Source: Longimicrobiales bacterium (GTDB taxonomy: Bacteria; Gemmatimonadota; Gemmatimonadetes; Longimicrobiales; Gaopeijiaceae). From it: DNA of 64,000 bases. The notes beneath the pieces were generated by a model. The model ran no database searches. It saw only the letters and a program-made list of their open reading frames with translations, and had not been told where the DNA came from. The stretch spans positions 1,086,576-1,150,575 of the forward strand of contig OX639991.1 in the NCBI GenBank assembly GCA_951828585.1. Reading direction: 5' to 3'. Positions within the stretch are counted from its first letter, which is position 1. The number at the start of each line of letters is the position of its first letter. A program made the position numbers and the translations under genes. Of the stretch, positions 1 through 64,000 are shown piece by piece.

Positions 1-570
1 CGTTGGCGTCCGGCGTCGCGCGCCTCCCTCTCGGTCGGCCCGTTCGTCAACTGGCGCCAGGAAGACCTGCAGTGGATGGGGCGCTTCGACTTGGATGGCG
101 CCAACTACATCTTCGCGCAGCTGGGACAGACCACCGCCGGCGTAACCACCCGTGTCGACTGGACCTTTTCGCCCAACCTCTCGCTCCAGGTCTACGCCGA
201 GCCCTTCGTGTCGGCGGGCGACTACGGGGACCTGAGGCGCATCACCGACCCTCGCGCCGACGCGTATGCCAACCGTTTCGCCGATATCGAGGCCACGACC
301 GGGAGCGATGGCACGGTCAGCGCCGATATCAACGGCGACGGCACTGCCGAGACCTTCCCCAACCCGGACTTCAACTTCAAGCAGTTCCGTTCGAACGCGG
401 TCCTGCGCTGGGAGTACCGCCCCGGCTCCGTGCTGTTCGCAGTCTGGTCCCAAGGAAGGGATCACTTCGCGCAGACCGGAGACTTCTCGCTGGGCGACGA
501 CCTCGGCACTCTGTTCGGGCAGCCCGGCGAGGACGTGTTCATGGTCAAGCTGAGCTACTGGATCGGCTAG
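1..570 (+). CDS. DUF5916-type secreted protein, C-terminal part (5' end outside window)
   Basis: The frame is open from the window edge to a TAG at 568-570, giving the last 189 residues of a longer protein. The segment alternates short beta strands such as LSLQVYAEPF, FNFKQFRSN and VLRWEYRPGSVLFAVWSQ, and ends in an aromatic strand (KLSYWIG), like an outer-membrane barrel end. From memory this pattern matches the C-terminal region of DUF5916 proteins. Those proteins usually carry an N-terminal carbohydrate-binding family 9-like module, are about 700-800 residues long and are exported. The N-terminal module and signal peptide would be upstream of the window. The exact role of the family is unknown; a surface glycan-related function is the usual guess. 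The family call is fairly secure and the function is open. Confidence 0.7.
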   Translation, partial: RWRPASRASLSVGPFVNWRQEDLQWMGRFDLDGANYIFAQLGQTTAGVTTRVDWTFSPNLSLQVYAEPFVSAGDYGDLRRITDPRADAYANRFADIEATTGSDGTVSADINGDGTAETFPNPDFNFKQFRSNAVLRWEYRPGSVLFAVWSQGRDHFAQTGDFSLGDDLGTLFGQPGEDVFMVKLSYWIG

Positions 571-847
571 GCAGGTCGCCGGGCGGACCCGCGCCGGGTC
601 GGCCATACCGCCATGTGCGGCAACGCTTTGGCTGAAACCCGAGACGCGGAGCCGGTGTATTGGAATGGCATGTCGCACCGCCGCCGCCCCCAGGAGCCTG
701 CAGCCGGCATCGTCGCCGTGATTGGACCGGCGACCCACCCAACTGCTAGCTGATTCGGGGTTCCACCACCAACGCCTTCAAGGAAACGCCATGACTCTCT
801 CTTGAGTATCCCATCTATGCACCGCTGTCCTCCTCTCCGCGACGGCG

Positions 848-2119
848 ATGACGCCGATCTGGGCCCAGGAGGTGATCGACCTCCCGGGCGAGGACCGAAC
901 ACTCGCTGCCGATTTCGAAGAGGTCTACCGGGTTGGGTCGATCACCGGCGAGGAGTGGGAACTCTTTACGAGCATCGCGGGGCTGGCCTTTGACGCCCGC
1001 GGCTTTCTGTACATCCTCGACCGCTCGGATTCCGATGTCCGGGTTGTAGTAGTGGGCGACGCCGGAGATCTGGCGACTGTCTTCGGACGCTCCGGAGAAG
1101 GACCGACCGAATTCCTGAGGCTGGAACACTTCGCCGTCTGGCCCGATGGTCGGACCATCGTCATCGACCGCGGGCACGGAGCCTACAAGATCTTCGGGCC
1201 TGACGGGACTTTCGCGCGCTCGGTGAGGATCGCCGACCTGCCGAGTAGCGGCGGCGGTTTCGCCGCCACGGTACGCCCCACAAGGGAAGGGGATGGCCTC
1301 TTCCTGACGCGCCAGGGCTTCGCCAACGTGAGCCAGGGCCAGATGGATATCGATATGGGTGACCGCACGATCTACCAGGTGTCCCTGGACGGGGACAGCG
1401 CCGTCGGCACGCCCTTCGCCGAGGGATGGTCGCCCAACGCGAGAAAGCAGAGCACAGCCCAGGTTGACGATCCCACGAGGGTCTTCGATGCGGTGGGCGG
1501 CGCGCTTTCGTTTTTCGAACCTCCCCTTGTTTTCGATGTACTTCCCGGCGGCGGAATCGCGTATTCGGACTCCTCGGGCTACGCGATCAGGATCCAAAGA
1601 TCGCCAGGCTCTCCGACTGTGGTCCTGCGCCGGCCGGTGCGGTCGGAACCCGTTACCGACCGAATCCGCAGCCGTGTGAGGCAAGCGGCCATGAAATCCT
1701 TCGAAGCACAGCTCGACTCGTCGGTCACGGCGGAACTCGGCCCCGATGCACCACCAGAGGCACGGGCCATGTTCGAGTCCATGCTGGACGGCATGATGGG
1801 TTTCGTGGAGGGCGCGCGCTTCATGCCCGAAGTGCCGATCGTGCGGGATGTGCGAACCACATGGGAAGGGATGATATGGGTGCTCCGGCGAGGACCCGAC
1901 GCCGCGGGGGAAGCCCTGGCTCTGTCGGGCACGGGGGAAAGCGAGCCGGGCCCGATCGATGTCCTCAACCCGGAGGGTCAATACATCGGCACATTCTCGC
2001 CGGAGCAAACGACGCTCCCGGGAGCTTTCGGGCCGGGCGGCCTCGTCGCCTTCCTCGAGACGGACGAATACGACGTGGCCACGATCGTCGTGAAGAGACT
2101 CACGGAGGCCGTTCGCTGA
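848..2119 (+). CDS. Six-bladed beta-propeller (NHL-like) protein, probably secreted; start unresolved
   Basis: A 423-residue product from the first in-frame ATG. It has propeller-like repeats: a blade near residues 40-60 (GLAFDARGFLYILDRSD), another around LEHFAVWPDGRTIVIDRGHG, and a last one near IDVLNPEGQYIGTF. This is the 6-bladed beta-propeller family common in Gemmatimonadota and Bacteroidota, usually exported or lipid-anchored and of unknown ligand. The chosen ATG lies inside what looks like a signal peptide: the codons just upstream read TAVLLSATA and lead into TPIWAQE, a good signal-peptidase I site. No in-frame ATG, GTG or TTG is available between the TGA at 803-805 and the ATG at 848, while an ATG at 791 is in frame but hits that TGA after four codons. 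Either the gene carries a nonsense or frame lesion in its leader, or it uses an unusual start. Confidence 0.6.
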   Translation: MTPIWAQEVIDLPGEDRTLAADFEEVYRVGSITGEEWELFTSIAGLAFDARGFLYILDRSDSDVRVVVVGDAGDLATVFGRSGEGPTEFLRLEHFAVWPDGRTIVIDRGHGAYKIFGPDGTFARSVRIADLPSSGGGFAATVRPTREGDGLFLTRQGFANVSQGQMDIDMGDRTIYQVSLDGDSAVGTPFAEGWSPNARKQSTAQVDDPTRVFDAVGGALSFFEPPLVFDVLPGGGIAYSDSSGYAIRIQRSPGSPTVVLRRPVRSEPVTDRIRSRVRQAAMKSFEAQLDSSVTAELGPDAPPEARAMFESMLDGMMGFVEGARFMPEVPIVRDVRTTWEGMIWVLRRGPDAAGEALALSGTGESEPGPIDVLNPEGQYIGTFSPEQTTLPGAFGPGGLVAFLETDEYDVATIVVKRLTEAVR

Positions 2120-2204
2120 AGGGACTCCGCAGGCGGAGTTGCATGTGATTGGGGGCTCCGTACCTGCCGAATGACCAGGGCCTATACTGAAAAGTACACT
2201 ACAG

Positions 2205-2233
2205 TTGACAATTTGTAATCTGCACATTACATC
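2205..2233 (+). promoter_or_regulatory. Promoter with embedded inverted repeat upstream of the S9 peptidase
   Basis: A consensus -35 TTGACA (2205-2210) is followed 17 bases later by TACATC (2228-2233). Between and overlapping them lies the inverted repeat TTGTAA, eight bases, TTACAT (2213-2232). The same architecture and spacing occurs at 21649-21677 upstream of the CBM9-like gene, which supports a shared regulator. The binding protein is unknown. Confidence 0.5.
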
Positions 2234-2289
2234 ACGCATCAAAATCAACCCCACAAATCGCAGCCCCGATCCACGCAGGAGTCCGAGCC

Positions 2290-4620
<2,331 letters not shown>

Positions 4621-4948
4621 CGGGTTGGGGGATGGTGGCCTGAGGGTTATCCCCGGCCTTTGTCGGCCACCCCCGGCCATCCCGGCCTCCGCGTCCCGAA
4701 TCGCCGGTTCACAGGCCCGTTCGAGCATCAGTGTCCCAAATCGCCGGTTCTCAGGCCGATCTGACTATGTACAGTTTGAATTCTCCGCTCTTGCAACGGC
4801 CGGGATCGCTTCCGGGATGCCCCCCAGGCCCCCCCGCAGGCCCAGGACCGCGTCTGCCGGCCTCGTGACCCATTCGTGCCATCCCCACCCCCCGTTTGCT
4901 TCTCCTGAGCCATCCTGAGAGGTCGAAATCACCGCGCATATATTGTAG
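4621..4948 (+). other. Gene-poor stretch with a two-copy direct repeat
   Basis: No convincing gene was found here. The only structure seen is the 25-base direct repeat listed separately. The 3' half runs into the upstream side of the decayed HNH gene and may hold unrecognisable parts of it. Confidence 0.4.
4692..4756 (+). repeat. Two-copy direct repeat, 25 bases, period 40
   Basis: Two copies of a unit containing TCGCCGGTTC followed by CAGGCC sit at 4692-4716 and 4732-4756. They differ at a few positions, and the centre-to-centre distance is 40 bases. The function is unknown; this could be a replication scar or a paired binding site. Confidence 0.5.
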
Positions 4949-5440
4949 CCAGCGGAGACCTCACGGCGCATGGCGTGCGACGCCGCGCGGGTCGCGATGT
5001 GTCACCGTGACGGTGAGGTGGTGAGCGTGGGGCGGCGGACGCGCACCATCCCCCCGCACATCCGCCGCGCGCTCGAGGAACGTGACCGTGGCTGTCGCCA
5101 TCCGGGGTGCGCGAGCCGCTTCACCGAAGCCCACCACGTCAAGCACTGGGCCGATGGCGGCGAAACCAGTCTGGCCAACACGGTGCTGCTCTGCCGGCGC
5201 CACCACCGCCTGGTCCACGAGGGCAAGACCCGCATGGCCCTGGACCGGGATGGCAAGGCGGCGTTCTTCACGCGGACGGGTCAGGTGATAGGGAGCGCGC
5301 CGCCGTTGCCGGAACAGTCGCGGAAGCTGCCCCAACCTCCGGCCCCACCTCCCGACCGCCTGTCCAACGGCGCTCCCCGTTTCGCCGACTCCGCGGTCCC
5401 GCTTTCGCTGGAACTCGAGGCGCTGGAGGCGGTGGCCTGA
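4949..5440 (+). pseudogene. HNH endonuclease (DUF222-type), C-terminal remnant
   Basis: The open part (ATG at 4970) gives 156 residues with an HNH nuclease fold: CRHPGC, then AHHVKHW, LANTVLLCRRHH and VHEG, so the metal-binding histidines and the two cysteine pairs are present. In intact DUF222-HNH proteins this block follows about 250-300 residues and is preceded by a conserved ETSRRLACDA-like motif. Here that motif continues in frame upstream of the ATG (PAETSRRMACDA from 4949) but is cut by a TAG at 4946. The piece is therefore best read as the 3' end of a broken gene. These proteins are multicopy in related genomes and are often linked with mobile DNA. Whether the fragment is still made is unknown. 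Confidence 0.65.
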
Positions 5441-5519
5441 GTTGGAGGGCCAGGCTGGCCGGCGGCTCGGGCCCACCGCGGCATCTTTCGACCGCGCCCC
5501 ACCCTACCCCGCCGCCGCC

Positions 5520-5686
5520 GCCGCGGCAAAACCCGGGACGCGAACATGTCACAATGGGACAAAGGCCGGGACGGGGCGCCGCCGCGGCAAAACCCGGGAC
5601 GCGGGCATGTCACAATGGGACAGGGGCCGGGACCCGACGCCGCCGCGGCAAGACCTGGGACGCGGGCATATGTCACAATGGGGCCG
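5520..5686 (+). repeat. Three tandem copies of a 61-bp unit with an operator-like core
   Basis: Units start at GCCGCGGCAA at 5520, 5581 and 5642, a 61-base period. Each holds CCCGGGACGCG (or a variant) followed by the near-palindrome TGTCACAATGGGACA, which matches its own reverse complement at 12 of 15 positions (5547-5561 and 5608-5622). The third copy has a two-base insertion before its core (core at 5671) and a decayed right arm. The array lies between the HNH remnant and the end of the M28 peptidase gene. There is no gene in 5441-5711. Confidence 0.75.
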
Positions 5687-5711
5687 TGCCATGAGGGGGC
5701 GTAAGACACCG

Positions 5712-8700
5712 CTACCGTCGTCGGACCGACCCCGTGTCCGGAAGTGTCGTTGTGTCGGGGCGGGGTGGCGTGGTGTCCGTCAGCATCGTGGTGTCCTCTA
5801 TCGCCACGTCCGCGGAATCGCCTGTCGCCACCGCATCCTCCCCGGCCGCGCCCGGTTCAGTCACTGCGTCCCCGGCCTCGTCAGCTTCCCCTCCCCCGGC
5901 ACCCTCCGCCGCCATCACGAACGTCACCGCACCGGTCGCGACATCCACGCTCACGGTCGTGCGGATCATCGCCCGGTCGGAGAGCGTGCGGATGTTCGGC
6001 GCCAATTCGGCGGGGCGCGCGAAGACGGTGTTGCCGAGAAGCTCGCCGGGACGGAGGTGGTGCTCGACGATGGTGAAGTGCAGCACGGCCCCGGTCGAGG
6101 AACGCTCGAAATCCAGGAGCACGCCCCCTTCCGGCTCGCCCCAATGCTCCATGCGCCAGGAGCCCACACGGGCGGCAACGGCCTTCCCGTTCAGCGCGGC
6201 CAGACGCGAACCGCCGTCGCCGGGACGGAAGAGCATCATTTCCGCGCCGATCGCCGAAGTCACGGAAACGCGCAGCATGTCGGGCGCAACGGTGGAGTCG
6301 GTCACAACCGTGACGGTGGGGGGTGGGAGGTTGAGGGGTTGGGTGGCCGCGAGGGCATAGCGTACGCCCCGGGTGTTGAGGGCTCGTAGCGCTTCGGCAG
6401 GCCGCTGGGCCATCATGGTCCGTCTGAGCGCCGCTTCGTCGCCACGGGTGAAAGTCTGGACTTCGCGCGCGCGGCCGGGTGCGCCGGAAGCCGAGGCCGT
6501 GTCCGAGGCGTCGCCGACCGCCGCCCCTCGACCAGCGTCGAACGGACCCACCGCTGCAGCTGCCCACGCGACGCCCGGGTCGGAATCGTCCCGGGTGGGG
6601 TCGGTCCCCCAGTAAGCGGACCCAGTCTCCCGGTCCTGTAGGTAGACGAGCGTCGATGGTGCCGGCCGATCGACCGACGGCCTGGCAGTCGACATCCCCA
6701 CCGCGAGGAAGATCCCCGCGAGGACCAGTCCCGCCACCGGCGCCCACCACCCGTTCGGCTCGCGCACCGCGTCGAGGAGGGGCACGACCTGGAGGAAGAC
6801 CAGGCCGACGAGCACCGCCACCGCCCACCCCAGCCCCAACCCCTTCGCCATCCACACGCCCTCGGTGAGGGGCGTCAGCACGGCCACCACCGGCACGGCC
6901 GCGAGCACGACCACGATCCAACGCAACAGTCCCGACCGCGCGCCCGGCGCGACCTTCGTGAACGCCAGCGCACCGACGCAACCTGCCAGCGCAGGCCACT
7001 GGAAGTTGACCGCCGCCATCGGGAACATCACCGTGGCCACCGCGGCCAGCACCACCGGCACGAACAAGGCGCCCACCGCCAGCTCACCCGTCGAGAACCA
7101 CTTTCTGAGCACCCAAAGGGAGAGCGTCGCGAGCACGAACGCGACGGCCACGATCGAAAGCACATACCAGCCCTCGCTGTGGAACGCTCCCGCGTGCAGC
7201 GCCCCCAACTCCGGATGCGCGCCCCGCCGCCACGCAAAGAGGAAGTACCCGGCCGCCCCCGCCCCGCCCAGCTGCAGCACAGACGCCACGAACCCGGCCG
7301 CAAATCCCGATATCCGCGCCCCACCCAACCTCACCGCCACGAGCGCCACCACCCACAACAAAAAAGCCGCGACCCCAAGCACCCAGATCCACAGCTTGCC
7401 GTACGTCACCAGTCCCACCATCGGCAGCGAAAGGTAGCTCTGGTCCGGTCCATTCACCGCGCTCAGATCGGCGTTCCCGAACTCCCGCAGCATGGCGAGC
7501 ACCTGCACCCCGTGGTGCTGCAGCGTCCCCTCGTCGAGGTTGTCCGGCGAGTCGTAGACCTGGTGGTACACGTTGGCGCGCGCCACCCCGGCGAAGTTCA
7601 AGCCCTGCTTTCCGGCCTCCTTGAGGGGCGTGAAGTCGGTGTCGTTGGGCATGTGCTGGTAGATCTCGAACCCGACCGAGTTCGCGGCGGGACGGGGATT
7701 GGCACGGCGCAGCGCGTCGATCACCCAGCCATTTTCGGCACCCGTCTCGAACATCATCGACGGGCCGCCTCCTCCACGCATTTCGATGGACACCACCAGC
7801 GCCACGTCGGCCATCCAGGGGTGGTGGTCAACGAACGCCTGGGCACCCAGCAGCCCCAGTTCCTCCGCGTCGGTGATGAGGACGATCAGGTCGTTGCGCA
7901 GCGGGGGGCCGGTGCCCAGGGCGCGCAACGCCTCCAGAATGGCGACCACCCCCGACCCGTCGTCGGCCGCTCCCAGCGCAATTTCGCGGCTGTCGTAGTG
8001 GGCGGTGACCAGGACTGCGCGGCCTCCAGGCTGCGAGCCGGGGATCCGTGCCAGGATGTTCCGAACGGTGGCAGCCCGGGTGATGGAATCGCCCGAGGGG
8101 GTCGATGTGGCCGTCTGCACGATGGGTTCGTGTCCCAGAGCGCGAAGCTGGGCCAGGAGGTACTCGCGAACATCGGCGTGGGCCGGGGAGCCGGGGGGGT
8201 GGGCCTCCGACGCGATGCGGACAAGGTGGGACATGGCCCGCCCCGACGAGAAGACCGAGTCGGGGGCATTTGCCGCCACCGGCGAGGGAATGGTCCGAAA
8301 CGAACTCGAGAACCACGCCACGATGAGCAGCAACGCCAGGGTGACGGGACCTCGTGCGCCGTTCCAGGGGGGTGGCGTCGACTCAGGCGAGGGCCCCGCC
8401 GCCGACTTCGGAGCGGGTTCCGCTTTCCCACCGGGGTCGGGCTTCCCGCCGGGCTGCGCCTTCGCACCGGGCAGGGGCCCACCGGGTCGGGGACCGCTCG
8501 GGGTCTTCCCTACGTCACCCAACCGCGCCCCTGATGGCGGCGCCGAGCCGGCTGCTCCAGCGGCCGCCGTTGCCGCCGCGCCCTCAGCCCCCGCACCTTC
8601 TGCCTTTTTCCGCTTACGCCCGCCAAATCGCAGTCCCCGTCCCCGCCCCTTCTTCTTCTCACGCGGCGGCTTGGCCTTGCCCGCCCCCACCTTATCCCCC

Positions 8701-8849
8701 TCCGGTACCGGCACCGGGTCACGCCCCTCCTCCTTGGCCCGCGCCTCCTCCAGCTCCTTCTCGATCTCCCGCTCCAGTTCCTCGATCTCGTCTTCGCTGA
8801 TCCCCAGCTCCGCAAAGGATGGGATCTTCGGCAGCTTGTCATCGCTCAT
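5712..8849 (-). CDS. Membrane-anchored M28 zinc aminopeptidase with charged N-terminal cytoplasmic region
   Basis: A 1045-residue product from ATG 8849, chosen because AGAGGGAAGG precedes it; an upstream in-frame start lacks such a site. Residues 1-45 form an acidic/basic coiled coil (EDEIEELEREIEKELEEA), followed by about 115 residues of Lys/Arg- then Pro/Gly-rich linker. Next come a membrane helix (VTLALLLIVAWF), an M28 domain and about eight further membrane helices, ending in a Thr/Pro/Asp-rich tail. Zinc-site residues are visible in order: His in LVTAHYDS, Asp in GAADDGSG, the Glu pair in TDAEELGLLG, Glu in VSIEMRG, and His in NVYHQVYDSPDNL. This resembles the ER/Fxna-type M28 membrane peptidases. 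The peptidase domain should face the periplasm. The cytoplasmic coiled coil is unusual and may mediate oligomerisation. Confidence 0.85.
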   Translation of the reverse strand: MSDDKLPKIPSFAELGISEDEIEELEREIEKELEEARAKEEGRDPVPVPEGDKVGAGKAKPPREKKKGRGRGLRFGGRKRKKAEGAGAEGAAATAAAGAAGSAPPSGARLGDVGKTPSGPRPGGPLPGAKAQPGGKPDPGGKAEPAPKSAAGPSPESTPPPWNGARGPVTLALLLIVAWFSSSFRTIPSPVAANAPDSVFSSGRAMSHLVRIASEAHPPGSPAHADVREYLLAQLRALGHEPIVQTATSTPSGDSITRAATVRNILARIPGSQPGGRAVLVTAHYDSREIALGAADDGSGVVAILEALRALGTGPPLRNDLIVLITDAEELGLLGAQAFVDHHPWMADVALVVSIEMRGGGGPSMMFETGAENGWVIDALRRANPRPAANSVGFEIYQHMPNDTDFTPLKEAGKQGLNFAGVARANVYHQVYDSPDNLDEGTLQHHGVQVLAMLREFGNADLSAVNGPDQSYLSLPMVGLVTYGKLWIWVLGVAAFLLWVVALVAVRLGGARISGFAAGFVASVLQLGGAGAAGYFLFAWRRGAHPELGALHAGAFHSEGWYVLSIVAVAFVLATLSLWVLRKWFSTGELAVGALFVPVVLAAVATVMFPMAAVNFQWPALAGCVGALAFTKVAPGARSGLLRWIVVVLAAVPVVAVLTPLTEGVWMAKGLGLGWAVAVLVGLVFLQVVPLLDAVREPNGWWAPVAGLVLAGIFLAVGMSTARPSVDRPAPSTLVYLQDRETGSAYWGTDPTRDDSDPGVAWAAAAVGPFDAGRGAAVGDASDTASASGAPGRAREVQTFTRGDEAALRRTMMAQRPAEALRALNTRGVRYALAATQPLNLPPPTVTVVTDSTVAPDMLRVSVTSAIGAEMMLFRPGDGGSRLAALNGKAVAARVGSWRMEHWGEPEGGVLLDFERSSTGAVLHFTIVEHHLRPGELLGNTVFARPAELAPNIRTLSDRAMIRTTVSVDVATGAVTFVMAAEGAGGGEADEAGDAVTEPGAAGEDAVATGDSADVAIEDTTMLTDTTPPRPDTTTLPDTGSVRRR

Positions 8850-8931
8850 TGTCAGCCTTCCCTCTGGCACCCTGTATCGGGAGTCCCCTCCAAGTCGGAC
8901 CCGGGACGGGCCCAAAGGGTTTCACGGATTG

Positions 8932-10347
8932 CTAAAGCGGCCCATCCCCCCAAGGCCCCCACATCGCATACGTCGCGCTGGCCCGCGAGCCGCCCACCTC
9001 GCGCGAGCCCTGGGTGTTGAAGAATAGCACGCGGCCGTCCGGGCTGAAGCAGGACCCCGCGAATTCACCCGGCTGGTACTCTCCCACGACCGGCGCCCGC
9101 ACCAGGTCGAGGATGCGTCCTTCGCGGTCCAGTCCCCGCACGTACTGGTCGTCGCTGCCGTCCTCGCACATCACCAGTCCACCCCTCGGGCTCAGCACGA
9201 TGTTGTCGGGGCTGTCCAGCACGTCATGCGAGGGCGATTCGAAGACCAGGGTGAGCTCGCCGGCGTCATCGGAGGTGGGGCGGTAGTGAAAGACCTGTCC
9301 CGCCTCGGCGTCCCCTCCATTCGTCGAAACGACGTAGATTCCGTCGTCCCCATAGAACGCACCCTCAAGACGGGCAAACCTCGCGCCGCCCTTCGACACC
9401 CCCTGGAAGAAGACGGCGAGCCAGTCCTCTTCCGCCTCCGGTGGATCGGGGTTGTCGATGTCGACCCAATGGGCCTGTAGTACCGTTCCTGGAGTCTGGC
9501 GCCGTGCTGTCAGATACCCAGGACTGCCGGTCACCGCCATCATCTGCAGCCTGCCGCCGCCGGCGAGCTCGCCCGGTCGGTTGGGGATGAAGCGATAGAA
9601 ACCCGCGCCTGGACGCCGTCCAGGGACGTACCAGGCATCCTCGGTCTCGTAGACGATTCCGGTGCCCGGGTCAACCGCCACCGCCTCATGGATGAAACGT
9701 CCCATTTCGCGCAGCGGCACCGGGTCGACCGGCCCGGTCGCGCTCGCGGGCACCTCGAAGATGTAGCCGTGGGGTTTCTCGTGGCCCCTCTCCGGTCCCC
9801 AGGTGATCTCCTCGCAGGACAGCCAACTGCCCCAGGGGGTCGGCCCGCCCGCGCAGTTCACCACGGTCCCAGCCAAGGACACAAATTCGTCCACCAGTTC
9901 GACGCTCAGGTCATCGCCCGACCCCGAGATGCGGACCTCCAGCGATGTCGTGCCGCCGGTAGCGCGCGGGTCGTAGTAGGGCTCGCCGATGGGCTCCGCC
10001 GCCTCCGCTTCGTCGACCATCTCGTGGTTGCGGATCAGGCGGACGTTGCCGTTCGGCAGGGGGAAGGCGGCCATTCCGTCGAAGGCGTTGGGGACCGTGA
10101 GCCCATCCCGCACCGACGACGCCACGCCCCCGGAACTCAGCCGCACGCAACGGAAACTTTCGGGGATCTCGATTTCCGGGCAGTCGCGGCTGGTCACCAG
10201 GTTGCCGTATGGCCGGTAACCCGCGGACGGCTCCTCCGGCCCGCTCAGCCGATTCCAATTGACCAGCCCCGCCAGCGAGGGCGTGAAAACTGCGGTGCCG
10301 CCGGCCGAAGCCAGCCTTCTCACGAACACGCGGCGGTCCATCGACAT
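8932..10347 (-). CDS. PhoX-like DUF839 protein, Tat-exported
   Basis: A 471-residue protein with an N-terminal twin-arginine-like leader (DRRVFVRRLASAGG). The body matches DUF839/PhoX: TPWGSWLSCEEITWGPE near residues 165-180 carries the conserved Cys-Glu-Glu metal-binding stretch, followed by HEAVAVDPGTGIVYETEDA and, near the C-terminus, GEFAGSCFSPDGRVLFFN. PhoX is an extracytoplasmic alkaline phosphatase that uses calcium and iron; many DUF839 relatives are untested. The gene is 582 bases downstream of the M28 gene's start-proximal side on the same strand but has no clear operon partner. It is divergent from the epimerase gene, with 245 bases between that show no obvious operator. The fold assignment is good and the substrate is uncertain. 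Confidence 0.75.
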   Translation of the reverse strand: MSMDRRVFVRRLASAGGTAVFTPSLAGLVNWNRLSGPEEPSAGYRPYGNLVTSRDCPEIEIPESFRCVRLSSGGVASSVRDGLTVPNAFDGMAAFPLPNGNVRLIRNHEMVDEAEAAEPIGEPYYDPRATGGTTSLEVRISGSGDDLSVELVDEFVSLAGTVVNCAGGPTPWGSWLSCEEITWGPERGHEKPHGYIFEVPASATGPVDPVPLREMGRFIHEAVAVDPGTGIVYETEDAWYVPGRRPGAGFYRFIPNRPGELAGGGRLQMMAVTGSPGYLTARRQTPGTVLQAHWVDIDNPDPPEAEEDWLAVFFQGVSKGGARFARLEGAFYGDDGIYVVSTNGGDAEAGQVFHYRPTSDDAGELTLVFESPSHDVLDSPDNIVLSPRGGLVMCEDGSDDQYVRGLDREGRILDLVRAPVVGEYQPGEFAGSCFSPDGRVLFFNTQGSREVGGSRASATYAMWGPWGDGPL

Positions 10348-10592
10348 GGAGTGCTCTCCCGAATCGGATTCTGATCACATCCGGCCCTGCTCGGAGGCGT
10401 GCCCGACGGGACCGGCTGCCTCAAGCGTGCGGCCATCCAGCCGCTGAAAGCAACCCCGTCACCCCGATTGTTTCCTGAACGCGCGCATTTCCATACATTG
10501 GCGCATCACGGTGCGAAACCGGTCAAGTATCGCTGACCACAGTGCTTCCGGGAATCGCCACGCCGGCCGACAAGACACAGGAGCGGGCCAGG

Positions 10593-11750
10593 ATGACCTA
10601 CCTGCAGAACAGACGCGAATTCCTCAAGACTACCGCGGCGGCGGCCGGGGCCGTCGGGCTGGGCCTTGCCTACGACCCGGCGGACGCTGCCGCCGACTTC
10701 CCCCAATCCCCAATCTCCATCCTGGTACTGGGCGGCACCGGCTTCATCGGCCCCCACATGGTGCGCTACGCCATGTCGCGCGGCCACACGGTCACCCTCT
10801 TCAACCGCGGCCGCACCAACCCGAACCTCTTCCCGGAGCTGGAGAAGCTCGTCGGCGACCGCGACGGCAACCTCACCGCGCTGGAGGGCCGCCGGTTCGA
10901 CGCGGTCATCGACAACTCGGGGTTCGTACCGCGCCACGTGCGCGATTCCGCGGAGCTGCTGGCCGATTCGGGACGCTACATGTTCGTCTCGTCCATCTCC
11001 GCCTACCAGGACCTTACCCCGGACGGTATCACCGAAGACTACCCCGTCGGCCGACTCGACGATCCCACCGTGGAGGAAGTCACGGGCCAGACCTACGGCC
11101 CCCTCAAGGCGCTCTGCGAAGAGGCGGTCCAGGAGGTGTTCGGCGACCGCGCCAACATCGTTCGCCCCGGCTACATCGTCGGCCCCGGCGACCCCACCGA
11201 CCGTTGGACTTATTGGCCCGTGCGCGTTTCGATGGGAGGCGACATGCTGGTCCCCGGCACACCCGAAGATCCGGTTCAATTCATTGACGCGCGTGACCTC
11301 GGCAGCTGGATGGTCGGCATGCTGGAGAACGAAATGGGCGGCGTCTACAATGCCATCGGACCGGTGGAGCCGTTGAACATGGGAAGCATGCTGGAGACCT
11401 GCCGCGAGGTGAGCGGCGGAGACCCTGTCCTTCACTGGGTCGACGCGGAGTTCATTCAGGAACAGAACGTGTTCTTCCCCATCTGGAATCCCACCACGGG
11501 CGACTTCGGGGGGGCGCACAGGGTCGATATTTCGCGGGCCATCGCCACGGGGTATACGAGTCGGCCGGTTGCCAACACCGTGCGCGACACGCTGGAGTGG
11601 TGGAACGGCCTGGGCGAGGAGGACCGGCCGGGTGGTGCACTGCGAGCCGGACCGCGCCGGCCGGGAGCTCGCGGCGGTCAGGCGATCTCGACGGAAGAAA
11701 TGCTGGAAGAGGAGGCCGCGTTGCTCGCGGCATGGGCGGCACGGGCGTAA
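10593..11750 (+). CDS. Tat-exported NAD-dependent epimerase/dehydratase-family protein
   Basis: A 385-residue extended short-chain dehydrogenase/reductase fold. The start at ATG 10593 follows AGGAGCGGGCCAGG and puts a twin-arginine leader right at the N-terminus (QNRREFLKTTAAAAG), so an upstream in-frame start at 10542 was rejected. The nucleotide-binding loop is VLGGTGFIG, the catalytic Tyr/Lys pair is probably in TYGPLK, and a Ser-rich strand SSISAYQD precedes it. Export of a cofactor-dependent SDR by Tat fits loading of NAD(P) before transport. Substrate unknown; sugar-nucleotide or isoflavone-reductase-like labels are common for such proteins. A STAS gene follows after 26 bases. Confidence 0.8.
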   Translation: MTYLQNRREFLKTTAAAAGAVGLGLAYDPADAAADFPQSPISILVLGGTGFIGPHMVRYAMSRGHTVTLFNRGRTNPNLFPELEKLVGDRDGNLTALEGRRFDAVIDNSGFVPRHVRDSAELLADSGRYMFVSSISAYQDLTPDGITEDYPVGRLDDPTVEEVTGQTYGPLKALCEEAVQEVFGDRANIVRPGYIVGPGDPTDRWTYWPVRVSMGGDMLVPGTPEDPVQFIDARDLGSWMVGMLENEMGGVYNAIGPVEPLNMGSMLETCREVSGGDPVLHWVDAEFIQEQNVFFPIWNPTTGDFGGAHRVDISRAIATGYTSRPVANTVRDTLEWWNGLGEEDRPGGALRAGPRRPGARGGQAISTEEMLEEEAALLAAWAARA

Positions 11751-11776
11751 TTGCTCACAAGATTTCAGGAAAGCCA

Positions 11777-12139
11777 ATGGAACTTGATCTCACTTGGTCG
11801 CGGAACGGTGGAATCCTCATCGCGAGGCCGAAAGGTCGTATTTACAGCTCGAACTACCTGGACTGGCAAACCGCCCTTGAGCGCGGGATCAGTCCGGATG
11901 ACACCGCGCTCCTGGTCGACTTCACGCACGTCCCGTACCTGAGCAGCGCGGGTCTCCGGGTTCTATTGACTACGGCGAAGCAGTTCAACGAGCCCGGCCG
12001 GGCGTTCGCGATCTGCCAGCTGACCCGCACGGTCCGGAAGGTCCTGGCCGCCAGCGGCTTTGACCGGGTTGTGACGGTGTACGAATCCGAGGCCGAGGCC
12101 GTCGCCGCAATCACGGGGGACGGGGCGGCGGAAGCCTGA
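11777..12139 (+). CDS. STAS-domain anti-sigma-factor antagonist-like protein
   Basis: A 120-residue single STAS domain. The start at ATG 11777 is preceded by AGGAAAGCC; the longer frame upstream overlaps the epimerase gene and lacks similarity. The conserved phospho-acceptor loop is YLSSAGLRVLL, with the serine pair where SpoIIAA/RsbV-type proteins are phosphorylated, so it should switch a partner by phosphorylation. No HPK-like anti-sigma kinase or PP2C phosphatase lies nearby, so any partner is encoded elsewhere. It is only 26 bases from the epimerase stop and may be co-transcribed. It converges on the DUF1028 gene with a 10-base gap. Confidence 0.85.
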   Translation: MELDLTWSRNGGILIARPKGRIYSSNYLDWQTALERGISPDDTALLVDFTHVPYLSSAGLRVLLTTAKQFNEPGRAFAICQLTRTVRKVLAASGFDRVVTVYESEAEAVAAITGDGAAEA

Positions 12140-12149
12140 TCCGGGGGGT

Positions 12150-12989
12150 TCAGCCTCCTCGCGCTTTCCAGGCGTCGTAACGCATCCTCAGCGTCCTGAC
12201 CGGGTTGGCGTTCTCTCCGGTCTGGATGTTCTCGTCGTGGACGTCGATGAAGAGCGAATACTCCCCGTCGTTGAACGACTCGCCCTCCGGGTCGTCCGGG
12301 TTGGCGACCAGGATGTAGGCCACGTGTGAGGTCTTGCCGTCGCAGGGGACCTCCAGCACCGGCTCCGACTCGCAGGTGCAGCGCCGGTCGCCGCCATGGG
12401 CGTCGGCGGCCTCCATCGCGGCCATGACCCGGTCGGCCATGGTGCCGCCCTCGCTCTTGAAAGCCTCCACCGCCATGTGCACCACGTCGTCCGAGGCCAG
12501 GATGTTGCCCTGCACCGAAAAGTAGATCCCCTCGTCCGGAATGCTGTCGGCGACATTCAGCGAGGCGGCCCCGTTGCCGCTTCCGGAGTGGCCCGCGTAG
12601 CGCCCCTGAAGGTCCACGATCCCGAACTGGCGTCCCGCGAAGCGCGGATCCTCCGAGAGCATCTCGATGATCTCTTCCGGGGGCGTCCCCGCCTTGAGCT
12701 CCCGGTAGATGAGCAGCTGGTTTTCGCGCGTGTTGTCCACCGCGGCCTGGGCGGCGGCCACCGCCACGCCCGGCACCACGATGGCCTGAATGTCCATGAG
12801 TCCCTTCGCCGGGAAACCCGCGAACCGCCCCTGCGCCACGCAGGTAGCCGACGCGATGATGACCTGGCCGGTGCGCGTGTCGACAGCGATCACGGACCAG
12901 GTGGCGGAGAGGAGGGAGGGAGAGAGGGCGAGGAGCGGCAGTGTGGCCAGCAGGCGCCGGGCTTGCCGTCCAAAGGAGTCGCGGGTCAT
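12150..12989 (-). CDS. DUF1028 family (Ntn-hydrolase-like) exported protein
   Basis: A 279-residue protein from ATG 12989, preceded by GAGGTAACACG. The leader [17 protein letters not shown] is a signal peptide; the mature part begins [13 protein letters not shown], the DUF1028 hallmark with a Thr/Ser near the new N-terminus, followed by [18 protein letters not shown] and [16 protein letters not shown]. Structures in this family show an N-terminal nucleophile hydrolase fold, but the substrate is unknown; peptide or amide bonds are suspected. A C-terminal extension with CTCESEP and [15 protein letters not shown] may bind a ligand. It is divergent from the Gfo/Idh/MocA gene across 84 bases. Confidence 0.85.
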
Positions 12990-13073
12990 CGTGTTACCTC
13001 GCTGTCTGAAGGCCGGGGAGAGCGCCCGCGCGCGCCGCGGTGCCTCCCGGTCCCCAACGTGGAGAAACCGACC

Positions 13074-14561
13074 GTGTCCGACAAGCTGAATCGCAGGGAT
13101 TTCGTGGACCGCAGTTCCAAACTGGCCATGGGGGCGATGATCGTGCCGCGCCATGTTCTCGGGGGACCGGGGTACCAGGCGCCGTCCGACATGCTCAACC
13201 TCGCGATCATCGGGGTGGGCGGTCAGGGGACCGAGAACGCGCAGGAGTTCGGCACCGAGCACATAGCCGCGATCTGCGACATCGACTTCGGCGTCGTGCA
13301 CCGGCGCGTGCAGGAACGGATGACCGACGGCGACGGCAACCCCCGCGAGAAGGGCCATCGCTGGCGTGAACAGTTCCTGCAGGCGCGCCAGTACACCGAC
13401 TTTCGCGAGCTCCTCGACCGCGAAGCGGACCTCGACGCGGTCCTGATCGCGACCCCCGACCACCTGCACGCGTCGATCGCCAAGGCCGCGATGGAGGCCG
13501 GCAAGCACGTCTACGTCGAGAAACCGCTCACCTACACCGTGCACGAGGCGCGCGCGCTGAACGAGATCGCCGAGCGCACCGGCGTGGTCACCCAGATGGG
13601 CAACCAGGGTCACTCGGAGGACGGGGCTCGCCTGATCAACGAGTGGGTGGCCGCAGGCATTCTGGGGGACGTGACCGAGGTGCACATCTGGACGAACCGG
13701 CCGATCTGGCCGCAGGGCTTCCAGCGTCCCGGCCGCTGGGATGGCGGTCTGAATCCCGGCTGGTACCAGCAGTGGAACCGGGGCACGATGCTCTCCATGA
13801 TGGCCGACGTGATGGACGCCGGATATCCCCAGCCCAAGGGAATGAACTGGGACCTCTACCTGGGCCCCACCACGAAGGAGATCCCCTACCACCCCGTCTA
13901 CCACCCCTTCAACTGGCGCGGCTGGGTCGACTTCGGGGTCAGCGCGCTCGGAGACATGGGCGCGCACCTGGTCGACCACCCCTACTGGGCCCTCGGGCTC
14001 ACCTATCCCACGACCATCGAGGCCACGTCCTCACCGTGGGGCGGCCCCTCCGAGGACCCCGCATCCTACCCGCAGGCCATGCGGGCCCACTACGAGTTCC
14101 CCGCCCGGGACGGCATGCCCCCCGTCGACATGCACTGGTACGACGGTGGCTTCATGCCCCCGCGCCCCAGGTCCCTGCCCGACGATGTGCGCCTGAACCG
14201 CACCGGCGGCGTCATGTTCCTGGGCGAGCGCGGCATCCTCATGCACGGCACCTATGGCCGCAATCCCAGGCTCTTCCCCGAGTCGCTGGCAGCCGAGGCG
14301 GAGGCCGTGCCGCAGAGCTACCCGCGGATCGAGGACAACCACCAGATGAACTGGGTGAAGGCCTGCAAGGAGGGCGGCGAGGCGTCGAGTCCGTTCGGCT
14401 ATGCGTCACGGCTGACGGAGGTGATGCTGCTGGGGGTTGTGGCGCTGCGCGCGGGCCAGGGACAGAAGATCCATTACGACGCCGAGGGCATGCGGATCAC
14501 GAACGTGGAGGAGGCGAACCGGTACCTGACGCGCGAGTATCGGGCAGGGTGGGAGGTCTGA
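13074..14561 (+). CDS. Gfo/Idh/MocA-family oxidoreductase, Tat-exported
   Basis: A 495-residue product from GTG 13074, placed eight bases after GGAGA; an earlier GTG (13059) would need no such site. The twin-arginine-type leader [15 protein letters not shown] lies at residues 6-20. The NAD(P)-binding motif [12 protein letters not shown] follows, and the conserved [11 protein letters not shown] segment marks the family's catalytic lysine region. About 100 extra residues relative to short members contain aromatic-rich segments ([12 protein letters not shown]) typical of the long Tat-exported members seen near glycan degradation loci. The likely role is redox chemistry on a sugar or inositol in the periplasm. 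It stands alone, divergent from DUF1028. Confidence 0.85.
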
Positions 14562-14663
14562 GGCGGCCGCGTACCGCGGAGGCCTGGGGCGCACGCGGTA
14601 ACCACGGAGGGCACGTACCACGGAGCCCGAGGCGGACGCATACCCCACCCGTCCCTCAAGGTT

Positions 14664-14695
14664 AACTTGAAATGATCTCAAGATGATATTAAGTT
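14664..14695 (+). promoter_or_regulatory. Operator-like dyads upstream of the VapBC-type pair
   Basis: The AT-rich island contains TTGAAATGATCTCAA (14667-14681; 12 of 15 positions symmetric) nested in a wider AACTT...AAGTT pair (14664-14668 and 14691-14695). It lies 64-95 bases before the antitoxin ATG, in contrast to the GC-rich surroundings. Autorepression by the antitoxin-toxin complex is the usual pattern. Confidence 0.4.
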
Positions 14696-14758
14696 GATCT
14701 TTGGCGCAAACGTGTCGTCCGCAGCCGATGATTCAGCTTTGGGACCAGGAAGGATTCG

Positions 14759-15010
14759 ATGTCGAGCACCATCAACGTGAAGACCCTCCGCAGCGAGATG
14801 CGCCGGATCGTGGAGCGGGTGCGCAGGGGCGAGGACTTCACGGTCCTGTACCGCAGCCGTCCAGCGTTCCGGATCGTACCCGTGACCGGCGGCTTCGCCC
14901 ACGGATCCGGCGAAGACGATGCCCTCTACAAGGCCGAGGCCGTCGGAACCTCGACCGACGGGCTGACCGCGGCCGATCACGACCGGCTGATTTACGGCCT
15001 CGGTGAGTAG
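14759..15010 (+). CDS. Antitoxin of the Phd/YefM or VapB kind
   Basis: An 83-residue protein from ATG 14759 with a strong ribosome site (AGGAAGGATTCG). The N-terminal segment STINVKTLRSEMRRIVERVR and the FTVLYRSRPAFRIVP strand look like a Phd-type DNA-binding antitoxin fold. The C-terminus is acidic and would wrap the toxin. It overlaps the PIN toxin gene by eight bases, the standard coupled layout. It probably neutralises the nuclease and represses its own promoter. Confidence 0.75.
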   Translation: MSSTINVKTLRSEMRRIVERVRRGEDFTVLYRSRPAFRIVPVTGGFAHGSGEDDALYKAEAVGTSTDGLTAADHDRLIYGLGE

Positions 15011-15425
15011 CCGCGCCCTCTTCGTCGACACGGCCGGCTGGATGGCGATGGCCGACGCTGCCGACCCGATGCACATGGCCACCCGCCAGGACCGCGACGC
15101 CTGCTTGCTGGGTGGCGGCGTCCTGGTCACGACGGACTACGTCCTCGACGAAACCCTGACCCTGATCCGGTCCCGTCTGGGACTCCAGGCAGCCCGCCGA
15201 TGGTGGCCGCAGGTCGACGCCAGCAACCGGCTGCAGTGGGAGCGGATCGGACCCGCACGCGCCGAGGAGGCCCGCAGGTGGTTCTTCACCTGGAGCGACA
15301 AGGACTTCTCCTTCACGGACTGCACCAGCTTCGTCGTCATGGAGGAGCTTCGCCTGCGGAGAGTGCTCACTACCGACCGCCACTTCGTGCAGGCGGGCTT
15401 TGAGGTGCTGCCGGGCATCCCGTGA
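15003..15425 (+). CDS. PIN-domain ribonuclease toxin (VapC-like)
   Basis: A 140-residue PIN protein starting at GTG 15003 inside the antitoxin gene. The acidic metal ligands are visible: Asp in LFVDTAGW, Glu in VLDETL, Asp in FTDCTSF and Asp in LTTDRHF. VapC-type toxins cut tRNA or rRNA with Mg2+ when freed from antitoxin. The length is normal. The target cannot be told from sequence. Confidence 0.85.
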   Translation: MSSRALFVDTAGWMAMADAADPMHMATRQDRDACLLGGGVLVTTDYVLDETLTLIRSRLGLQAARRWWPQVDASNRLQWERIGPARAEEARRWFFTWSDKDFSFTDCTSFVVMEELRLRRVLTTDRHFVQAGFEVLPGIP

Positions 15426-15484
15426 TGAGTTGTCGCCGATTGTCGCTCGAGGATGACTGTGCGACATGGAAGGGGTGCAGCTGC

Positions 15485-16183
15485 GTGAGACGGTTCTTAA
15501 TGGCTGGCGCGGTCCTCTTGGGGTCGGCGTGTTACGATCCGCCTTACGTGCCGCCGGAAGGGCTGCCGGAGCTCTTCGAAGCGGTTGCGGCGGAACCCGC
15601 ACTGTACGAATCGGCGATGGATGGCTGCATCCAGGTCCACAATGTGTGGAAGGCCCAGGTCAGGGCCGTTCATCTCACCGCCCGCAGGTCGATCACGGAT
15701 CGGGTGGATATGCTCCGAGACAGCGTCTACACACCGTATTCCGAGTTCTGGGATGGGTACCTTGGCCGTGGTTTCGACAGGTGGGTGCGACGCCACTTTG
15801 ATCTCGCAGGTCATCCCGCCGGGACCAACCCGACTCGAACCCATTTCCTTGGTGTGATCGCCGACGTAACGGCACGCGCCGAGGAGATCACGGGACTTCG
15901 CGGCTGCGCCGAGTGGTACCTCGTGTATGGTCCCGGCTACGCCAGTATGGGCGGCTTGTCGGATGGCCGGATGCTGGTCGACTTCTTCGCCCTCGGCCTC
16001 GGTGATGACTTCAACACCGACGACATGCGCCGAGTGGTTTCCCACGAGGTCGCGCACGTGCTCCGGGGCCAGGCATCTCAACCCGAAGCATGGAGGCACG
16101 GCCGGGATGCCCTCATCGATCTGTTTCGGTTGTCGGCCCGGAGGATACTCGACGAGAGCGGATACTCGCCGCAGCCACCGTAG
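15485..16183 (+). CDS. Putative lipoprotein with HExxH-type metalloprotease motif
   Basis: A 232-residue product from GTG 15485, chosen because GGAAGGGG precedes it and it puts the leader RRFLMAGAVLLGSAC at the N-terminus, ending in a lipobox-like cysteine. The body holds a helix with VVSHEVAHVLRGQ near residue 195, a HExxH zincin signature, but no clear third metal ligand was identified; a downstream WRHGRD may serve. The mature part would sit on a membrane facing the periplasm. Not recognised as a named family. It follows the PIN gene closely (59 bases) on the same strand but is unlikely to be part of that pair. Confidence 0.55.
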   Translation: MRRFLMAGAVLLGSACYDPPYVPPEGLPELFEAVAAEPALYESAMDGCIQVHNVWKAQVRAVHLTARRSITDRVDMLRDSVYTPYSEFWDGYLGRGFDRWVRRHFDLAGHPAGTNPTRTHFLGVIADVTARAEEITGLRGCAEWYLVYGPGYASMGGLSDGRMLVDFFALGLGDDFNTDDMRRVVSHEVAHVLRGQASQPEAWRHGRDALIDLFRLSARRILDESGYSPQPP

Positions 16184-16246
16184 GCTTCGTTCACCCCCCA
16201 GCAGCCCGCTCTCCGGCAGGTCACCCCACCCCGGCCCCTCACCCCC

Positions 16247-18049
16247 TCACAACGGATCCCCATAGAACCTCCACCCCGTCTCGAACCCCCGCCCCGGCGC
16301 CTCACCCAGCAACCGCGCCCGCACCATCTCGATCGGCATCGTCCCGCCCCGCAGGATCATGTCGTGGAACTCGCGTTCACTCATCCGCCCCCCGCCGACC
16401 AGCTGCTCGTGCAGCGACCGGATCTGCAGTCCCCCCAGCATGTAGGCGGCCTGGTAGAGCGGCGAATACGTCCCGTTGAAGGAGCGGCGCACCTCGGCGG
16501 TAGCGTTGGCAGGCTCGTGGCCGACCCGGTCGATCAGGAAGGTGATTGCCTCGGTCGGGGTCATGCGCTCCAGGTGGAAGCTCAGCGAGAAGATGATTCG
16601 CGCGGCCCGGTGCATGCGCCAGAAGAGCATCCCCACGCGGTCCTCGGGTGTGGTCGGGAAGCCCAGGTCCCAGAGCCGCATCTCCCAGTAGAGCGCCCAG
16701 CCCTCGGTCCAGAAGGGCGTGCGGAAGAGTCCCCGGTGCGAATTGTAGCGTTCGTTCATGAATCCCTGCAGGTGGTGCCCGGGGATGAGCTCGTGGTGAA
16801 CCGTCGCGCGCGAGAAGTGGATGTTGTTGCCCCGCATGCTCATGCGCTTCTCGTCGTGGGTCATCTCGTCGGTGGGGAAGGAGACGCGGATGACTTCGCC
16901 GCCCAGGAAGAACGGAGCGATCCGCTGGCGTTCCGGCGACATCATCTCCAGGCGCCAGCCCTCCTTGGCCAGGGCCGGGATGGTCAACAGGCCGCGTGAC
17001 TCGACGAAGTCAACTGCTTCCTGCGCCAGCATCCTGACCACCTCGGGCTGTCCCCCCGGCTCCGCGTGCAGCGTCTTGACGTGTTCCAGCGCCGCCTTCC
17101 AGTCCTCGCCGAACCCCAGGTCACGGGACGCCTCCAGCATCCGCTCCTCGCACCAGGCGAACTCGCGGTCCGCGATCGCGATCAGCTCAGCGGGCGTGTA
17201 CGGGATCATCTCGCGGGCCAGGTCGGCGGCCATGCCATCGGCCCCGATCGGGTTGCCGACGATCGGCTCCTCGCCCCCCTCCGGCCAGCCTACGACCTGC
17301 GTCCGCAGCGTCGACAGGTAGCCGCCCAGAGCCCGGTCCGCCTCTTCGTAGGGCTGCTTCGCCCACCAGGTGAAGAGTGGGTCGTAGCCGGCGTAGTGGC
17401 GGTACCAGCTGCCGAGTGTACTTCGGTAGGATTGAAGCACGCGCACGGCCCTGAGTCCGGTGATGGGTGTCGGCGTTGAACGCCCATCCCCTCCCGGACC
17501 AGCCCCCCCGGCGGCTGCCCCGGACTTCAGGCCTTCCTCGGCGCCTTCTACCGCGACGGCCAGCGCGGCCAGGCTTGACGCCGTTTCCTGCCCGTCGACC
17601 GGGCGGCCGTGGTGGCGGATTTCGAGGAGCGCCAGAATGTCCGCTCCGAAGGGCAACAGCGGTCCCACCTCGGCGACGGTTCGTTCCTCCCGCGCGAGCA
17701 GCTCCTGCCGGTACCGCACTTCGGCGCTCAGGAGCACGTGGTCGATGCTTCCGTCGACATCGTCCATGCCAACGGCCAGCGCTTCGAGCGCCTCGGCCCA
17801 GCGGTCGAGAAACTCGCGCATGCGTTCGTGCCGCGCGGCCGAGTTCGGCATGCCCGCCCACTTGCGCTCCAGCGCGGCCAGATCCGAGCTGAACCGGTTC
17901 ACCACCGAGGCGAGGCTCGATGTCTCGAAAGCGGCGATGTCGGTGAGATCGGGGACCGCCGAGGGGGACTGGGGGGCGGCGGGGGTCGGGACGGACGCGG
18001 CGGCGGCGAGGGTGACGGCGGCCAGGGCGAGGGAGCGGTGACGGTACAT
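16247..18049 (-). CDS. DUF885 secreted zinc-dependent protein
   Basis: A 600-residue protein from ATG 18049. Residues 1-26 are a signal peptide (LALAAVTLAAAASVPTPAA). The metal site is the HHELIPGHHLQGF stretch (HExxxGHH), and the C-terminal part with WALYWEMRLWDLGF and GGLQIRSLHEQL is the DUF885 signature. These proteins are all-helical, collagenase-like in fold and presumed peptidases. Much longer antisense extensions of this frame exist upstream of the ATG through the RtcB gene but carry no leader. It is divergent from RtcB with 111 bases between. Confidence 0.9.
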   Translation of the reverse strand: MYRHRSLALAAVTLAAAASVPTPAAPQSPSAVPDLTDIAAFETSSLASVVNRFSSDLAALERKWAGMPNSAARHERMREFLDRWAEALEALAVGMDDVDGSIDHVLLSAEVRYRQELLAREERTVAEVGPLLPFGADILALLEIRHHGRPVDGQETASSLAALAVAVEGAEEGLKSGAAAGGAGPGGDGRSTPTPITGLRAVRVLQSYRSTLGSWYRHYAGYDPLFTWWAKQPYEEADRALGGYLSTLRTQVVGWPEGGEEPIVGNPIGADGMAADLAREMIPYTPAELIAIADREFAWCEERMLEASRDLGFGEDWKAALEHVKTLHAEPGGQPEVVRMLAQEAVDFVESRGLLTIPALAKEGWRLEMMSPERQRIAPFFLGGEVIRVSFPTDEMTHDEKRMSMRGNNIHFSRATVHHELIPGHHLQGFMNERYNSHRGLFRTPFWTEGWALYWEMRLWDLGFPTTPEDRVGMLFWRMHRAARIIFSLSFHLERMTPTEAITFLIDRVGHEPANATAEVRRSFNGTYSPLYQAAYMLGGLQIRSLHEQLVGGGRMSEREFHDMILRGGTMPIEMVRARLLGEAPGRGFETGWRFYGDPL

Positions 18050-18160
18050 GGGTGACTCGTGTGGCTGGTGTACGGGGTGGTGGGGGGCGCGTAAGCTAAT
18101 GGTTGCGGTGCGATCGGGCACCGAGGGCGCTGTGGAACCGGACGCAAGGAGCCCCACCCC

Positions 18161-19369
18161 ATGCAGATCTTCGGCCAACACGAGAAACAGACACTGGCCC
18201 AGCTCGAACGGGTCGCCGAGCGGGCCGAACACGCGGCCCTGATGGCCGACGGCCACCTCGGCTACGTGATGCCGATCGGGGGCGTGGCCGCGTACCGCAA
18301 CCAGGTGAGCGTGGCGGGGGTGGGGTTCGACATCGCCTGCGGGAACGCGGCGATCCGGACTGATCTGGGGCTGGGTGATCTCGCGGGCCGGCCGGGTGGG
18401 TTGCGGCGCCATCTGGAGCACATTGGCGACGAGTTGCAGTCGGGCATCTCGTTCGGGGTGGGGGGTGTGAACCGGTCGCCCGACGCGCCTTCGGACCATC
18501 CGCTCTTCGAGGACGCGGCGTGGGCGGCGGTCCCCGCCAGCCACCGGGGCGCGCTGCTGGACAAGGCGCGCAAGCAGCTCGGCTCGGTGGGGTCGGGGAA
18601 TCACTACGTGGACGTGTTCGCTGACGAAGGGGACCGGATCTGGGTCGGGGTCCACTTCGGGTCGCGGGGGTTCGGGCACACGGTGGCGTCGTCGTTCCTG
18701 GCCATCGGGCAGGGCGCCGAGTGGGGGACACGGGTGCCCGAGTCGGAGATCATCTTCGATCTCGACGCCCCCGCCGGGCACGACTACTGGGCGCTGATGA
18801 AGCTGGCGGGGCGGTACGCCTACGCGGGGCGCGAGTGGGCGGCCCGGAAGGCCGTGAAGATCATCGGGGGGCGCGAGGTTGAGCTGGTGCACAATCACCA
18901 CAACTTCGCCTGGGAGGAGGAGCACTTCGGGCGCACCTATGTGGTGGTTCGCAAGGGGGCGACGCCGGCGTTTCCGGGACAGAAGGGGTTCGTGGGCGGG
19001 TCGATGGGGGACGATGCGGTGATTCTGGAGGGGACGCGGGGGGCGGGTCCGGAGTCGCCGATGGGCGAGATGCAGGCGCGGGCGCTCTACTCGACGGTGC
19101 ACGGCGCGGGCCGTGTGATGAGCCGCACGGCCGCGCTGGGGAAACGGCACCGCCGGACGGGCAAGGTGCTGAAGCGCGGGAAGGTGAGCCGCGCGATGAT
19201 GGCGGAGTGGGTGGAGCGGAAGGGGGTGGTGCTGCGGGGGGGTGGGGTGGACGAGAGTCCGCACGTGTACCGGAAGCTGAACGAGGTGCTGGCGGCGCAG
19301 GGTGAGACGGTGACGGTGCTGCACACGCTGCGGCCGCTTGTGGTGGTGATGGCGGGGGGGCGGTGGTAG
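18161..19369 (+). CDS. rtcB: RtcB-family RNA-splicing ligase, divergent subtype
   Basis: A 402-residue protein, close to the length of E. coli RtcB. Family motifs appear in order but in variant form: ADGHLGYVMPIGGV, GVGFDIACG (Asp57 and Cys60, the metal pair), GSVGSGNHYVDV, GVHFGSRGFGH, NHHNFAWEE, KGATPAFPGQKG and the guanylylation region HGAGRVMSR. The variations point to an RtcB2/RtcB3-type paralogue. RtcB joins RNA 2',3'-cyclic phosphate and 5'-OH ends with GTP and Mn2+, in tRNA or damaged-RNA repair. No archease or RtcA partner is nearby. Confidence 0.88.
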   Translation: MQIFGQHEKQTLAQLERVAERAEHAALMADGHLGYVMPIGGVAAYRNQVSVAGVGFDIACGNAAIRTDLGLGDLAGRPGGLRRHLEHIGDELQSGISFGVGGVNRSPDAPSDHPLFEDAAWAAVPASHRGALLDKARKQLGSVGSGNHYVDVFADEGDRIWVGVHFGSRGFGHTVASSFLAIGQGAEWGTRVPESEIIFDLDAPAGHDYWALMKLAGRYAYAGREWAARKAVKIIGGREVELVHNHHNFAWEEEHFGRTYVVVRKGATPAFPGQKGFVGGSMGDDAVILEGTRGAGPESPMGEMQARALYSTVHGAGRVMSRTAALGKRHRRTGKVLKRGKVSRAMMAEWVERKGVVLRGGGVDESPHVYRKLNEVLAAQGETVTVLHTLRPLVVVMAGGRW

Positions 19370-19474
19370 TCCCCCCTGCGCGACCGTTGCGCGTCGAGTG
19401 GGGGCGCACCATCCTTGCGGGACCGGCGAAACGCAGATCGACAGCGCCATACACCAGACCAGAGGGAACCCGGC

Positions 19475-20113
19475 ATGATCGACACCTTACGCACCGCCAC
19501 TCCTTCCGGGCGCCCCCTGCTGGCGGGAGCTATCCTCGTCGTACTCGCGGGTGCGCACGCCGCAGGTTGCACCACACCCGTCGTCGAAGCGGATCCGCCC
19601 GTCACCGAGGGCGAAGCCATTCTGGCCGCGCTCGAGCACATGGCCGAGGCCAAGTGGGGACAGCGCGGGACCATCATGGTCAGGGGACAGGCAGCCGTGA
19701 AGTATGAAGGGGAGGAACCGCTATCCGAATCCACGCACGCTTTCCTGGACGAGGCCTTCGAAGCGCGTGGCTGGCGCTGGTCCACGGAAGATCCGCTGGT
19801 GCCCACGGGGAACTGTGCCTTCCCCGGCGGCGACTGTCGTTTGAAGAACCCCTCCGAGGTGCACCTGACCTTTTCCGTGTGGCCCTGGCCAGGAGAGGAG
19901 GACTACGCGGAGGGACAACCCGAACCGTCTTCGTTCAACAGATTCCGCGTGGAGCCCGTTGCCGGAGAGGAAGGCTACAAAGTCCACGTCGAATGGCTGA
20001 GCAGCTTCAAGTGGCGCGACGGGCACATGGCCGAACTGGGAGGCCGGGGAGTCCTGGTCACCCGTGGGACCGACGGGTTGGTGGTCAAAGACGTGATGTT
20101 GTGGATCACCTGA
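19475..20113 (+). CDS. Lipoprotein of unknown function
   Basis: A 212-residue protein from ATG 19475 after AGAGGGAACCC; a longer in-frame start upstream has no leader. The leader LLAGAILVVLAGAHAAGC ends in a clean lipobox, so the protein is a lipoprotein. The mature domain has EAILAALEHMAEAKWGQRG, then beta strands including GRGVLVTRGTDGLVVKDVML. No family was recognised. Two cysteines (GNCAFPGGDC) about 10 residues apart may form a disulfide. It is separated from the symporter by a strong hairpin. Confidence 0.7.
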   Translation: MIDTLRTATPSGRPLLAGAILVVLAGAHAAGCTTPVVEADPPVTEGEAILAALEHMAEAKWGQRGTIMVRGQAAVKYEGEEPLSESTHAFLDEAFEARGWRWSTEDPLVPTGNCAFPGGDCRLKNPSEVHLTFSVWPWPGEEDYAEGQPEPSSFNRFRVEPVAGEEGYKVHVEWLSSFKWRDGHMAELGGRGVLVTRGTDGLVVKDVMLWIT

Positions 20114-20117
20114 CCCT

Positions 20118-20160
20118 GCGGGCGGGCCTCGCCGACTCGATCGGCTGAGGCCCCACCCGC
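20118..20160. terminator. Bidirectional hairpin between convergent genes
   Basis: Outer arm GGGCCTC pairs with GAGGCCC, extended by GCGGG/CCCGC outside and GCCGA/TCGGC inside around a CTCGA loop. There is little T-tract, but the position between two converging stops fits a bidirectional terminator. Confidence 0.6.
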
Positions 20161-20173
20161 CTGCCAGCGCCCC

Positions 20174-21436
20174 CTACGTCCGGATCTCCGCGTCGATCCC
20201 CTCTTCTCCCTCCCACCTCCCGACCACCGCCGCCGCGCAAGAGTCGCTGTAGACGTTGACGGCCGTGCGGGCCATGTCGAGGGGCCGGTCGATCGAGAGC
20301 ATCGCGCCCACGATCAGCATTGCCTCCGGATTGTCCCCGATTCCGATCGCGCCGAGGATGATGAAGATCACCACCAGCCCGGCCGACGGAACCGCCGCGG
20401 CGCCGATCGACGCCAGCAGCGCCGTGAAGACGACCACGACCTGGGTCATGAACCCGATGTCGGCTCCCAGGGCCTGCGCGATGAAGAGCGCGCCGACGCA
20501 CTCCATGACCGCGGTTCCGTCCATGTTGACGGTGGCGCCCATGGGCAGCGTGAAGGAGGACACGCGATTCGATACCCCGACCCTTTTTCTGACCGTCGTG
20601 AGCGTGACGGGCAGGGTGGCGGCCGAGGAACTCGTCGAGAACGCCACCAGCAGCGGTTCCCGCATGTTCATCATGTGCTTCCAGGGGGAGACGCGCGCCC
20701 AGAAGTACAGCAGCAAGGGCAGGGTGATGAAGAAGTGGATGCCGAGACCGGTTCCCAGCGCCCCGACGTACTGGGCGAGGTTGCCGAAGGCCCTGAGGCC
20801 CGTCCCGGCGACCAGGGTAACCATCAGTCCGAATACGCCGATCGGGAGCAGCTTGATGATGCCCTGCGTCAGCTTCATCATCACCTTGAAGAGCGCATCG
20901 ATCAGGCCGGTGACCTTCTTGCGGGGATCTTCCGGCAGGGTCGTGACGGCCACGCCGAAGACAATGCAGAAGAAGATGATCTGCAGCATGTCGCTCGCCG
21001 TCGCCGCGCCAAAGAAGTTGGTGGGGACGATGTCGAGGAGCAGGTCCTTGAACGAATCCGGGATCGCGAGGTCGGGGGGTGCCGTTCCGGTGTCGGTGAC
21101 CGGGTATCCCCGTCCCGGATTGAAGAGGTTGAACAGGATCAGTCCGGTCAGCGCGGCCAGGAAGCTCGACACCAGGTAGTAGGTGAGCGTCTTGCCGAAC
21201 ATCCGTCCCACGACGCGCCCGCCTCCGGCGGATGCCACCCCCGAGATGATGGAGGTAATGACCAGGGGAACGATGATCATCCGCAGGAGGCGCATGAACA
21301 GGGTGCCGAGCCAGCCGAAGTACTCCGCGAACCATCCGCCGAACGGAGAATAGCCGATGAAGACGCCGACCAGCATCGCGATGGCTACCTGCCAGTGAAG
21401 ACGTTTGTACCATTCCTGGCCCGGGGCGTATTCCAT
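20174..21436 (-). CDS. Dicarboxylate/amino acid:cation symporter (DAACS/GltP family)
   Basis: A 420-residue polytopic membrane protein. The start at ATG 21436 follows GGAGAGACCTC and begins at the expected MEYAPGQEWYKRLHW; an upstream frame is not needed. Family landmarks: the serine-rich re-entrant loop AFSTSSSAATLPVT, NMDGTA in TM7, the second hairpin region AAVPSAG, and DRPLDMARTAVNVYSDSCAA in TM8, where Asp and Arg/Thr/Asn bind the substrate. The family's usual NVTGD is NVYSD here. Sodium- or proton-coupled uptake of glutamate, aspartate or C4-dicarboxylates is expected. No linked metabolic gene. Confidence 0.92.
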   Translation of the reverse strand: MEYAPGQEWYKRLHWQVAIAMLVGVFIGYSPFGGWFAEYFGWLGTLFMRLLRMIIVPLVITSIISGVASAGGGRVVGRMFGKTLTYYLVSSFLAALTGLILFNLFNPGRGYPVTDTGTAPPDLAIPDSFKDLLLDIVPTNFFGAATASDMLQIIFFCIVFGVAVTTLPEDPRKKVTGLIDALFKVMMKLTQGIIKLLPIGVFGLMVTLVAGTGLRAFGNLAQYVGALGTGLGIHFFITLPLLLYFWARVSPWKHMMNMREPLLVAFSTSSSAATLPVTLTTVRKRVGVSNRVSSFTLPMGATVNMDGTAVMECVGALFIAQALGADIGFMTQVVVVFTALLASIGAAAVPSAGLVVIFIILGAIGIGDNPEAMLIVGAMLSIDRPLDMARTAVNVYSDSCAAAVVGRWEGEEGIDAEIRT

Positions 21437-21648
21437 GAGGTCTCTCCGTAGGGGGGTTGTCCGCTGGTGCGATAGGGATACGCGGGCAACTTGGGGCGCG
21501 GGGGGGTGGATGGTCAAGTTGCGGCGATGTTTGCGTGGCGTTTGCGGCGATTTTGGCCGGATGCGCGGGTTGCACGGTTCTGTCGGCCAGTGGACATTGG
21601 AAAGCTCACCGGACCCGGCCGCGTTTTGATGGGAGATGTATAGTAGAC

Positions 21649-21677
21649 ATGACGTCTTGTAAAGTTGAGTTTACATT
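21649..21677 (+). promoter_or_regulatory. Promoter with embedded inverted repeat upstream of the CBM9-like gene
   Basis: ATGACG (21649-21654), 17 bases, TACATT (21672-21677) form a -35/-10 pair. Inside lies TTGTAA, eight bases, TTACAT (21657-21676), the same element and register as at 2205-2233. It ends one base before the GTG start, so the transcript would start within the coding region or a downstream start would be used. The region 21437-21648 shows nothing else clear. Confidence 0.45.
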
Positions 21678-22706
21678 GTGATCGGGCCAATCCGGTGGTC
21701 CCAAAAGGATGCATCGACGGCCGGATGCAGCGGGGACCGGTTCCACGGGCTCCTGGGGGCGCTGACGGTCGCCCTCGGCGTTACCGGGATACCTGCGGCC
21801 GACGCCGTCGCTCAATTGTCCTCCGAACTTCGCACGTACGACGCACCGCGAGCGGCCTCCCCACCCGCGATCGACGGCTCCCTCGACGACCCCGCCTGGC
21901 GCGCGGCCCCCTGGACCGAACCCTTCATCGACATCCGCGGCACGGAGTGGCCCGAACCAGCCTGGGAGACGCGAGCGAAGATCGCCTGGGACCACAACCA
22001 CCTCTACATCGCCGCCGAGATGGAAGAGCCCCACCTCTGGGCCACCCTCGCCGACCGCGACGCGATCCTCTATCGCGAACACGACTTCGAGGTTTTCATC
22101 GATCCCGACGGGGACGCGCTCGACTACTACGAGCTCGAGATCAACGCGCTGGGCACCGAGTTCGACCTCTTTCTGCCGCGGCCCTACAACCGCAAGGGCA
22201 AGGCCAACGTGGGGTGGGACATGGTGGGGCTGCGGACGGCTGTAGCCCTCGACGGCACCCTGAACAACCCCTCCGACGAGGACCGTGGGTGGACGGTGGA
22301 AATCGCGATTCCCTGGTCGGCGCTGAGGCCGCCGGCAGAGGGCGCGGCCTCGGATGATCCGAGGGAGACGGATCGGTATGCGACGGTCGCGGGGGGTCGG
22401 CACAGGGCGGGCTCCGGGCCGCGGGTGGGCGACGAATGGCGCATCAACTTCTCGCGGGTGCAGTGGCCGGTGGAGGTGGTGCAGGGTGGCTACCGCAGGG
22501 CGAAGGAACCGAGCGGCGAAGACCGGCACCCCGAGCACAACTGGGTATGGTCGCCACAGGGTGAGATCAACATGCATAGCCCTGAGAAGTGGGGGATCGT
22601 GCGGTTCCGTGAGGAAGTGGGCAACTCGGGCAACGAATCCCCGGTCGATGCGGACGGTGATCCATCCGGGCCGGACACCCGTTCTTCATGGAGTGCGAGC
22701 CGATGA
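21678..22706 (+). CDS. Secreted carbohydrate-binding family 9-like protein
   Basis: A 342-residue protein. The only usable in-frame start upstream of the leader is GTG 21678. A hydrophobic stretch LLGALTVALGVTGIPAADA at about residues 25-45 is the signal peptide, giving a rather long basic N-region. The mature part has the CBM9-like pattern: PPAIDGSLDDPAWRAAPW, then TRAKIAWDHNHLYIAAEMEEP, DFEVFIDPDGDALDYYELEINALGT in part, and WTVEIAIPWSAL. Such domains bind ends of glycans. Its stop overlaps the start of the following glycosidase by four bases (ATGA), so the two are translationally coupled and probably work on one glycan. Confidence 0.85.
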   Translation: MIGPIRWSQKDASTAGCSGDRFHGLLGALTVALGVTGIPAADAVAQLSSELRTYDAPRAASPPAIDGSLDDPAWRAAPWTEPFIDIRGTEWPEPAWETRAKIAWDHNHLYIAAEMEEPHLWATLADRDAILYREHDFEVFIDPDGDALDYYELEINALGTEFDLFLPRPYNRKGKANVGWDMVGLRTAVALDGTLNNPSDEDRGWTVEIAIPWSALRPPAEGAASDDPRETDRYATVAGGRHRAGSGPRVGDEWRINFSRVQWPVEVVQGGYRRAKEPSGEDRHPEHNWVWSPQGEINMHSPEKWGIVRFREEVGNSGNESPVDADGDPSGPDTRSSWSASR

Positions 22707-23827
22707 AACGCAGGCAATTCCTGAAGACGGCGGGCGGGGCCGCCGCGCTCGCCGGGGGTTCGACCGTCGCCGCCGCCCTGGCCGGTTGCGCCGCCGATTC
22801 CAGCCGGGACGAACCCTTCACCGTCTGGACCTGGGTGCACGGCAACCGCGACTACGACGCCGACGAGTGGCGCCGCCGCTTCGCCCGGCTGCGGGAGTCC
22901 GGCTTCCACGCAGTGCTTGTCGGCGGCGGGGACATCGAACTGGTCTCGGCGGCCGCTCACGCCGAAGGCCTCGAGTACCACCGCTGGTTCTGGACGATGA
23001 ACCGCAACGGCGACGCCTGGGCGAAGGAGAATCACCCCGAGTGGTTCACGGTCAGCCGCAACCTGGAGTCATCGCTCGATCATCCTCCCTACGTGGGCTA
23101 CTACAAGTGGGTCTGCCCCTCACGCGCCCCCGTGCGCGAATACCTGAGTGGCCGCGTCGGCGAGCTGGCCGCGAATCCGGCCATTGACGGCGTCCACCTC
23201 GACTACGTGCGCCACTGCGATGTGATCCTGCCGCGTGGCCTGTGGGAAACCTACGACCTCGTGCAGGACACCGAGCATCCCGAGTTCGACTTCTGCTACT
23301 GCGACGTCTGCCGCGAGCAGTTCGCCGCGCTCGACGGCCGCGACCCGCTGGAGATTCCGGATCCGCCGGCCGACGAGGCGTGGCGGCGCTTCCGCTGGGA
23401 CAGCGTGACGGGGGTGGTGCGGGAGTTGGCCACGGCCGTGCACGAGCGGGGGAAGCCCATCACGGCGGCCGTGTTCCCCACTCCGACCATCGCACGCACT
23501 CTGGTTCGGCAGGTGTGGAACGAGTGGCCCCTGGACCGGTTCTTCCCGATGCTCTACCACAGCTTCTACCTCCAGGATATCCCCTGGATTGGCGACGGGG
23601 TCCGAGAGGGTGTCGCAGCACTCGCCGATGGTGACCTCGAGGACGGTCCGCGCCCCGGCACCCCACTCAACGCGGGACTCTACCTGCCCGTGCTCGAGCC
23701 CGCACAGCTGGCCGAGGCGGTGGTCAGCGCACGGGACGCCGGGGCGGCGGGTATCTCGACCTTCGAAATGCACGGGCTGACGGATGAGCATCTTGCGGCG
23801 ATGCGGGAGCTGCTCGGCGACCCGTAA
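22703..23827 (+). CDS. Tat-exported putative glycoside hydrolase (GHL10/DUF187-like TIM barrel)
   Basis: A 374-residue protein from ATG 22703, which overlaps the CBM9 stop; an in-frame ATG at 22688 was rejected because the coupling and the twin-arginine leader (KRRQFLKTAGGAAALAGG) fit 22703. A possible lipobox AALAGC follows the leader, so it may be lipid-anchored after Tat export. The barrel shows DGVHLDYVRHCDVI, FDFCYCDVCREQFAAL (CxxC) and ITAAVFPTPTIART, the pattern of family-10-like glycosidases whose acid/base residues are not firmly mapped. Substrate unknown. Confidence 0.75.
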   Translation: MKRRQFLKTAGGAAALAGGSTVAAALAGCAADSSRDEPFTVWTWVHGNRDYDADEWRRRFARLRESGFHAVLVGGGDIELVSAAAHAEGLEYHRWFWTMNRNGDAWAKENHPEWFTVSRNLESSLDHPPYVGYYKWVCPSRAPVREYLSGRVGELAANPAIDGVHLDYVRHCDVILPRGLWETYDLVQDTEHPEFDFCYCDVCREQFAALDGRDPLEIPDPPADEAWRRFRWDSVTGVVRELATAVHERGKPITAAVFPTPTIARTLVRQVWNEWPLDRFFPMLYHSFYLQDIPWIGDGVREGVAALADGDLEDGPRPGTPLNAGLYLPVLEPAQLAEAVVSARDAGAAGISTFEMHGLTDEHLAAMRELLGDP

Positions 23828-23896
23828 CCCTGCTGGCGTCCGGGACAACCGGATGCATCGCCGCTTGCATGCCAGAGCGATCCTGTCCGCGTGCAG

Positions 23897-25963
23897 CTAC
23901 ACCAACCTCGGATCCGCGATGACCTCCACCGTCGCAGGCCCGTCGTACGCAAGCGCTTCCGCCAGCGCGTCGTCCAGCTCGTCCGCGCGGCGCACCCGCA
24001 CCCCGAACGCCCCACACAGCTTCGCGTACTCCGAGAAGTCCGGGTTGTGGAGCGATGTCTGCCACACGTCCAGGTCTCCGGCGCGCTGCTCCTTGGAGAT
24101 CTTCCCCAACTCGTCGTTGTTCAGCACGAGGTGGGTGATGTTCATCCCATACTTCACGGCGGTGGTGATCTCGGCCAGGTACTGCCCGTAGCCCCCGTCG
24201 CCGGAAACGGCCACCACCTGACGCCCACTGAATGGCGTTCCCTCTTCCAGGGTAGCCGCCCACGCACCCAGCGCGGCCGGGTAGGCAAAGCCAATCGACC
24301 CCAGGTATCCCGACATCAGCACCGCGTGACGGCTGCACTCGAAGTAGCGCCCGAATGAGTATGCGTTGTTGCCCACGTCGATGGTCAGGATCGCGTCCTC
24401 GTCCACCACACGGGTGAGGGCCGCGAAGATCGCCGCCGAGTTGACGCCTTCACCGCGGTCATCCGCTTCGCGCCGCGCCTTCTCGGTGCGCCAGATCCGC
24501 CACCGCTCCGCGATCTCGTCCCGGTGATCGAGCGAGGCCGTGCCGCCTTCCGCAACCGCGGCCGCAAACCGGTCCATCGTGACCCCGATCTCTCCCCAGA
24601 CCGGGACATCCACCGCGTGGAACTTCCCCAACGCCATGGGATCGAAGTCGACCTGGATGGTCGGCTTTTTCGGCGTGATGCCGGTGTGGTTGGAGAAGCT
24701 GGCACCCAGCACGAGCAGCAGGTCGCTCTCATTCATGAACCAGCTCGCGATCGGGGTTCCACTCCGCCCCAGCACCCCACAACCGAGCGGATGCGTGTCC
24801 GAAATGACTCCCTTGGCCTTGAAGGTGGTGATCACCGGGCATCGCAGCCGCTCCGCGTGCGCCGTGATCCGGTCCATGTTGAAGCGCGCACCGTGACCGA
24901 CGATGATCACCGGCCGCTCGGCGCCTCTAAGCAGCCGGATCGCCTCATCCAACGCGTCTGCGGGCGGCGCAATGGTCCTGCGGGTCATTCGGCCCGTCGC
25001 CCCGCCCGGCTTGCTCCCCTCATCAGCCGGCAGCACTTGCACCTCGTCGGGGAAGATCAGGTGCGACACACCCCGGTTCAGGATCGCACTCTTGCACGCC
25101 AGGTTGACGAGTTCCGCATGCTTGCTGGAGTGAAGGACCGGCTGGCTCCACTGCGCAACCTTCCCGAAAGCGGCCTGCAGGTCCACCTCCTGAAAGGCCC
25201 CCGGCCCGAGCACCTGCGTATCGACCTGACCGGTCAACGCCAGCACCGGCGACCGGTCCACATTCGCGTCCCACAGTCCGGTCAGAAGATTCGTCGCGCC
25301 GGGCCCCGCAATGGACAAACAGGCCGCCGGGCGACCCGTCAGCTTCCCGTACGCCGAAGCCGCAAACGACGCCGCCCCCTCATGGCGGATCCCCACGAAG
25401 GTCATCTCGCCCGCGGCCTCACGTCTCCGGATCGCGTCCGCCAGCCCCAGATTCGAGTGACCGACCATCCCCCACACCCATCGCACCCCCCAGTTCACCA
25501 TGGTCTTCGCCATCACGTCGGAGACGGTCTCCGCGTGAAGCTCGTCTTCCGGCATCCCCACATACACCCCGTCCTCGCGCACGTCCACCTTGTACGTATC
25601 GACCCCGTCGTCATAGCCCCCGGGCGGCTTTCCCGTGAGCGGATGGAAGTCCCACCCGTGCCAGGGGCACCGCAGCCACCCGTTCTCGATCGATCCTTCC
25701 CCAAGCGGCCCACCCTGGTGCGGACACTTGTTGTCGAGCGCGGCGTAGATGCCCTTGTGGCGGGTCATGCAGACGGTCTTGCGAGCGCAACTGACGGCCA
25801 TCACGCGGCCTTCGGGGAGCTCGTCGGGGGCGAGAACCCTGAGCCAGCGGATGCGGGAGGACCGAGTGGCGGGCGAGCCGTTGCCAACCCGTGAGGGCTC
25901 CGCATCGGATCCGTTCCGGGAGGTGGGACCGGAGCCGGAAGAGCCGTTGGAAGGATCGGACAT
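23897..25963 (-). CDS. Rieske [2Fe-2S] domain fused to a ThDP-dependent oxidase/decarboxylase
   Basis: A 688-residue two-part enzyme. Residues about 35-145 are a Rieske domain: Cys80, His82, Cys99 and His102 in CPHQGGPLGEG and CPWHGW. Residues about 150-688 are a pyruvate oxidase/acetolactate synthase-type chain: the pyrimidine-domain Glu195 in RHEGAAS, the central domain, and a ThDP-Mg motif GDGG (588-591) reaching Asn615-Asn616 in LNNDELGKISKEQ. The thiamin half resembles PoxB-like pyruvate:quinone or glyoxylate carboligase-like enzymes; the Rieske half could carry electrons out of the active site. No linker repeat, stop or frameshift separates the halves. It converges on the glycosidase. 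Substrate unknown. Confidence 0.85.
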   Translation of the reverse strand: MSDPSNGSSGSGPTSRNGSDAEPSRVGNGSPATRSSRIRWLRVLAPDELPEGRVMAVSCARKTVCMTRHKGIYAALDNKCPHQGGPLGEGSIENGWLRCPWHGWDFHPLTGKPPGGYDDGVDTYKVDVREDGVYVGMPEDELHAETVSDVMAKTMVNWGVRWVWGMVGHSNLGLADAIRRREAAGEMTFVGIRHEGAASFAASAYGKLTGRPAACLSIAGPGATNLLTGLWDANVDRSPVLALTGQVDTQVLGPGAFQEVDLQAAFGKVAQWSQPVLHSSKHAELVNLACKSAILNRGVSHLIFPDEVQVLPADEGSKPGGATGRMTRRTIAPPADALDEAIRLLRGAERPVIIVGHGARFNMDRITAHAERLRCPVITTFKAKGVISDTHPLGCGVLGRSGTPIASWFMNESDLLLVLGASFSNHTGITPKKPTIQVDFDPMALGKFHAVDVPVWGEIGVTMDRFAAAVAEGGTASLDHRDEIAERWRIWRTEKARREADDRGEGVNSAAIFAALTRVVDEDAILTIDVGNNAYSFGRYFECSRHAVLMSGYLGSIGFAYPAALGAWAATLEEGTPFSGRQVVAVSGDGGYGQYLAEITTAVKYGMNITHLVLNNDELGKISKEQRAGDLDVWQTSLHNPDFSEYAKLCGAFGVRVRRADELDDALAEALAYDGPATVEVIADPRLV

Positions 25964-26274
25964 GGTACAGATTCTCCTGTGTGTTCGAGGGAACGGGCAG
26001 AATAGGATACCCGGTTCCGGGTGAACAGGTTCGCATGGTTCCCCGGCGGCCGGCCGGCAGACCCGAGCCCCTCGTCTGCAAGTGGCGAATCCGGTCCTCC
26101 GCGGACGGTCCCGCCCGTCAGGCCGAATCCGTCATCCCTTGACCAGACCGCGCCAATCCCGGAAAATGCCTCCGTCCCCCGGTTGTGCAATGCCAGCGCG
26201 GGACGCAGGTTCACCCCACGGCAACCCCTTCGCCCATCCAGTCACTCCAAACCACCACACCAACCCGGAGCCAC
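25964..26274. other. Divergent intergenic region without a recognisable gene
   Basis: This 311-base gap separates the divergently oriented Rieske-ThDP and desaturase genes and must hold both promoters. No clear -35/-10 pair, dyad or small gene was found. Confidence 0.4.
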
Positions 26275-27294
26275 ATGAAGATCGACCGCGAGCAAGTCCG
26301 ACACTGGAAGAAGGTCCTGTCCCCCTACTACGGCCCCGACAACCGCCGAAGCGCTTTGCAGGTGGGCTACACCTTCGTCCTCTACGTGGCGGGCTGGACC
26401 CTCATGTACCTGAGCCTCGGTGTCGGCTACTGGCTCACGCTTCTGCTGGCGATCCCCATCGCCGGCATTCAGATGCGGATGTTCATGTTTCAGCACGATT
26501 GCGGCCACGGGTCCTACTTCAAGTCGCGACGGCTGGCCTGCGTCACGGGCTCGGTCATCGGGGTGCTCACCCTCACGCCCTACCACTACTGGCGGAAGAC
26601 GCACGCGATCCACCACGCGCACTCGGGTGACCTGGACATCCGCGGCTTCGGCGACATCGTGACGGTCACGGTCAAGGAATACGAGTCGATGTCCTTCCTT
26701 CAGCGTTTCGGCTACCGGTTCTACCGCAACCCGGTCATCCTTTTCGGTCCCGGCGCGGCCTTCCAATTCCTCGTCAAGCACCGCTTTCCGTGGGACATCC
26801 CCCGGACGTGGAAGCGCGAATGGCGCTCGGTGTGGTGGACCAACGTGGCCCTGGCCGCGATCGTGGGCGGCGCCTGGCTGACGATGGGAATCGGCACCTT
26901 CCTCATGATCCAGTTGCCGCTGACCTTCATCTCGTGCGCGATCGGGGTGTGGCTCTTCTACGTGCAACACCAGTTCGAGGACGCGTACTGGAACTGGCAC
27001 AAGGACTGGAACTACTTCGACGCGGCGCTTTTCGGCTCATCCTTCCTGCGCCTGCCCAAGCTGCTGCAGTGGTTCACCGCGAACATCGGGCTCCATCACG
27101 TCCATCACCTGAGCGCACGGATTCCCAACTACCGGCTGCAGCGCTGCCACAACGAGAACCCGGACCTGTGGAAGGCGCCGACGATGACGATGTGGGACGG
27201 ATTCAAGACACTGCACCTGACGCTCTGGGACGAGGGGAGAAGGAAGCTGATCTCGTTCCGGGAGTATCGGCGGTTGCGGGCGGCGGGGGCGTAG
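26275..27294 (+). CDS. Membrane fatty acid desaturase
   Basis: A 339-residue di-iron desaturase from ATG 26275 (CCGGAG upstream; upstream in-frame starts lack a site). The three histidine boxes are HDCGHGSYF, KTHAIHHAHSGD and LHHVHHLSARIP. Hydrophobic helices flank them in the typical 2+2 layout (FVLYVAGWTLMYLSLG, TLLLAIPIAGIQM, LTFISCAIGVWLFY). It should insert a double bond into membrane acyl chains using O2 and an electron donor. Its stop lies in a hairpin shared with the converging gene. Confidence 0.9.
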   Translation: MKIDREQVRHWKKVLSPYYGPDNRRSALQVGYTFVLYVAGWTLMYLSLGVGYWLTLLLAIPIAGIQMRMFMFQHDCGHGSYFKSRRLACVTGSVIGVLTLTPYHYWRKTHAIHHAHSGDLDIRGFGDIVTVTVKEYESMSFLQRFGYRFYRNPVILFGPGAAFQFLVKHRFPWDIPRTWKREWRSVWWTNVALAAIVGGAWLTMGIGTFLMIQLPLTFISCAIGVWLFYVQHQFEDAYWNWHKDWNYFDAALFGSSFLRLPKLLQWFTANIGLHHVHHLSARIPNYRLQRCHNENPDLWKAPTMTMWDGFKTLHLTLWDEGRRKLISFREYRRLRAAGA

Positions 27295-27311
27295 GTCCCC
27301 CCTACACCCCC
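27285..27311. terminator. Bidirectional hairpin overlapping two stop codons
   Basis: GGGGGCGTAGG (27285-27295) pairs with CCTACACCCCC (27301-27311), 11 pairs with one mismatch around a TCCCC loop. The desaturase TAG and the TAG of the opposing small gene both lie in the stem. Confidence 0.6.
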
Positions 27312-27718
27312 ACCAACTCCCCGAGCACGAACACATCCGTCAGCAGCGCCCGCAGGTGGATCGACGCATTGAGATTGTCGATCAGCTGCGACGATACGAC
27401 CGCCTGCCCCGCCACCAGCCCCACGAACGCCCGCGACGCCTCCGCGTCCCGCTTCAACACCTCCAGCGCCGCTTCCGTGGCCTCCCCCGCCGGCAGGTGC
27501 GCCCGAAACGCCTCGTCGAGCCCGTCCAGCGCCGCCTCGTAACGGCCGAGATACTCGCGCACCTGCGTGCCGATCTTGCTGGAGGCGTCATCGGTCAGCC
27601 CCTGGGCCGCGTACGCCAAAAAGAACTCGTAACCCTCCTCAATGACGTCGATACGGGCCTTCAGATCCTCGCGGCTCACGTGACCACAGGTCTCCGCGCC
27701 ACCGGACACGCGGTCCAC
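27302..27718 (-). CDS. Small helical protein downstream of the molybdenum hydroxylase operon
   Basis: A 138-residue protein, almost all alpha-helical by pattern (DLKARIDVIEEGYEFFLAYA, VREYLGRYEAALDGLDEA). Start GTG 27718; another GTG at codon 14 is possible. No signal peptide or known motif. It follows the cytochrome b gene after 42 bases and is the last gene of the operon, so an assembly or chaperone role like TorD-type proteins is conceivable, but no sequence motif supports this. Family not recognised. Confidence 0.55.
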   Translation of the reverse strand: MDRVSGGAETCGHVSREDLKARIDVIEEGYEFFLAYAAQGLTDDASSKIGTQVREYLGRYEAALDGLDEAFRAHLPAGEATEAALEVLKRDAEASRAFVGLVAGQAVVSSQLIDNLNASIHLRALLTDVFVLGELVGV

Positions 27719-27760
27719 CCCGGCCCGTCACCGCTTGTGAACGATTTCACAAGCTGGCCG

Positions 27761-28642
27761 CTACGCCTTGTCGCTCAGGGCGGGCTGCCCGGTGCCGCCA
27801 CCCCCACCCCCCGACCCCTCCAACTCCCCCCCCGCCCCCCGCTCCGCCACCACCCATCGTTCCGGGTCGTGGTTCTCCAGGTACCGGTCACGGTCGATCC
27901 AGCCGTTGATCATCGACCAGGTCATCCAGCGCTTCTCGGGGCGGATCGCGAAGTACACGTGCGCGATCACGAGGAAGATCAGCCCGATCCCGCAGACCCC
28001 GTGAATCACGTAGATCCACCCCCACACCGAATCGCTGAACAGGTACATGTTCTGGGGCAGCAGAAAGTTGTCGATCCGGAACATCATGAGGACGCCGGTG
28101 ACCACCGCGCCGATCGTCACGATGGTGGCCGCGTGGTGGAACATCTTCTGGTCGACCGGATACTTAGCCGCGCGGGGCCGCTTCGCGCCCGGCCTGCGGA
28201 GCGCCGCCTTCAGCCCCTGCGTCCCCTCCTTGATGTCGCGGCGCCCGATCCACATGGCCCAGAAGTCCTGCTTGGCGAAGACGTGGTAGATGTGGTAGAG
28301 CAGCGTGAGGATCAGCAGCACGCCGGCGATCCAGTGGATGGTGACCCAGGGGAACTGGATGCCGATCACTGGGAAGAACGCCGTGATGAGCAGCACGAAC
28401 ATCACCACCGACATCGACCAGTGGAATCCGCGCGCGCCCACGGTGTGGCGCTGCAACTTCTCGGGCAGACCGCGTGCCTCGTCCGGGTCGATCTCCCCGG
28501 TGCCGACCTTCTTGGGGACCATGAGCGCGTGGCCCACCACGAAGATCGCGCCAATGATCACCACCGCCCAGATCAGGTCCCACGAGACGCCGATCGGGAC
28601 ATCCTCGCCCCAGGGGTTCAGGGCACGCCGCAGGAATTCCAT
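27761..28642 (-). CDS. Cytochrome b, formate dehydrogenase gamma-type
   Basis: A 293-residue membrane protein with about five helices (DLIWAVVIIGAIFVVG, WSMSVVMFVLLITAFF, IHWIAGVLLILTLLYHIYHV, IVTIGAVVTGVLMMF, VIHGVCGIGLIFLVIAHVY). Histidines in helix pairs (HWSMS, HWIAG, YHIYH, HAATI, HGVCG) fit two b hemes as in FdnI/FdoI. The C-terminus is glycine-rich. In the operon with the three hydroxylase subunits, it would pass electrons from the periplasmic enzyme to quinone. The pairing with this hydroxylase class is unusual. Confidence 0.8.
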   Translation of the reverse strand: MEFLRRALNPWGEDVPIGVSWDLIWAVVIIGAIFVVGHALMVPKKVGTGEIDPDEARGLPEKLQRHTVGARGFHWSMSVVMFVLLITAFFPVIGIQFPWVTIHWIAGVLLILTLLYHIYHVFAKQDFWAMWIGRRDIKEGTQGLKAALRRPGAKRPRAAKYPVDQKMFHHAATIVTIGAVVTGVLMMFRIDNFLLPQNMYLFSDSVWGWIYVIHGVCGIGLIFLVIAHVYFAIRPEKRWMTWSMINGWIDRDRYLENHDPERWVVAERGAGGELEGSGGGGGGTGQPALSDKA

Positions 28643-28727
28643 CGCCTACCCTTCCTTTCGGGGGTGAGCGTCAGCCGTCCGGTGCCTCGCGGGCCCCGGT
28701 CCGACGCGGGACTTCGGCACCGACGCG

Positions 28728-29729
28728 CTACGCGGCATCCCGAATCGACCGCTTCACCAGGTTGCGCATGAGCGCGATCTTGTAGTCGTTGTGCCGGAGC
28801 GCGCGGGCGCCGCGGACCGCGATCTCGCCCGCCGCCTGGCCGGTCTCGTCGTCCGGTGCCCTGCCTCGCACGGCACGTTCCGCGGCCGTCGCCCGTACCG
28901 GGCAGGGCGCTACGCCGTTCACCACGATGCGCGCATCCTGGATCATCCCGCCCTCGACGTTCACCATCGAGGCGACGCTCACCAGGGAGAAGTCCCACGC
29001 CTTGCGGTCGCGAATCTTCTCGAAGTACCAGCGTGCGCCGCTCCACGGGGCCGGCAGGACGATGCGGGTGAGGAGGTCGCCGGGCTCCAGCACGGTCATG
29101 CGCATGATGTCGATGTCCGGACCGATGAAGAAATCCTCGGCGGTATAGGTGCGCTCGCCCGAGGTGCTGGCCACGACCATCTCGGCATCCAGCGCGATGA
29201 GGGCCGGCGCGGTGTCCGATGGATTGACAGCGACGCAGCGGCTGGCGCCCATGATGCAGTGTTCGCGGTTCATCGAGCGGGGAGTGGCGGCGTAACAGAT
29301 GTTTCCACCCGCGCGGTAGCAGGGCCAGCCGCTCCGGTAGTACCAGCAGCGGGTGTCCTGCACGATGTTGCCACCGAGGGTGCCCTGGTTGCGGATCTGC
29401 GGGGTGGCGACGAGACCCGCGGCGTCGGCCAACAACGGGTAGCCACTCCGCACATCCCCATTCTCGGCAATGTCGGTTAGGCTCGTCATGGCCCCGATCT
29501 CGAGTCCCCCGTCGTCCGCCACCGCGATCCCCTTCAGCTCGTCCACGCCACCCAGGTCGATGACCGCTTCGGGGCGCTTGATCCGGTCCTTGAACCAGTC
29601 GAAGGTATCGAGTCCCCCGGCCAGCACCCACCCCTTGTCGCCGTGCTCCCGCATGAGGCGCACCGCGTCGTCGACGCCCGCCGGCTGAAAGAGCTCGAAC
29701 GGCGGAATCATGTCACGAATGACGGCCAT
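28728..29729 (-). CDS. FAD-binding subunit of the molybdenum hydroxylase, with an extra iron-sulfur site
   Basis: A 333-residue protein (ATG 29729, AAGGAGAACC upstream). The flavin loops are WVLAGGLDTFDWF and NQGTLGGNIVQDT. A cysteine-rich insertion follows directly: Cys in TRCWYYRSGWPCYRAGGN, then ICYAATP and REHCIMGASRC. That spacing resembles the [4Fe-4S] insertion of 4-hydroxybenzoyl-CoA reductase beta subunit and of E. coli PaoB. It would relay electrons between the [2Fe-2S] subunit and the membrane cytochrome. Gap to the Mo subunit 76 bases. Confidence 0.85.
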   Translation of the reverse strand: MAVIRDMIPPFELFQPAGVDDAVRLMREHGDKGWVLAGGLDTFDWFKDRIKRPEAVIDLGGVDELKGIAVADDGGLEIGAMTSLTDIAENGDVRSGYPLLADAAGLVATPQIRNQGTLGGNIVQDTRCWYYRSGWPCYRAGGNICYAATPRSMNREHCIMGASRCVAVNPSDTAPALIALDAEMVVASTSGERTYTAEDFFIGPDIDIMRMTVLEPGDLLTRIVLPAPWSGARWYFEKIRDRKAWDFSLVSVASMVNVEGGMIQDARIVVNGVAPCPVRATAAERAVRGRAPDDETGQAAGEIAVRGARALRHNDYKIALMRNLVKRSIRDAA

Positions 29730-29805
29730 AGTTGGTTCTCCTTACTGGCAGTCCATGGATAAACCCGCGCGAATACCGTGAGGGTTTCTTCCATGGGCTG
29801 CTCGT

Positions 29806-32202
29806 TCAGACGTGGGTGTCCAGCAGGCCGTAGGGCCGCGGGCGGCCCTCCAGCTCCGCGAGGATCATGTCGGCGGTGAGCGGCGTCCGGCACAGGCACT
29901 GCCCCCCCATGGCATCGGCCACCGCGCAGACGTAGGCCGCTTCGCCGGCGCCCACCGGAGGCTCGCCGATGCCCTTGGCGCCGACCGGCGTGTACGGATC
30001 GGCCTTGTCGACTGCCGCGAAGCGCGGGCTCAGCGGCACGTCGAGTATACCGGGCGGGCGCGCCGTGTAGAAGCGCTTGGTGAAGGGGATGCCCCACTTG
30101 GGATCGAAGACCCAGCGCTGGCCCTTCGCCATCCCGATTCCCTGGAAGACGCCGCCGTTGGTCTGGGCCGCCAGGCTGCGCGGGTGCATGACAGTGCCGC
30201 AGTCCGTGGTCGAGGCCAGGTCGATGATCTCCACCTCGCCGGTCTCGACATCCAGTTCGACCTGCGCGAAGGTGGCGACCCAGGTGTAGACTGCGCCTGC
30301 GCGTTCGTAGTTGTCCCTCGCGGCGGCGATGAGGCCTTCGCCGGCAAGGCCGGCAACGGCCGCCTTGGTGGCATCGTTGAGGTCCTCGGGGACCTCGCCG
30401 CCGCTAAACTTGCCGCCCATTTCCATGGCGACACGGGCCGCCTCGGCGAAGCTCATGCCGGCCGCGCGGTTCCCGGCGCGGAAGACGCGGCCGTCCGCGA
30501 CCCGGTAGCTGCTCGGCGAACCGCCCAGCTCGCGCGCGGCCAGCTCCTGCAGTAGACCGACCATCGCGGTCGCGGCCGCGTGGTTGGCGCGGGTGTGGGC
30601 GTGGGTGGTCTGGCTGCCGGCCTGCACGGTGCTGAAGGGCAGATGCTTGCTGGTGTCGCCCCACACGATGACGACCTGGTCCCACGAGAGGTCCAGGACG
30701 TCGGCCGCGGGGCGCGCGGTATCGGCTATCGAGTGCGTGCCCAGGTTTCCAATCCCCTGATGCACGTAGAGCTTGCCGTCGGGGCGGATGACGAGCAGCC
30801 CGTCGCGGCCGGTGCTGCCCGCGGTGAAGGGGCTGAGGCCCATCCCCACGCCGGTAACCTTGGTGCCGTTGCGCTGTCCCGAAAGCTGCTTCTTCTCTTC
30901 CCAGCCGAAGAGTTCGCCCCCCAGGTCGAGCGCCTCGCGTACGTACGCGCTGGTGAACGGTCCCTGCTGCGGACCCAGCCAGCCGTCGCTGTCAGGCGCG
31001 TTGAGCTTGCGGATCTCCAGCCGGTCGATGTCGAGTTCGCGCGCGGCCTTGTCGACCAGCGGCTCGAGCATGGCGACGATCTGCGCGCCGCCGGGTGCCC
31101 GCTGCGCCGAACGGGGTGGCGTGTTGGTAAGGATCGCCACACCGCGGAACCGCATGTTCTCGGGCTGATACGACGCCGTGGCGACGGTTCCGGCCGTGAA
31201 GAAGTCGCTGGCCCCGTAAGGCCCGCTGTCCTGCACCAGGTAGAGGTCGAGCGCGGTCATGCGACCGTCGGCGCGGAAGCCGATCTTCGCCCAGCCCTGG
31301 AATCCCGCCCGCGCCCGCCCGATGTAGTTCTCCTCGTAGCGGGTGATGCGCAGCATGACCGGACGGCCGATCTTGCGCGACAGCACCGCGGGTACCGCCA
31401 TGATCGGCGAACCCGAAATCTTGCTGCCGAAGCCGCCGCCGCAGTATTCGCCGATGAACACCACATCGTCCGGCTCGACGCCGGCCATGCGTGCCACGCT
31501 GCCGCGGGTGCGCTCGGTGCTCTGGGTCGATCCGTGCAGGAAGAGCTTCCCGTTCTGCCAGTACGCCATGCAGCTGCGCGGCTCCATGGGATGGTGGGTG
31601 ACGGATTGGTGCACGATCGACTCCTCGACCACGACATCCGCCTCGGCGAACCCCGCCTCGATGTCGCCGATGGCCCACTCCGCCGGGGCCTCACCCATCG
31701 GCAGCCTGTCCGCTCCCGCCTCCTCGAAAACGGATGCGGGCCACTTCAGGCTCCCCAATTCGCCCCTTCCGGCCATGTTTCCGCCCACATGTGCATCCGG
31801 CCCGCCCTCACGCAGGCTCTCGAGCGGGTCCAGCACAAAGGGAAGCGGCTCCAGGTCCACCCGGATCGCCTCGACGGCCGCCGCCGCGGTCGTCTCGTCG
31901 ACCGCTGCCACCGCCAGGATCGGTTCGCCCTCGTACTTCGGCTCGTCGGTCAGCGCGCCTTCACGCGTGCCTTCCGACTGCACGGGCAACTCATCGGCCC
32001 GCAGGATGCCCAGCACTCCCTCCATTCGCTCCGCTGCGCTCGTATCCACATTGAGCACCCGCGCGTGCGGCATCGGGCTCAGCAGCAGCTTCGCGAAGAC
32101 CATCCCATCGGCGCGGAAGTCCTCTGCGTAGCGCGCCCGGCCCGTGATCTTCGCCCGCAGATCCGGTGGGGAGATGTCGGTGCCGATTACGTTCTCAGCC
32201 AT
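29806..32202 (-). CDS. Molybdopterin-binding catalytic subunit, xanthine dehydrogenase family
   Basis: A 798-residue subunit beginning MAENVIGTD with AAAGGCGA upstream. The aldehyde oxidase/xanthine dehydrogenase a/b hammerhead is at residues 15-120, and Mo-pterin domains follow with [25 protein letters not shown] and, near the C-terminus, PVGAKGIGEPP holding the presumed catalytic Glu. No Tat leader of its own, so it would be carried out by the leader of the FeS subunit. The substrate could be an aldehyde, N-heterocycle or aromatic CoA-independent compound; active-site residues cannot settle it. Confidence 0.88.
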   Translation of the reverse strand: MAENVIGTDISPPDLRAKITGRARYAEDFRADGMVFAKLLLSPMPHARVLNVDTSAAERMEGVLGILRADELPVQSEGTREGALTDEPKYEGEPILAVAAVDETTAAAAVEAIRVDLEPLPFVLDPLESLREGGPDAHVGGNMAGRGELGSLKWPASVFEEAGADRLPMGEAPAEWAIGDIEAGFAEADVVVEESIVHQSVTHHPMEPRSCMAYWQNGKLFLHGSTQSTERTRGSVARMAGVEPDDVVFIGEYCGGGFGSKISGSPIMAVPAVLSRKIGRPVMLRITRYEENYIGRARAGFQGWAKIGFRADGRMTALDLYLVQDSGPYGASDFFTAGTVATASYQPENMRFRGVAILTNTPPRSAQRAPGGAQIVAMLEPLVDKAARELDIDRLEIRKLNAPDSDGWLGPQQGPFTSAYVREALDLGGELFGWEEKKQLSGQRNGTKVTGVGMGLSPFTAGSTGRDGLLVIRPDGKLYVHQGIGNLGTHSIADTARPAADVLDLSWDQVVIVWGDTSKHLPFSTVQAGSQTTHAHTRANHAAATAMVGLLQELAARELGGSPSSYRVADGRVFRAGNRAAGMSFAEAARVAMEMGGKFSGGEVPEDLNDATKAAVAGLAGEGLIAAARDNYERAGAVYTWVATFAQVELDVETGEVEIIDLASTTDCGTVMHPRSLAAQTNGGVFQGIGMAKGQRWVFDPKWGIPFTKRFYTARPPGILDVPLSPRFAAVDKADPYTPVGAKGIGEPPVGAGEAAYVCAVADAMGGQCLCRTPLTADMILAELEGRPRPYGLLDTHV

Positions 32203-32220
32203 CTCGATTCGCCTTTCGGT

Positions 32221-32853
32221 CTAGGCCCGGGAGCGGGACAGCTCGGCCGCCCGCATCGCCGTGTTCAGGATCTTGTCGTAGTCGCCGCAGCGGCAGAGGT
32301 TGCCGGACAGCAGGTGTGCGGCTTCCTCCCGGGTCGGATTCGGGTGCTTGGCCAGCATCCCCACCATGCTCATCGTGAAGCCGGGGGCGCAGAAGGCGCA
32401 CTGGAACCCGCCCTCGTCGATCACGGCCTGCTGCACGGGATGGAGTTGCCCATCCGTCTCCAGCCCCTCGATGGTGGTGACCTCGCGGCCCCGCACCGAG
32501 TGCGTCAGGATCGAGCAGCCGTAGTGGGTGACGCCGTCGAGCAGCACCGTGCACGCCCCGCACTCGGCCCGGTCGCACCCCAGCTTGGTGCCGGTCAGGC
32601 CCAGCTGGTAGCGGAGCGTCATGGCGAGCGTTTCGTGCTTGGGAACGTCCACCCGACGCTGCTGCCCGTTGACGGTGAGAGTGACGAGCCTCTCGACCGC
32701 CCCCTGCGCGGAGAGCGCCGGCGCGAGCACCCCGCTGTCACGGAACAGGTATCCCGACACGGACGCGGTGGCGCCCGCGGCGATCACTCCCTTAATGAAC
32801 TTGCGGCGGGTGAAGCCGCCTCGTCTCGATCGAATGACCTCGGTTTCCAACAT
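32221..32853 (-). CDS. [2Fe-2S] subunit of the molybdenum hydroxylase with Tat leader
   Basis: A 210-residue protein from ATG 32853 (GAGGTGCACACCG upstream; a longer frame has no leader). A twin-arginine leader RRGGFTRRKFIKGVIAAG opens it. The plant-type ferredoxin cluster ligands are in KLGCDRAECGACTVLLDG with a later THYGC, and the second cluster is QCAFCAPGF and GNLCRCGDYDK. First gene of a five-gene operon (FeS, Mo, FAD, cytochrome b, small helical protein) with an 18-base gap to the Mo gene. The Tat leader makes the complex periplasmic. Confidence 0.88.
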   Translation of the reverse strand: MLETEVIRSRRGGFTRRKFIKGVIAAGATASVSGYLFRDSGVLAPALSAQGAVERLVTLTVNGQQRRVDVPKHETLAMTLRYQLGLTGTKLGCDRAECGACTVLLDGVTHYGCSILTHSVRGREVTTIEGLETDGQLHPVQQAVIDEGGFQCAFCAPGFTMSMVGMLAKHPNPTREEAAHLLSGNLCRCGDYDKILNTAMRAAELSRSRA

Positions 32854-33007
32854 CGGTGTGCACCTCGCTGGCCGGAAAGGACTTTGGTCGCTGTGTGGCG
32901 CAATAATAAGGTGCAGGAAGTGCTCTGGCGAGTCGTAGGGGGGTGGGACCGCTATCGGGCCGCCAGACCATCGGGGGATTCGTCGCGCCAACTGTCGCTC
33001 ATCGCGC

Positions 33008-33469
33008 TCACGACTCCGGTTCCCGCTTCCACACGAGTATCCCGAGAGGGGAGGGCCCGGGCTCGGAAAACTCGGCCGATAGCGTCACGGTCAGGAGATC
33101 GTCGTCCACTATGTGCTCTCCCTCGAATCTGATCTCATTCAATCTCATCGCCATTCCTCCGCCGGGATGATTCGAGTAGCTTCCGTTCCAGTTGACGCTT
33201 TGGCCGCTCGTGGGTCCGGAGAAGAGGATCAGTTCCATCTTGGCAGACCCAAACGCCCCATCAACGCCAAAGCGGCTCTGATCCAACAGCAGGACACCCG
33301 TTATCGTCGGCGGAGTCAGCGTGGCGCCGTTCGTCCACTGAGCCGAAGTAGCCGATTCCAGAGAGTAGCGTCCCGTCAGCTTGGCCGCATCCGAGCTGCC
33401 GCAGCCAGCCACGAACAGCAGGAGTATGGCTGTCAAAGAAGAATGCGACCTGGACGTTTGGATTGACAT
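33008..33469 (-). CDS. Small lipoprotein, unknown function
   Basis: A 153-residue product from ATG 33469. The leader SLTAILLLFVAGCGSS carries a good lipobox (VAGC). The mature part is a predicted beta-rich domain (LTGRYSLES, TITGVLLLDQSRFGVDG, LLTVTLSAEFSEP), possibly lipocalin-like from its strand count and its small Gly/Ser-rich loops, but no family was identified. It lies between the hydroxylase operon and a DoxX gene on the same strand. Confidence 0.6.
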   Translation of the reverse strand: MSIQTSRSHSSLTAILLLFVAGCGSSDAAKLTGRYSLESATSAQWTNGATLTPPTITGVLLLDQSRFGVDGAFGSAKMELILFSGPTSGQSVNWNGSYSNHPGGGMAMRLNEIRFEGEHIVDDDLLTVTLSAEFSEPGPSPLGILVWKREPES

Positions 33470-33583
33470 TGCGTTGATCCCGGGATTCTCAAGCCGCTTA
33501 GGTTGCCGGTGGACGGGTGCCCCATTCCGGCTGTCCGACCGCAAGCCGGTGATTCCGTACATGGGAGGGCCACAACCGGCACC

Positions 33584-33997
33584 CTAGTCTTTCGCCAGCA
33601 CTCCGTCAAGCGTCATCCCGTCCTCGTCCATCGTGCCCCAGAGCAGCAGCGCTCCCGCCACGATGATCGCCGACGGGTAGAAGAGCACGTTGGCGCCGTC
33701 CAGGAACCAGCCCCACGGGTCGACGATGGACTTCCAGACGCCGATGGTCGTGATCAGAAGCACCGCGAACATCACCGGATACACCCTCTTACGCCAAAGG
33801 CCGAGGACGACCAGCGCACCGATCAGGATCTCGAACGCGCCGAAGACCTTGAGGAGCACGGCCTGCGTCCCGATGCCGAAGTAGAACGTCTCCGCGACGG
33901 CCTGGCTGTGTGCGACGTCCTGGAACTTGTCGATCCCCCACAGGACCAGCAGCCAGCCGGTCGTCACCCGCAGCAGGAATAGTCCCCAGCGTTTCAT
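33584..33997 (-). CDS. DoxX-family membrane protein
   Basis: A 137-residue protein, ATG 33997 after AAAGGACG. Four membrane helices: WGLFLLRVTTGWLLVLWG, VLLKVFGAFEILIGALVVLG, VYPVMFAVLLITTIGVW, and VLFYPSAIIVAGALLLW. DoxX-like proteins are small integral membrane proteins linked to thiosulfate:quinone oxidoreductase, surfactin release or redox stress; the function of this one is not predictable. The interrupted tricorn gene begins its 3' end 37 bases away on the same strand. Confidence 0.8.
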   Translation of the reverse strand: MKRWGLFLLRVTTGWLLVLWGIDKFQDVAHSQAVAETFYFGIGTQAVLLKVFGAFEILIGALVVLGLWRKRVYPVMFAVLLITTIGVWKSIVDPWGWFLDGANVLFYPSAIIVAGALLLWGTMDEDGMTLDGVLAKD

Positions 33998-34034
33998 GAT
34001 TCGTCCTTTCGTTGTTGTGTTGACTCCCATCCAA

Positions 34035-35213
34035 TCATCGGCCCGGCCGCCTCCAACGCACCGGCGGCGGCGGCTCGTCCTCGAAGGTCACCTTTCCGCC
34101 GCTATCCAGCAGGCGCAGCGCTTCCCGCACCGCCGCCTCCAGCTGCGGGTCGCCCCCGGCGATCACCGGGGCCGGATCGTTGCGCACCTCGATGTCGGGG
34201 GCCACCCCCTCGGCCTCGACCGCCCACTCGCCGTTCACGTCGAAGAAACCGCCCCGGGGCGCCACGAAGCCGCCCCCGTCGATGAGGGGCGGAGTGTCCC
34301 AGGTGCCCACCAGCCCGCCCCAGGTCTTGGTGCCCACCAGCGGGCCGATCCCGCGGAAGCGGAACAGGTAGGGCAGCAGGTCGCCGCCAGACCCCGCCCG
34401 CTCGTTGATCACCATGACCTTGGGTCCGAAGAGGGCGGCCATGGGCTGGGTCCAGGGCTTGCGGTCGCCGGCGCGCGAGTTGAAGTAGCCGGTGAGCTCG
34501 CGGTCGAGCATGTCGACGATGTAGTCGGCCGCCGAGCCCCCGCCGTTGTTGCGCTCGTCAATGACCGCGCCCTCACGGTCCTTCTGCGCGTAGTACATGC
34601 GGTTGAAGTACTGGTAACCGCCCTGCCCGGTGTTGGGGAGCCAGACGTAAGCGAGCCGTCCTCCGCTCATCTCGTCGACGCGGGCCTGGTTGGCCCCCAC
34701 CCACGCCCAGCGTCGCAGCGCGCCCTCGTTGCCGGTGGGCTCGACCACGATGTCGCGGGCGTCTTCGGCGGAGGGGGAGGATGCCACCGTGAGGGTGATG
34801 ACGCGTCCGGCCGTCCCCTCCATGAGGCGGTAGGGGTTGGTGGGGGCACGCAGCTCGGCGCCATCGACCGCCAGCAGATAGTCCCCCTCCTGCACATCCA
34901 GTCCCGGGTGGGAGAGCGGCCCGGCCAGCCCGGGTGTCCAGTCGCCCCCGTCGTAGATGCGGGTGATGCGGTAGAACCCGTCCTCCTCTTCCAGGTCGGC
35001 GCCCAGCAAGCCGGTGCGCGGGTTGTCCAGATCCGGGTAGTCGCCGCCGCTGACGTAGGAGTGCCCGACCGCGATCTCGCCGGAGAGCATGTCGAGCAGG
35101 TGGTTGAAGTCGGAGCGGTGGCGCACGTCGGGGAGCCACGCCGAGTACCAGTCCCAGACATCGTTCCATGGGGCGCCGTGCTGGTTGTCGACATATAGGA
35201 AGTCGCGCATGAA
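34035..35213 (-). pseudogene. Tricorn protease, C-terminal catalytic part (severed by IS)
   Basis: From the target duplication at 35209-35213 to the stop, this reads as the C1-PDZ-C2 half of a tricorn-type protease: the charge-relay histidine in AVGHSYV, a PDZ domain, RLAYVWLPNTGQGG, and the nucleophile region NERAGSGGDLLPYLF. In frame with an ATG at 35210, it would give 391 residues, and AAGGCAGG from the element's end sits just before that ATG, so a truncated catalytic half might be translated. Joined to the N-terminal part across one copy of the target duplication, the reading frame is continuous and 1100 residues long, the normal size of the family. Tricorn degrades peptides downstream of the proteasome or Lon-type proteases. 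Confidence 0.85.
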
Positions 35214-35231
35214 CCTGCCTTATTCATGAAT
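35214..35231 (+). repeat. Left terminal inverted repeat of the IS
   Basis: CCTGCCTTATTCATGAAT, the outer end nearest the tricorn C-terminal part; matches the right end at 15 of 18 positions. The adjacent ATGAA at 35209-35213 is the target duplication. Confidence 0.9.
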
Positions 35232-35443
35232 TCGCGAGTCGAGGGCAAGGTAGGGGGCTGAGAGGCCTCTCACAACCCCGATGGCGGGTCGGGGGCGGTT
35301 CCGGGGGCAAAAAACGGGCGTTTCGAGTCCGAAAAGGTTAGTTTGTTCGACCGAACCGAGCCGGTTTCCGGCGCTTGGAGACACCTCGGCGTCCTTGCGG
35401 CCGCCGGGGCCGGGAAAGGGTTCGGCGCCTGGCGGCGCCCGCG

Positions 35444-36874
35444 CTATCCGGAGGGCCCGTGCAGGGTCGCGAGCCCGCGGGCGAGCATGCGCCAGTGCGC
35501 CGACGCGCCTCCGATGGTCATCGTAATCCGGCGGCCCGATACGGTGAAGCGCGCCGGGGTGCGGAGCACGCGGTCCGCGAGACGCCGCAGGCTCCAGCCG
35601 GTTCCGGTCATGCGCTCCAGCACGGCGCGCTGGACGTGCATGATCTGGTAGCCGAAGCCGGCGAGCAGCAGGCGCACCTGGTTGCACGCGAAGGGGTCCA
35701 CACCCTTCTCGCGCTTCGCGATCTTCTTGCCCCGGTAGTGGCTCTTGCGGCGCGACGTGGACGACAGGGCCGGGGAGACGACGCTCATCAGCTCGCCCAG
35801 GTGGCCCTCCGCCTTGCCGCGCTTGCGGTACAGCGCCAGGAGGTCCTCGCCGGACATCTCCTCCGACGGCATCGAGGTCAGCAGCCAGAAGCAGCGCGGG
35901 ATGAGTTCGCCCGGCCGCTCGACGACGACCTGCACGACCCGGCGGGAACGGGACCACGACCCGGCCCGGTAGGACGACTCGCAAACCCAGGTGCGGGGCT
36001 CGCCGCCGGGCGCCCCGTTGTTCAGCGCATCCCAGACCACGGCGTCCATGGCCGGCAGCGCCAGGCGCTTCAGCACGGCGTTGTTGCGCACCCGGGCCAC
36101 GTAGTGCGTGCCCCGCTCCTCCAGCGCCGCCATCAGCGGCTCGCCGGGATATCCCGCGTCGAAGCGCACCGCTGCCTTCCCGCACAGATGCCGCTCCGCC
36201 CGCTCCAGCACCTCGAGGACGAACTCCAGCCCGCCGTCCGCCGTGTGCACCTGCCCCTCGCGCAGCCGCAGATCCAGGATGTCGCCCGTCTCCCCCGCCG
36301 CCGCCACGATCGGATGATACACGCGCCGGTGATAGTAGCCGTTCCACGCGCTGCCCGGCTGTTCCCCATGGACCTCGACCGGCAGGCTGTCGATGTCGAT
36401 CACCAGCGTCTTCGGACGCCGCCGGCCGCCCATCGCCTTCAGCCGCCACCCCGCCAGCCGCTGCAACCCCTCGCGCAGCACCTCGACGCCCTCCTTCGCC
36501 GACCACGCCGCCACCCGCCGCGACAGCGTCGGCTGCGAGGGCAGGCACCCGCCCTCGCCCAGCGGAGCCGTGCCCGCCCGGTCGCCGGTGGCCAGCCGCA
36601 GCGCCGGATCGTCGCGCAGCTCCGTCGCGTCGCCATGGTCCCGGCGGCCCTGCCCCGCCAGCAGCAGAAGCGTCCGCGCCAGCCGCCTCTGAGAATGCCG
36701 GATCCGGCGCCCGTCCCGCTTGTCCGGCAGCCCCTCCGCCAGAAACCGCACCACCCTGCTGCGCCGCAGCAGCTCGCGCCCCGTCAGAGCCCCCGAATCC
36801 CCCGTGATCCGGTCCCGGCCGGACCCAATCCTGATCGACCTGTTGAAGCTGAACGGCGCATCCATTATCTTCAC
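35444..36874 (-). CDS. IS1380-family DDE transposase
   Basis: A 476-residue transposase. Catalytic acidic residues in family order: Asp in LVIDIDSLPVEVHG, Asp in VRFDAGYPGE, and Glu in YRKRGKAEGHLGEL. An N-terminal helix-rich, DNA-binding-like region includes QPTLSRRVAAW. It shows no stop or frameshift and so appears active. IS1380 elements move by cut-and-paste with short target duplications, consistent with the five-base one seen here. Confidence 0.92.
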   Translation of the reverse strand: MKIMDAPFSFNRSIRIGSGRDRITGDSGALTGRELLRRSRVVRFLAEGLPDKRDGRRIRHSQRRLARTLLLLAGQGRRDHGDATELRDDPALRLATGDRAGTAPLGEGGCLPSQPTLSRRVAAWSAKEGVEVLREGLQRLAGWRLKAMGGRRRPKTLVIDIDSLPVEVHGEQPGSAWNGYYHRRVYHPIVAAAGETGDILDLRLREGQVHTADGGLEFVLEVLERAERHLCGKAAVRFDAGYPGEPLMAALEERGTHYVARVRNNAVLKRLALPAMDAVVWDALNNGAPGGEPRTWVCESSYRAGSWSRSRRVVQVVVERPGELIPRCFWLLTSMPSEEMSGEDLLALYRKRGKAEGHLGELMSVVSPALSSTSRRKSHYRGKKIAKREKGVDPFACNQVRLLLAGFGYQIMHVQRAVLERMTGTGWSLRRLADRVLRTPARFTVSGRRITMTIGGASAHWRMLARGLATLHGPSG

Positions 36875-36964
36875 CCCCGACGTGATGGCTGGCAGGTGCT
36901 CGCGATCCTTCTAACACTCTGAATCTAAAGCACTTGCCGCCTCACGTCGCCTCGCCTCCCGGCC

Positions 36965-36982
36965 ATTCGTGAATAAGGGGGG
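36965..36982 (-). repeat. Right terminal inverted repeat of the IS
   Basis: On the minus strand it reads CCCCCCTTATTCACGAAT, matching the left end at 15 of 18 positions. The second target copy ATGAA follows at 36983-36987. Confidence 0.9.
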
Positions 36983-39111
36983 ATGAAGCGCCAGCCATCG
37001 CGGAGCATCTGGGCGTATTCGGCGGTGGGGTCGACCCGGACGCGCAGGCTTGCCAGGTCGAGCGCGCCGTCGCCACCCGAGGGGGGACGGGCAGTGCTGA
37101 CGATGCGCCAGCCGCCGCTGTAGTAGAGCACGCTGCCGCGGTCGTGGGAGACAGCGAGGCGACCGCCCCGCTCGAGGAAATCATCCGCCTCGCGGTCTTC
37201 GACGGAGTACTTGAGCACCGAGCCACCGCCAAAGCCGCCGCCCGCCAGGACGAAGACCGTTCCGGACGGTCCCGGTACCAGGCCCGCGTAGTCCCCCGTG
37301 CTCAGCCCGGAGGCATCGATGATTCGTCCGGCGATGCCCTCGAAGTCGATGGTTACCGTGGGGGAGTCGTCGCTGTCGGAGGTGCCGCGGCCGGTCTGCC
37401 CGGAGTCATCCGATTCGGTCTCCCCTTCGTCAGCTTCGTCGCTCTCCTCTTCCTCGACCTCCTCCTCATCACTTTGGGGCAGGAAGGGGGACGGTTCGTC
37501 GGCGCTGAGCAACGCGAGGTAGAGGGTGCGGGTGACGGGACGGTCGTAGGAGGTCATGTCCAGCCAGCCGGTGTTGAGGCCGAAGTCGGTGGAGGCCAGG
37601 AAGTAGAGGTACTTCCCCGACTCGTCCCACACCGGCGTGACCGCGTCGGACATGCCGTCGGTAAGCTGGCGCGTCTCGCCCGACTCGGTGTCGTGGACAA
37701 AGATCGCGCGAAGCTGATTGTCGAGTCGGCGGGCGTAGGCGAGCCAGCGCGAGTCCGGGGACCACACCGGGTTCATCGTGCGCTGCGGATGCGCGAAGCG
37801 GTCCGTGTCGATGTGCTCCACGTCACCCGACTCCAGGTCGAGCAGCAGCACCTGGTAGTGGGTGTTGGTGAAGGCCAGCCGGGTCCCGTCGGGGGACCAC
37901 TCGGGACGGAAGTAGAAGGACGGCTCGTCGATCTCGATCCGGCGCCGGTTCGACCCGTCCTGATCGGCGATCACCAGCGCGTATTCGTCGCCGTCGTCGT
38001 TGAACCAGGCGATGCGCGACCCGTCAGGCGACCAGACGGGGTGACGGTCGGCCACCCCGGGGCTGCGGGTCAGGTTGCGCCACGAGCCGTCTTCGGCGGG
38101 CACGCTGAAGAGCTCGCCGCGCCATTCGAAGAGCGCGCGCTTGCCGGTGGGGGAGAGGCGGGCGTCGCGCAGCTGCCCGGCGGAAACGGCCTCCCAGCGC
38201 GGCCGCGACCAGTTCATGTCGCCGGCCACGTTGATGACGAGCTGGCGCGTCGCCCCGGTGCCGGGATCGAGTTCGTGCAGGTAGCCGGCCTGTTCGTAAA
38301 CCACCACCCCGTCGCCCGCGCCGAGGGACTTGACGTCGAAGTCGGCGTGGTGGGTGACCTGGCGCTCAGTGCCGGTGCGCGGGTCGAAAGACCACACGTT
38401 GCTGGCCCAGTCGCGCTCGGACATGTAGTAGACGACGCCGTCCATCCACACCGGGTCCATCTGGCGCTCTCCCTCCCACGATGGAGTGGTGCGCTCCCAG
38501 GTGTCAGTGGAGACGATGCCGATCGGCTGCGCCTGGCCGCCGCGGTAGTTGCGCCACTCCGGGTCCCAGTAGCCGATCTCCTGGTAGGCCAGGTAGGCGC
38601 CGTCCGCGGACATGCCGCCGAGGTAGGCCTGGGGGAGGGCGAGGGGGGTGGGCAGGCCGCCCGCCGGGGCCACGGTGTAGAACTTCCACAGCTGGGTGGG
38701 GACTCCGTCGCGTCCAGAGCGGAAGAGGATGTCGCCGTTCGGGGTCCACCCCTGGACGGCGTCCTGGGAGGGGTGCCAGGTGAGACGCTCGGGCTGGCCG
38801 CCGGTGGCCGGCATGAGGTAGACGTCGGTGTTGCCGTCGTACTGGCCGGTGAAGGCGATCCAGCGGCCGTCGGGGCTGAAGGCGGCGTCGGTTTCGGCGC
38901 CTTCGGAGCTGGTGAGGCGCGTTGCGTCGCCGCCGTCCCGCGCGGTCAGCCAGAGGTCGTTGGCGTGGGTGAAGACGATGTGGGTGGGGCTGACATCGGG
39001 TTGGCGCAGGAAGCGGGTGTCCTGGGGATGGGCGGGGAGGGGGGACAGCAGCAGGGCGAGGAGGGTGACGGCGGCGATTTGGTGGGGCTGGTGGGCGCGG
39101 GGACGGCACAT
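36983..39111 (-). pseudogene. Tricorn protease, N-terminal beta-propeller part (severed by IS)
   Basis: This part starts at ATG 39111 with a signal peptide (QIAAVTLLALLLSPLPAH) and runs through six- and seven-bladed propeller domains with WD40-like/TolB-like blades: DAAFSPDGRWIAFTGQYDG, HPVWSPDGSRIAWFNDDGD, RPEWSPDGTRLAFTNTHYQ. An acidic insertion rich in Glu/Asp/Ser (about residues 560-590) is typical of bacterial tricorn relatives. The chain runs into the IS at WRFI and ends shortly after inside the element (stop near 36925), so it lacks all catalytic residues. A partial propeller could still be made but should be inactive. Confidence 0.85.
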
Positions 39112-39216
39112 TGGGCTGGACTCCGTGGCTGGTGCGAGCGGCGTGGGAACGATCACTGGGAAAGCTGGCGCCTCAGGCCGGCGGCGCAAGGACGCTGGTG
39201 TCCGTTGGCAGTACCC

Positions 39217-39669
39217 CTATTGCTCGATAGTGACCAAGTAGTCGGCGGGCGGCAACAGCTTGGTCACTGACCAAATACTACGCGGGGTCATGGCCAGGCC
39301 AACCGCGCGCGTCAGGCAGGACGCTTGGGGGACAACGCGGAGGTGAATCCGGTACCGGGGGCTGACGGACACGTGCGGCTCGTAGGTTCGGTTGCACCCC
39401 TCGTGATCGGGGAAGACCCGGCGGTGTCCATACTGCTGCATCGTTGGCTCGCTTTCCGGTCTGCAGTCCGTGAGCTGAGGGGAAAGCATGGTCGGGTCCT
39501 GCTGCCACTTCCTGCAGGCGTCATCCAGCACCATGAGCTTCAGGACGACGCGAGGAAGGAGCGTCGAAGGCAGGTTTCCGTTGAGCCCGGCGAGAACCGT
39601 CAGCCCACCCAATGGAACCCTCTGATTACGGAAGCACTTGAAGTTCCTCAGATGAAGCGACTCAATCAA
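39217..39669 (-). pseudogene. Decayed AAA-type ATPase remnant (DUF3696-like N-terminus)
   Basis: The first 30 residues, MIESLHLRNFKCFRNQRV and GGLTVLAGLNGN, match the start of SMC-like/DUF3696 ATPases, and the ATG overlaps the DUF262 stop (ATGA). The P-loop reads GLNGNLPST instead of a GxxxxGKST loop, so the nucleotide-binding Gly-Lys is lost. After that no conserved ATPase motif follows, and the frame ends inside the 46-bp operator-like element at 39229. It is best read as a broken third gene of the DUF262 operon. Confidence 0.6.
39229..39274 (+). promoter_or_regulatory. 46-bp operator-like element, left copy
   Basis: AGTGACCAAGTA, 11 variable bases, GCAACAG, then the dyad CTTGGTCACTGACCAA. 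The copy at 41988-42033 has the same parts with the same 11-base spacer length, in the same orientation. The dyad is symmetric about its central C. This copy lies at the downstream edge of the DUF262 operon, next to the tricorn gene. Confidence 0.7.
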
Positions 39670-40667
39670 GACAAGCCCGCGCGCACCAGCTCCCGCATCC
39701 TCCCGAACCGGATCTTCACCTGTCTCGTCGCCTGCGTTCCCACGGAGATGCTCTCGAAGAACTCCGCACTCTCCATGAGGCCGCCGAGTTCGGCCGCGAC
39801 CTCATCCTTGCGGTCCCTGAGCCACTCGACCCCGTTTTCGGGCACCTCGGCGAGCGCGACCGAGAGGCTCTCGAAGAGCGGCTTGTTGACCGGGCTTCGC
39901 CACTGCTGGTAGTCAAGCCGGTTGGGCTTGCGGAATGCTCCCTTTCCAAACAGATCCCAAGCGAGCGACATGGCGCGCCGGAAGTCTTCCCGGAGCGATG
40001 AATGGCTTCCTGGAGCCCCGTTCAGGTGCTTCATGGCGGCCATCAGGAACTCGTCGAGCTTGCCGCCGTAGGATTCGTCGCCCAGTGATCGGAAGGCCAG
40101 GAACCGGAGGACGCATTCGCGGTTTGCCATGCGCTTGGGGTTGACCGTGCCGTCAGTCGCTTTGAGGAACTCTGGTGACTCCGCCAGCTTCCGCAGGAGC
40201 TCGCGGGCCGGGCCGGGATTGAGCGCGTGCCGGATCTCCTGGCCCACGAGGGGCTTGCCCTCGGTGTTGATACGCTTGAAGACATTGAACATCACCTCCG
40301 GCGGGGTGCCCGTCTCGATGACGTGGCAGGACAGCTGGGTCTCCGTGATACGGCGCTGCATGGGACGAGGCAGCTGATCGTAGTCGTGGCCCTCGAACTG
40401 GCTCAAGTACTCCAAGCCGCGCAGGCGCAGCTTCTTGCGGAGAATGAAGTTGCGCAGGGTGCCGAGTCTCTGCAGGCCGTCGACGACCTGCCAGTTGTCA
40501 TCAGGATCCGCCGCCATGTAGAAGACGGGCAGGGGGATCCTAAGGAGAATGGACTCGATCAGGCGGCTCTGCGTTCTGGGGGGCCAAATGTCGCCGGACC
40601 TCTGGAAGTCGGGTGCAAGATCGATTTCGTCCCGGCGAATGCGCTTCATCACTGCCGAGCGAATCAC
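39666..40667 (-). CDS. DUF262 (ParB/GmrS-like) protein
   Basis: A 333-residue DUF262 domain protein. The ParB/Srx-like nuclease or NTPase loop is QVVDGLQRLGTL at about residues 60-71, where the family consensus is DGQQRLTTL; the first Gln is Leu here. A short C-terminal helix-rich part replaces the DUF1524 HNH domain of full GmrSD enzymes, so it is the single-domain variety. Start GTG 40667 overlaps the upstream gene's stop (GTGA). DUF262 proteins are often found in defence loci and act with ATPases; with the partner genes damaged, its activity here is doubtful. Confidence 0.8.
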   Translation of the reverse strand: MIRSAVMKRIRRDEIDLAPDFQRSGDIWPPRTQSRLIESILLRIPLPVFYMAADPDDNWQVVDGLQRLGTLRNFILRKKLRLRGLEYLSQFEGHDYDQLPRPMQRRITETQLSCHVIETGTPPEVMFNVFKRINTEGKPLVGQEIRHALNPGPARELLRKLAESPEFLKATDGTVNPKRMANRECVLRFLAFRSLGDESYGGKLDEFLMAAMKHLNGAPGSHSSLREDFRRAMSLAWDLFGKGAFRKPNRLDYQQWRSPVNKPLFESLSVALAEVPENGVEWLRDRKDEVAAELGGLMESAEFFESISVGTQATRQVKIRFGRMRELVRAGLS

Positions 40668-41965
40668 GAGCCCCTCACCCCGCCACCCACCTCTCCTTCA
40701 GCGCCACCCCCCGCATCGGTGAGCACGTACTTCTGGTTCGGCGCGCGTGGATTGCCGGGATTCGTCATGCGGACCAGCCCGGCCTCCAGCAGCGGCTTCA
40801 GATGCTTCCGGCGAAAGTGGGAGCGATGGGACACGCCCGCGCGCTCCATGAGCTCGGCCAGACTTCGCGGAACGTCGCACGCAGCCACGATGGCGCGCTG
40901 GCGAGCGGTCAGCCGATGCGCAGCATGGTCACCATCCACGTATTCGCGCACTTGGTCACCATGGTCACTGACCATGTCGGCACGCGGCGAGTCCACGGGA
41001 CGGTCGTCGCAGCCGCGATCCTCGACTCGTTCCGCGCCCGTCCCCTCCGTCGGCCTCCCCTCAACAGCCGGTGCCCCCTCCCCCAGCAGCGACAGCTCGA
41101 ACTCGCTTCGGGCCTCGTCGCTGCGGATCACGGGAGGGGCGTGGCCCAGACGCTGCCAGTTCCTGAAGATGGCCCGGATTCCTGTGCCCGCCTGCCTGGC
41201 GAGACCGATTCCGCGGAACGCTGCCGCGATCAATGGGTTGCGCACTTCCTTCGCCGTCCGGTCAAGCAGCTCGCTGGTCGGGGCGCCGGCGTCCCCCGGG
41301 TTCCAGAACACCGTCCGGTCGCGATACAAGCGGATGAAGGCCGTGCGCCCGCGGTCGCCGTAGTCCTGGTGGATCAGCTGGTTGATGAGAGCCTCCCGGA
41401 AGGACACGTCGCCGGGCGGATGGTCGTCGCGGCGCAAGGTCTGCATGTCGATGCTGAACGGGCGCTCCGCATGCCGCATGTAGCGTTCGGTAACGATCAG
41501 CCAGGCTTGAAGCATGTTCTCCTCGACGACGACGCGGTCAGTCCAGCGGCGTTCAGGCGGCCCCTCGTCGTAGGCGGCGCCGATGAACTGGCAGTCGATG
41601 ACCGGACGGGGCAGAACCTGCCGGACGTAGCGGGGCTTGCCGAAGACGAGTACCGCCGCCCGCGTCGGGGCCAATCGGTCGCCGCACTCGACAACCAATC
41701 CCCGATCGTGCAGGAATTCCACATCGCCGAGGTCCTGCCCCTCGCCGGGGTTGCGGCCGGAAAAGACCGATCGGTACCACCGCACCGACGCCGGATCGAA
41801 GAACCGGGGCGCCTCCAGCTCCTCCAGGACCCGGCGCTCGTACGAGTCCTCGGCTGGGTCCCGCAGGACGCGATCCTCATTGAACTCGGTGTCCGGCCAC
41901 TCGGATCGCCCCATCCGGCCCGCAATCTCCTCGCGATCCATCTCCTCCGGCTCCGTCGGCGTCAA
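40664..41965 (-). CDS. HATPase-c_4 type regulator lacking most of its AlbA_2 domain
   Basis: A 433-residue protein. The N-terminus shows an AlbA_2-like start (EEIAGRMGRSEWPDTEFNED) but then jumps to a segment normally about 100 residues later (LRDPAEDSYERRVLEELE), so the AlbA_2 core is missing. The HATPase-like part is normal: EALINQLIHQDYGDRGRT, RNPLIAAAFRGIG and RQAGTGIRAIFRNW. A C-terminal winged helix (LTARQRAIVAACDVPRSL) could bind DNA. It is the first gene of a three-gene operon behind the operator-like element 41988-42034, so autoregulation is plausible. Confidence 0.7.
   Translation of the reverse strand: MTPTEPEEMDREEIAGRMGRSEWPDTEFNEDRVLRDPAEDSYERRVLEELEAPRFFDPASVRWYRSVFSGRNPGEGQDLGDVEFLHDRGLVVECGDRLAPTRAAVLVFGKPRYVRQVLPRPVIDCQFIGAAYDEGPPERRWTDRVVVEENMLQAWLIVTERYMRHAERPFSIDMQTLRRDDHPPGDVSFREALINQLIHQDYGDRGRTAFIRLYRDRTVFWNPGDAGAPTSELLDRTAKEVRNPLIAAAFRGIGLARQAGTGIRAIFRNWQRLGHAPPVIRSDEARSEFELSLLGEGAPAVEGRPTEGTGAERVEDRGCDDRPVDSPRADMVSDHGDQVREYVDGDHAAHRLTARQRAIVAACDVPRSLAELMERAGVSHRSHFRRKHLKPLLEAGLVRMTNPGNPRAPNQKYVLTDAGGGAEGEVGGGVRGS
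40960..40976 (+). promoter_or_regulatory. Intragenic palindrome related to the operator
   Basis: CATGGTCACTGACCATG is a perfect 17-base palindrome inside the regulator gene. It is the operator dyad with one symmetric exchange per arm. A half-site CTTGGTCACC precedes it at 40951. It may be a second binding site or chance from codon use (DMVSDHGDQV). Confidence 0.4.
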
Positions 41966-41987
41966 TTCGCGTTCACTTCACTTGAAC

Positions 41988-42034
41988 AGTGACCAAGTAA
42001 CCTCATGATTGCAACAGCTTGGTCACTGACCAAG
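41988..42034 (-). promoter_or_regulatory. 46-bp operator-like element, right copy, before the operon start
   Basis: AGTGACCAAGTA at 41988-41999, then 11 bases, then GCAACAG and the perfect 17-base palindrome CTTGGTCACTGACCAAG at 42018-42034. It starts 23 bases upstream of the ATG of the HATPase-like gene and would cover the promoter. A weak -35-like TTGCAA lies on the minus strand between the two half elements. Confidence 0.65.
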
Positions 42035-42043
42035 TGGCATTGT

Positions 42044-42128
42044 CCGGGTCGCGAGCCGACTCGACACTCCTCCCCGCACAGGCAAGCCCCGGGGTACAGC
42101 ACATCGGCTACCCCGGGTCGCGAGCCGA
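42044..42128 (+). repeat. 16-base direct repeat, two copies
   Basis: CCGGGTCGCGAGCCGA occurs exactly at 42044-42059 and at 42113-42128, 69 bases apart, between the divergent operon start and the AbiEii gene. Purpose unknown; it may be a binding pair for the toxin pair or a recombination scar. Confidence 0.7.
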
Positions 42129-42194
42129 GCTCCGCACCGGCACGCCTGAGGGCGTAGATTATCTGGTGTTCGAATGCCGACCCAGGGAGACACC

Positions 42195-42866
42195 ATGAAC
42201 CCGCGTCTCGATGCCCTGCCGCCGCCCCAGCGCCGCCTGTGGCCCGAGTTGCGAGCAACTCCTCGCCGCTTCGTGCTGTACGGCGGGACCGCCATAGCGC
42301 TGCGGCTTGCCCACCGCGAGTCGGAAGATTTCGACTTCTTTTCTTCCGAGCCTTTCGACGGAGACAGCCTCCTGGCCGAGATTCCGTACCTGAAGGGCGC
42401 GACGGTGGTTCAGCGGGCGCGCGACACACTGACGTGCGTGGTCGATCGCCGCGGACCCGTGCGCATGTCCTTCTTCGGGGGGCTGTCGCTCAACCGCGTG
42501 CAATCTCCGCAAACAGCCGAGGGCGCGGGAATCCTGGTAGCCTCGCTACGCGATCTCGGAGGCACCAAGGCTCAGGTGGTGCAGAGCCGCGCACTCTCCA
42601 AGGACTACATCGACATCGACGCGCTGATGCGGTTGGGAGGCGTCTCTCTGGAGGCCATGCTCGGTGCGGCCGCGGCGATCCACGGAGAACCCTACAACGC
42701 CATGCTGACCCTCAAGGCGCTGGCCTACTTCGGTGACGGCGATCTGGCGGAGCTCCCGGCCGCGGTTCGGAAGCGTCTCTCGCATGCCGCGGCCACGCTG
42801 GATCCCGGGTCGATCCCAAATTACGAACCGCTTTCTGGAATCGGGCCGCCCGGCCCTGGACAATGA
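42195..42866 (+). CDS. Nucleotidyltransferase of the AbiEii/AbiGii (MenT-like) toxin family
   Basis: A 223-residue protein from ATG 42195 (GGGAGACACC upstream; an ATG at 42174 was rejected). The nucleotidyltransferase motif is FVLYGGTAIALRLAHRESED followed by FDFFS, giving the GG..hR.S.DhD pattern. The C-terminal lysine region SRALSKDYIDIDALMRLG is conserved in the family. AbiEii/MenT enzymes transfer nucleotides to tRNA ends and are toxic unless neutralised. It overlaps the next gene by four bases (ATGA), supporting a toxin-antitoxin style pair, though in AbiE systems the antitoxin comes first. Confidence 0.8.
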   Translation: MNPRLDALPPPQRRLWPELRATPRRFVLYGGTAIALRLAHRESEDFDFFSSEPFDGDSLLAEIPYLKGATVVQRARDTLTCVVDRRGPVRMSFFGGLSLNRVQSPQTAEGAGILVASLRDLGGTKAQVVQSRALSKDYIDIDALMRLGGVSLEAMLGAAAAIHGEPYNAMLTLKALAYFGDGDLAELPAAVRKRLSHAAATLDPGSIPNYEPLSGIGPPGPGQ

Positions 42867-43186
42867 CCTCGTCCGCCATGAATTCCGCGACCCCGAATCA
42901 GCCCCCCCACTCCCCGGAACTGCTGGCGGTCGCCAAGCGCATGGTCTGGTTCAAGCCCCCGGCGACCACGCTCGCCAACGACGTCTTCTTCCTCAACTAC
43001 CTCATGGTGTATGGCACCGCCGATGATCTCGCGGTGGCGAGGCAGCGATACGACGACGATGACTTTCGCCGGGCCCTGCGGGAAGCGCTCCCCGGGGTCT
43101 TCGATCCGCGCTCATGGGCCTACTGGCACGCGCGTCTGGGAATGGGGCCCGCTCCGGCGCGTCCGGTGCGGGAGTGCCGCCGCTGA
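42863..43186 (+). CDS. Partner protein of the AbiEii-type gene, probable antitoxin-like role
   Basis: A 107-residue soluble protein translationally coupled to the nucleotidyltransferase. Visible features: LLAVAKRMVWFKPPATTLAN, then FFLNYLMVYGTADDLAVAR, and an acidic/aromatic tail (FRRALREALPGVFDPRSWAYWHARLG). No helix-turn-helix is obvious. Proteins of this size and place with AbiEii-like genes in related genomes are uncharacterised. Role inferred from coupling only. Confidence 0.6.
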   Translation: MTSSAMNSATPNQPPHSPELLAVAKRMVWFKPPATTLANDVFFLNYLMVYGTADDLAVARQRYDDDDFRRALREALPGVFDPRSWAYWHARLGMGPAPARPVRECRR

Positions 43187-43216
43187 CGACGTCGCACCCC
43201 TGCGCGAACCGTCCAA

Positions 43217-43645
43217 TCAAGTCAAGGCGATCAAGCCGCTGGCCTCACGGGGGGTCAGCACCGCTCCGAGACGGGGAGGACTGTCCAGGAGGCGCTGATC
43301 GCCGGTAACCAGACGGCTCTCGGGCCAGCTTGCAAGAAGCGCCCAAAGGTGGTTGTCGCCGGCGTCCGGAGCGGGGGCTGCGGTGGTGGCCTGGCGCCAC
43401 ATGGCGTCCGCAGCGACGACTGTCAGCAACCGGGCGACCTCGTCGTCGGATAGCCGGTGAAGCCGCGCAACCGCAGGGCGGTGCAGAACCTCCGAGTACT
43501 CGGTGAAGAGGGCGCCGGACATGAGATAGACAAGGCGTCCGTCGAGCATCGCGTCGAGAATCAGGGCAGGGGGACTTGCCGGATCGGAGCCGATGGTCCC
43601 GGACACGACTACGTTGGTGTCCACAACCAGGACCGGCCGGGTCAA
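43217..43645 (-). CDS. PIN-domain toxin (COG1569-type)
   Basis: A 142-residue PIN protein. Acidic ligands: Asp in LVVDTNVVVSG, Glu in FTEYSEVLHRP, Asp in PDAGDNHLWALL, and Asp in LVTGDQRLL. Its start ATG overlaps the antitoxin stop (ATGA, 43642-43645). It should be an RNase toxin. It converges on the AbiEii pair with a 30-base gap. Confidence 0.85.
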   Translation of the reverse strand: MTRPVLVVDTNVVVSGTIGSDPASPPALILDAMLDGRLVYLMSGALFTEYSEVLHRPAVARLHRLSDDEVARLLTVVAADAMWRQATTAAPAPDAGDNHLWALLASWPESRLVTGDQRLLDSPPRLGAVLTPREASGLIALT

Positions 43646-43887
43646 TCGTGCTTCCCGGCCCGGTGGAGCCGGGTCTCGCGCACCGCGATGGCCATGGCAT
43701 CGTCGTCGCTCAGTCCGGCGCTCGAACGCGCTCGGGCGACGATCTCCCGCGCGGTATCCGTGGGGAGGATGCCTCTCAATTCCAGGCTCTCTTCGATGAG
43801 GGCGCCCATCGAACGGCCCTGCCGCGCCGCCGCCTCCTTGAGCGCGCGGTGTGTCCGATCGGTCAGTCGTATGGTGAGGCGTGGCAT
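43642..43887 (-). CDS. Ribbon-helix-helix antitoxin
   Basis: An 81-residue protein with an N-terminal RHH fold: PRLTIRLTDRTHRALKEAAA, then RQGRSMGALIEESLEL. The rest is acidic and helical (SSAGLSDDDAMAIAVRET). A good ribosome site (GAAGGACTCG) precedes ATG 43887. It should bind its promoter, where a dyad lies at 43923-43933, and block the PIN toxin. Confidence 0.8.
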   Translation of the reverse strand: MPRLTIRLTDRTHRALKEAAARQGRSMGALIEESLELRGILPTDTAREIVARARSSAGLSDDDAMAIAVRETRLHRAGKHD

Positions 43888-43922
43888 TCGGCGAGTCCTT
43901 CGGTGGTTAGTGGTAGCATCAA

Positions 43923-43933
43923 GTCATCATGAC
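43923..43933 (-). promoter_or_regulatory. Dyad upstream of the RHH-PIN operon
   Basis: GTCATCATGAC, a perfect 11-base palindrome, 36 bases before the antitoxin start, in a locally AT-richer stretch. Likely RHH operator. The rest of 43934-44180, between the divergent operons, shows nothing clear. Confidence 0.4.
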
Positions 43934-44180
43934 ATATTCGCACCAAAGCACCAACCTGGCAACCCGCGTTGAACGGATCGTCCCCTTGCAGGTTCCGGTC
44001 GACCGAACCCCGCTTGCGCCCCCGCCCACCCCTCCCCATTCTGTCCACCCACACCTGGGCGGCGTACCCGGTCCCCACACCAGGCGCGGGCACCCGATCA
44101 CATTGACGCGAGGCGTCGGCGGCTGCGGTGCGCCCCCAGGCACACATGTCAGCACGTAACCACACACCCCGGAGACGCCC

Positions 44181-44650
<470 letters not shown>

Positions 44651-44654
<4 letters not shown>

Positions 44655-47008
44655 GCGGCAACGGCACGGGAATCGGCGCATCCGTCAAGCGGAAGGAAGA
44701 CACCCGTTTCCTCACGGGAAGGGGCCGCTACACGGACGACATCAACCTGCCCGGGCAGCTGTACGGCTACATCCTGCGCTCGGGAATGGCGCACGCGAAG
44801 ATCGGGACGGTCCACACCGACGCCGCGAAGGCGGCTCCGGGCGTCCACGCGGTCTTCGCCGGCAAGGACATGGAGGGCGTGGGCGGTATCCCGACGGGGT
44901 GGCTGATCCACAGCAAGGACGGCTCGCCGATGGTCGAACCGCCGCATCCGGCGCTGGCGCTCGGCAAGGTGCGGTATGTGGGGGACTGTGTGGCGATCGT
45001 GGTGGCGGAGACAGCCGACCAGGCCAGGGCGGCCGCCAACCTGATCGACGTGGAGCGCGAGGAGCTTCCGGCGGTGGCCTCCATCAAGGCCGCCGAGGCC
45101 GACGGCGCGCCCCAAGTCTTCGACGAAGCGCCCGGCAACGTCTGCTACGACTGGGAAGTGGGCGACAAGGCCGCCACCGACGCGGCCTTCGAAGCCGCCG
45201 ACCACGTCGTATCGATCGACGTCGTCAACAACCGCCTCATCCCCAACGCGATCGAGCCGCGCGCGGCCATCGCCAACTACGACCCGGCGACCGGCGAATA
45301 CACACTATACACAACAAGCCAGAACCCCCACCTGACGCGGCTGCTGCTGGGCGCCTTCGTCCTCGGCCTCCCCGAGCACAAGCTGCGGATCGTGGCGCCC
45401 GACGTGGGCGGCGGGTTCGGGTCGAAGATCCCCCACTACGCGGAAGAAGCCATCCTGACCTGGACCGCCGGGCAGCTCGGCCGGCCCGTGAAGTGGACCT
45501 GCGACCGCATCGACGCCTTCAAGTCGGACACGCACGGCCGCGACCACATCAGCACGGCCAGACTCGCGCTGGACGCCGACGGCAAGTTCCTCGGACTGCA
45601 CGTCTCCACCAAGTGCAACCTGGGGGCATACCTCTCCACCTTCGCCACCTGCGTGCCGACGTACCTGTACGGCATCCTCTTCGCGGGACCGTACACCACG
45701 CCGGCGGTCTACTGCGAGGTCAAGTCGTTCTTCACCAACACGGTGCCCGTCGACGCGCTGCGCGGCGCGGGACGGCCCGAGGCGACGTACCTGCTTGAGC
45801 GGCTGGTCGACAAGGCGGCCTCGGAGCTCGGCATGGACCGCGTCGAGATCCGGCGCCAGAACTTCATCCGCGAGTTCCCGTACCAGACGCCGGTTGCACT
45901 CCAGTACGACCAGGGCGACTACGACGCCACGCTGGACCTGGCGCTGGAGGCGTCGGACTGGGACGGCTTCGAGGCGCGGCGTGCGGAATCGGCGGCGCGC
46001 GGGAAGCTGCGCGGGATCGGGATCTCGACCTTTATCGAGGCGTGCGGGATCGCGCCGTCGGCGGTGGTGGGGTCGCTGGGCGCGCGTGCGGGGCTGTACG
46101 AGTCCGGCAGCGTGCGGGTCCACCCGACGGGCTCGGTGTCGGTCTTCACCGGGACGCACAGCCACGGGCAGGGCCACGAGACCACCTTCGCGCAAATCGT
46201 CTCCGACATGCTCGGGGTCGACTTCGACGCGGTGGACGTGGTGCACGGTGACTCGGCGAAGATCCCCTTCGGGATGGGGACGTACGGTTCGCGCTCGCTC
46301 GCGGTGGGCGGGACGGCGATCTACCTGGCCGTCGAGAAGGTGATCGAGAAGGGCAAGAAGATCGCCGCGCACCTGCTGGAGGCTTCGGTCGAGGACATCG
46401 AGTTCGAGAACGGGTCCTTTACGGTGGCCGGGACGGACCGGTCGAAGTCGCTCGGCGAGGTCGCGCTGACCGCGTACGTGCCTCACAACTACCCCGAGGG
46501 GCTCGAACCGGGGCTGGAGGAAACGGCCTTCTACGATCCGCTCAACTTCACCTTCCCGGCGGGCACGCACGTGGCCGAGGTCGAGGTGGACCCGGAGACG
46601 GGCGAGGTGGATCTGGTCGCGGTGACCGGGTCGGACGACGTCGGGCGCATCATCAACCCGATGATCGTGGCCGGCCAGCTGCACGGCGGCCTGGCCCACG
46701 GGATCGGACAGGCGCTCATGGAAGAGTGCGTCTACCAGGACGACGGGCAGCTCGAGACGGGGTCGTACATGAACTACACGATGCCCCGCGCGGCCGACCT
46801 GCCGTCCTTCAGCATCAACCACAACACGACGCTCTGCACCCACAATCCCCTCGGCGCCAAAGGCGTCGGCGAAGTGGGGTCGATCGGGGTGCCGCCCGCG
46901 GTGATCAACGCGGTAATCGACGCGCTGCGCCCCCTCGGCGTCCACGACATGTCCATGCCGGCCACCTCGCAGCGGGTGTGGCAGGCGATCCAGCAGGCCC
47001 AGGGCTGA
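44651..47008 (+). CDS. Molybdenum hydroxylase large subunit, CoxL-like (form II)
   Basis: A 785-residue subunit from ATG 44651 (GGGAGGTGGATC upstream). The active-site loop reads [13 protein letters not shown], the form II type AYRGAGR, not the AYxCSFR loop with the S-Cu cysteine of true CO dehydrogenase. The Mo-pterin region [27 protein letters not shown] and the C-terminal [14 protein letters not shown] with the catalytic Glu are present. Substrate likely an aldehyde or small aromatic, not CO. Strong operon context with S, M and MoxR genes. Confidence 0.9.
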
Positions 47009-47020
47009 TCGGAGAACATT

Positions 47021-47812
47021 GTGAAAGATTTCACATACCACGCACCGACATCGATGGACGAAGCCGTCGCGGCGCTTGGCGGCGGCGCAAAGCTGATCGC
47101 GGGCGGGCAGAGCCTGCTGCCGGTCATGAAGCTCAACCTGGCCGCGCCGACGGACCTGGTGTCGCTGGCGGGCGTGCCGGGACTGGCGGATATCGCCGAC
47201 GGCGGAGACTCGGTCACGGTGGGGGCGATGTGCACCCACACGCAGGTGGCCGGGTCCGGGATCGTACAGGCAAGGATTCCGGCGCTGGCCGCGATGGCCG
47301 ACGGAATCGGCGACGCTCAGGTTCGCAACGCGGGGACGATCGGGGGGTCGGTGGCGCACAACGATCCGGCCGCGGACTACCCGGCCGCCTGTGTGGCGCT
47401 CGGTGCCACCATCGTGACCGACCGCCGCGAGATCCACGCCGACCACTTCTTCCAGGGCATGTTCATGACGCCGCTGGAGGACGACGAGGTCATCACTGCA
47501 GTGCGGTTCCCCGTGCCGGAGCGCGCGGCCTACGCCAAGTTCGCGAATCCCGCGTCGAAGTACGCGGTCGCGGGGGTGATGGTCGCAAAGAGGGGCACCG
47601 GGGTGCGGGTGGCCGTGACGGGCGCATCGGGTGATGGCGTGTTCCGGGTAACCGAGATGGAAGAGGCGCTGGAGGACTCGTTCAGTGCGGAGGCGGTGGC
47701 GGGGATCGGGGTGTCGAGCCACGAGCTGCTGTCGGATACCGCGGCCAACGCCGAGTACCGGGCGCACCTGGTGACGGTGATGGCGAAGAGGGCCGTGGAG
47801 GCTTGCGGATAG
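47021..47812 (+). CDS. FAD-binding middle subunit, CoxM-like
   Basis: A 263-residue subunit 12 bases after the large subunit. FAD loops: GGGAKLIAGGQSLLPVMKLN and AGTIGGSVAHNDPAADYPAA. The C-terminal CO dehydrogenase flavoprotein domain is present. No cysteine-rich insertion, in contrast to the periplasmic enzyme's subunit at 28728-29729. Its end overlaps the start chosen for the MoxR ATPase. Confidence 0.9.
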   Translation: MKDFTYHAPTSMDEAVAALGGGAKLIAGGQSLLPVMKLNLAAPTDLVSLAGVPGLADIADGGDSVTVGAMCTHTQVAGSGIVQARIPALAAMADGIGDAQVRNAGTIGGSVAHNDPAADYPAACVALGATIVTDRREIHADHFFQGMFMTPLEDDEVITAVRFPVPERAAYAKFANPASKYAVAGVMVAKRGTGVRVAVTGASGDGVFRVTEMEEALEDSFSAEAVAGIGVSSHELLSDTAANAEYRAHLVTVMAKRAVEACG

Positions 47813-48756
47813 CGGGCGGCGGCGGGACCCTGCCACCACAATCCCCGCAGGAGCGCCCAGGGGCCGTCGAGGACGCGGTCGCGATGCTGGGCGCCCAAGG
47901 GTACGTGGCCGACGTGGGCCTCGGCACTGCGCTCTTCCTGGCGCTTGAGCTCGGGCGGCCGCTCCTGCTGGAGGGCGAGGCCGGGGTCGGGAAGACCGAG
48001 GTCGGCAAGACGCTGGCCGCCGGGCTTCGCCGGCCGCTGATACGGCTCCAGTGCTACGAGGGGCTGGATCTGGCGTCGGCCGCGTACGAGTGGAACTACG
48101 CGAAGCAGATGATCCATATTCGGGCGGCGGAGGGGGGTGACGCGCCGGATGGCGACCGGGAATCAGCGACCGCCAGCCTCGCGCGTGACGTCTTCTCCGA
48201 GGATTTCCTCATCCGCCGCCCGCTGCTCTCCGCCCTGGACCCGGCGGACGGCACCGCCCCCGTTCTCCTCATCGACGAACTCGACCGCACCGACGAGCCC
48301 TTCGAGGCCTACCTGCTGGAAGTCCTCTCCGACTTCCAGATCACGATCCCGGAGCTGGGCACCGTGAGCGCCGCCGAACCGCCCCACGTGATCATCACCT
48401 CGAACCGCACCCGCGAGATCCACGACGCGCTGAAGCGCCGCTGCATCTACCACTGGATCGACTACCCCACCGCCGCGCGCGAACTGGAGATTCTTGCGTC
48501 ACGGGTGCCGGACGCACCCGAGCAGCTCAGCGTCCAGGTCGTGACCTTCGTGCAGAAGGTGCGCGAGCTCGAGCTGTTCAAGCGGCCGGGGGTGGCGGAG
48601 ACGCTCGACTGGACCCGCGCGCTGATGGCGCTCGACCGTCACACCCTCGACCGGGACGCGGCGCACCGGACGTTGGGGGTGTTGCTCAAGTACCAGGATG
48701 ACCTGGCGAGGATGGAGGAGGGTGGGGTGGAGGAGGTGATGGGGGCGGTGGGGTGA
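47803..48756 (+). CDS. MoxR-family AAA ATPase (CoxD-like maturation factor)
   Basis: A 317-residue AAA+ ATPase. Walker A LLEGEAGVGKTEVGKTLAAG, Walker B VLLIDELDRTD, sensor region ITSNRTREIHDALKRR. In carboxydotrophs CoxD inserts sulfur and copper at the active site with CoxE. The exact start is uncertain: TTG 47803 overlaps CoxM; an internal ATG at 47884 would remove about 27 residues and leave the fold. The CoxE partner is not adjacent; it lies at 60659, with an accessory island between. Confidence 0.85.
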   Translation: MRIAGGGGTLPPQSPQERPGAVEDAVAMLGAQGYVADVGLGTALFLALELGRPLLLEGEAGVGKTEVGKTLAAGLRRPLIRLQCYEGLDLASAAYEWNYAKQMIHIRAAEGGDAPDGDRESATASLARDVFSEDFLIRRPLLSALDPADGTAPVLLIDELDRTDEPFEAYLLEVLSDFQITIPELGTVSAAEPPHVIITSNRTREIHDALKRRCIYHWIDYPTAARELEILASRVPDAPEQLSVQVVTFVQKVRELELFKRPGVAETLDWTRALMALDRHTLDRDAAHRTLGVLLKYQDDLARMEEGGVEEVMGAVG

Positions 48757-48995
48757 GGGGGCCCAGCCGGTGATCTGGCCACCCGCCATCGCGCTGGATA
48801 TTGCAGCATTCCAAGGCTAGCGTTTCTGTGTAGCACCCCCACATGACGATCCAGACCCACTTCGACGAACTTCTGGATGACGCCCGCGAACTCGACCTCA
48901 ACTACATCGTGTCTCTTGTGAGCCAAGGACCTACCTGGAGACTTCCGCCAGCTTCGGTATCTTCTCCGGCAATCCAGAGGCCAGAGAGAGACAGG

Positions 48996-50186
48996 ATGAG
49001 CCCATTGGACGAACACGAACTGGACCGACTGCGAGTCGACCTCGAGTCGGACCGGGTCGAGCGCAAGGAGTCCGCTGCCAACACCAGCAAACTTCGGCGG
49101 AACATCTGCGCGCTCGCCAACGATCTTCCAGGCCATGGTCAACCCGGGGTCGTCTTCATTGGAGTCGAGGACAACGGTGGCTGCGCCGACATAGCGATCG
49201 ACGATCAGCTCTTGACCAAACTGGCGGGCATGAAGGACGACGGAACCATCATGCCCATCCCATCGTTCGTCGTCCAGAAGCACATCCTCTCCGGATGCGA
49301 AGTCGCTGCAATTGTCGTGGAGCCCTCGCAGAGTCCCCCAGTTCGGTACCGAGGCAGGGTCTGGGTCAGAGTAGGCCCGACGGTGCGGCTCGCCACTCGA
49401 GAAGAGGAGCAGCGGCTGGCCGGGCGGCGGCGCGCAGGCGAGCGGCCGTTCGATCAGCGGCCGGCCAAGGGCGCCACGGTGGAGCAGCTCGACCTCGACT
49501 ATTTCGAGTCGCACTACCTGCCCCAGGCAGTGGCACAGGAGGTGCTGGCTGACAACCTGCGATCCCCGGATCAGCAACTCCGGTCGTTGCGTCTGCTCGT
49601 GGAGGACGTGCCGACCTGGGGTGCGCTCCTGGGTCTGGGACGGGATCCGCAGGGCTGGATTCCCGGAGCGTATGTGCAGTTTCTCCGTATCGACGGCGTG
49701 GAGATCACCGATCCAATCCGCAGCCAGAGGGTGCTGACCGGGAGGATCGAGGATGTGTTGCGCCAGCTGGACGAACTTCTGAAGCTGAACATCTCGGTCC
49801 GCACAGAGGTCGCGACCGTATCCCGCGAGCGACGCTCGCCCGACTATCCGGTCGCGGCTCTCCAGCAGCTCGCGCGAAACGCGGCGATGCATCGCAGCTA
49901 CGAGGGTACGAATGCGCCAGTCCAGGTCTACTGGTATTCCGACCGAGTCGAGATTCGCAGCCCCGGCGGGCTCTACGGGCGGGTCACTCCGGAGAACTTT
50001 GGGCGCGGGGCGGTCGACCACCGGAATCCGCTCGTCGCCGAGATCATGTACCACCTGGGCTTCGCTCAGCGCTTCGGTCTCGGAATACCGCTCGCGCGGC
50101 GGGAACTGCGCCAGAACGGTAATCCGGACCCAAGATTCGACTTTGGACCCACCCACGTCGTCGTCACCGTAGAGGCCGCCCCATGA
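48996..50186 (+). CDS. AlbA_2/HATPase-type ATP-binding protein
   Basis: A 396-residue protein from ATG 48996 (AGAGAGAGACAGG upstream); an in-frame ATG at 48843 would add 51 coding-like residues. AlbA_2: LESDRVERKESAAN, then ICALANDLPGHGQPGVVFIG. HATPase_c_4: PVAALQQLARNAAMHRSYEG, VEIRSPGGLYGRVTPENFG and RFGLGIPLARRELRQNG. Such proteins are common in defence and regulatory loci. Its stop overlaps the ParA start (ATGA), so the two form a coupled pair. Confidence 0.8.
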   Translation: MSPLDEHELDRLRVDLESDRVERKESAANTSKLRRNICALANDLPGHGQPGVVFIGVEDNGGCADIAIDDQLLTKLAGMKDDGTIMPIPSFVVQKHILSGCEVAAIVVEPSQSPPVRYRGRVWVRVGPTVRLATREEEQRLAGRRRAGERPFDQRPAKGATVEQLDLDYFESHYLPQAVAQEVLADNLRSPDQQLRSLRLLVEDVPTWGALLGLGRDPQGWIPGAYVQFLRIDGVEITDPIRSQRVLTGRIEDVLRQLDELLKLNISVRTEVATVSRERRSPDYPVAALQQLARNAAMHRSYEGTNAPVQVYWYSDRVEIRSPGGLYGRVTPENFGRGAVDHRNPLVAEIMYHLGFAQRFGLGIPLARRELRQNGNPDPRFDFGPTHVVVTVEAAP

Positions 50187-51181
50187 AGACAATCGCCTTC
50201 TTCAACAACAAGGGCGGTGTGGGGAAGACCTCCCTGGTCTACCATCTTGCCTGGATGTACGCTCGTCTCGGCGTGAACGTGCTGGCCGCGGACCTCGACC
50301 CACAGGCTAACCTGACCAGCATGTTCCTGAATGATGAGGAGCTTGAACCGCTCTGGCCCGAAAACGGGGACCGCCCGACTGTGTACGGCGCCCTTCGACC
50401 GCTACTGGAAGGAACCGGCGACGTGGCCGCTCCTCGTGTAGTGGAACCTGAGCCCGGTCTTGGACTCGTGGTCGGAGATCTCCTCCTGGCGATCGCCGAG
50501 GACGAGCTGTCGAGCCAGTGGCCCGCGTGTCTGGATCGCAAGCCAAGAGCATTTCGTGTTCTGTCAGCGCTGGCCCGCATTCTCCAACAGGGAGCTCGGG
50601 AGATCGACGCCCAAGTGGTCCTGGTGGATGTCGGGCCCAACCTGGGCGCGTTCAACCGCGCCGCGCTTGTTACTGCCGACTCGGTGGTCGTGCCGCTGGC
50701 TCCAGATCTCTACTCGCTTCAGGGCCTTCGCAATCTGGGGCCAACTCTCCGCCGGTGGCAGGTAGAATGGAAGGAGCGCCGCGAACGCAATCCGGTAAAG
50801 GGTCTTGCGGTCCCGGAAGGTGCGATGCAGCCCATCGGTTACATCGTCACGCAGCATGCAGTCCGTCTGGACAGGCCCGTCAAGGCCTACCGGCGCTGGA
50901 TGGAACGGATTCCTTCCGTCTACGGCAAGGCGGTAGCTGGTGAGGGCACACGCTCGCGGGCGGCAGTCACAGGTCCCGATCCGAATTGCCTCGCGACACT
51001 CAAGCACTACCGCAGCCTTATGCCGCTTGCGCAAGAGGCAAGGAAGCCCATGTTCGCGCTCAAGGCGGCCGATGGTGCGATCGGGGGGCATGCGGCGGCG
51101 GTGCAGGGATGTTATGAGGACTTCCGCGCTCTCGCCGGAACCTTGGTAGAGCGTACCGGGTTGGAGGTGGCCTTTCTGTGA
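50183..51181 (+). CDS. ParA/MinD-type ATPase
   Basis: A 332-residue ATPase. Deviant Walker A NNKGGVGKTS at residues 8-17, then AADLDPQANLTSMF (Walker A' Asp) and VVLVDVGPNLGAFNRAAL. ParA proteins segregate plasmids or position complexes on nucleoid DNA; orphan chromosomal ones act in other systems. No parB or parS-like site was seen. Coupled to the AlbA_2 gene before it and overlapping the HsdR-like fragment after it (GTGA). Confidence 0.85.
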   Translation: MKTIAFFNNKGGVGKTSLVYHLAWMYARLGVNVLAADLDPQANLTSMFLNDEELEPLWPENGDRPTVYGALRPLLEGTGDVAAPRVVEPEPGLGLVVGDLLLAIAEDELSSQWPACLDRKPRAFRVLSALARILQQGAREIDAQVVLVDVGPNLGAFNRAALVTADSVVVPLAPDLYSLQGLRNLGPTLRRWQVEWKERRERNPVKGLAVPEGAMQPIGYIVTQHAVRLDRPVKAYRRWMERIPSVYGKAVAGEGTRSRAAVTGPDPNCLATLKHYRSLMPLAQEARKPMFALKAADGAIGGHAAAVQGCYEDFRALAGTLVERTGLEVAFL

Positions 51182-51450
51182 GACCACGTGCAATGCCCGT
51201 CTCGAAGCTAGCCAAGTCATCTGGACGACGAGGAGGGGGCGCAGTGCGGGAAGGCCTCGACGAGGAATCGCTGGCCCTGTTCGACCTGTTGAGGAAGATT
51301 CGGAACTTCCTCTGGGATGACCGGATCGGGCTACCGGATCCGGCGTATTCGGATTCCGATGTCGAGACTAAGACGGAGGCCGGGTTTCGGCACATCCACT
51401 ACGTGTATCGGCTATTGCCGTCGCCGGTTTGTGGGGAGCGGGCGGCGTAG
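51178..51450 (+). pseudogene. Remnant resembling the C-terminus of a type I restriction R subunit
   Basis: A 90-residue reading frame whose GTG overlaps the ParA stop. VREGLDEESLALFDLLRK matches the tail of HsdR-like proteins, and the rest (GLPDPAYSDSDVETKTEAGF, then RHIHYVYRLLPSP) resembles the very end of some R subunits. The two parts are normally separated by more residues, so this looks like a deletion product. No HsdM or HsdS is nearby. It may be a small operon member of unknown role. Confidence 0.45.
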
Positions 51451-51474
51451 GTGAACGGGCGTGCTGCCGCCCGC
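51438..51474. terminator. Hairpin between converging operons
   Basis: GCGGGCGGC (51438-51446) pairs perfectly with GCCGCCCGC (51466-51474) around a 19-base loop, between the stops at 51450 and 51481. It lacks a T-run on either side. Confidence 0.5.
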
Positions 51475-51480
51475 ACTCAC

Positions 51481-52140
51481 TCACGGAACGCGCTCCGTCT
51501 TCCCGTCTGAACGGAGGACTATCTCTCCGTCCTCGATCGGGTCGATCGGATGCTCAATCTGGTGTGGCCCACTCACGGTACGAATCGCGGCGAACGCCAG
51601 AACACTCGCGAGCGGAAACGCCTCTCGAAGGCGACGAGCACAGGCATGTGACGTGGCCCCGGTAGTGATCACGTCGTCAACGATGGTGATTCGGCGTACT
51701 GAAGGCCACGATAACTGCGGATCCTCCCGAACGACCACCGAATCGTAGTGATCGTGGGTGGTAGGTCTCTCGCCTGGCCGGGCCCAAGCCGATTTTGCGA
51801 CCTTCGTCTGCCGAAGCAACCAGGGAGCCGCCGTGCCGAGACCTTGGCGGGCCATCGCTCTTACGAGTTCCCGAGTGGAAGACTGCTGTGCGGTGTCCGC
51901 AGCCGGGGCATGGCCGGGCGCAGGGACAAGCACGACATCAGAACCGAAGAACGCGGTGAATTCCCCCTCGTTGAGCCTTTCTCGTAGATAGCTCGCGAAT
52001 ACAGCAATGGTGGTTGGATTGCTTTTCTTGACCGCCATCATCACGTCCCAGGCCCCCTTGGTCGCATCGGCATCAAGCGGCCTCGGCCGCCCAGGCCGAT
52101 ACACCAGCAGTGATCCGAAGCGAATGGTGTCAGAAGACAA
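51481..52140 (-). CDS. ComF-like phosphoribosyltransferase
   Basis: A 219-residue protein from TTG 52140, which overlaps the DprA stop; upstream in-frame codons lie inside dprA and were not used, and a GTG 15 codons later is possible. PRPP loop: RRITIVDDVITTGATSHACA. Upstream parts VVLVPAPGH and the KSNPTTIAVFASYLRERL helix fit a ComFC-type PRTase without the zinc ribbon. Coupling to a DprA-like gene repeats the natural-competence theme, but here in an accessory island, where such pairs may have a defence role. Confidence 0.75.
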   Translation of the reverse strand: MSSDTIRFGSLLVYRPGRPRPLDADATKGAWDVMMAVKKSNPTTIAVFASYLRERLNEGEFTAFFGSDVVLVPAPGHAPAADTAQQSSTRELVRAMARQGLGTAAPWLLRQTKVAKSAWARPGERPTTHDHYDSVVVREDPQLSWPSVRRITIVDDVITTGATSHACARRLREAFPLASVLAFAAIRTVSGPHQIEHPIDPIEDGEIVLRSDGKTERVP

Positions 52141-52834
52141 CCGGTTCCGTACTCCGATGGGGCAGTTCGGCGAGGACGAGGGGGAGCGTTTTGGCGTTGA
52201 AGCCGAAGGCACCGTACTCGACCATCTTCTCTGGCCATGTTGCGTCCGTCGCTTTCAGGAACCTGGTGGGGAAGAGCACCGGACGCGCCAACTTGATCGC
52301 CTCCCATCCCTGATGGCGAGTCCCGCTGTCCTCCGTCGCTTCCACAATCACGGTGGCGTCTGAGAGAAGCGCCATGGTCTTGTTTCGGCGGGGAAAGTGT
52401 GAACGGTGGAACCCGCCGCCGATGGGGAATTGGGACACAAGAAGGTGGTTCTCGCCGATCTCGTCCTGAAGGCGCCGGTTTCTTGGCACGGCGCACTGAT
52501 CCAGGCTGGTACCCAGGACCGCAATCGTCCGCCCCTGCGCGCGGATCACCGTCTCGTGGGCGACGGTATCGACGCCCAGGGCGAGACCGCTGACAACCGT
52601 GATGTCGTGGTCAACCAGCATTCTGGTGATCTCCCGGGCCCACCCCAGGGCTGCGGGCGACGCCCGTCGCGATCCGACAACAGCCACGCGCGGGCCCGTC
52701 CGGAGCAGAGTTCGATCCCCGCGCAGGAAGAGTGCTTCAGGAGCTGACTGCTGTTCGGCCGGGGTCAGCGGTCCGAGAACGTCTTCCGGCGTGACGCGCT
52801 CTGTCAGGCTCACCAGTTCGTCATGGTCTCGCAT
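52130..52834 (-). CDS. DprA/Smf-like Rossmann-fold protein
   Basis: A 234-residue protein; ATG 52834 is preceded by GGGCGAGGTCAAG, so the ATG at 52864 was rejected. Core: VAVVGSRRASPAALGWA, TVVSGLALGVDTVAHE, IAVLGTSLDQC, RRNKTMALLSDATVIVEA. It lacks the N-terminal SAM and C-terminal winged-helix domains of housekeeping DprA, so it is the short form. DprA binds single-stranded DNA and loads RecA; short accessory forms are of unknown use. Confidence 0.82.
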   Translation of the reverse strand: MRDHDELVSLTERVTPEDVLGPLTPAEQQSAPEALFLRGDRTLLRTGPRVAVVGSRRASPAALGWAREITRMLVDHDITVVSGLALGVDTVAHETVIRAQGRTIAVLGTSLDQCAVPRNRRLQDEIGENHLLVSQFPIGGGFHRSHFPRRNKTMALLSDATVIVEATEDSGTRHQGWEAIKLARPVLFPTRFLKATDATWPEKMVEYGAFGFNAKTLPLVLAELPHRSTEPVVF

Positions 52835-53042
52835 CTTGACCTCGCCCTTTGCCAAGGCAACCATTTTCGCTATCGACCGCCCGTCCCGTCGCCGCCAGCC
52901 ACGCGTGAAGAGGCTGTGTAAACTCTACGAGAAACGAGACCACCTCGCCAGCGAATGGCTCCGACCCCGTCGTCTTCTCATCCCGCACCCCACCAGTCGC
53001 TCCTCCCGATGCTGACGGGCCACATCGCGGTCCCCCACCCCC

Positions 53043-55085
53043 TCACCCCACCCTCCCAAACCGCACATCCCGCGTCCGCACATTCGACAGGTAGAACCCG
53101 ATCACCACCCCGTTGCGGTCGCGCTCGAAGGCGAACGTGAGATTCCCCCCCGTGAAGTTCTCCTCTTCACCGGGCTCGAGCGTCACCTCGCCGAGCCTCC
53201 GCTGCCGCATCACCAGCTCGCCCTCCTCCACGGCCAACGTGTAGAAGGTCTCCAGCTCCTCGCTGTAGAAGCGGCCGGCGTAATCCGCCAGGTCGTCCTC
53301 CGTCGGCGCCCACTCCTCGGGAGCTTCGCCCTCCAGGCGGGTTGCAGGCTGGTTTTGCCCGTTCTGGTGCAGGATCGCCCCCTCGACCTCGCCGTCCTCT
53401 CCCCGCGTGAAGGTGACCGAAGCCTCGACGGCAAGAAGACGGAAGGTCGAGTCCGAGGTGGGCACGATCTCGAGGCGCTGCTGGCCGGTCGCCTGCGTGT
53501 AGAAGGTGCCGTCCTCGCGCGTGAAGGCGAGGATGAACGCCGGCGACGCGTCGAGCGCATACCGGCCCACCAACTCGTCGAAGTCCTCGGGGTCGTAGGC
53601 GGCCGGATCGAATTCGGTCTCTGCAATGGCCTCGGTCTCCTCTTCCTCCTCCAACTCCATCGCGTCCTTGAAGAACGCTTCGGCCAGTTCGAAGGTCACG
53701 TTGCTGCCGAACTGTGCGTGGTTGCTCTGCGTGGTAATACCCGCGTTGATCTCCGGGTAGTACACGAGCATCGAGCGGTGCGCCACGTCGGCGCCGCCGT
53801 GCTGGACACGCTTCAGCCCGCCCTGCTCGTCGATAAAGAGGCCGTATCCGTATCCCGTCTCCTCGCCGTCGTTGAGGACGAACGAAGTCATCATTTCGTC
53901 GAGGCTCTCGCGGGTGCCGACGCGCGGGTTCGCGAAGTTCTCGATCCAGATCTGCAGGTCCGCGATCGTGCTGTACATGGCGCCGGCCCCGACCGCCCCG
54001 CCCAGGTCCCCGATCTGGCGGTATCCGTCGGGTGTGGGCGTGTAGCCCTCCGAGTTGTTCGGCACGATGTGGCGTATGGACGGCCGCACCATCGTCCCGG
54101 TCATCCCCAGCGGGCCGAAGATGTTCTCCTGCATGAAGACGTGGAAATCCTGCCCGGACGTGCGCTCCACGATGGCCGCGGCAAGCCCGTAGGCCGTGTT
54201 GTTGTAGTTCCACTCCGCGCCGGGGACGTTCTGAAGCTTCGGCTGGCGCTGCACGATCTCGATGATCTCGGAGCGGTCGATCCAGTCGCCCCGGTCGAGG
54301 CGGCGCCCGGTCATGCTGAGCAGGTTGAGGAACTCGCGCAGGCCCGTGGTGTGGGTGATGAGGTGCCGCACCTGGATGGTGTGTTCGAATTCGGGCAGCT
54401 CGGGGATGTGGGTGCGGATGTCGTCGTCGAGGGAAAGGTGGCCGCGTTCGGCCTGGAGCATGATCGCGAAGGCGGTGAACTGCTTCGAGGTGGAGCCGAT
54501 GTTGGTGCGGGTGTCGGCCTCGAAGGGGATGCCGTAGGTCAGGTTGGCCATCCCGTAGGTCTTCGAGTAGAGGGTCTTGCCGTCTCGCCACACGCGGACC
54601 GCGGCGCCGGGCGAATGGTCGCCATCGAAGCGCGCCATCATCTGGTCGGCGAGCTTTTTCGGGTCGGTGGCGACGCGTTCCTGTCGCAGCAGGGTGATCT
54701 CGTAGTTGCCGGATGCGTCGTCATCGTCGCCGGCGATGAAGAGTTCGACGGTGTGGGTGCCGGCGGTCGAGATCCGGCCGCCGAAGCGCTCGGGGCCGCG
54801 GCCGAGTCCGCCGAAGCGCGCGATCTGCGTGCCGTCGGGGCCCAGGACGCGGATCGTGACGTCGATCGAGATCTGGTTGACTTCGCCGAGGACGAACTGG
54901 TCTTCGTCGGCATCGAGGGTGTAGCGGGCGGTGTCGCCGGCGGTGAGGGAGCCGGGGAGGGTGCGGCTGCGCCGGAGCTCCGTGGTCTGGGCGGAGGTGT
55001 GGCTGGCCGCGATGAGGATCGCGAATGCGGTGAGGAGGGGGGAGGGGCGGAGGGGACAAGAGAAGGGGACTGAGGAGGCGTTCAT
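53043..55085 (-). CDS. S12 serine hydrolase (beta-lactamase/CubicO type) with PPC-like domain
   Basis: A 680-residue exported protein. Signal peptide LLTAFAILIAASHTSAQ; a pre-peptidase C-terminal-like beta domain at about residues 35-135; then an S12 domain with Ser198-x-x-Lys201 in IGSTSKQFTAF, Tyr in WNYNNTAYG, and the HxG-like QHGGADVAH. An acidic stretch ELEEEEETEAIAE at about 485 links to a C-terminal beta domain. These are D-aminopeptidase or esterase relatives of unknown substrate. Alone in the island, facing the Fic gene divergently. Confidence 0.85.
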   Translation of the reverse strand: MNASSVPFSCPLRPSPLLTAFAILIAASHTSAQTTELRRSRTLPGSLTAGDTARYTLDADEDQFVLGEVNQISIDVTIRVLGPDGTQIARFGGLGRGPERFGGRISTAGTHTVELFIAGDDDDASGNYEITLLRQERVATDPKKLADQMMARFDGDHSPGAAVRVWRDGKTLYSKTYGMANLTYGIPFEADTRTNIGSTSKQFTAFAIMLQAERGHLSLDDDIRTHIPELPEFEHTIQVRHLITHTTGLREFLNLLSMTGRRLDRGDWIDRSEIIEIVQRQPKLQNVPGAEWNYNNTAYGLAAAIVERTSGQDFHVFMQENIFGPLGMTGTMVRPSIRHIVPNNSEGYTPTPDGYRQIGDLGGAVGAGAMYSTIADLQIWIENFANPRVGTRESLDEMMTSFVLNDGEETGYGYGLFIDEQGGLKRVQHGGADVAHRSMLVYYPEINAGITTQSNHAQFGSNVTFELAEAFFKDAMELEEEEETEAIAETEFDPAAYDPEDFDELVGRYALDASPAFILAFTREDGTFYTQATGQQRLEIVPTSDSTFRLLAVEASVTFTRGEDGEVEGAILHQNGQNQPATRLEGEAPEEWAPTEDDLADYAGRFYSEELETFYTLAVEEGELVMRQRRLGEVTLEPGEEENFTGGNLTFAFERDRNGVVIGFYLSNVRTRDVRFGRVG

Positions 55086-55198
55086 GAGGTGATCCGAATG
55101 GTGGAGGAGAGTCGGAGGGTGAATAGACGCTAGGGTGGACCGTTAGGGCCGCGCAAACCCATAACGGGATCACTTCGCTGTCAAATTAGATGTCGTTC

Positions 55199-55270
55199 TT
55201 GCGGACATAAAACCCGTATCTTATTATATATCATGATGTTATACCGTCAGATAATTCGTCATATAAGGAG
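55199..55270 (+). promoter_or_regulatory. AT-rich promoter region of the Fic gene
   Basis: TTGCGG (55199-55204), 17 bases, TATTAT (55222-55227) make a plausible promoter; AAGGAG (55265-55270) is the ribosome site. The stretch 55180-55275 is strikingly AT-rich for this genome and has repeats of ATAT and TCAT. Regulation unknown. Confidence 0.5.
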
Positions 55271-55278
55271 TTATGCAT

Positions 55279-56475
55279 ATGGACTGGTCGCGATTCAGCT
55301 TCAACTACCGGCTCCAGCTATCGGGAATGATGTCCTTCCTGGTTCGCATTGAGGGACGGAAGGAAGCGGCCATGAGCCTGCTCCTTCCTTCGGAATGGAA
55401 GGAACAACTCGACGTTCTGAATCGGATCAGGACTGTCCACGGTTCCACCGCACTGGAGGGTAACCCCCTCTCCGAGTCACAGATCGCCGATTTCCTTGGG
55501 GGGAAGGCCGGCCTGGATTCGGAAGGGCGGGAATTTCGGCAAGTACTCAATGCCGATACCGCCCAGAACTGGGTTCGATCCCGGTTCGGGCCTGATAGAC
55601 CACCGATTTCCGCTCAGGACATTCTCCACATGCACGCACTGATGACGCGCCTGTCCGACGAGGCCGACAACATCCCCGGTGGCCTTCGTACGCATGGGGT
55701 CCGGGTCGGTACGGTGGAACTCGGTGGGGTCCACCTGGGCGCCCCGCACGAGGACCTGCCCCGTCTCATGTCCGAGTTCGTGGAGTTCGTGAACTCACGC
55801 ATGCTGCGGAGCGAGCACCCGGTCGTCAGGGCCCTCCTGGCCCACTTCTTCCTCGTTACCATCCACCCGTTCGGAGACGGCAACGGGCGAGTCTCCCGGC
55901 TGGTTGAGGCAGCCATTCTCTACGAAGGTGGCTACAGCGTCTACGGCTTCTACGGGTTGTCGAACTACTTCTACCGTAACGGTGACGAATACAAGCGGCG
56001 GCTGCAGGAGTGCAGGAGGGTCCAACCGTTCGACCTCTCCCCCTTCGTCGAATTCGGGCTCCGAGGGTTCGAAGCCGAACTCCGCGGGATCAACCGCTTC
56101 ATCAAGACGAAGCTGAACCGCCTGGTCTACCGAGACACCCTCAACAGAGGGCTCAGCATGCGGGTCAGTCAGCGCCGCCATCTTCTGAATGTCCGTGAGT
56201 ATTCGCTGCTCAGTTTTCTGTTGGCGGAGACCGAACCCACCGATCCCTTCTCGAAACATCCATCAACACGGATCCGGCTCACCGACCTCGTCAACTCGCC
56301 CTACGTCAGGGGGGCGTATCGTGACGTCACCACCAGAACCTTCATCCGTGAGATCCGCCGACTCGCCGAACTGGGTTTCGTCACGCTTGCCGACGACCCG
56401 GAGTCGGGACATGAGTTCATCGAGATCGACTTCAGGGCTATCGAGATCGACTTCGAGGAGGTGGCTCCGCATTAG
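55279..56475 (+). CDS. Fic-domain protein with N-terminal inhibitory motif
   Basis: A 398-residue protein. ATG 55279 gives eight bases to AAGGAG; ATG 55273 is too close. Catalytic motif HPFGDGNGRVSR at residues 196-207. The inhibitory helix motif STALEGN at residues 56-62 marks a class II, self-inhibited Fic. A C-terminal winged-helix-like part (RTFIREIRRLAELGFVTL) may bind DNA. Fic enzymes attach AMP or other groups to target proteins. It is followed by decayed gene pieces. Confidence 0.88.
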   Translation: MDWSRFSFNYRLQLSGMMSFLVRIEGRKEAAMSLLLPSEWKEQLDVLNRIRTVHGSTALEGNPLSESQIADFLGGKAGLDSEGREFRQVLNADTAQNWVRSRFGPDRPPISAQDILHMHALMTRLSDEADNIPGGLRTHGVRVGTVELGGVHLGAPHEDLPRLMSEFVEFVNSRMLRSEHPVVRALLAHFFLVTIHPFGDGNGRVSRLVEAAILYEGGYSVYGFYGLSNYFYRNGDEYKRRLQECRRVQPFDLSPFVEFGLRGFEAELRGINRFIKTKLNRLVYRDTLNRGLSMRVSQRRHLLNVREYSLLSFLLAETEPTDPFSKHPSTRIRLTDLVNSPYVRGAYRDVTTRTFIREIRRLAELGFVTLADDPESGHEFIEIDFRAIEIDFEEVAPH

Positions 56476-56617
56476 TATTGGTACACCGGTTCAGAAGTTC
56501 GATGACGTATTGTCATACTGCGCGTGGGGAAGTGAAGTGGGGATGCAAGCCATCAGACGGGTGTCGGGCCGGGACACGAAGAACCGCTACGGCAGGCACG
56601 TCTACTCACCCGCGAGT

Positions 56618-56722
56618 TTCGGTCTCGACGGGCTGGGGAAGGCGGTGGCGGCCGACCTGGCGAAGCACGGCGGGCGCGTGCTCATGGCCTGCCGGAGCGG
56701 ACATCCCCAGGCCGGCAAATGA
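56618..56722 (+). pseudogene. Short-chain dehydrogenase remnant
   Basis: Thirty-five codons with GLGKAVAADLAKHGGRVLMA and CRSG, the typical NAD-binding start of SDR enzymes, then a stop. The catalytic part is missing and no start or upstream Rossmann strand is intact. Confidence 0.45.
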
Positions 56723-56776
56723 AGCGGCTCTCCGGCTTCGGTCGCTCTGCCCCGGGGCGGCCAACTCGAACCTCGC

Positions 56777-56989
56777 GTGGGAAGCGCCGGCCGGTTCCTG
56801 GTATCCGCCCGACGTGAACAGCGTCTGGAAGCGTTGGGCGAAACGCGCTGCCGCTACCTGACGACCGACGCGTTCAACGGCCTCCTTACCCCGATCGTGA
56901 TCCTCCTGTTCGGCCGGCTCGTCCGCCGCGGCTTCAACGACATGGCGTGGTCGCTGAAGAGGTTTGCGGAAAGGGCTGGTGACGGCTGA
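56777..56989 (+). pseudogene. SRPBCC-family C-terminal remnant
   Basis: A 70-codon frame ends with YLTTDAFNGLLTPIVILL, then FGRLVRRGFNDMAWSLKRFA, the hydrophobic C-terminal helix pattern of SRPBCC/polyketide-cyclase-like proteins. The N-terminal beta sheet is absent. Likely a relic with the SDR piece of one lost operon. Confidence 0.45.
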
Positions 56990-57040
56990 CCGGTCCCGGG
57001 CTGACCCATTCCGGCCGAGTTCCGGTGGCGACGCACGGCT

Positions 57041-58135
57041 TCACCAGCCACCGCCGGAGGGCGCCCCCGGCAACTGCAGGGTGAGCTTCGCCACCGGCTT
57101 GTCATCGGACATGATCATGGTCACGGATACCCGGTTCGTTCGCTCACCCGCGGTCAGCTCCACGGTCGTGCGATCCGTCGGAATCCCGCAAAACCGAAAC
57201 GCACCCACCGAATTCGTCAGGGCAACAGCAGTCATGGCCCTCCCCTTCAACGGATCGGTCGGGTGTGGCTCAAACCACTCCGCCACTACCCTGATCCCCG
57301 GAGCGGCGGACCCGGGCATGGACAGGACCACGTGGCCCTCCAATACACCGGTGTACGGCTTCCACAGGTCCAGTCCGCACGCCTGGGCCAGCACCCGGTC
57401 CGGATGGGCCGGTTGAAGACTGACCCTCGTCGTGTCTCCGGATCGTACGTCGGCCTCCGCCAGCGGATAGTCCCAATCCAGCCCGCCCAGCGACGGGCGA
57501 AGGTACGCCAGTTCGTAGGTGCCCTCCGGCAACCCGGGAATCACGAACCGTCCCTCCGCATCCACATCGGCGGCCAGACCCACGTGCACAAGTCCCACCC
57601 GCCCCCCCGCTTCCATCACGGCAACTCCCTCCTCCAGGACCTGCCCCACAATGACGCCTCCATCCTCGTCATAGGCGATCCAGTCCGTCTCCCGCGCGAC
57701 ACCTTCCGGCACCCCTCCGCCCTCTTCGACCGGGGGCAGCCGCTCGGCGTCAAGGTCCACGATCTTCCCCAACTCCTCCACCAACTGCGCCACGGACAGT
57801 TGTGCCAGCTCCATGGTGATCGAGACGGTATCGCCACGAGCCACATCGATTCGCTCGACGGTATCCGTCGTCATGCCGAAGCGCTCCGCCCGAATCGAAT
57901 ACCGGCCCGGCCCAGGGACGGCAAACTCGAATTCGCCGTCCATGCCCACATGGCGGCGTTTCAACTCCCGCTGGGCGCTGTCGGTCAGGAACACGAGTAC
58001 GTCGGTGATCCGACTCCGGGTCGTGGAATCCACGACAACGCCTCGGATGACCTGCGCGCCTGCTCCACCCGCCCAGGGTCCCGGTGCCAGGCACGCGAGG
58101 AGTGCAAGGGTGGGAACGATTCTGAGCTTGGTCAC
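57041..58135 (-). CDS. Carboxypeptidase-regulatory-like surface protein, shortened paralogue
   Basis: A 364-residue product from GTG 58135 (GGGAGGTGACCTC upstream). Signal peptide PTLALLACLAPGPWAGGAGA; first regulatory-like beta domain VIRGVVVDSTTRSRITDVLV with GRYSIRAERFGM; a second one RFVIPGLPEGTYELAYLRPS. It aligns along both ends with the next gene (same GRYSIRAER and LPxGTYxLxYLRPSLGGLD stretches) but lacks the roughly 190-residue middle domain. Probably a surface or outer-membrane associated protein. A tandem duplicate. Confidence 0.75.
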   Translation of the reverse strand: MTKLRIVPTLALLACLAPGPWAGGAGAQVIRGVVVDSTTRSRITDVLVFLTDSAQRELKRRHVGMDGEFEFAVPGPGRYSIRAERFGMTTDTVERIDVARGDTVSITMELAQLSVAQLVEELGKIVDLDAERLPPVEEGGGVPEGVARETDWIAYDEDGGVIVGQVLEEGVAVMEAGGRVGLVHVGLAADVDAEGRFVIPGLPEGTYELAYLRPSLGGLDWDYPLAEADVRSGDTTRVSLQPAHPDRVLAQACGLDLWKPYTGVLEGHVVLSMPGSAAPGIRVVAEWFEPHPTDPLKGRAMTAVALTNSVGAFRFCGIPTDRTTVELTAGERTNRVSVTMIMSDDKPVAKLTLQLPGAPSGGGW

Positions 58136-58196
58136 GAGGTCACCTCCCGGGTTCTCCGACTGCCTCAACATGACGGGCCGGTGTCCTCTGCGCGAA

Positions 58197-59924
58197 CTAT
58201 CGAGCGCTGTCGGGCGGCTCCCGGACCAACCCCAGGGTGATCGTGACCACGGGCTTGTCCTCGGACAGGACCGCGGTCGCGGACACCCCGTCCCTGCCTT
58301 CACCCGCAGTCACCTCGACACCGGTAAGGTCCGCAGGAATCCCGCAAAGCCGATACGCCCCGATCGAGTTCGTTTCCGTGGCAACGTGCATGGCCCTCCC
58401 CTGCAAGGGCCCGGATCCAGTCGAGCGCCACTCCTCCCACCGGGCCACGACCCTGATCCCCGACGCCGCCAACCTGGAATCCGGCAGAACGACATGTCCC
58501 TGCAATACGCCGGTGTAAGGAGTCCATTCCCGCACGCCGCAGGCCCGTGCCAGCACCGCGTCGGTATCCGCCGCCTCGAGACGGACGGTCGTCGTGTCTC
58601 CGAATCGCACGACGGCGTCAGCCACCGGATAGTCCCGGTCCAGCCCGCCCAGGGACGGGCGAAGATACGACAGTTGATAGGTGCCCGGCGGCAACCCGGG
58701 AACCACAAATCGACCCTCCGAATCCAGATCGACCGCGACACCCGCACCCACAAGCGCCACCCGTCCCCCCGATTCCATCACGGCGTCGCCCCTCTCCCGG
58801 ACCTGCCCCCTGATCGCGCCGCCGTGCTCCGCAAATGCGATCTTGCCTGTCTCGCGCGCGCGCGCCTCCATCACCCATCCGCCCTCTTCGACAATTCCCT
58901 TCAACCGCGGCCGACGCAGACGGATGCCCGAAATCTCGTCCACCTCCTCCACCACCCGCGGCATGCGAATGTACCACCGCGACACGATCCAGGCCCCGTC
59001 GGGTAGGCTCCGGAAATCAACCCGCCCACCGATCTGGTCGCTGTTTACCGCTTCCGCCAGACCCGGCAGGCTCAGGTAGTTGAACTCGAGCCACTCCAAA
59101 CCGCCCGTCTCGCGCGAGAGCCAGAGGGCACCCTGGATCCCGGTCCGCCGAGACCGAATCCGGACCGGGCGAAACTCCAGCCCGACCAGGTGCGGGTTCG
59201 ATTCGTCCAGGGGGCGCAGCTGCATGCAATGCGTGTCCAGAAACTCATCGGAGAGAAGCACATGCGCATCGGGTCCGAAGTAGCGATTCCCGCCGGACTC
59301 CCGGACCACCCAGCCACCGTCGAGCAGCTCCTCGACGGGACGGCTCTCGATCGGACGCTCGTTCGTCGTGCTCCAGAAGCTGTGCGTCTCGCTCAGGATC
59401 TTCAGGGAACCCGGCTCCAGTTCCCGGACGTACTTACCCAGGTCATGGACATACACGCCGGCCGAGCTGGTGAAGTCGGCCGAGTTCAGCGCTTTGCGGG
59501 CCTCCTCCCAGACTCGGAGCGTCTCGATGCCGAGGTCCCGGGACAGCTCGCAACGGCGGTCTCCCGAAGCCTGAAGTCCCTCGAGGGCGATGGGGAGATT
59601 GGCGAGGGCGATTCTGAGCGAGACTGTCTGGTCGACGGCCACTTCGATCTGCTCGACTGTTGACGTCGCCATCCCCAGGCGTTCGGCACGTATCGAATAC
59701 CGTCCCGGACGGGGGACGGAGAAGCGGAATTCGCCACCGGCATCTGACAGGAGCCGTTGGAGGTTCCGGTGGGCGCTGTCGGCCAGGGACACGAGTACGG
59801 CTGTGAGCGGTTGCTGGCTCGCGGAATCCACCACGACGCCCCGGATGACCTGCGCGCCGGCTTCGCGGGGGGCCACGGGGCTCATCGCCAGGCACACAAG
59901 GACGGAGAATGCGGTTCCGTTCAT
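58197..59924 (-). CDS. Carboxypeptidase-regulatory-like surface protein, full-length paralogue
   Basis: A 575-residue product from ATG 59924 (GGAGCATCGC upstream). Signal peptide NGTAFSVLVCLAMSPVAPR; first domain VIRGVVVDSASQQPLTAVLV; a central domain with LETLRVWEEAR-like helices and CELSRDLGIETLRVW, STTNERPIESRPVEELL, and CMQLRPLDESNP, HLVGLEFRPVRI; a second regulatory-like domain FVVPGLPPGTYQLSYLRPS. Similar proteins are frequent in Gemmatimonadota and of unknown function. The shorter paralogue follows after 61 bases. Confidence 0.75.
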   Translation of the reverse strand: MNGTAFSVLVCLAMSPVAPREAGAQVIRGVVVDSASQQPLTAVLVSLADSAHRNLQRLLSDAGGEFRFSVPRPGRYSIRAERLGMATSTVEQIEVAVDQTVSLRIALANLPIALEGLQASGDRRCELSRDLGIETLRVWEEARKALNSADFTSSAGVYVHDLGKYVRELEPGSLKILSETHSFWSTTNERPIESRPVEELLDGGWVVRESGGNRYFGPDAHVLLSDEFLDTHCMQLRPLDESNPHLVGLEFRPVRIRSRRTGIQGALWLSRETGGLEWLEFNYLSLPGLAEAVNSDQIGGRVDFRSLPDGAWIVSRWYIRMPRVVEEVDEISGIRLRRPRLKGIVEEGGWVMEARARETGKIAFAEHGGAIRGQVRERGDAVMESGGRVALVGAGVAVDLDSEGRFVVPGLPPGTYQLSYLRPSLGGLDRDYPVADAVVRFGDTTTVRLEAADTDAVLARACGVREWTPYTGVLQGHVVLPDSRLAASGIRVVARWEEWRSTGSGPLQGRAMHVATETNSIGAYRLCGIPADLTGVEVTAGEGRDGVSATAVLSEDKPVVTITLGLVREPPDSAR

Positions 59925-59961
59925 GCGATGCTCCAGCGTGTCGGGTCCTCGTCGCCTGGCA

Positions 59962-60390
59962 CTACGCAGCTCTGTCCTCAACCACCAGCCGCCGCCCCAC
60001 CTTCCTGAGAGCCTTTTCGACCTGGCGGATGTGTGAGCGGTGATTCGGATTCACCAGCTTCCGGACCGCCCCCTCACTCAATCCCATCAACCGGGCCAGG
60101 CCAACCTTCGTCAGGCCCTGCTCACGCATCGCGGTGTAGAGTGCAAGCTTCGCCGCGACGACCAGCGGAACCGCGACAATCTCTTGGCCGCGCGAAGCCG
60201 GTTCCGGCACCGGGATGTCCTCGCGACTCTGCACGTATGCCCCGAGCGCCACCGCCAGGGCGTCTTCAGCCATCGCGAGCGCCTCTTCCCGGTCGTCACC
60301 GCAGGTCAGTGCTTCCGGTACATTCGGGAACGAGACGGAGTAGCCGCCGCCTTCTTCGGGAGCCAGCACGCACGGATAAGCGTACCGCAT
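59962..60390 (-). CDS. hicB: HicB antitoxin
   Basis: A 142-residue HicB. Partial RNase-H-like fold: YPCVLAPEEGGGYSVSFPNV, then EALTCGDDREEALAMAEDAL; C-terminal helix-turn-helix LTKVGLARLMGLSEGAVRK. Start ATG 60390 overlaps the hicA stop (TGATG). Neutralises HicA and should bind the palindrome at 60607-60624. Confidence 0.88.
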   Translation of the reverse strand: MRYAYPCVLAPEEGGGYSVSFPNVPEALTCGDDREEALAMAEDALAVALGAYVQSREDIPVPEPASRGQEIVAVPLVVAAKLALYTAMREQGLTKVGLARLMGLSEGAVRKLVNPNHRSHIRQVEKALRKVGRRLVVEDRAA

Positions 60391-60596
60391 CAAAAGTCCT
60401 CCCTTCGGATCTCCAGTTGCTTCAACATGCTCTGCAGGGTGGCCGGCTTCAGTTCGCCGTGCTTGACGACGGTCCGGCGGCTGCCTAAGTAGAGCATCCC
60501 ATGGCTTCCTTTTCCGCGACTCGGGTCAAACCTTATCTCAACGCCCGTCTTCCTGGCGTAGCGCCTGGCTCTCCTCACGAATTCCGCCCCGTTCAC
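60390..60596 (-). CDS. hicA: HicA mRNA interferase toxin
   Basis: A 68-residue dsRBD-like toxin. Catalytic His in GKGSHGMLYLG; start of the fold VNGAEFVRRARRYARKTG, end VVKHGELKPATLQSMLKQLE. GTG 60596 chosen since it starts at the fold; a longer frame upstream runs into the operator. Order HicA then HicB is standard. HicA cuts mRNA when free. Confidence 0.88.
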   Translation of the reverse strand: MNGAEFVRRARRYARKTGVEIRFDPSRGKGSHGMLYLGSRRTVVKHGELKPATLQSMLKQLEIRREDF

Positions 60597-60606
60597 ATTT
60601 CCAATA

Positions 60607-60624
60607 TCGTACCAAAAAGTACGA
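60607..60624 (-). promoter_or_regulatory. HicAB operator palindrome
   Basis: TCGTAC and GTACGA (perfect arms of six) around a CAAAAA loop, 10 bases before the hicA start and 35 bases before the divergent coxE-like gene. Probably bound by HicB; it could also affect the divergent gene. Confidence 0.6.
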
Positions 60625-60658
60625 ATGTCGAGAGGCTTCCAGGACGGACTTTTCTCGG

Positions 60659-61849
60659 ATGACCCCCACCCCACCCGGCCGCCTCCCCGAAAACGTCGCG
60701 CATTTCGTGCGCCTCCTGCGCGCCGCCGGGCTGCCCGTCGGACCTGGCCACACGATCACGGCGGTGCGGGCGCTGGCGGCCGTCGACGTCACGGCCAGGC
60801 GACAGTTCTACTGGGCGCTGCACGGCACGCTCGTCGCCAGGCGCGAGCACCGTCACATCTTCGAGAGCGCCTTCCGGCTCTTCTGGCGCGACCCGTTCGG
60901 GGCGGACGAGGCGCTGGCTACGCTGTTGTCCCGCTCGCAGATCCCCCACGAGAAGCCGCCTTCGCGGGCCCCGGCCCGACTGTCCCCGGAAGACGAGTCC
61001 GCACGCCAACCCTCCGTCGACCCCATCCACGAAACCGTGCAGGAGATCCCGTTGCGAATGGCGTTTTCGCCCACCGAGGTCCTGCGGACCAAGGACTTCG
61101 AGGAGATGACCGCGGTCGAAGTGATGCAGGCGAAAGAGGCGATCCGGTCGCTCCGGCTCGACCTGCGTCGAGTGCTCACCAGGCGCCACGAACCCGATCC
61201 GAGGGGGCGCATCATCGACATGCGGCGGACGCTCAGGACGAGCATTCGCACGGGGGGGTGCCCCCTGCCGCTCGAGCGCAAGTCGACGAAGACGCGGCGG
61301 CCAACCATCGTCGTGCTCTGCGACATCTCGGGATCGATGGAGTCGTACTCGCGCATCCTGCTCCACTTCTTCCATGCGCTCACCAACGCCGCCGACCGGG
61401 TCCACACCTTCGTCTTCGGCACCCGCCTCACCAACATCACCCGGCTGCTGCGGGACCGGGACGTGGACCGCGCGCTCGACCGCGCCGGCAACACGGTGCG
61501 GGATTGGTACGGCGGCACCCGGATCGGGGCCGCGCTGAACGCCTTCAACCTGCATTGGTCGCGCCGGCTGCTGGCTCAGGGCGCGGTCGTGCTTCTGGTG
61601 ACCGACGGGCTGGACAGGGAGGGGGGCGAGGGGATCCGGCTGCAGGCTCGCAGGCTAAGGAAGTCGTGCCGGAGCCTGGTGTGGCTCAATCCACTGCTGC
61701 GGTACCGGGACTTTGCGCCGAGGGCGGTGGGGATCCGGGCGCTGCTGCCCGAGGTGGACGAACATCGGCCGGTTCATAACCTGGAGAGTCTGGGGCAGCT
61801 GGCGGAGGTGCTCAGTCCGAAATCCCCCGCTTCAGCGTCGGATACGTAA
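60659..61849 (+). CDS. CoxE-like VWA-domain protein
   Basis: A 396-residue protein with an N-terminal helical part (ENVAHFVRLLRAAGLPVG) and a C-terminal VWA domain whose MIDAS motif is VVLCDISGSMES, with Thr in FVFGTRLTN and Asp in LLVTDGLDREG. CoxE works with the CoxD ATPase to mature CODH-like hydroxylases. The S, L, M, D genes end at 48756, so this gene is displaced by 11.9 kb; it now stands divergent to HicAB. No good ribosome site precedes ATG 60659. Its end overlaps the opposing M20 gene by 38 bases. Confidence 0.85.
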   Translation: MTPTPPGRLPENVAHFVRLLRAAGLPVGPGHTITAVRALAAVDVTARRQFYWALHGTLVARREHRHIFESAFRLFWRDPFGADEALATLLSRSQIPHEKPPSRAPARLSPEDESARQPSVDPIHETVQEIPLRMAFSPTEVLRTKDFEEMTAVEVMQAKEAIRSLRLDLRRVLTRRHEPDPRGRIIDMRRTLRTSIRTGGCPLPLERKSTKTRRPTIVVLCDISGSMESYSRILLHFFHALTNAADRVHTFVFGTRLTNITRLLRDRDVDRALDRAGNTVRDWYGGTRIGAALNAFNLHWSRRLLAQGAVVLLVTDGLDREGGEGIRLQARRLRKSCRSLVWLNPLLRYRDFAPRAVGIRALLPEVDEHRPVHNLESLGQLAEVLSPKSPASASDT

Positions 61850-63385
61850 TCCCCAACTGCTCCAGGTACGTCTCGAACTTCGTCTCGTCGTAGTAGTACT
61901 GCTCGAGCAAGGGGCGATACATGTCCATGATCTGCTTGTTGAGATCGATGGGCGGCGGATCGTCGGGACCGATGAAGGGCATGTACTCCGTCTCGGCCGT
62001 CTGGATGTCGTTGAAGTACGCCCACGCCTGTTCGACGCGGTCGGGCTCCATGAAGAGCTGCAACGCCGTCCGCGCCAGGACGCGGGCACCCGCCACGGCG
62101 CCCTTGTGCGCGATCGGGGTTGCCATCGCTATCGCGCTCGACCAGTGGTGGCGGGCAGGCCCGGGACGTTCGACGGGAAGCGCAGGGTGATGGTGGGCAT
62201 CGTCCAGGAGATGTCGCCGATGTCGTCCGAACCGCCGCTCCGGCGCGGGCCGGGGGTGCCGAGTTGTGACAGCTCGGTGGGCAGGCCGCGAGGGTCGCTG
62301 CCGACCGACTGCTGGACGGCCTTCGCAAAGGCGTGGTCGTCTTCGGTCCATTCGGGCAGGCCCACCTCCTGGATGTGCTCGTACATGGTCTCGGCGACGG
62401 TGCGGTTGAAGTGGCGCGGCCACGCTGCTCCGCGCACCTGGTACGTCATCTCGGTGTCGGTCATGATGGCCGCGCCCTCGGCGATGCGGACCGCGGTCTC
62501 GTAGTTGCGCTTGATGTCCTCATAGTCCATCTCGCGGATGAAGTACCACACGGAGGCCCGTTGGGGCACGACGTTCGGCTGGTCTCCCCCGTCGCTGATC
62601 ACGTAGTGCGACCGCTGGTTCGGGTGCAGGTGCTCGCGGCGGAAGTTCCACGCCACGTTCATGAGTTCGACGGCGTCCAGCGCGCTGCGACCGCGCCATG
62701 GGGCCCCGGCGCCGTGGGCTGCCTCGCCCGCGAAGGTGAACTCCACGGAGACGAGGCCGGTGCCGCCGGCCTGTCCCCAGCTGACGGACAGGTTGCTGCT
62801 GACGTGGGTGAAGAGGGTGACGTCGATGTCGTCCATCAGGCCGTCGCGCACAAACCACGCCTTGCTGCCGAGCTGCTCTTCGGCCACGCCGGGCCAGAGG
62901 ACGAGGGTGCCTTCGATGCCTTCGGCCTCCATGACCTCCTTCAGCGCGAGCGCGGCGACCACGTTGACCCCCTGGCCGGAGTTGTGGCCCTCGCCGTGGC
63001 CGGGGGCACCGGGGATCAGGGGTTCGTGGTAGGCGACTCCCGGCTTCTGGTTCGCCTTCGGGATGCCGTCGATGTCGGAACCGAAGGAGATGACCGGGCT
63101 GCCGGAGCCCCAGCGGGCCATCCACGCGGTGGGAATTCCGGAGACGCCTCGCTCGACCGTGAACCCGTTCTCCTCGAGGATCCCGGTGACGTACGCGGAG
63201 GTCTCGATCTCCTGCTGGCCAAGTTCGGAGAAGGAGAAGATCTTGTCGACCATGACCTGGGCGAGCTTGGCGCGTTCCATGACGCCGGCCTCGACCCGTT
63301 CGATCAGGTCGTCGAGGTCCTGGGCGGCGGTGGCGGCGGGGGCCAGGAGCAGAGTGAGGGCTAGCAGAAGGAGGGTGCGGTGCAT
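61812..63385 (-). pseudogene. M20 amidohydrolase (AbgB-like), interrupted by a frameshift
   Basis: The first part (ATG 63385) is a 418-residue exported M20 peptidase: signal peptide LLLLALTLLLAPAATAA, then FGSDIDGIPKANQK, GHGEGHNSGQGVN, GVAEEQLGSKAW and THVSSNLSVSWG as metal and dimer landmarks. The chain then breaks near 62151 and stops early, while the continuation (HHWSSAIAMATPIAHK, then GARVLARTALQLFMEPDRVE to the end at 61812) is in another frame. One missing base in a run of C (GCCCACCAC reduced to GCCACCAC) would restore 524 residues. It could be a mutation, an assembly error or, less likely, programmed shifting. AbgB-like enzymes split amide bonds such as aminobenzoyl-glutamate. Confidence 0.85.
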
Positions 63386-63567
63386 GAAATGCTCTCGTGA
63401 GAATGGGGCCGTAAAGTTGCGCCCGGCACCTTAGGCAGGGGCGTGGCCGTCGGCAAGTAACTGGCGCGATACGGCTGGTCACGCCTATCATGCCCCAATA
63501 GGTGCGCCGTCCAAGGTGACGGGCGGTGGCCTGAAGAGTGGATCCCGGTCAGGAAGGAGCATCGAGC

Positions 63568-64000
63568 ATGAACACCAGGTTTTCTCGCCGACACTTTATG
63601 GGGAGCGCCGCCGCGGCCTTGGGCGCCCTCGGTCTGCGCCCGCAATCGGCCTTTGGCGTCGCCCTGCGGCCGCCCCCGCCCGGCCTCGCCCCTCTCGACC
63701 CCTACGACGACCTGGCCAAGCTGTCCTCCAACGAGAACCCCTACGGTCCGTCCGACAAGATGATGGCGTCGATGAACGCGGCCTGGAAGTACTCGAACCG
63801 GTACGGCTATCCCGACGGGGACATCCACGAGAAAATCGCGGAGCACCACGGGGTCTCGACCCGGAACATCATCATGAACGCGGGGTCCGGGGAGACGCTG
63901 AAGGTGGCCGGAATCACCTTCCTGGGGCACGAGGAGAAGGTCGTCGGCGTCGAGCCGACCTATACGAGCGTGTACCGGGTGGCATCGGGGATAGATGCGG
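63568..64000 (+). CDS. Tat-exported HisC-like aminotransferase, N-terminal part (3' end outside window)
   Basis: The first 144 residues of a fold type I PLP aminotransferase. Start ATG 63568 after AGGAAGGAGC. Twin-arginine leader NTRFSRRHFMGSAAAALG; then LSSNENPYGPSDKM, YGYPDGDIHEKIAEHHGV and MNAGSGETLKVAG, the histidinol-phosphate aminotransferase pattern. The Lys that binds PLP is beyond the window. Exported HisC-like proteins are known in related genomes but their substrate is not. Confidence 0.8.
   Translation, partial: MNTRFSRRHFMGSAAAALGALGLRPQSAFGVALRPPPPGLAPLDPYDDLAKLSSNENPYGPSDKMMASMNAAWKYSNRYGYPDGDIHEKIAEHHGVSTRNIIMNAGSGETLKVAGITFLGHEEKVVGVEPTYTSVYRVASGIDA

Follow-up and report, generated by a model that had tools for sequence, protein, structure and literature searches.

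Three coupled minus-strand open reading frames (ORFs) with 4-bp overlaps lie in a hotspot placed between a Tricorn-like gene and a xanthine-dehydrogenase-like operon. We analyzed them within a 64,000-nt stretch of DNA, here called the window. The features at the locus are as follows.

40664–41965, minus strand: putative regulator gene encoding HATPase_c_4 and a C-terminal winged helix (Fic-like_C), from Pfam, orthologues and alignment
39666–40667, minus strand: DUF262 gene, NsnA (PADLOC E-value 3e-121; longer intact homologues)
39217–39669, minus strand: remnant ORF in which NsnB residues 1–42 are fused in frame to NsnC residues 210–290 (PADLOC)
42017–42035, minus strand: predicted operator O1, dyad GCTTGGTCACTGACCAAGT, forming the outer half of copy 2 of a repeated element, with a core near-invariant in nine aligned promoters
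41980–41998, minus strand: predicted operator O2, dyad ACTTGAACAGTGACCAAGT, forming the inner half of copy 2 and centred 37 bp from O1, from the promoter alignment
39229–39274, minus strand: copy 1 of the element, with O1 carrying one mismatch, the conserved spacer and only half of O2
40923–40977, minus strand: half-site array within the linker that precedes the winged helix, including a perfect palindrome at 40960–40976, encoding DMVSDHGDQV

The first gene encodes a protein that joins an ATPase-like domain to a winged helix. Its probable start is ATG 41941 rather than TTG 41965, because that methionine aligns with the starts of orthologues. Pfam classes the C-terminal domain as a winged helix, and the domain matches 4rgl, while 3lmm is a relative of the ATPase domain; structure prediction from a shallow alignment (mean pLDDT 47) was confident for the winged helix alone. 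Pfam returned no WYL domain in the window protein and no Schlafen/AlbA_2 domain (SLFN_AlbA_2) in either this protein or the orthologue of genome G005. Orthologues at 72–80% protein identity occur in 8 of 23 genomes of the genus (Gemmatimonadota; the same-genus loci are named as Gemmatimonadota MAGs), one of them (G011) split into two frames. Relics of the gene that have lost the winged-helix region and kept the array inside the gene were also seen (L079:15486–15513, L081:17389–17486 and L082:3668–3717).

The two genes behind the regulator are remnants of an nsnABC system. A preliminary description had recognized three coupled minus-strand genes, the last a broken ATPase; the ORFs are real, DUF262 is a truncated NsnA, and the supposed ATPase joins the start of NsnB to the end of NsnC. 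Apart from a 5′ truncation (~55 N-terminal model residues missing), NsnA is nearly complete, and its gene overlaps the regulator stop by 4 bp. The remnant ORF carries an internal deletion of ~1.6 kb relative to the intact nsnB/nsnC of G007, and its last part is encoded by copy 1. In G007, G091 and G071, intact nsnABC operons make the deletion visible directly by comparison and, unlike the window, have no operator sites in the 13 kb examined around them. Cargo behind the orthologues also varies: type III restriction-modification genes follow in G005 and G021 and ATPase genes in G011, and no co-directional gene lies near the orthologue in G008, G018 or G019.

A 46-bp element occurs twice around these genes. 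The copies, at 39229–39274 and 41988–42033, lie in direct orientation, just as first described. Each consists of two dyads of the form ACTTGnnCAsTGnnCAAGT, spaced 37 bp from centre to centre, with GTTGC conserved in between, and copy 2 is directly upstream of the regulator gene. Allowing up to three mismatches, TTGGTCACTGACCAA has 8 matches in the window, where 0.84 would be expected and 100 shuffles gave no more than 3. A search of the whole 4.47-Mb single-contig genome found the exact core of the element at these two sites only. A search around the elements turned up no sigma-70-like promoter, a point against reading them as promoter operators.

The element is best read as the regulator's own promoter operator, because the two-dyad pair stands just upstream of every genus orthologue found (8 of 8). 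In an alignment of nine elements, copy 1 included, TTGGTCAsTGACCAAGC, then GTTGC, then ACTTGGTCACT are nearly invariant. Several loci were first located by exact DNA pattern, a bias toward palindromes at those loci. This conservation, with related sites inside the gene, supports the operator-like nature and self-regulation that the preliminary description proposed for a defense module. The element is not tied to DUF262/ATPase genes as that description had supposed, since the cargo differs by genome and the intact nsnABC operons of relatives lack the sites.

Judged by its sequence, copy 1 arose as a duplicate of the entire regulator promoter and has since decayed. Its resemblance to regulator promoters and leaders continues beyond the 46 bp to ~82 bp (39193–39274), which marks it as a relic of a second regulator promoter. 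The Tricorn-like gene has its probable start ~120–165 bp downstream of copy 1.

Arrays of similar half-sites are scattered through the genus. We found ~17 further orphan arrays, many with half-sites at 0, 12, 35 and 43; several fall between convergent genes, a setting in which no operator would be expected, and they are not obviously promoters. Orphan arrays of ~55 bp built of TGGTCA half-sites (0, 12, 35, 43) at L080:2496–2548, L082:5340–5394, L086:6750–6802 and L089:9108–9161 are 80–89% alike in otherwise unrelated surroundings.

The repeats had also been suggested as recombination borders. On that reading they would be direct repeats through which defense cassettes enter and leave the Tricorn-like/xanthine-dehydrogenase-like hotspot. 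Cargo at the hotspot is indeed very variable, homology between regulator units stops at the outer edge of O1 (within ~10 bp) in 8 of 8 genomes, and a few cassettes finish at an array (L080/L089 and L084/L085). Homology breakpoints, however, fall at 6 of 20 orphan arrays compared with a mean of 4.8 of 19 at other intergenic places, which is no excess. No recombinase is tied to the sites, the orientation of arrays relative to cassettes is inconstant, and a search for an empty site with one element and no regulator found none. With copy 1 recognized as an 82-bp promoter relic, a role as borders is improbable.

Orphan arrays also bear on whether the dyads serve some other, island-wide factor whose sites the regulator merely adjoins. 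Such a factor would account for arrays near other genes and for those in three genomes (G001, G015 and G017) without an intact orthologue. Yet this regulator and copy 1 are the only places with the two-dyad pair and its conserved spacer, and the same dyads occur with related regulators of other phyla, leaving an island-wide factor very improbable.

The regulator gene carries an array of its own. The previously noted palindrome at 40960–40976 is real and belongs to an array of ~55 bp, located ~1.06 kb downstream of the promoter operator in the linker before the winged helix. All full-length orthologues have the array, in degenerate form in G021. Palindromic codon choice exceeds synonymous expectation in six of seven tested orthologues (p 0–0.045). 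The array codons AGT, CAT and CAA are identical in all seven; AGT and CAA are less-used codons, yet every orthologue of this GC-rich genus has them. Synonymous conservation across orthologues was not raised in the array (p 0.49).

Linker-encoded dyads recur in related regulators from other phyla. We scanned GTDB genomes for exact matches to CTTGGTCANTGACCAAG (an estimated ~60 expected by chance), and in 9 of the 80 loci examined the match fell in the linker or promoter of a related regulator: three in this genus, one in a gammaproteobacterium, one each in Defluviicoccus and Bryobacterales, and three in Lachnospiraceae-like or uncultured genomes. The gammaproteobacterial relative is a Schlafen AlbA_2–HATPase_c_4–wHTH protein (Pfam) encoded between brxC and pglX in a BREX-3-like operon with pglZ. 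Its gene has internal dyads at a 36-bp period, and a 36-bp dyad pair lies between its stop and pglX (0 pairs in shuffles). Three more proteobacterial relatives, 47–54% identical to that BREX protein and drawn from protein and family searches in which the DNA pattern was unused, have in-gene dyads at the same period and of related sequence, CTTGTCCACTGCACAAG. Such dyads are absent from three plasmid relatives (42–45% identity; two of them in annotated BREX-3 operons), whose linker repeats are of other kinds. Sequence comparison thus indicates that linker-encoded dyads are recurrent in the family and not universal.

What is new in these results is that a putative operator encoded in the linker recurs across phyla. 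A literature search for the peptide repeats or the DNA motif returned nothing relevant, and no description of this operator was found in the open-access literature. We tentatively propose that a subfamily of HATPase_c_4–winged-helix defense regulators, including Schlafen-fused BREX-3 members, may encode its own operator array in the linker beside the DNA-binding domain at a fixed 36-bp period. Such a gene could serve as a cis-regulatory element for itself, and its linker could change in step with the binding specificity.

Linkers in the wider winged-helix family often contain tandem repeats, whose sequences are many and unrelated. Striking tandem peptide repeats, mostly with periods of 12, 21 or 36 bp, are found in the linkers of L285, L288, L294, L295 and L299, as SPTQ, ATEQ, LSTAQAGHETAS, GVES and SVHMGVD. 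We rejected a general rule that linker DNA equals the upstream operator, as the longest shared words were at chance level in 60 family members, and we rejected general palindromicity of the linkers, just 10% of which reached p ≤ 0.05. Exact-palindrome matches in Vibrio and actinobacteria, though many, cluster apart from regulator loci and were also set aside: the Vibrio sites inspected resemble terminators, the palindrome being followed by a run of T, and one conserved stretch is common to 17 loci, most of them actinobacterial.

The abundance of unrelated linker repeats and the missing palindrome signal across the family are what would be expected if the in-gene palindromes had arisen as a side effect of peptide repeats ([ST]xQV-type linkers) spread by slippage, with the promoter sites alone functional. 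Within the regulator's own subfamily, by contrast, codon choice is palindromic beyond synonymous expectation, the same less-used codons recur in all seven orthologues, and the 36-bp spacing within genes matches the 36–37-bp spacing between genes. A by-product of slippage is therefore an unlikely account.

These features point instead to an autoregulated defense regulator. The DNA itself shows a conserved operator pair, arrays inside the genes, a signal in codon choice, decay of the cargo and a duplicate promoter, and from these we infer binding by the regulator, repression, looping and induction. The locus is probably headed by an autoregulated HATPase_c_4–winged-helix regulator of a variable defense island, with a two-dyad promoter operator and an intragenic auxiliary operator, at the front of a decayed nsnABC cluster. 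Regulator dimers would occupy the promoter region at O1 and O2, whose 37-bp spacing corresponds to ~3.5 helical turns, and repress the regulator gene together with whatever co-directional cargo comes next. The in-gene array ~1.06 kb downstream could act as an auxiliary operator through looping or as a roadblock. The lac operon likewise pairs a promoter operator with an auxiliary operator in the downstream coding region, O2 in lacZ; the internal operator here would differ in lying within the regulator's own gene, and looping is our proposal. The ATPase-like domain is the likely switch, releasing repression on infection. In this genome, the wrecked nsnABC system would have been captured behind the regulator, and copy 1 would be the decayed promoter of a second regulator unit since lost.

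The closest known proteins are the Schlafen–HATPase–wHTH proteins of BREX loci (COG2865-like). Through HATPase_c_4 and the C-terminal winged helix, they align with the full length of the window protein at 36–42% identity, and close relatives among them sit in brxF–brxC–X–pglX–pglZ operons. Unlike these BREX relatives, the window protein lacks SLFN_AlbA_2 and has no adjacent BREX core genes; its neighbors are NsnA, AbiEii-like and toxin-antitoxin genes. The available text of a 2026 survey (PMC12839542) links Schlafen-minimal histidine kinase–wHTH proteins to BREX in >1000 taxa, views them as RNase effectors and describes no operator for them. Our analysis supplies a concrete predicted operator for this widespread, uncharacterised class of defense-linked proteins. 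It suggests that the BREX-3-associated members control transcription too and may explain, at the level of DNA, why some of their linkers contain odd repeats.

Two other defense regulators invite comparison. BrxR of type I BREX is, like the window protein, a first-gene winged-helix regulator of a defense operon and binds an upstream dyad (PMC9122589), but it has a WYL domain and another DNA site. Its authors suspect cis elements within the regulator coding sequence and identified no in-gene element there (PMC9122589); the idea that they had already raised is made directly testable here. RptR binds repeated sites in the promoter of its own defense island, 6-bp TAGCTA sequences (PMC12255303), but it is a small, 9-kDa all-helical repressor with no ATPase domain, and we ruled it out as the same kind of regulator because protein and site both differ.

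The hotspot holds further defense-like and mobile genes. An AbiEii-like toxin gene with a small partner (42174–43186) and a PIN/ribbon-helix-helix toxin-antitoxin pair (43217–43887) lie in the same hotspot. At 35214–36982 the Tricorn-like gene is interrupted by an IS-like element that has a DDE transposase (DDE_Tnp_1_4) and ends of the TTATTCA type; in G001, G017, G018 and G021 the Tricorn-like gene is contiguous.
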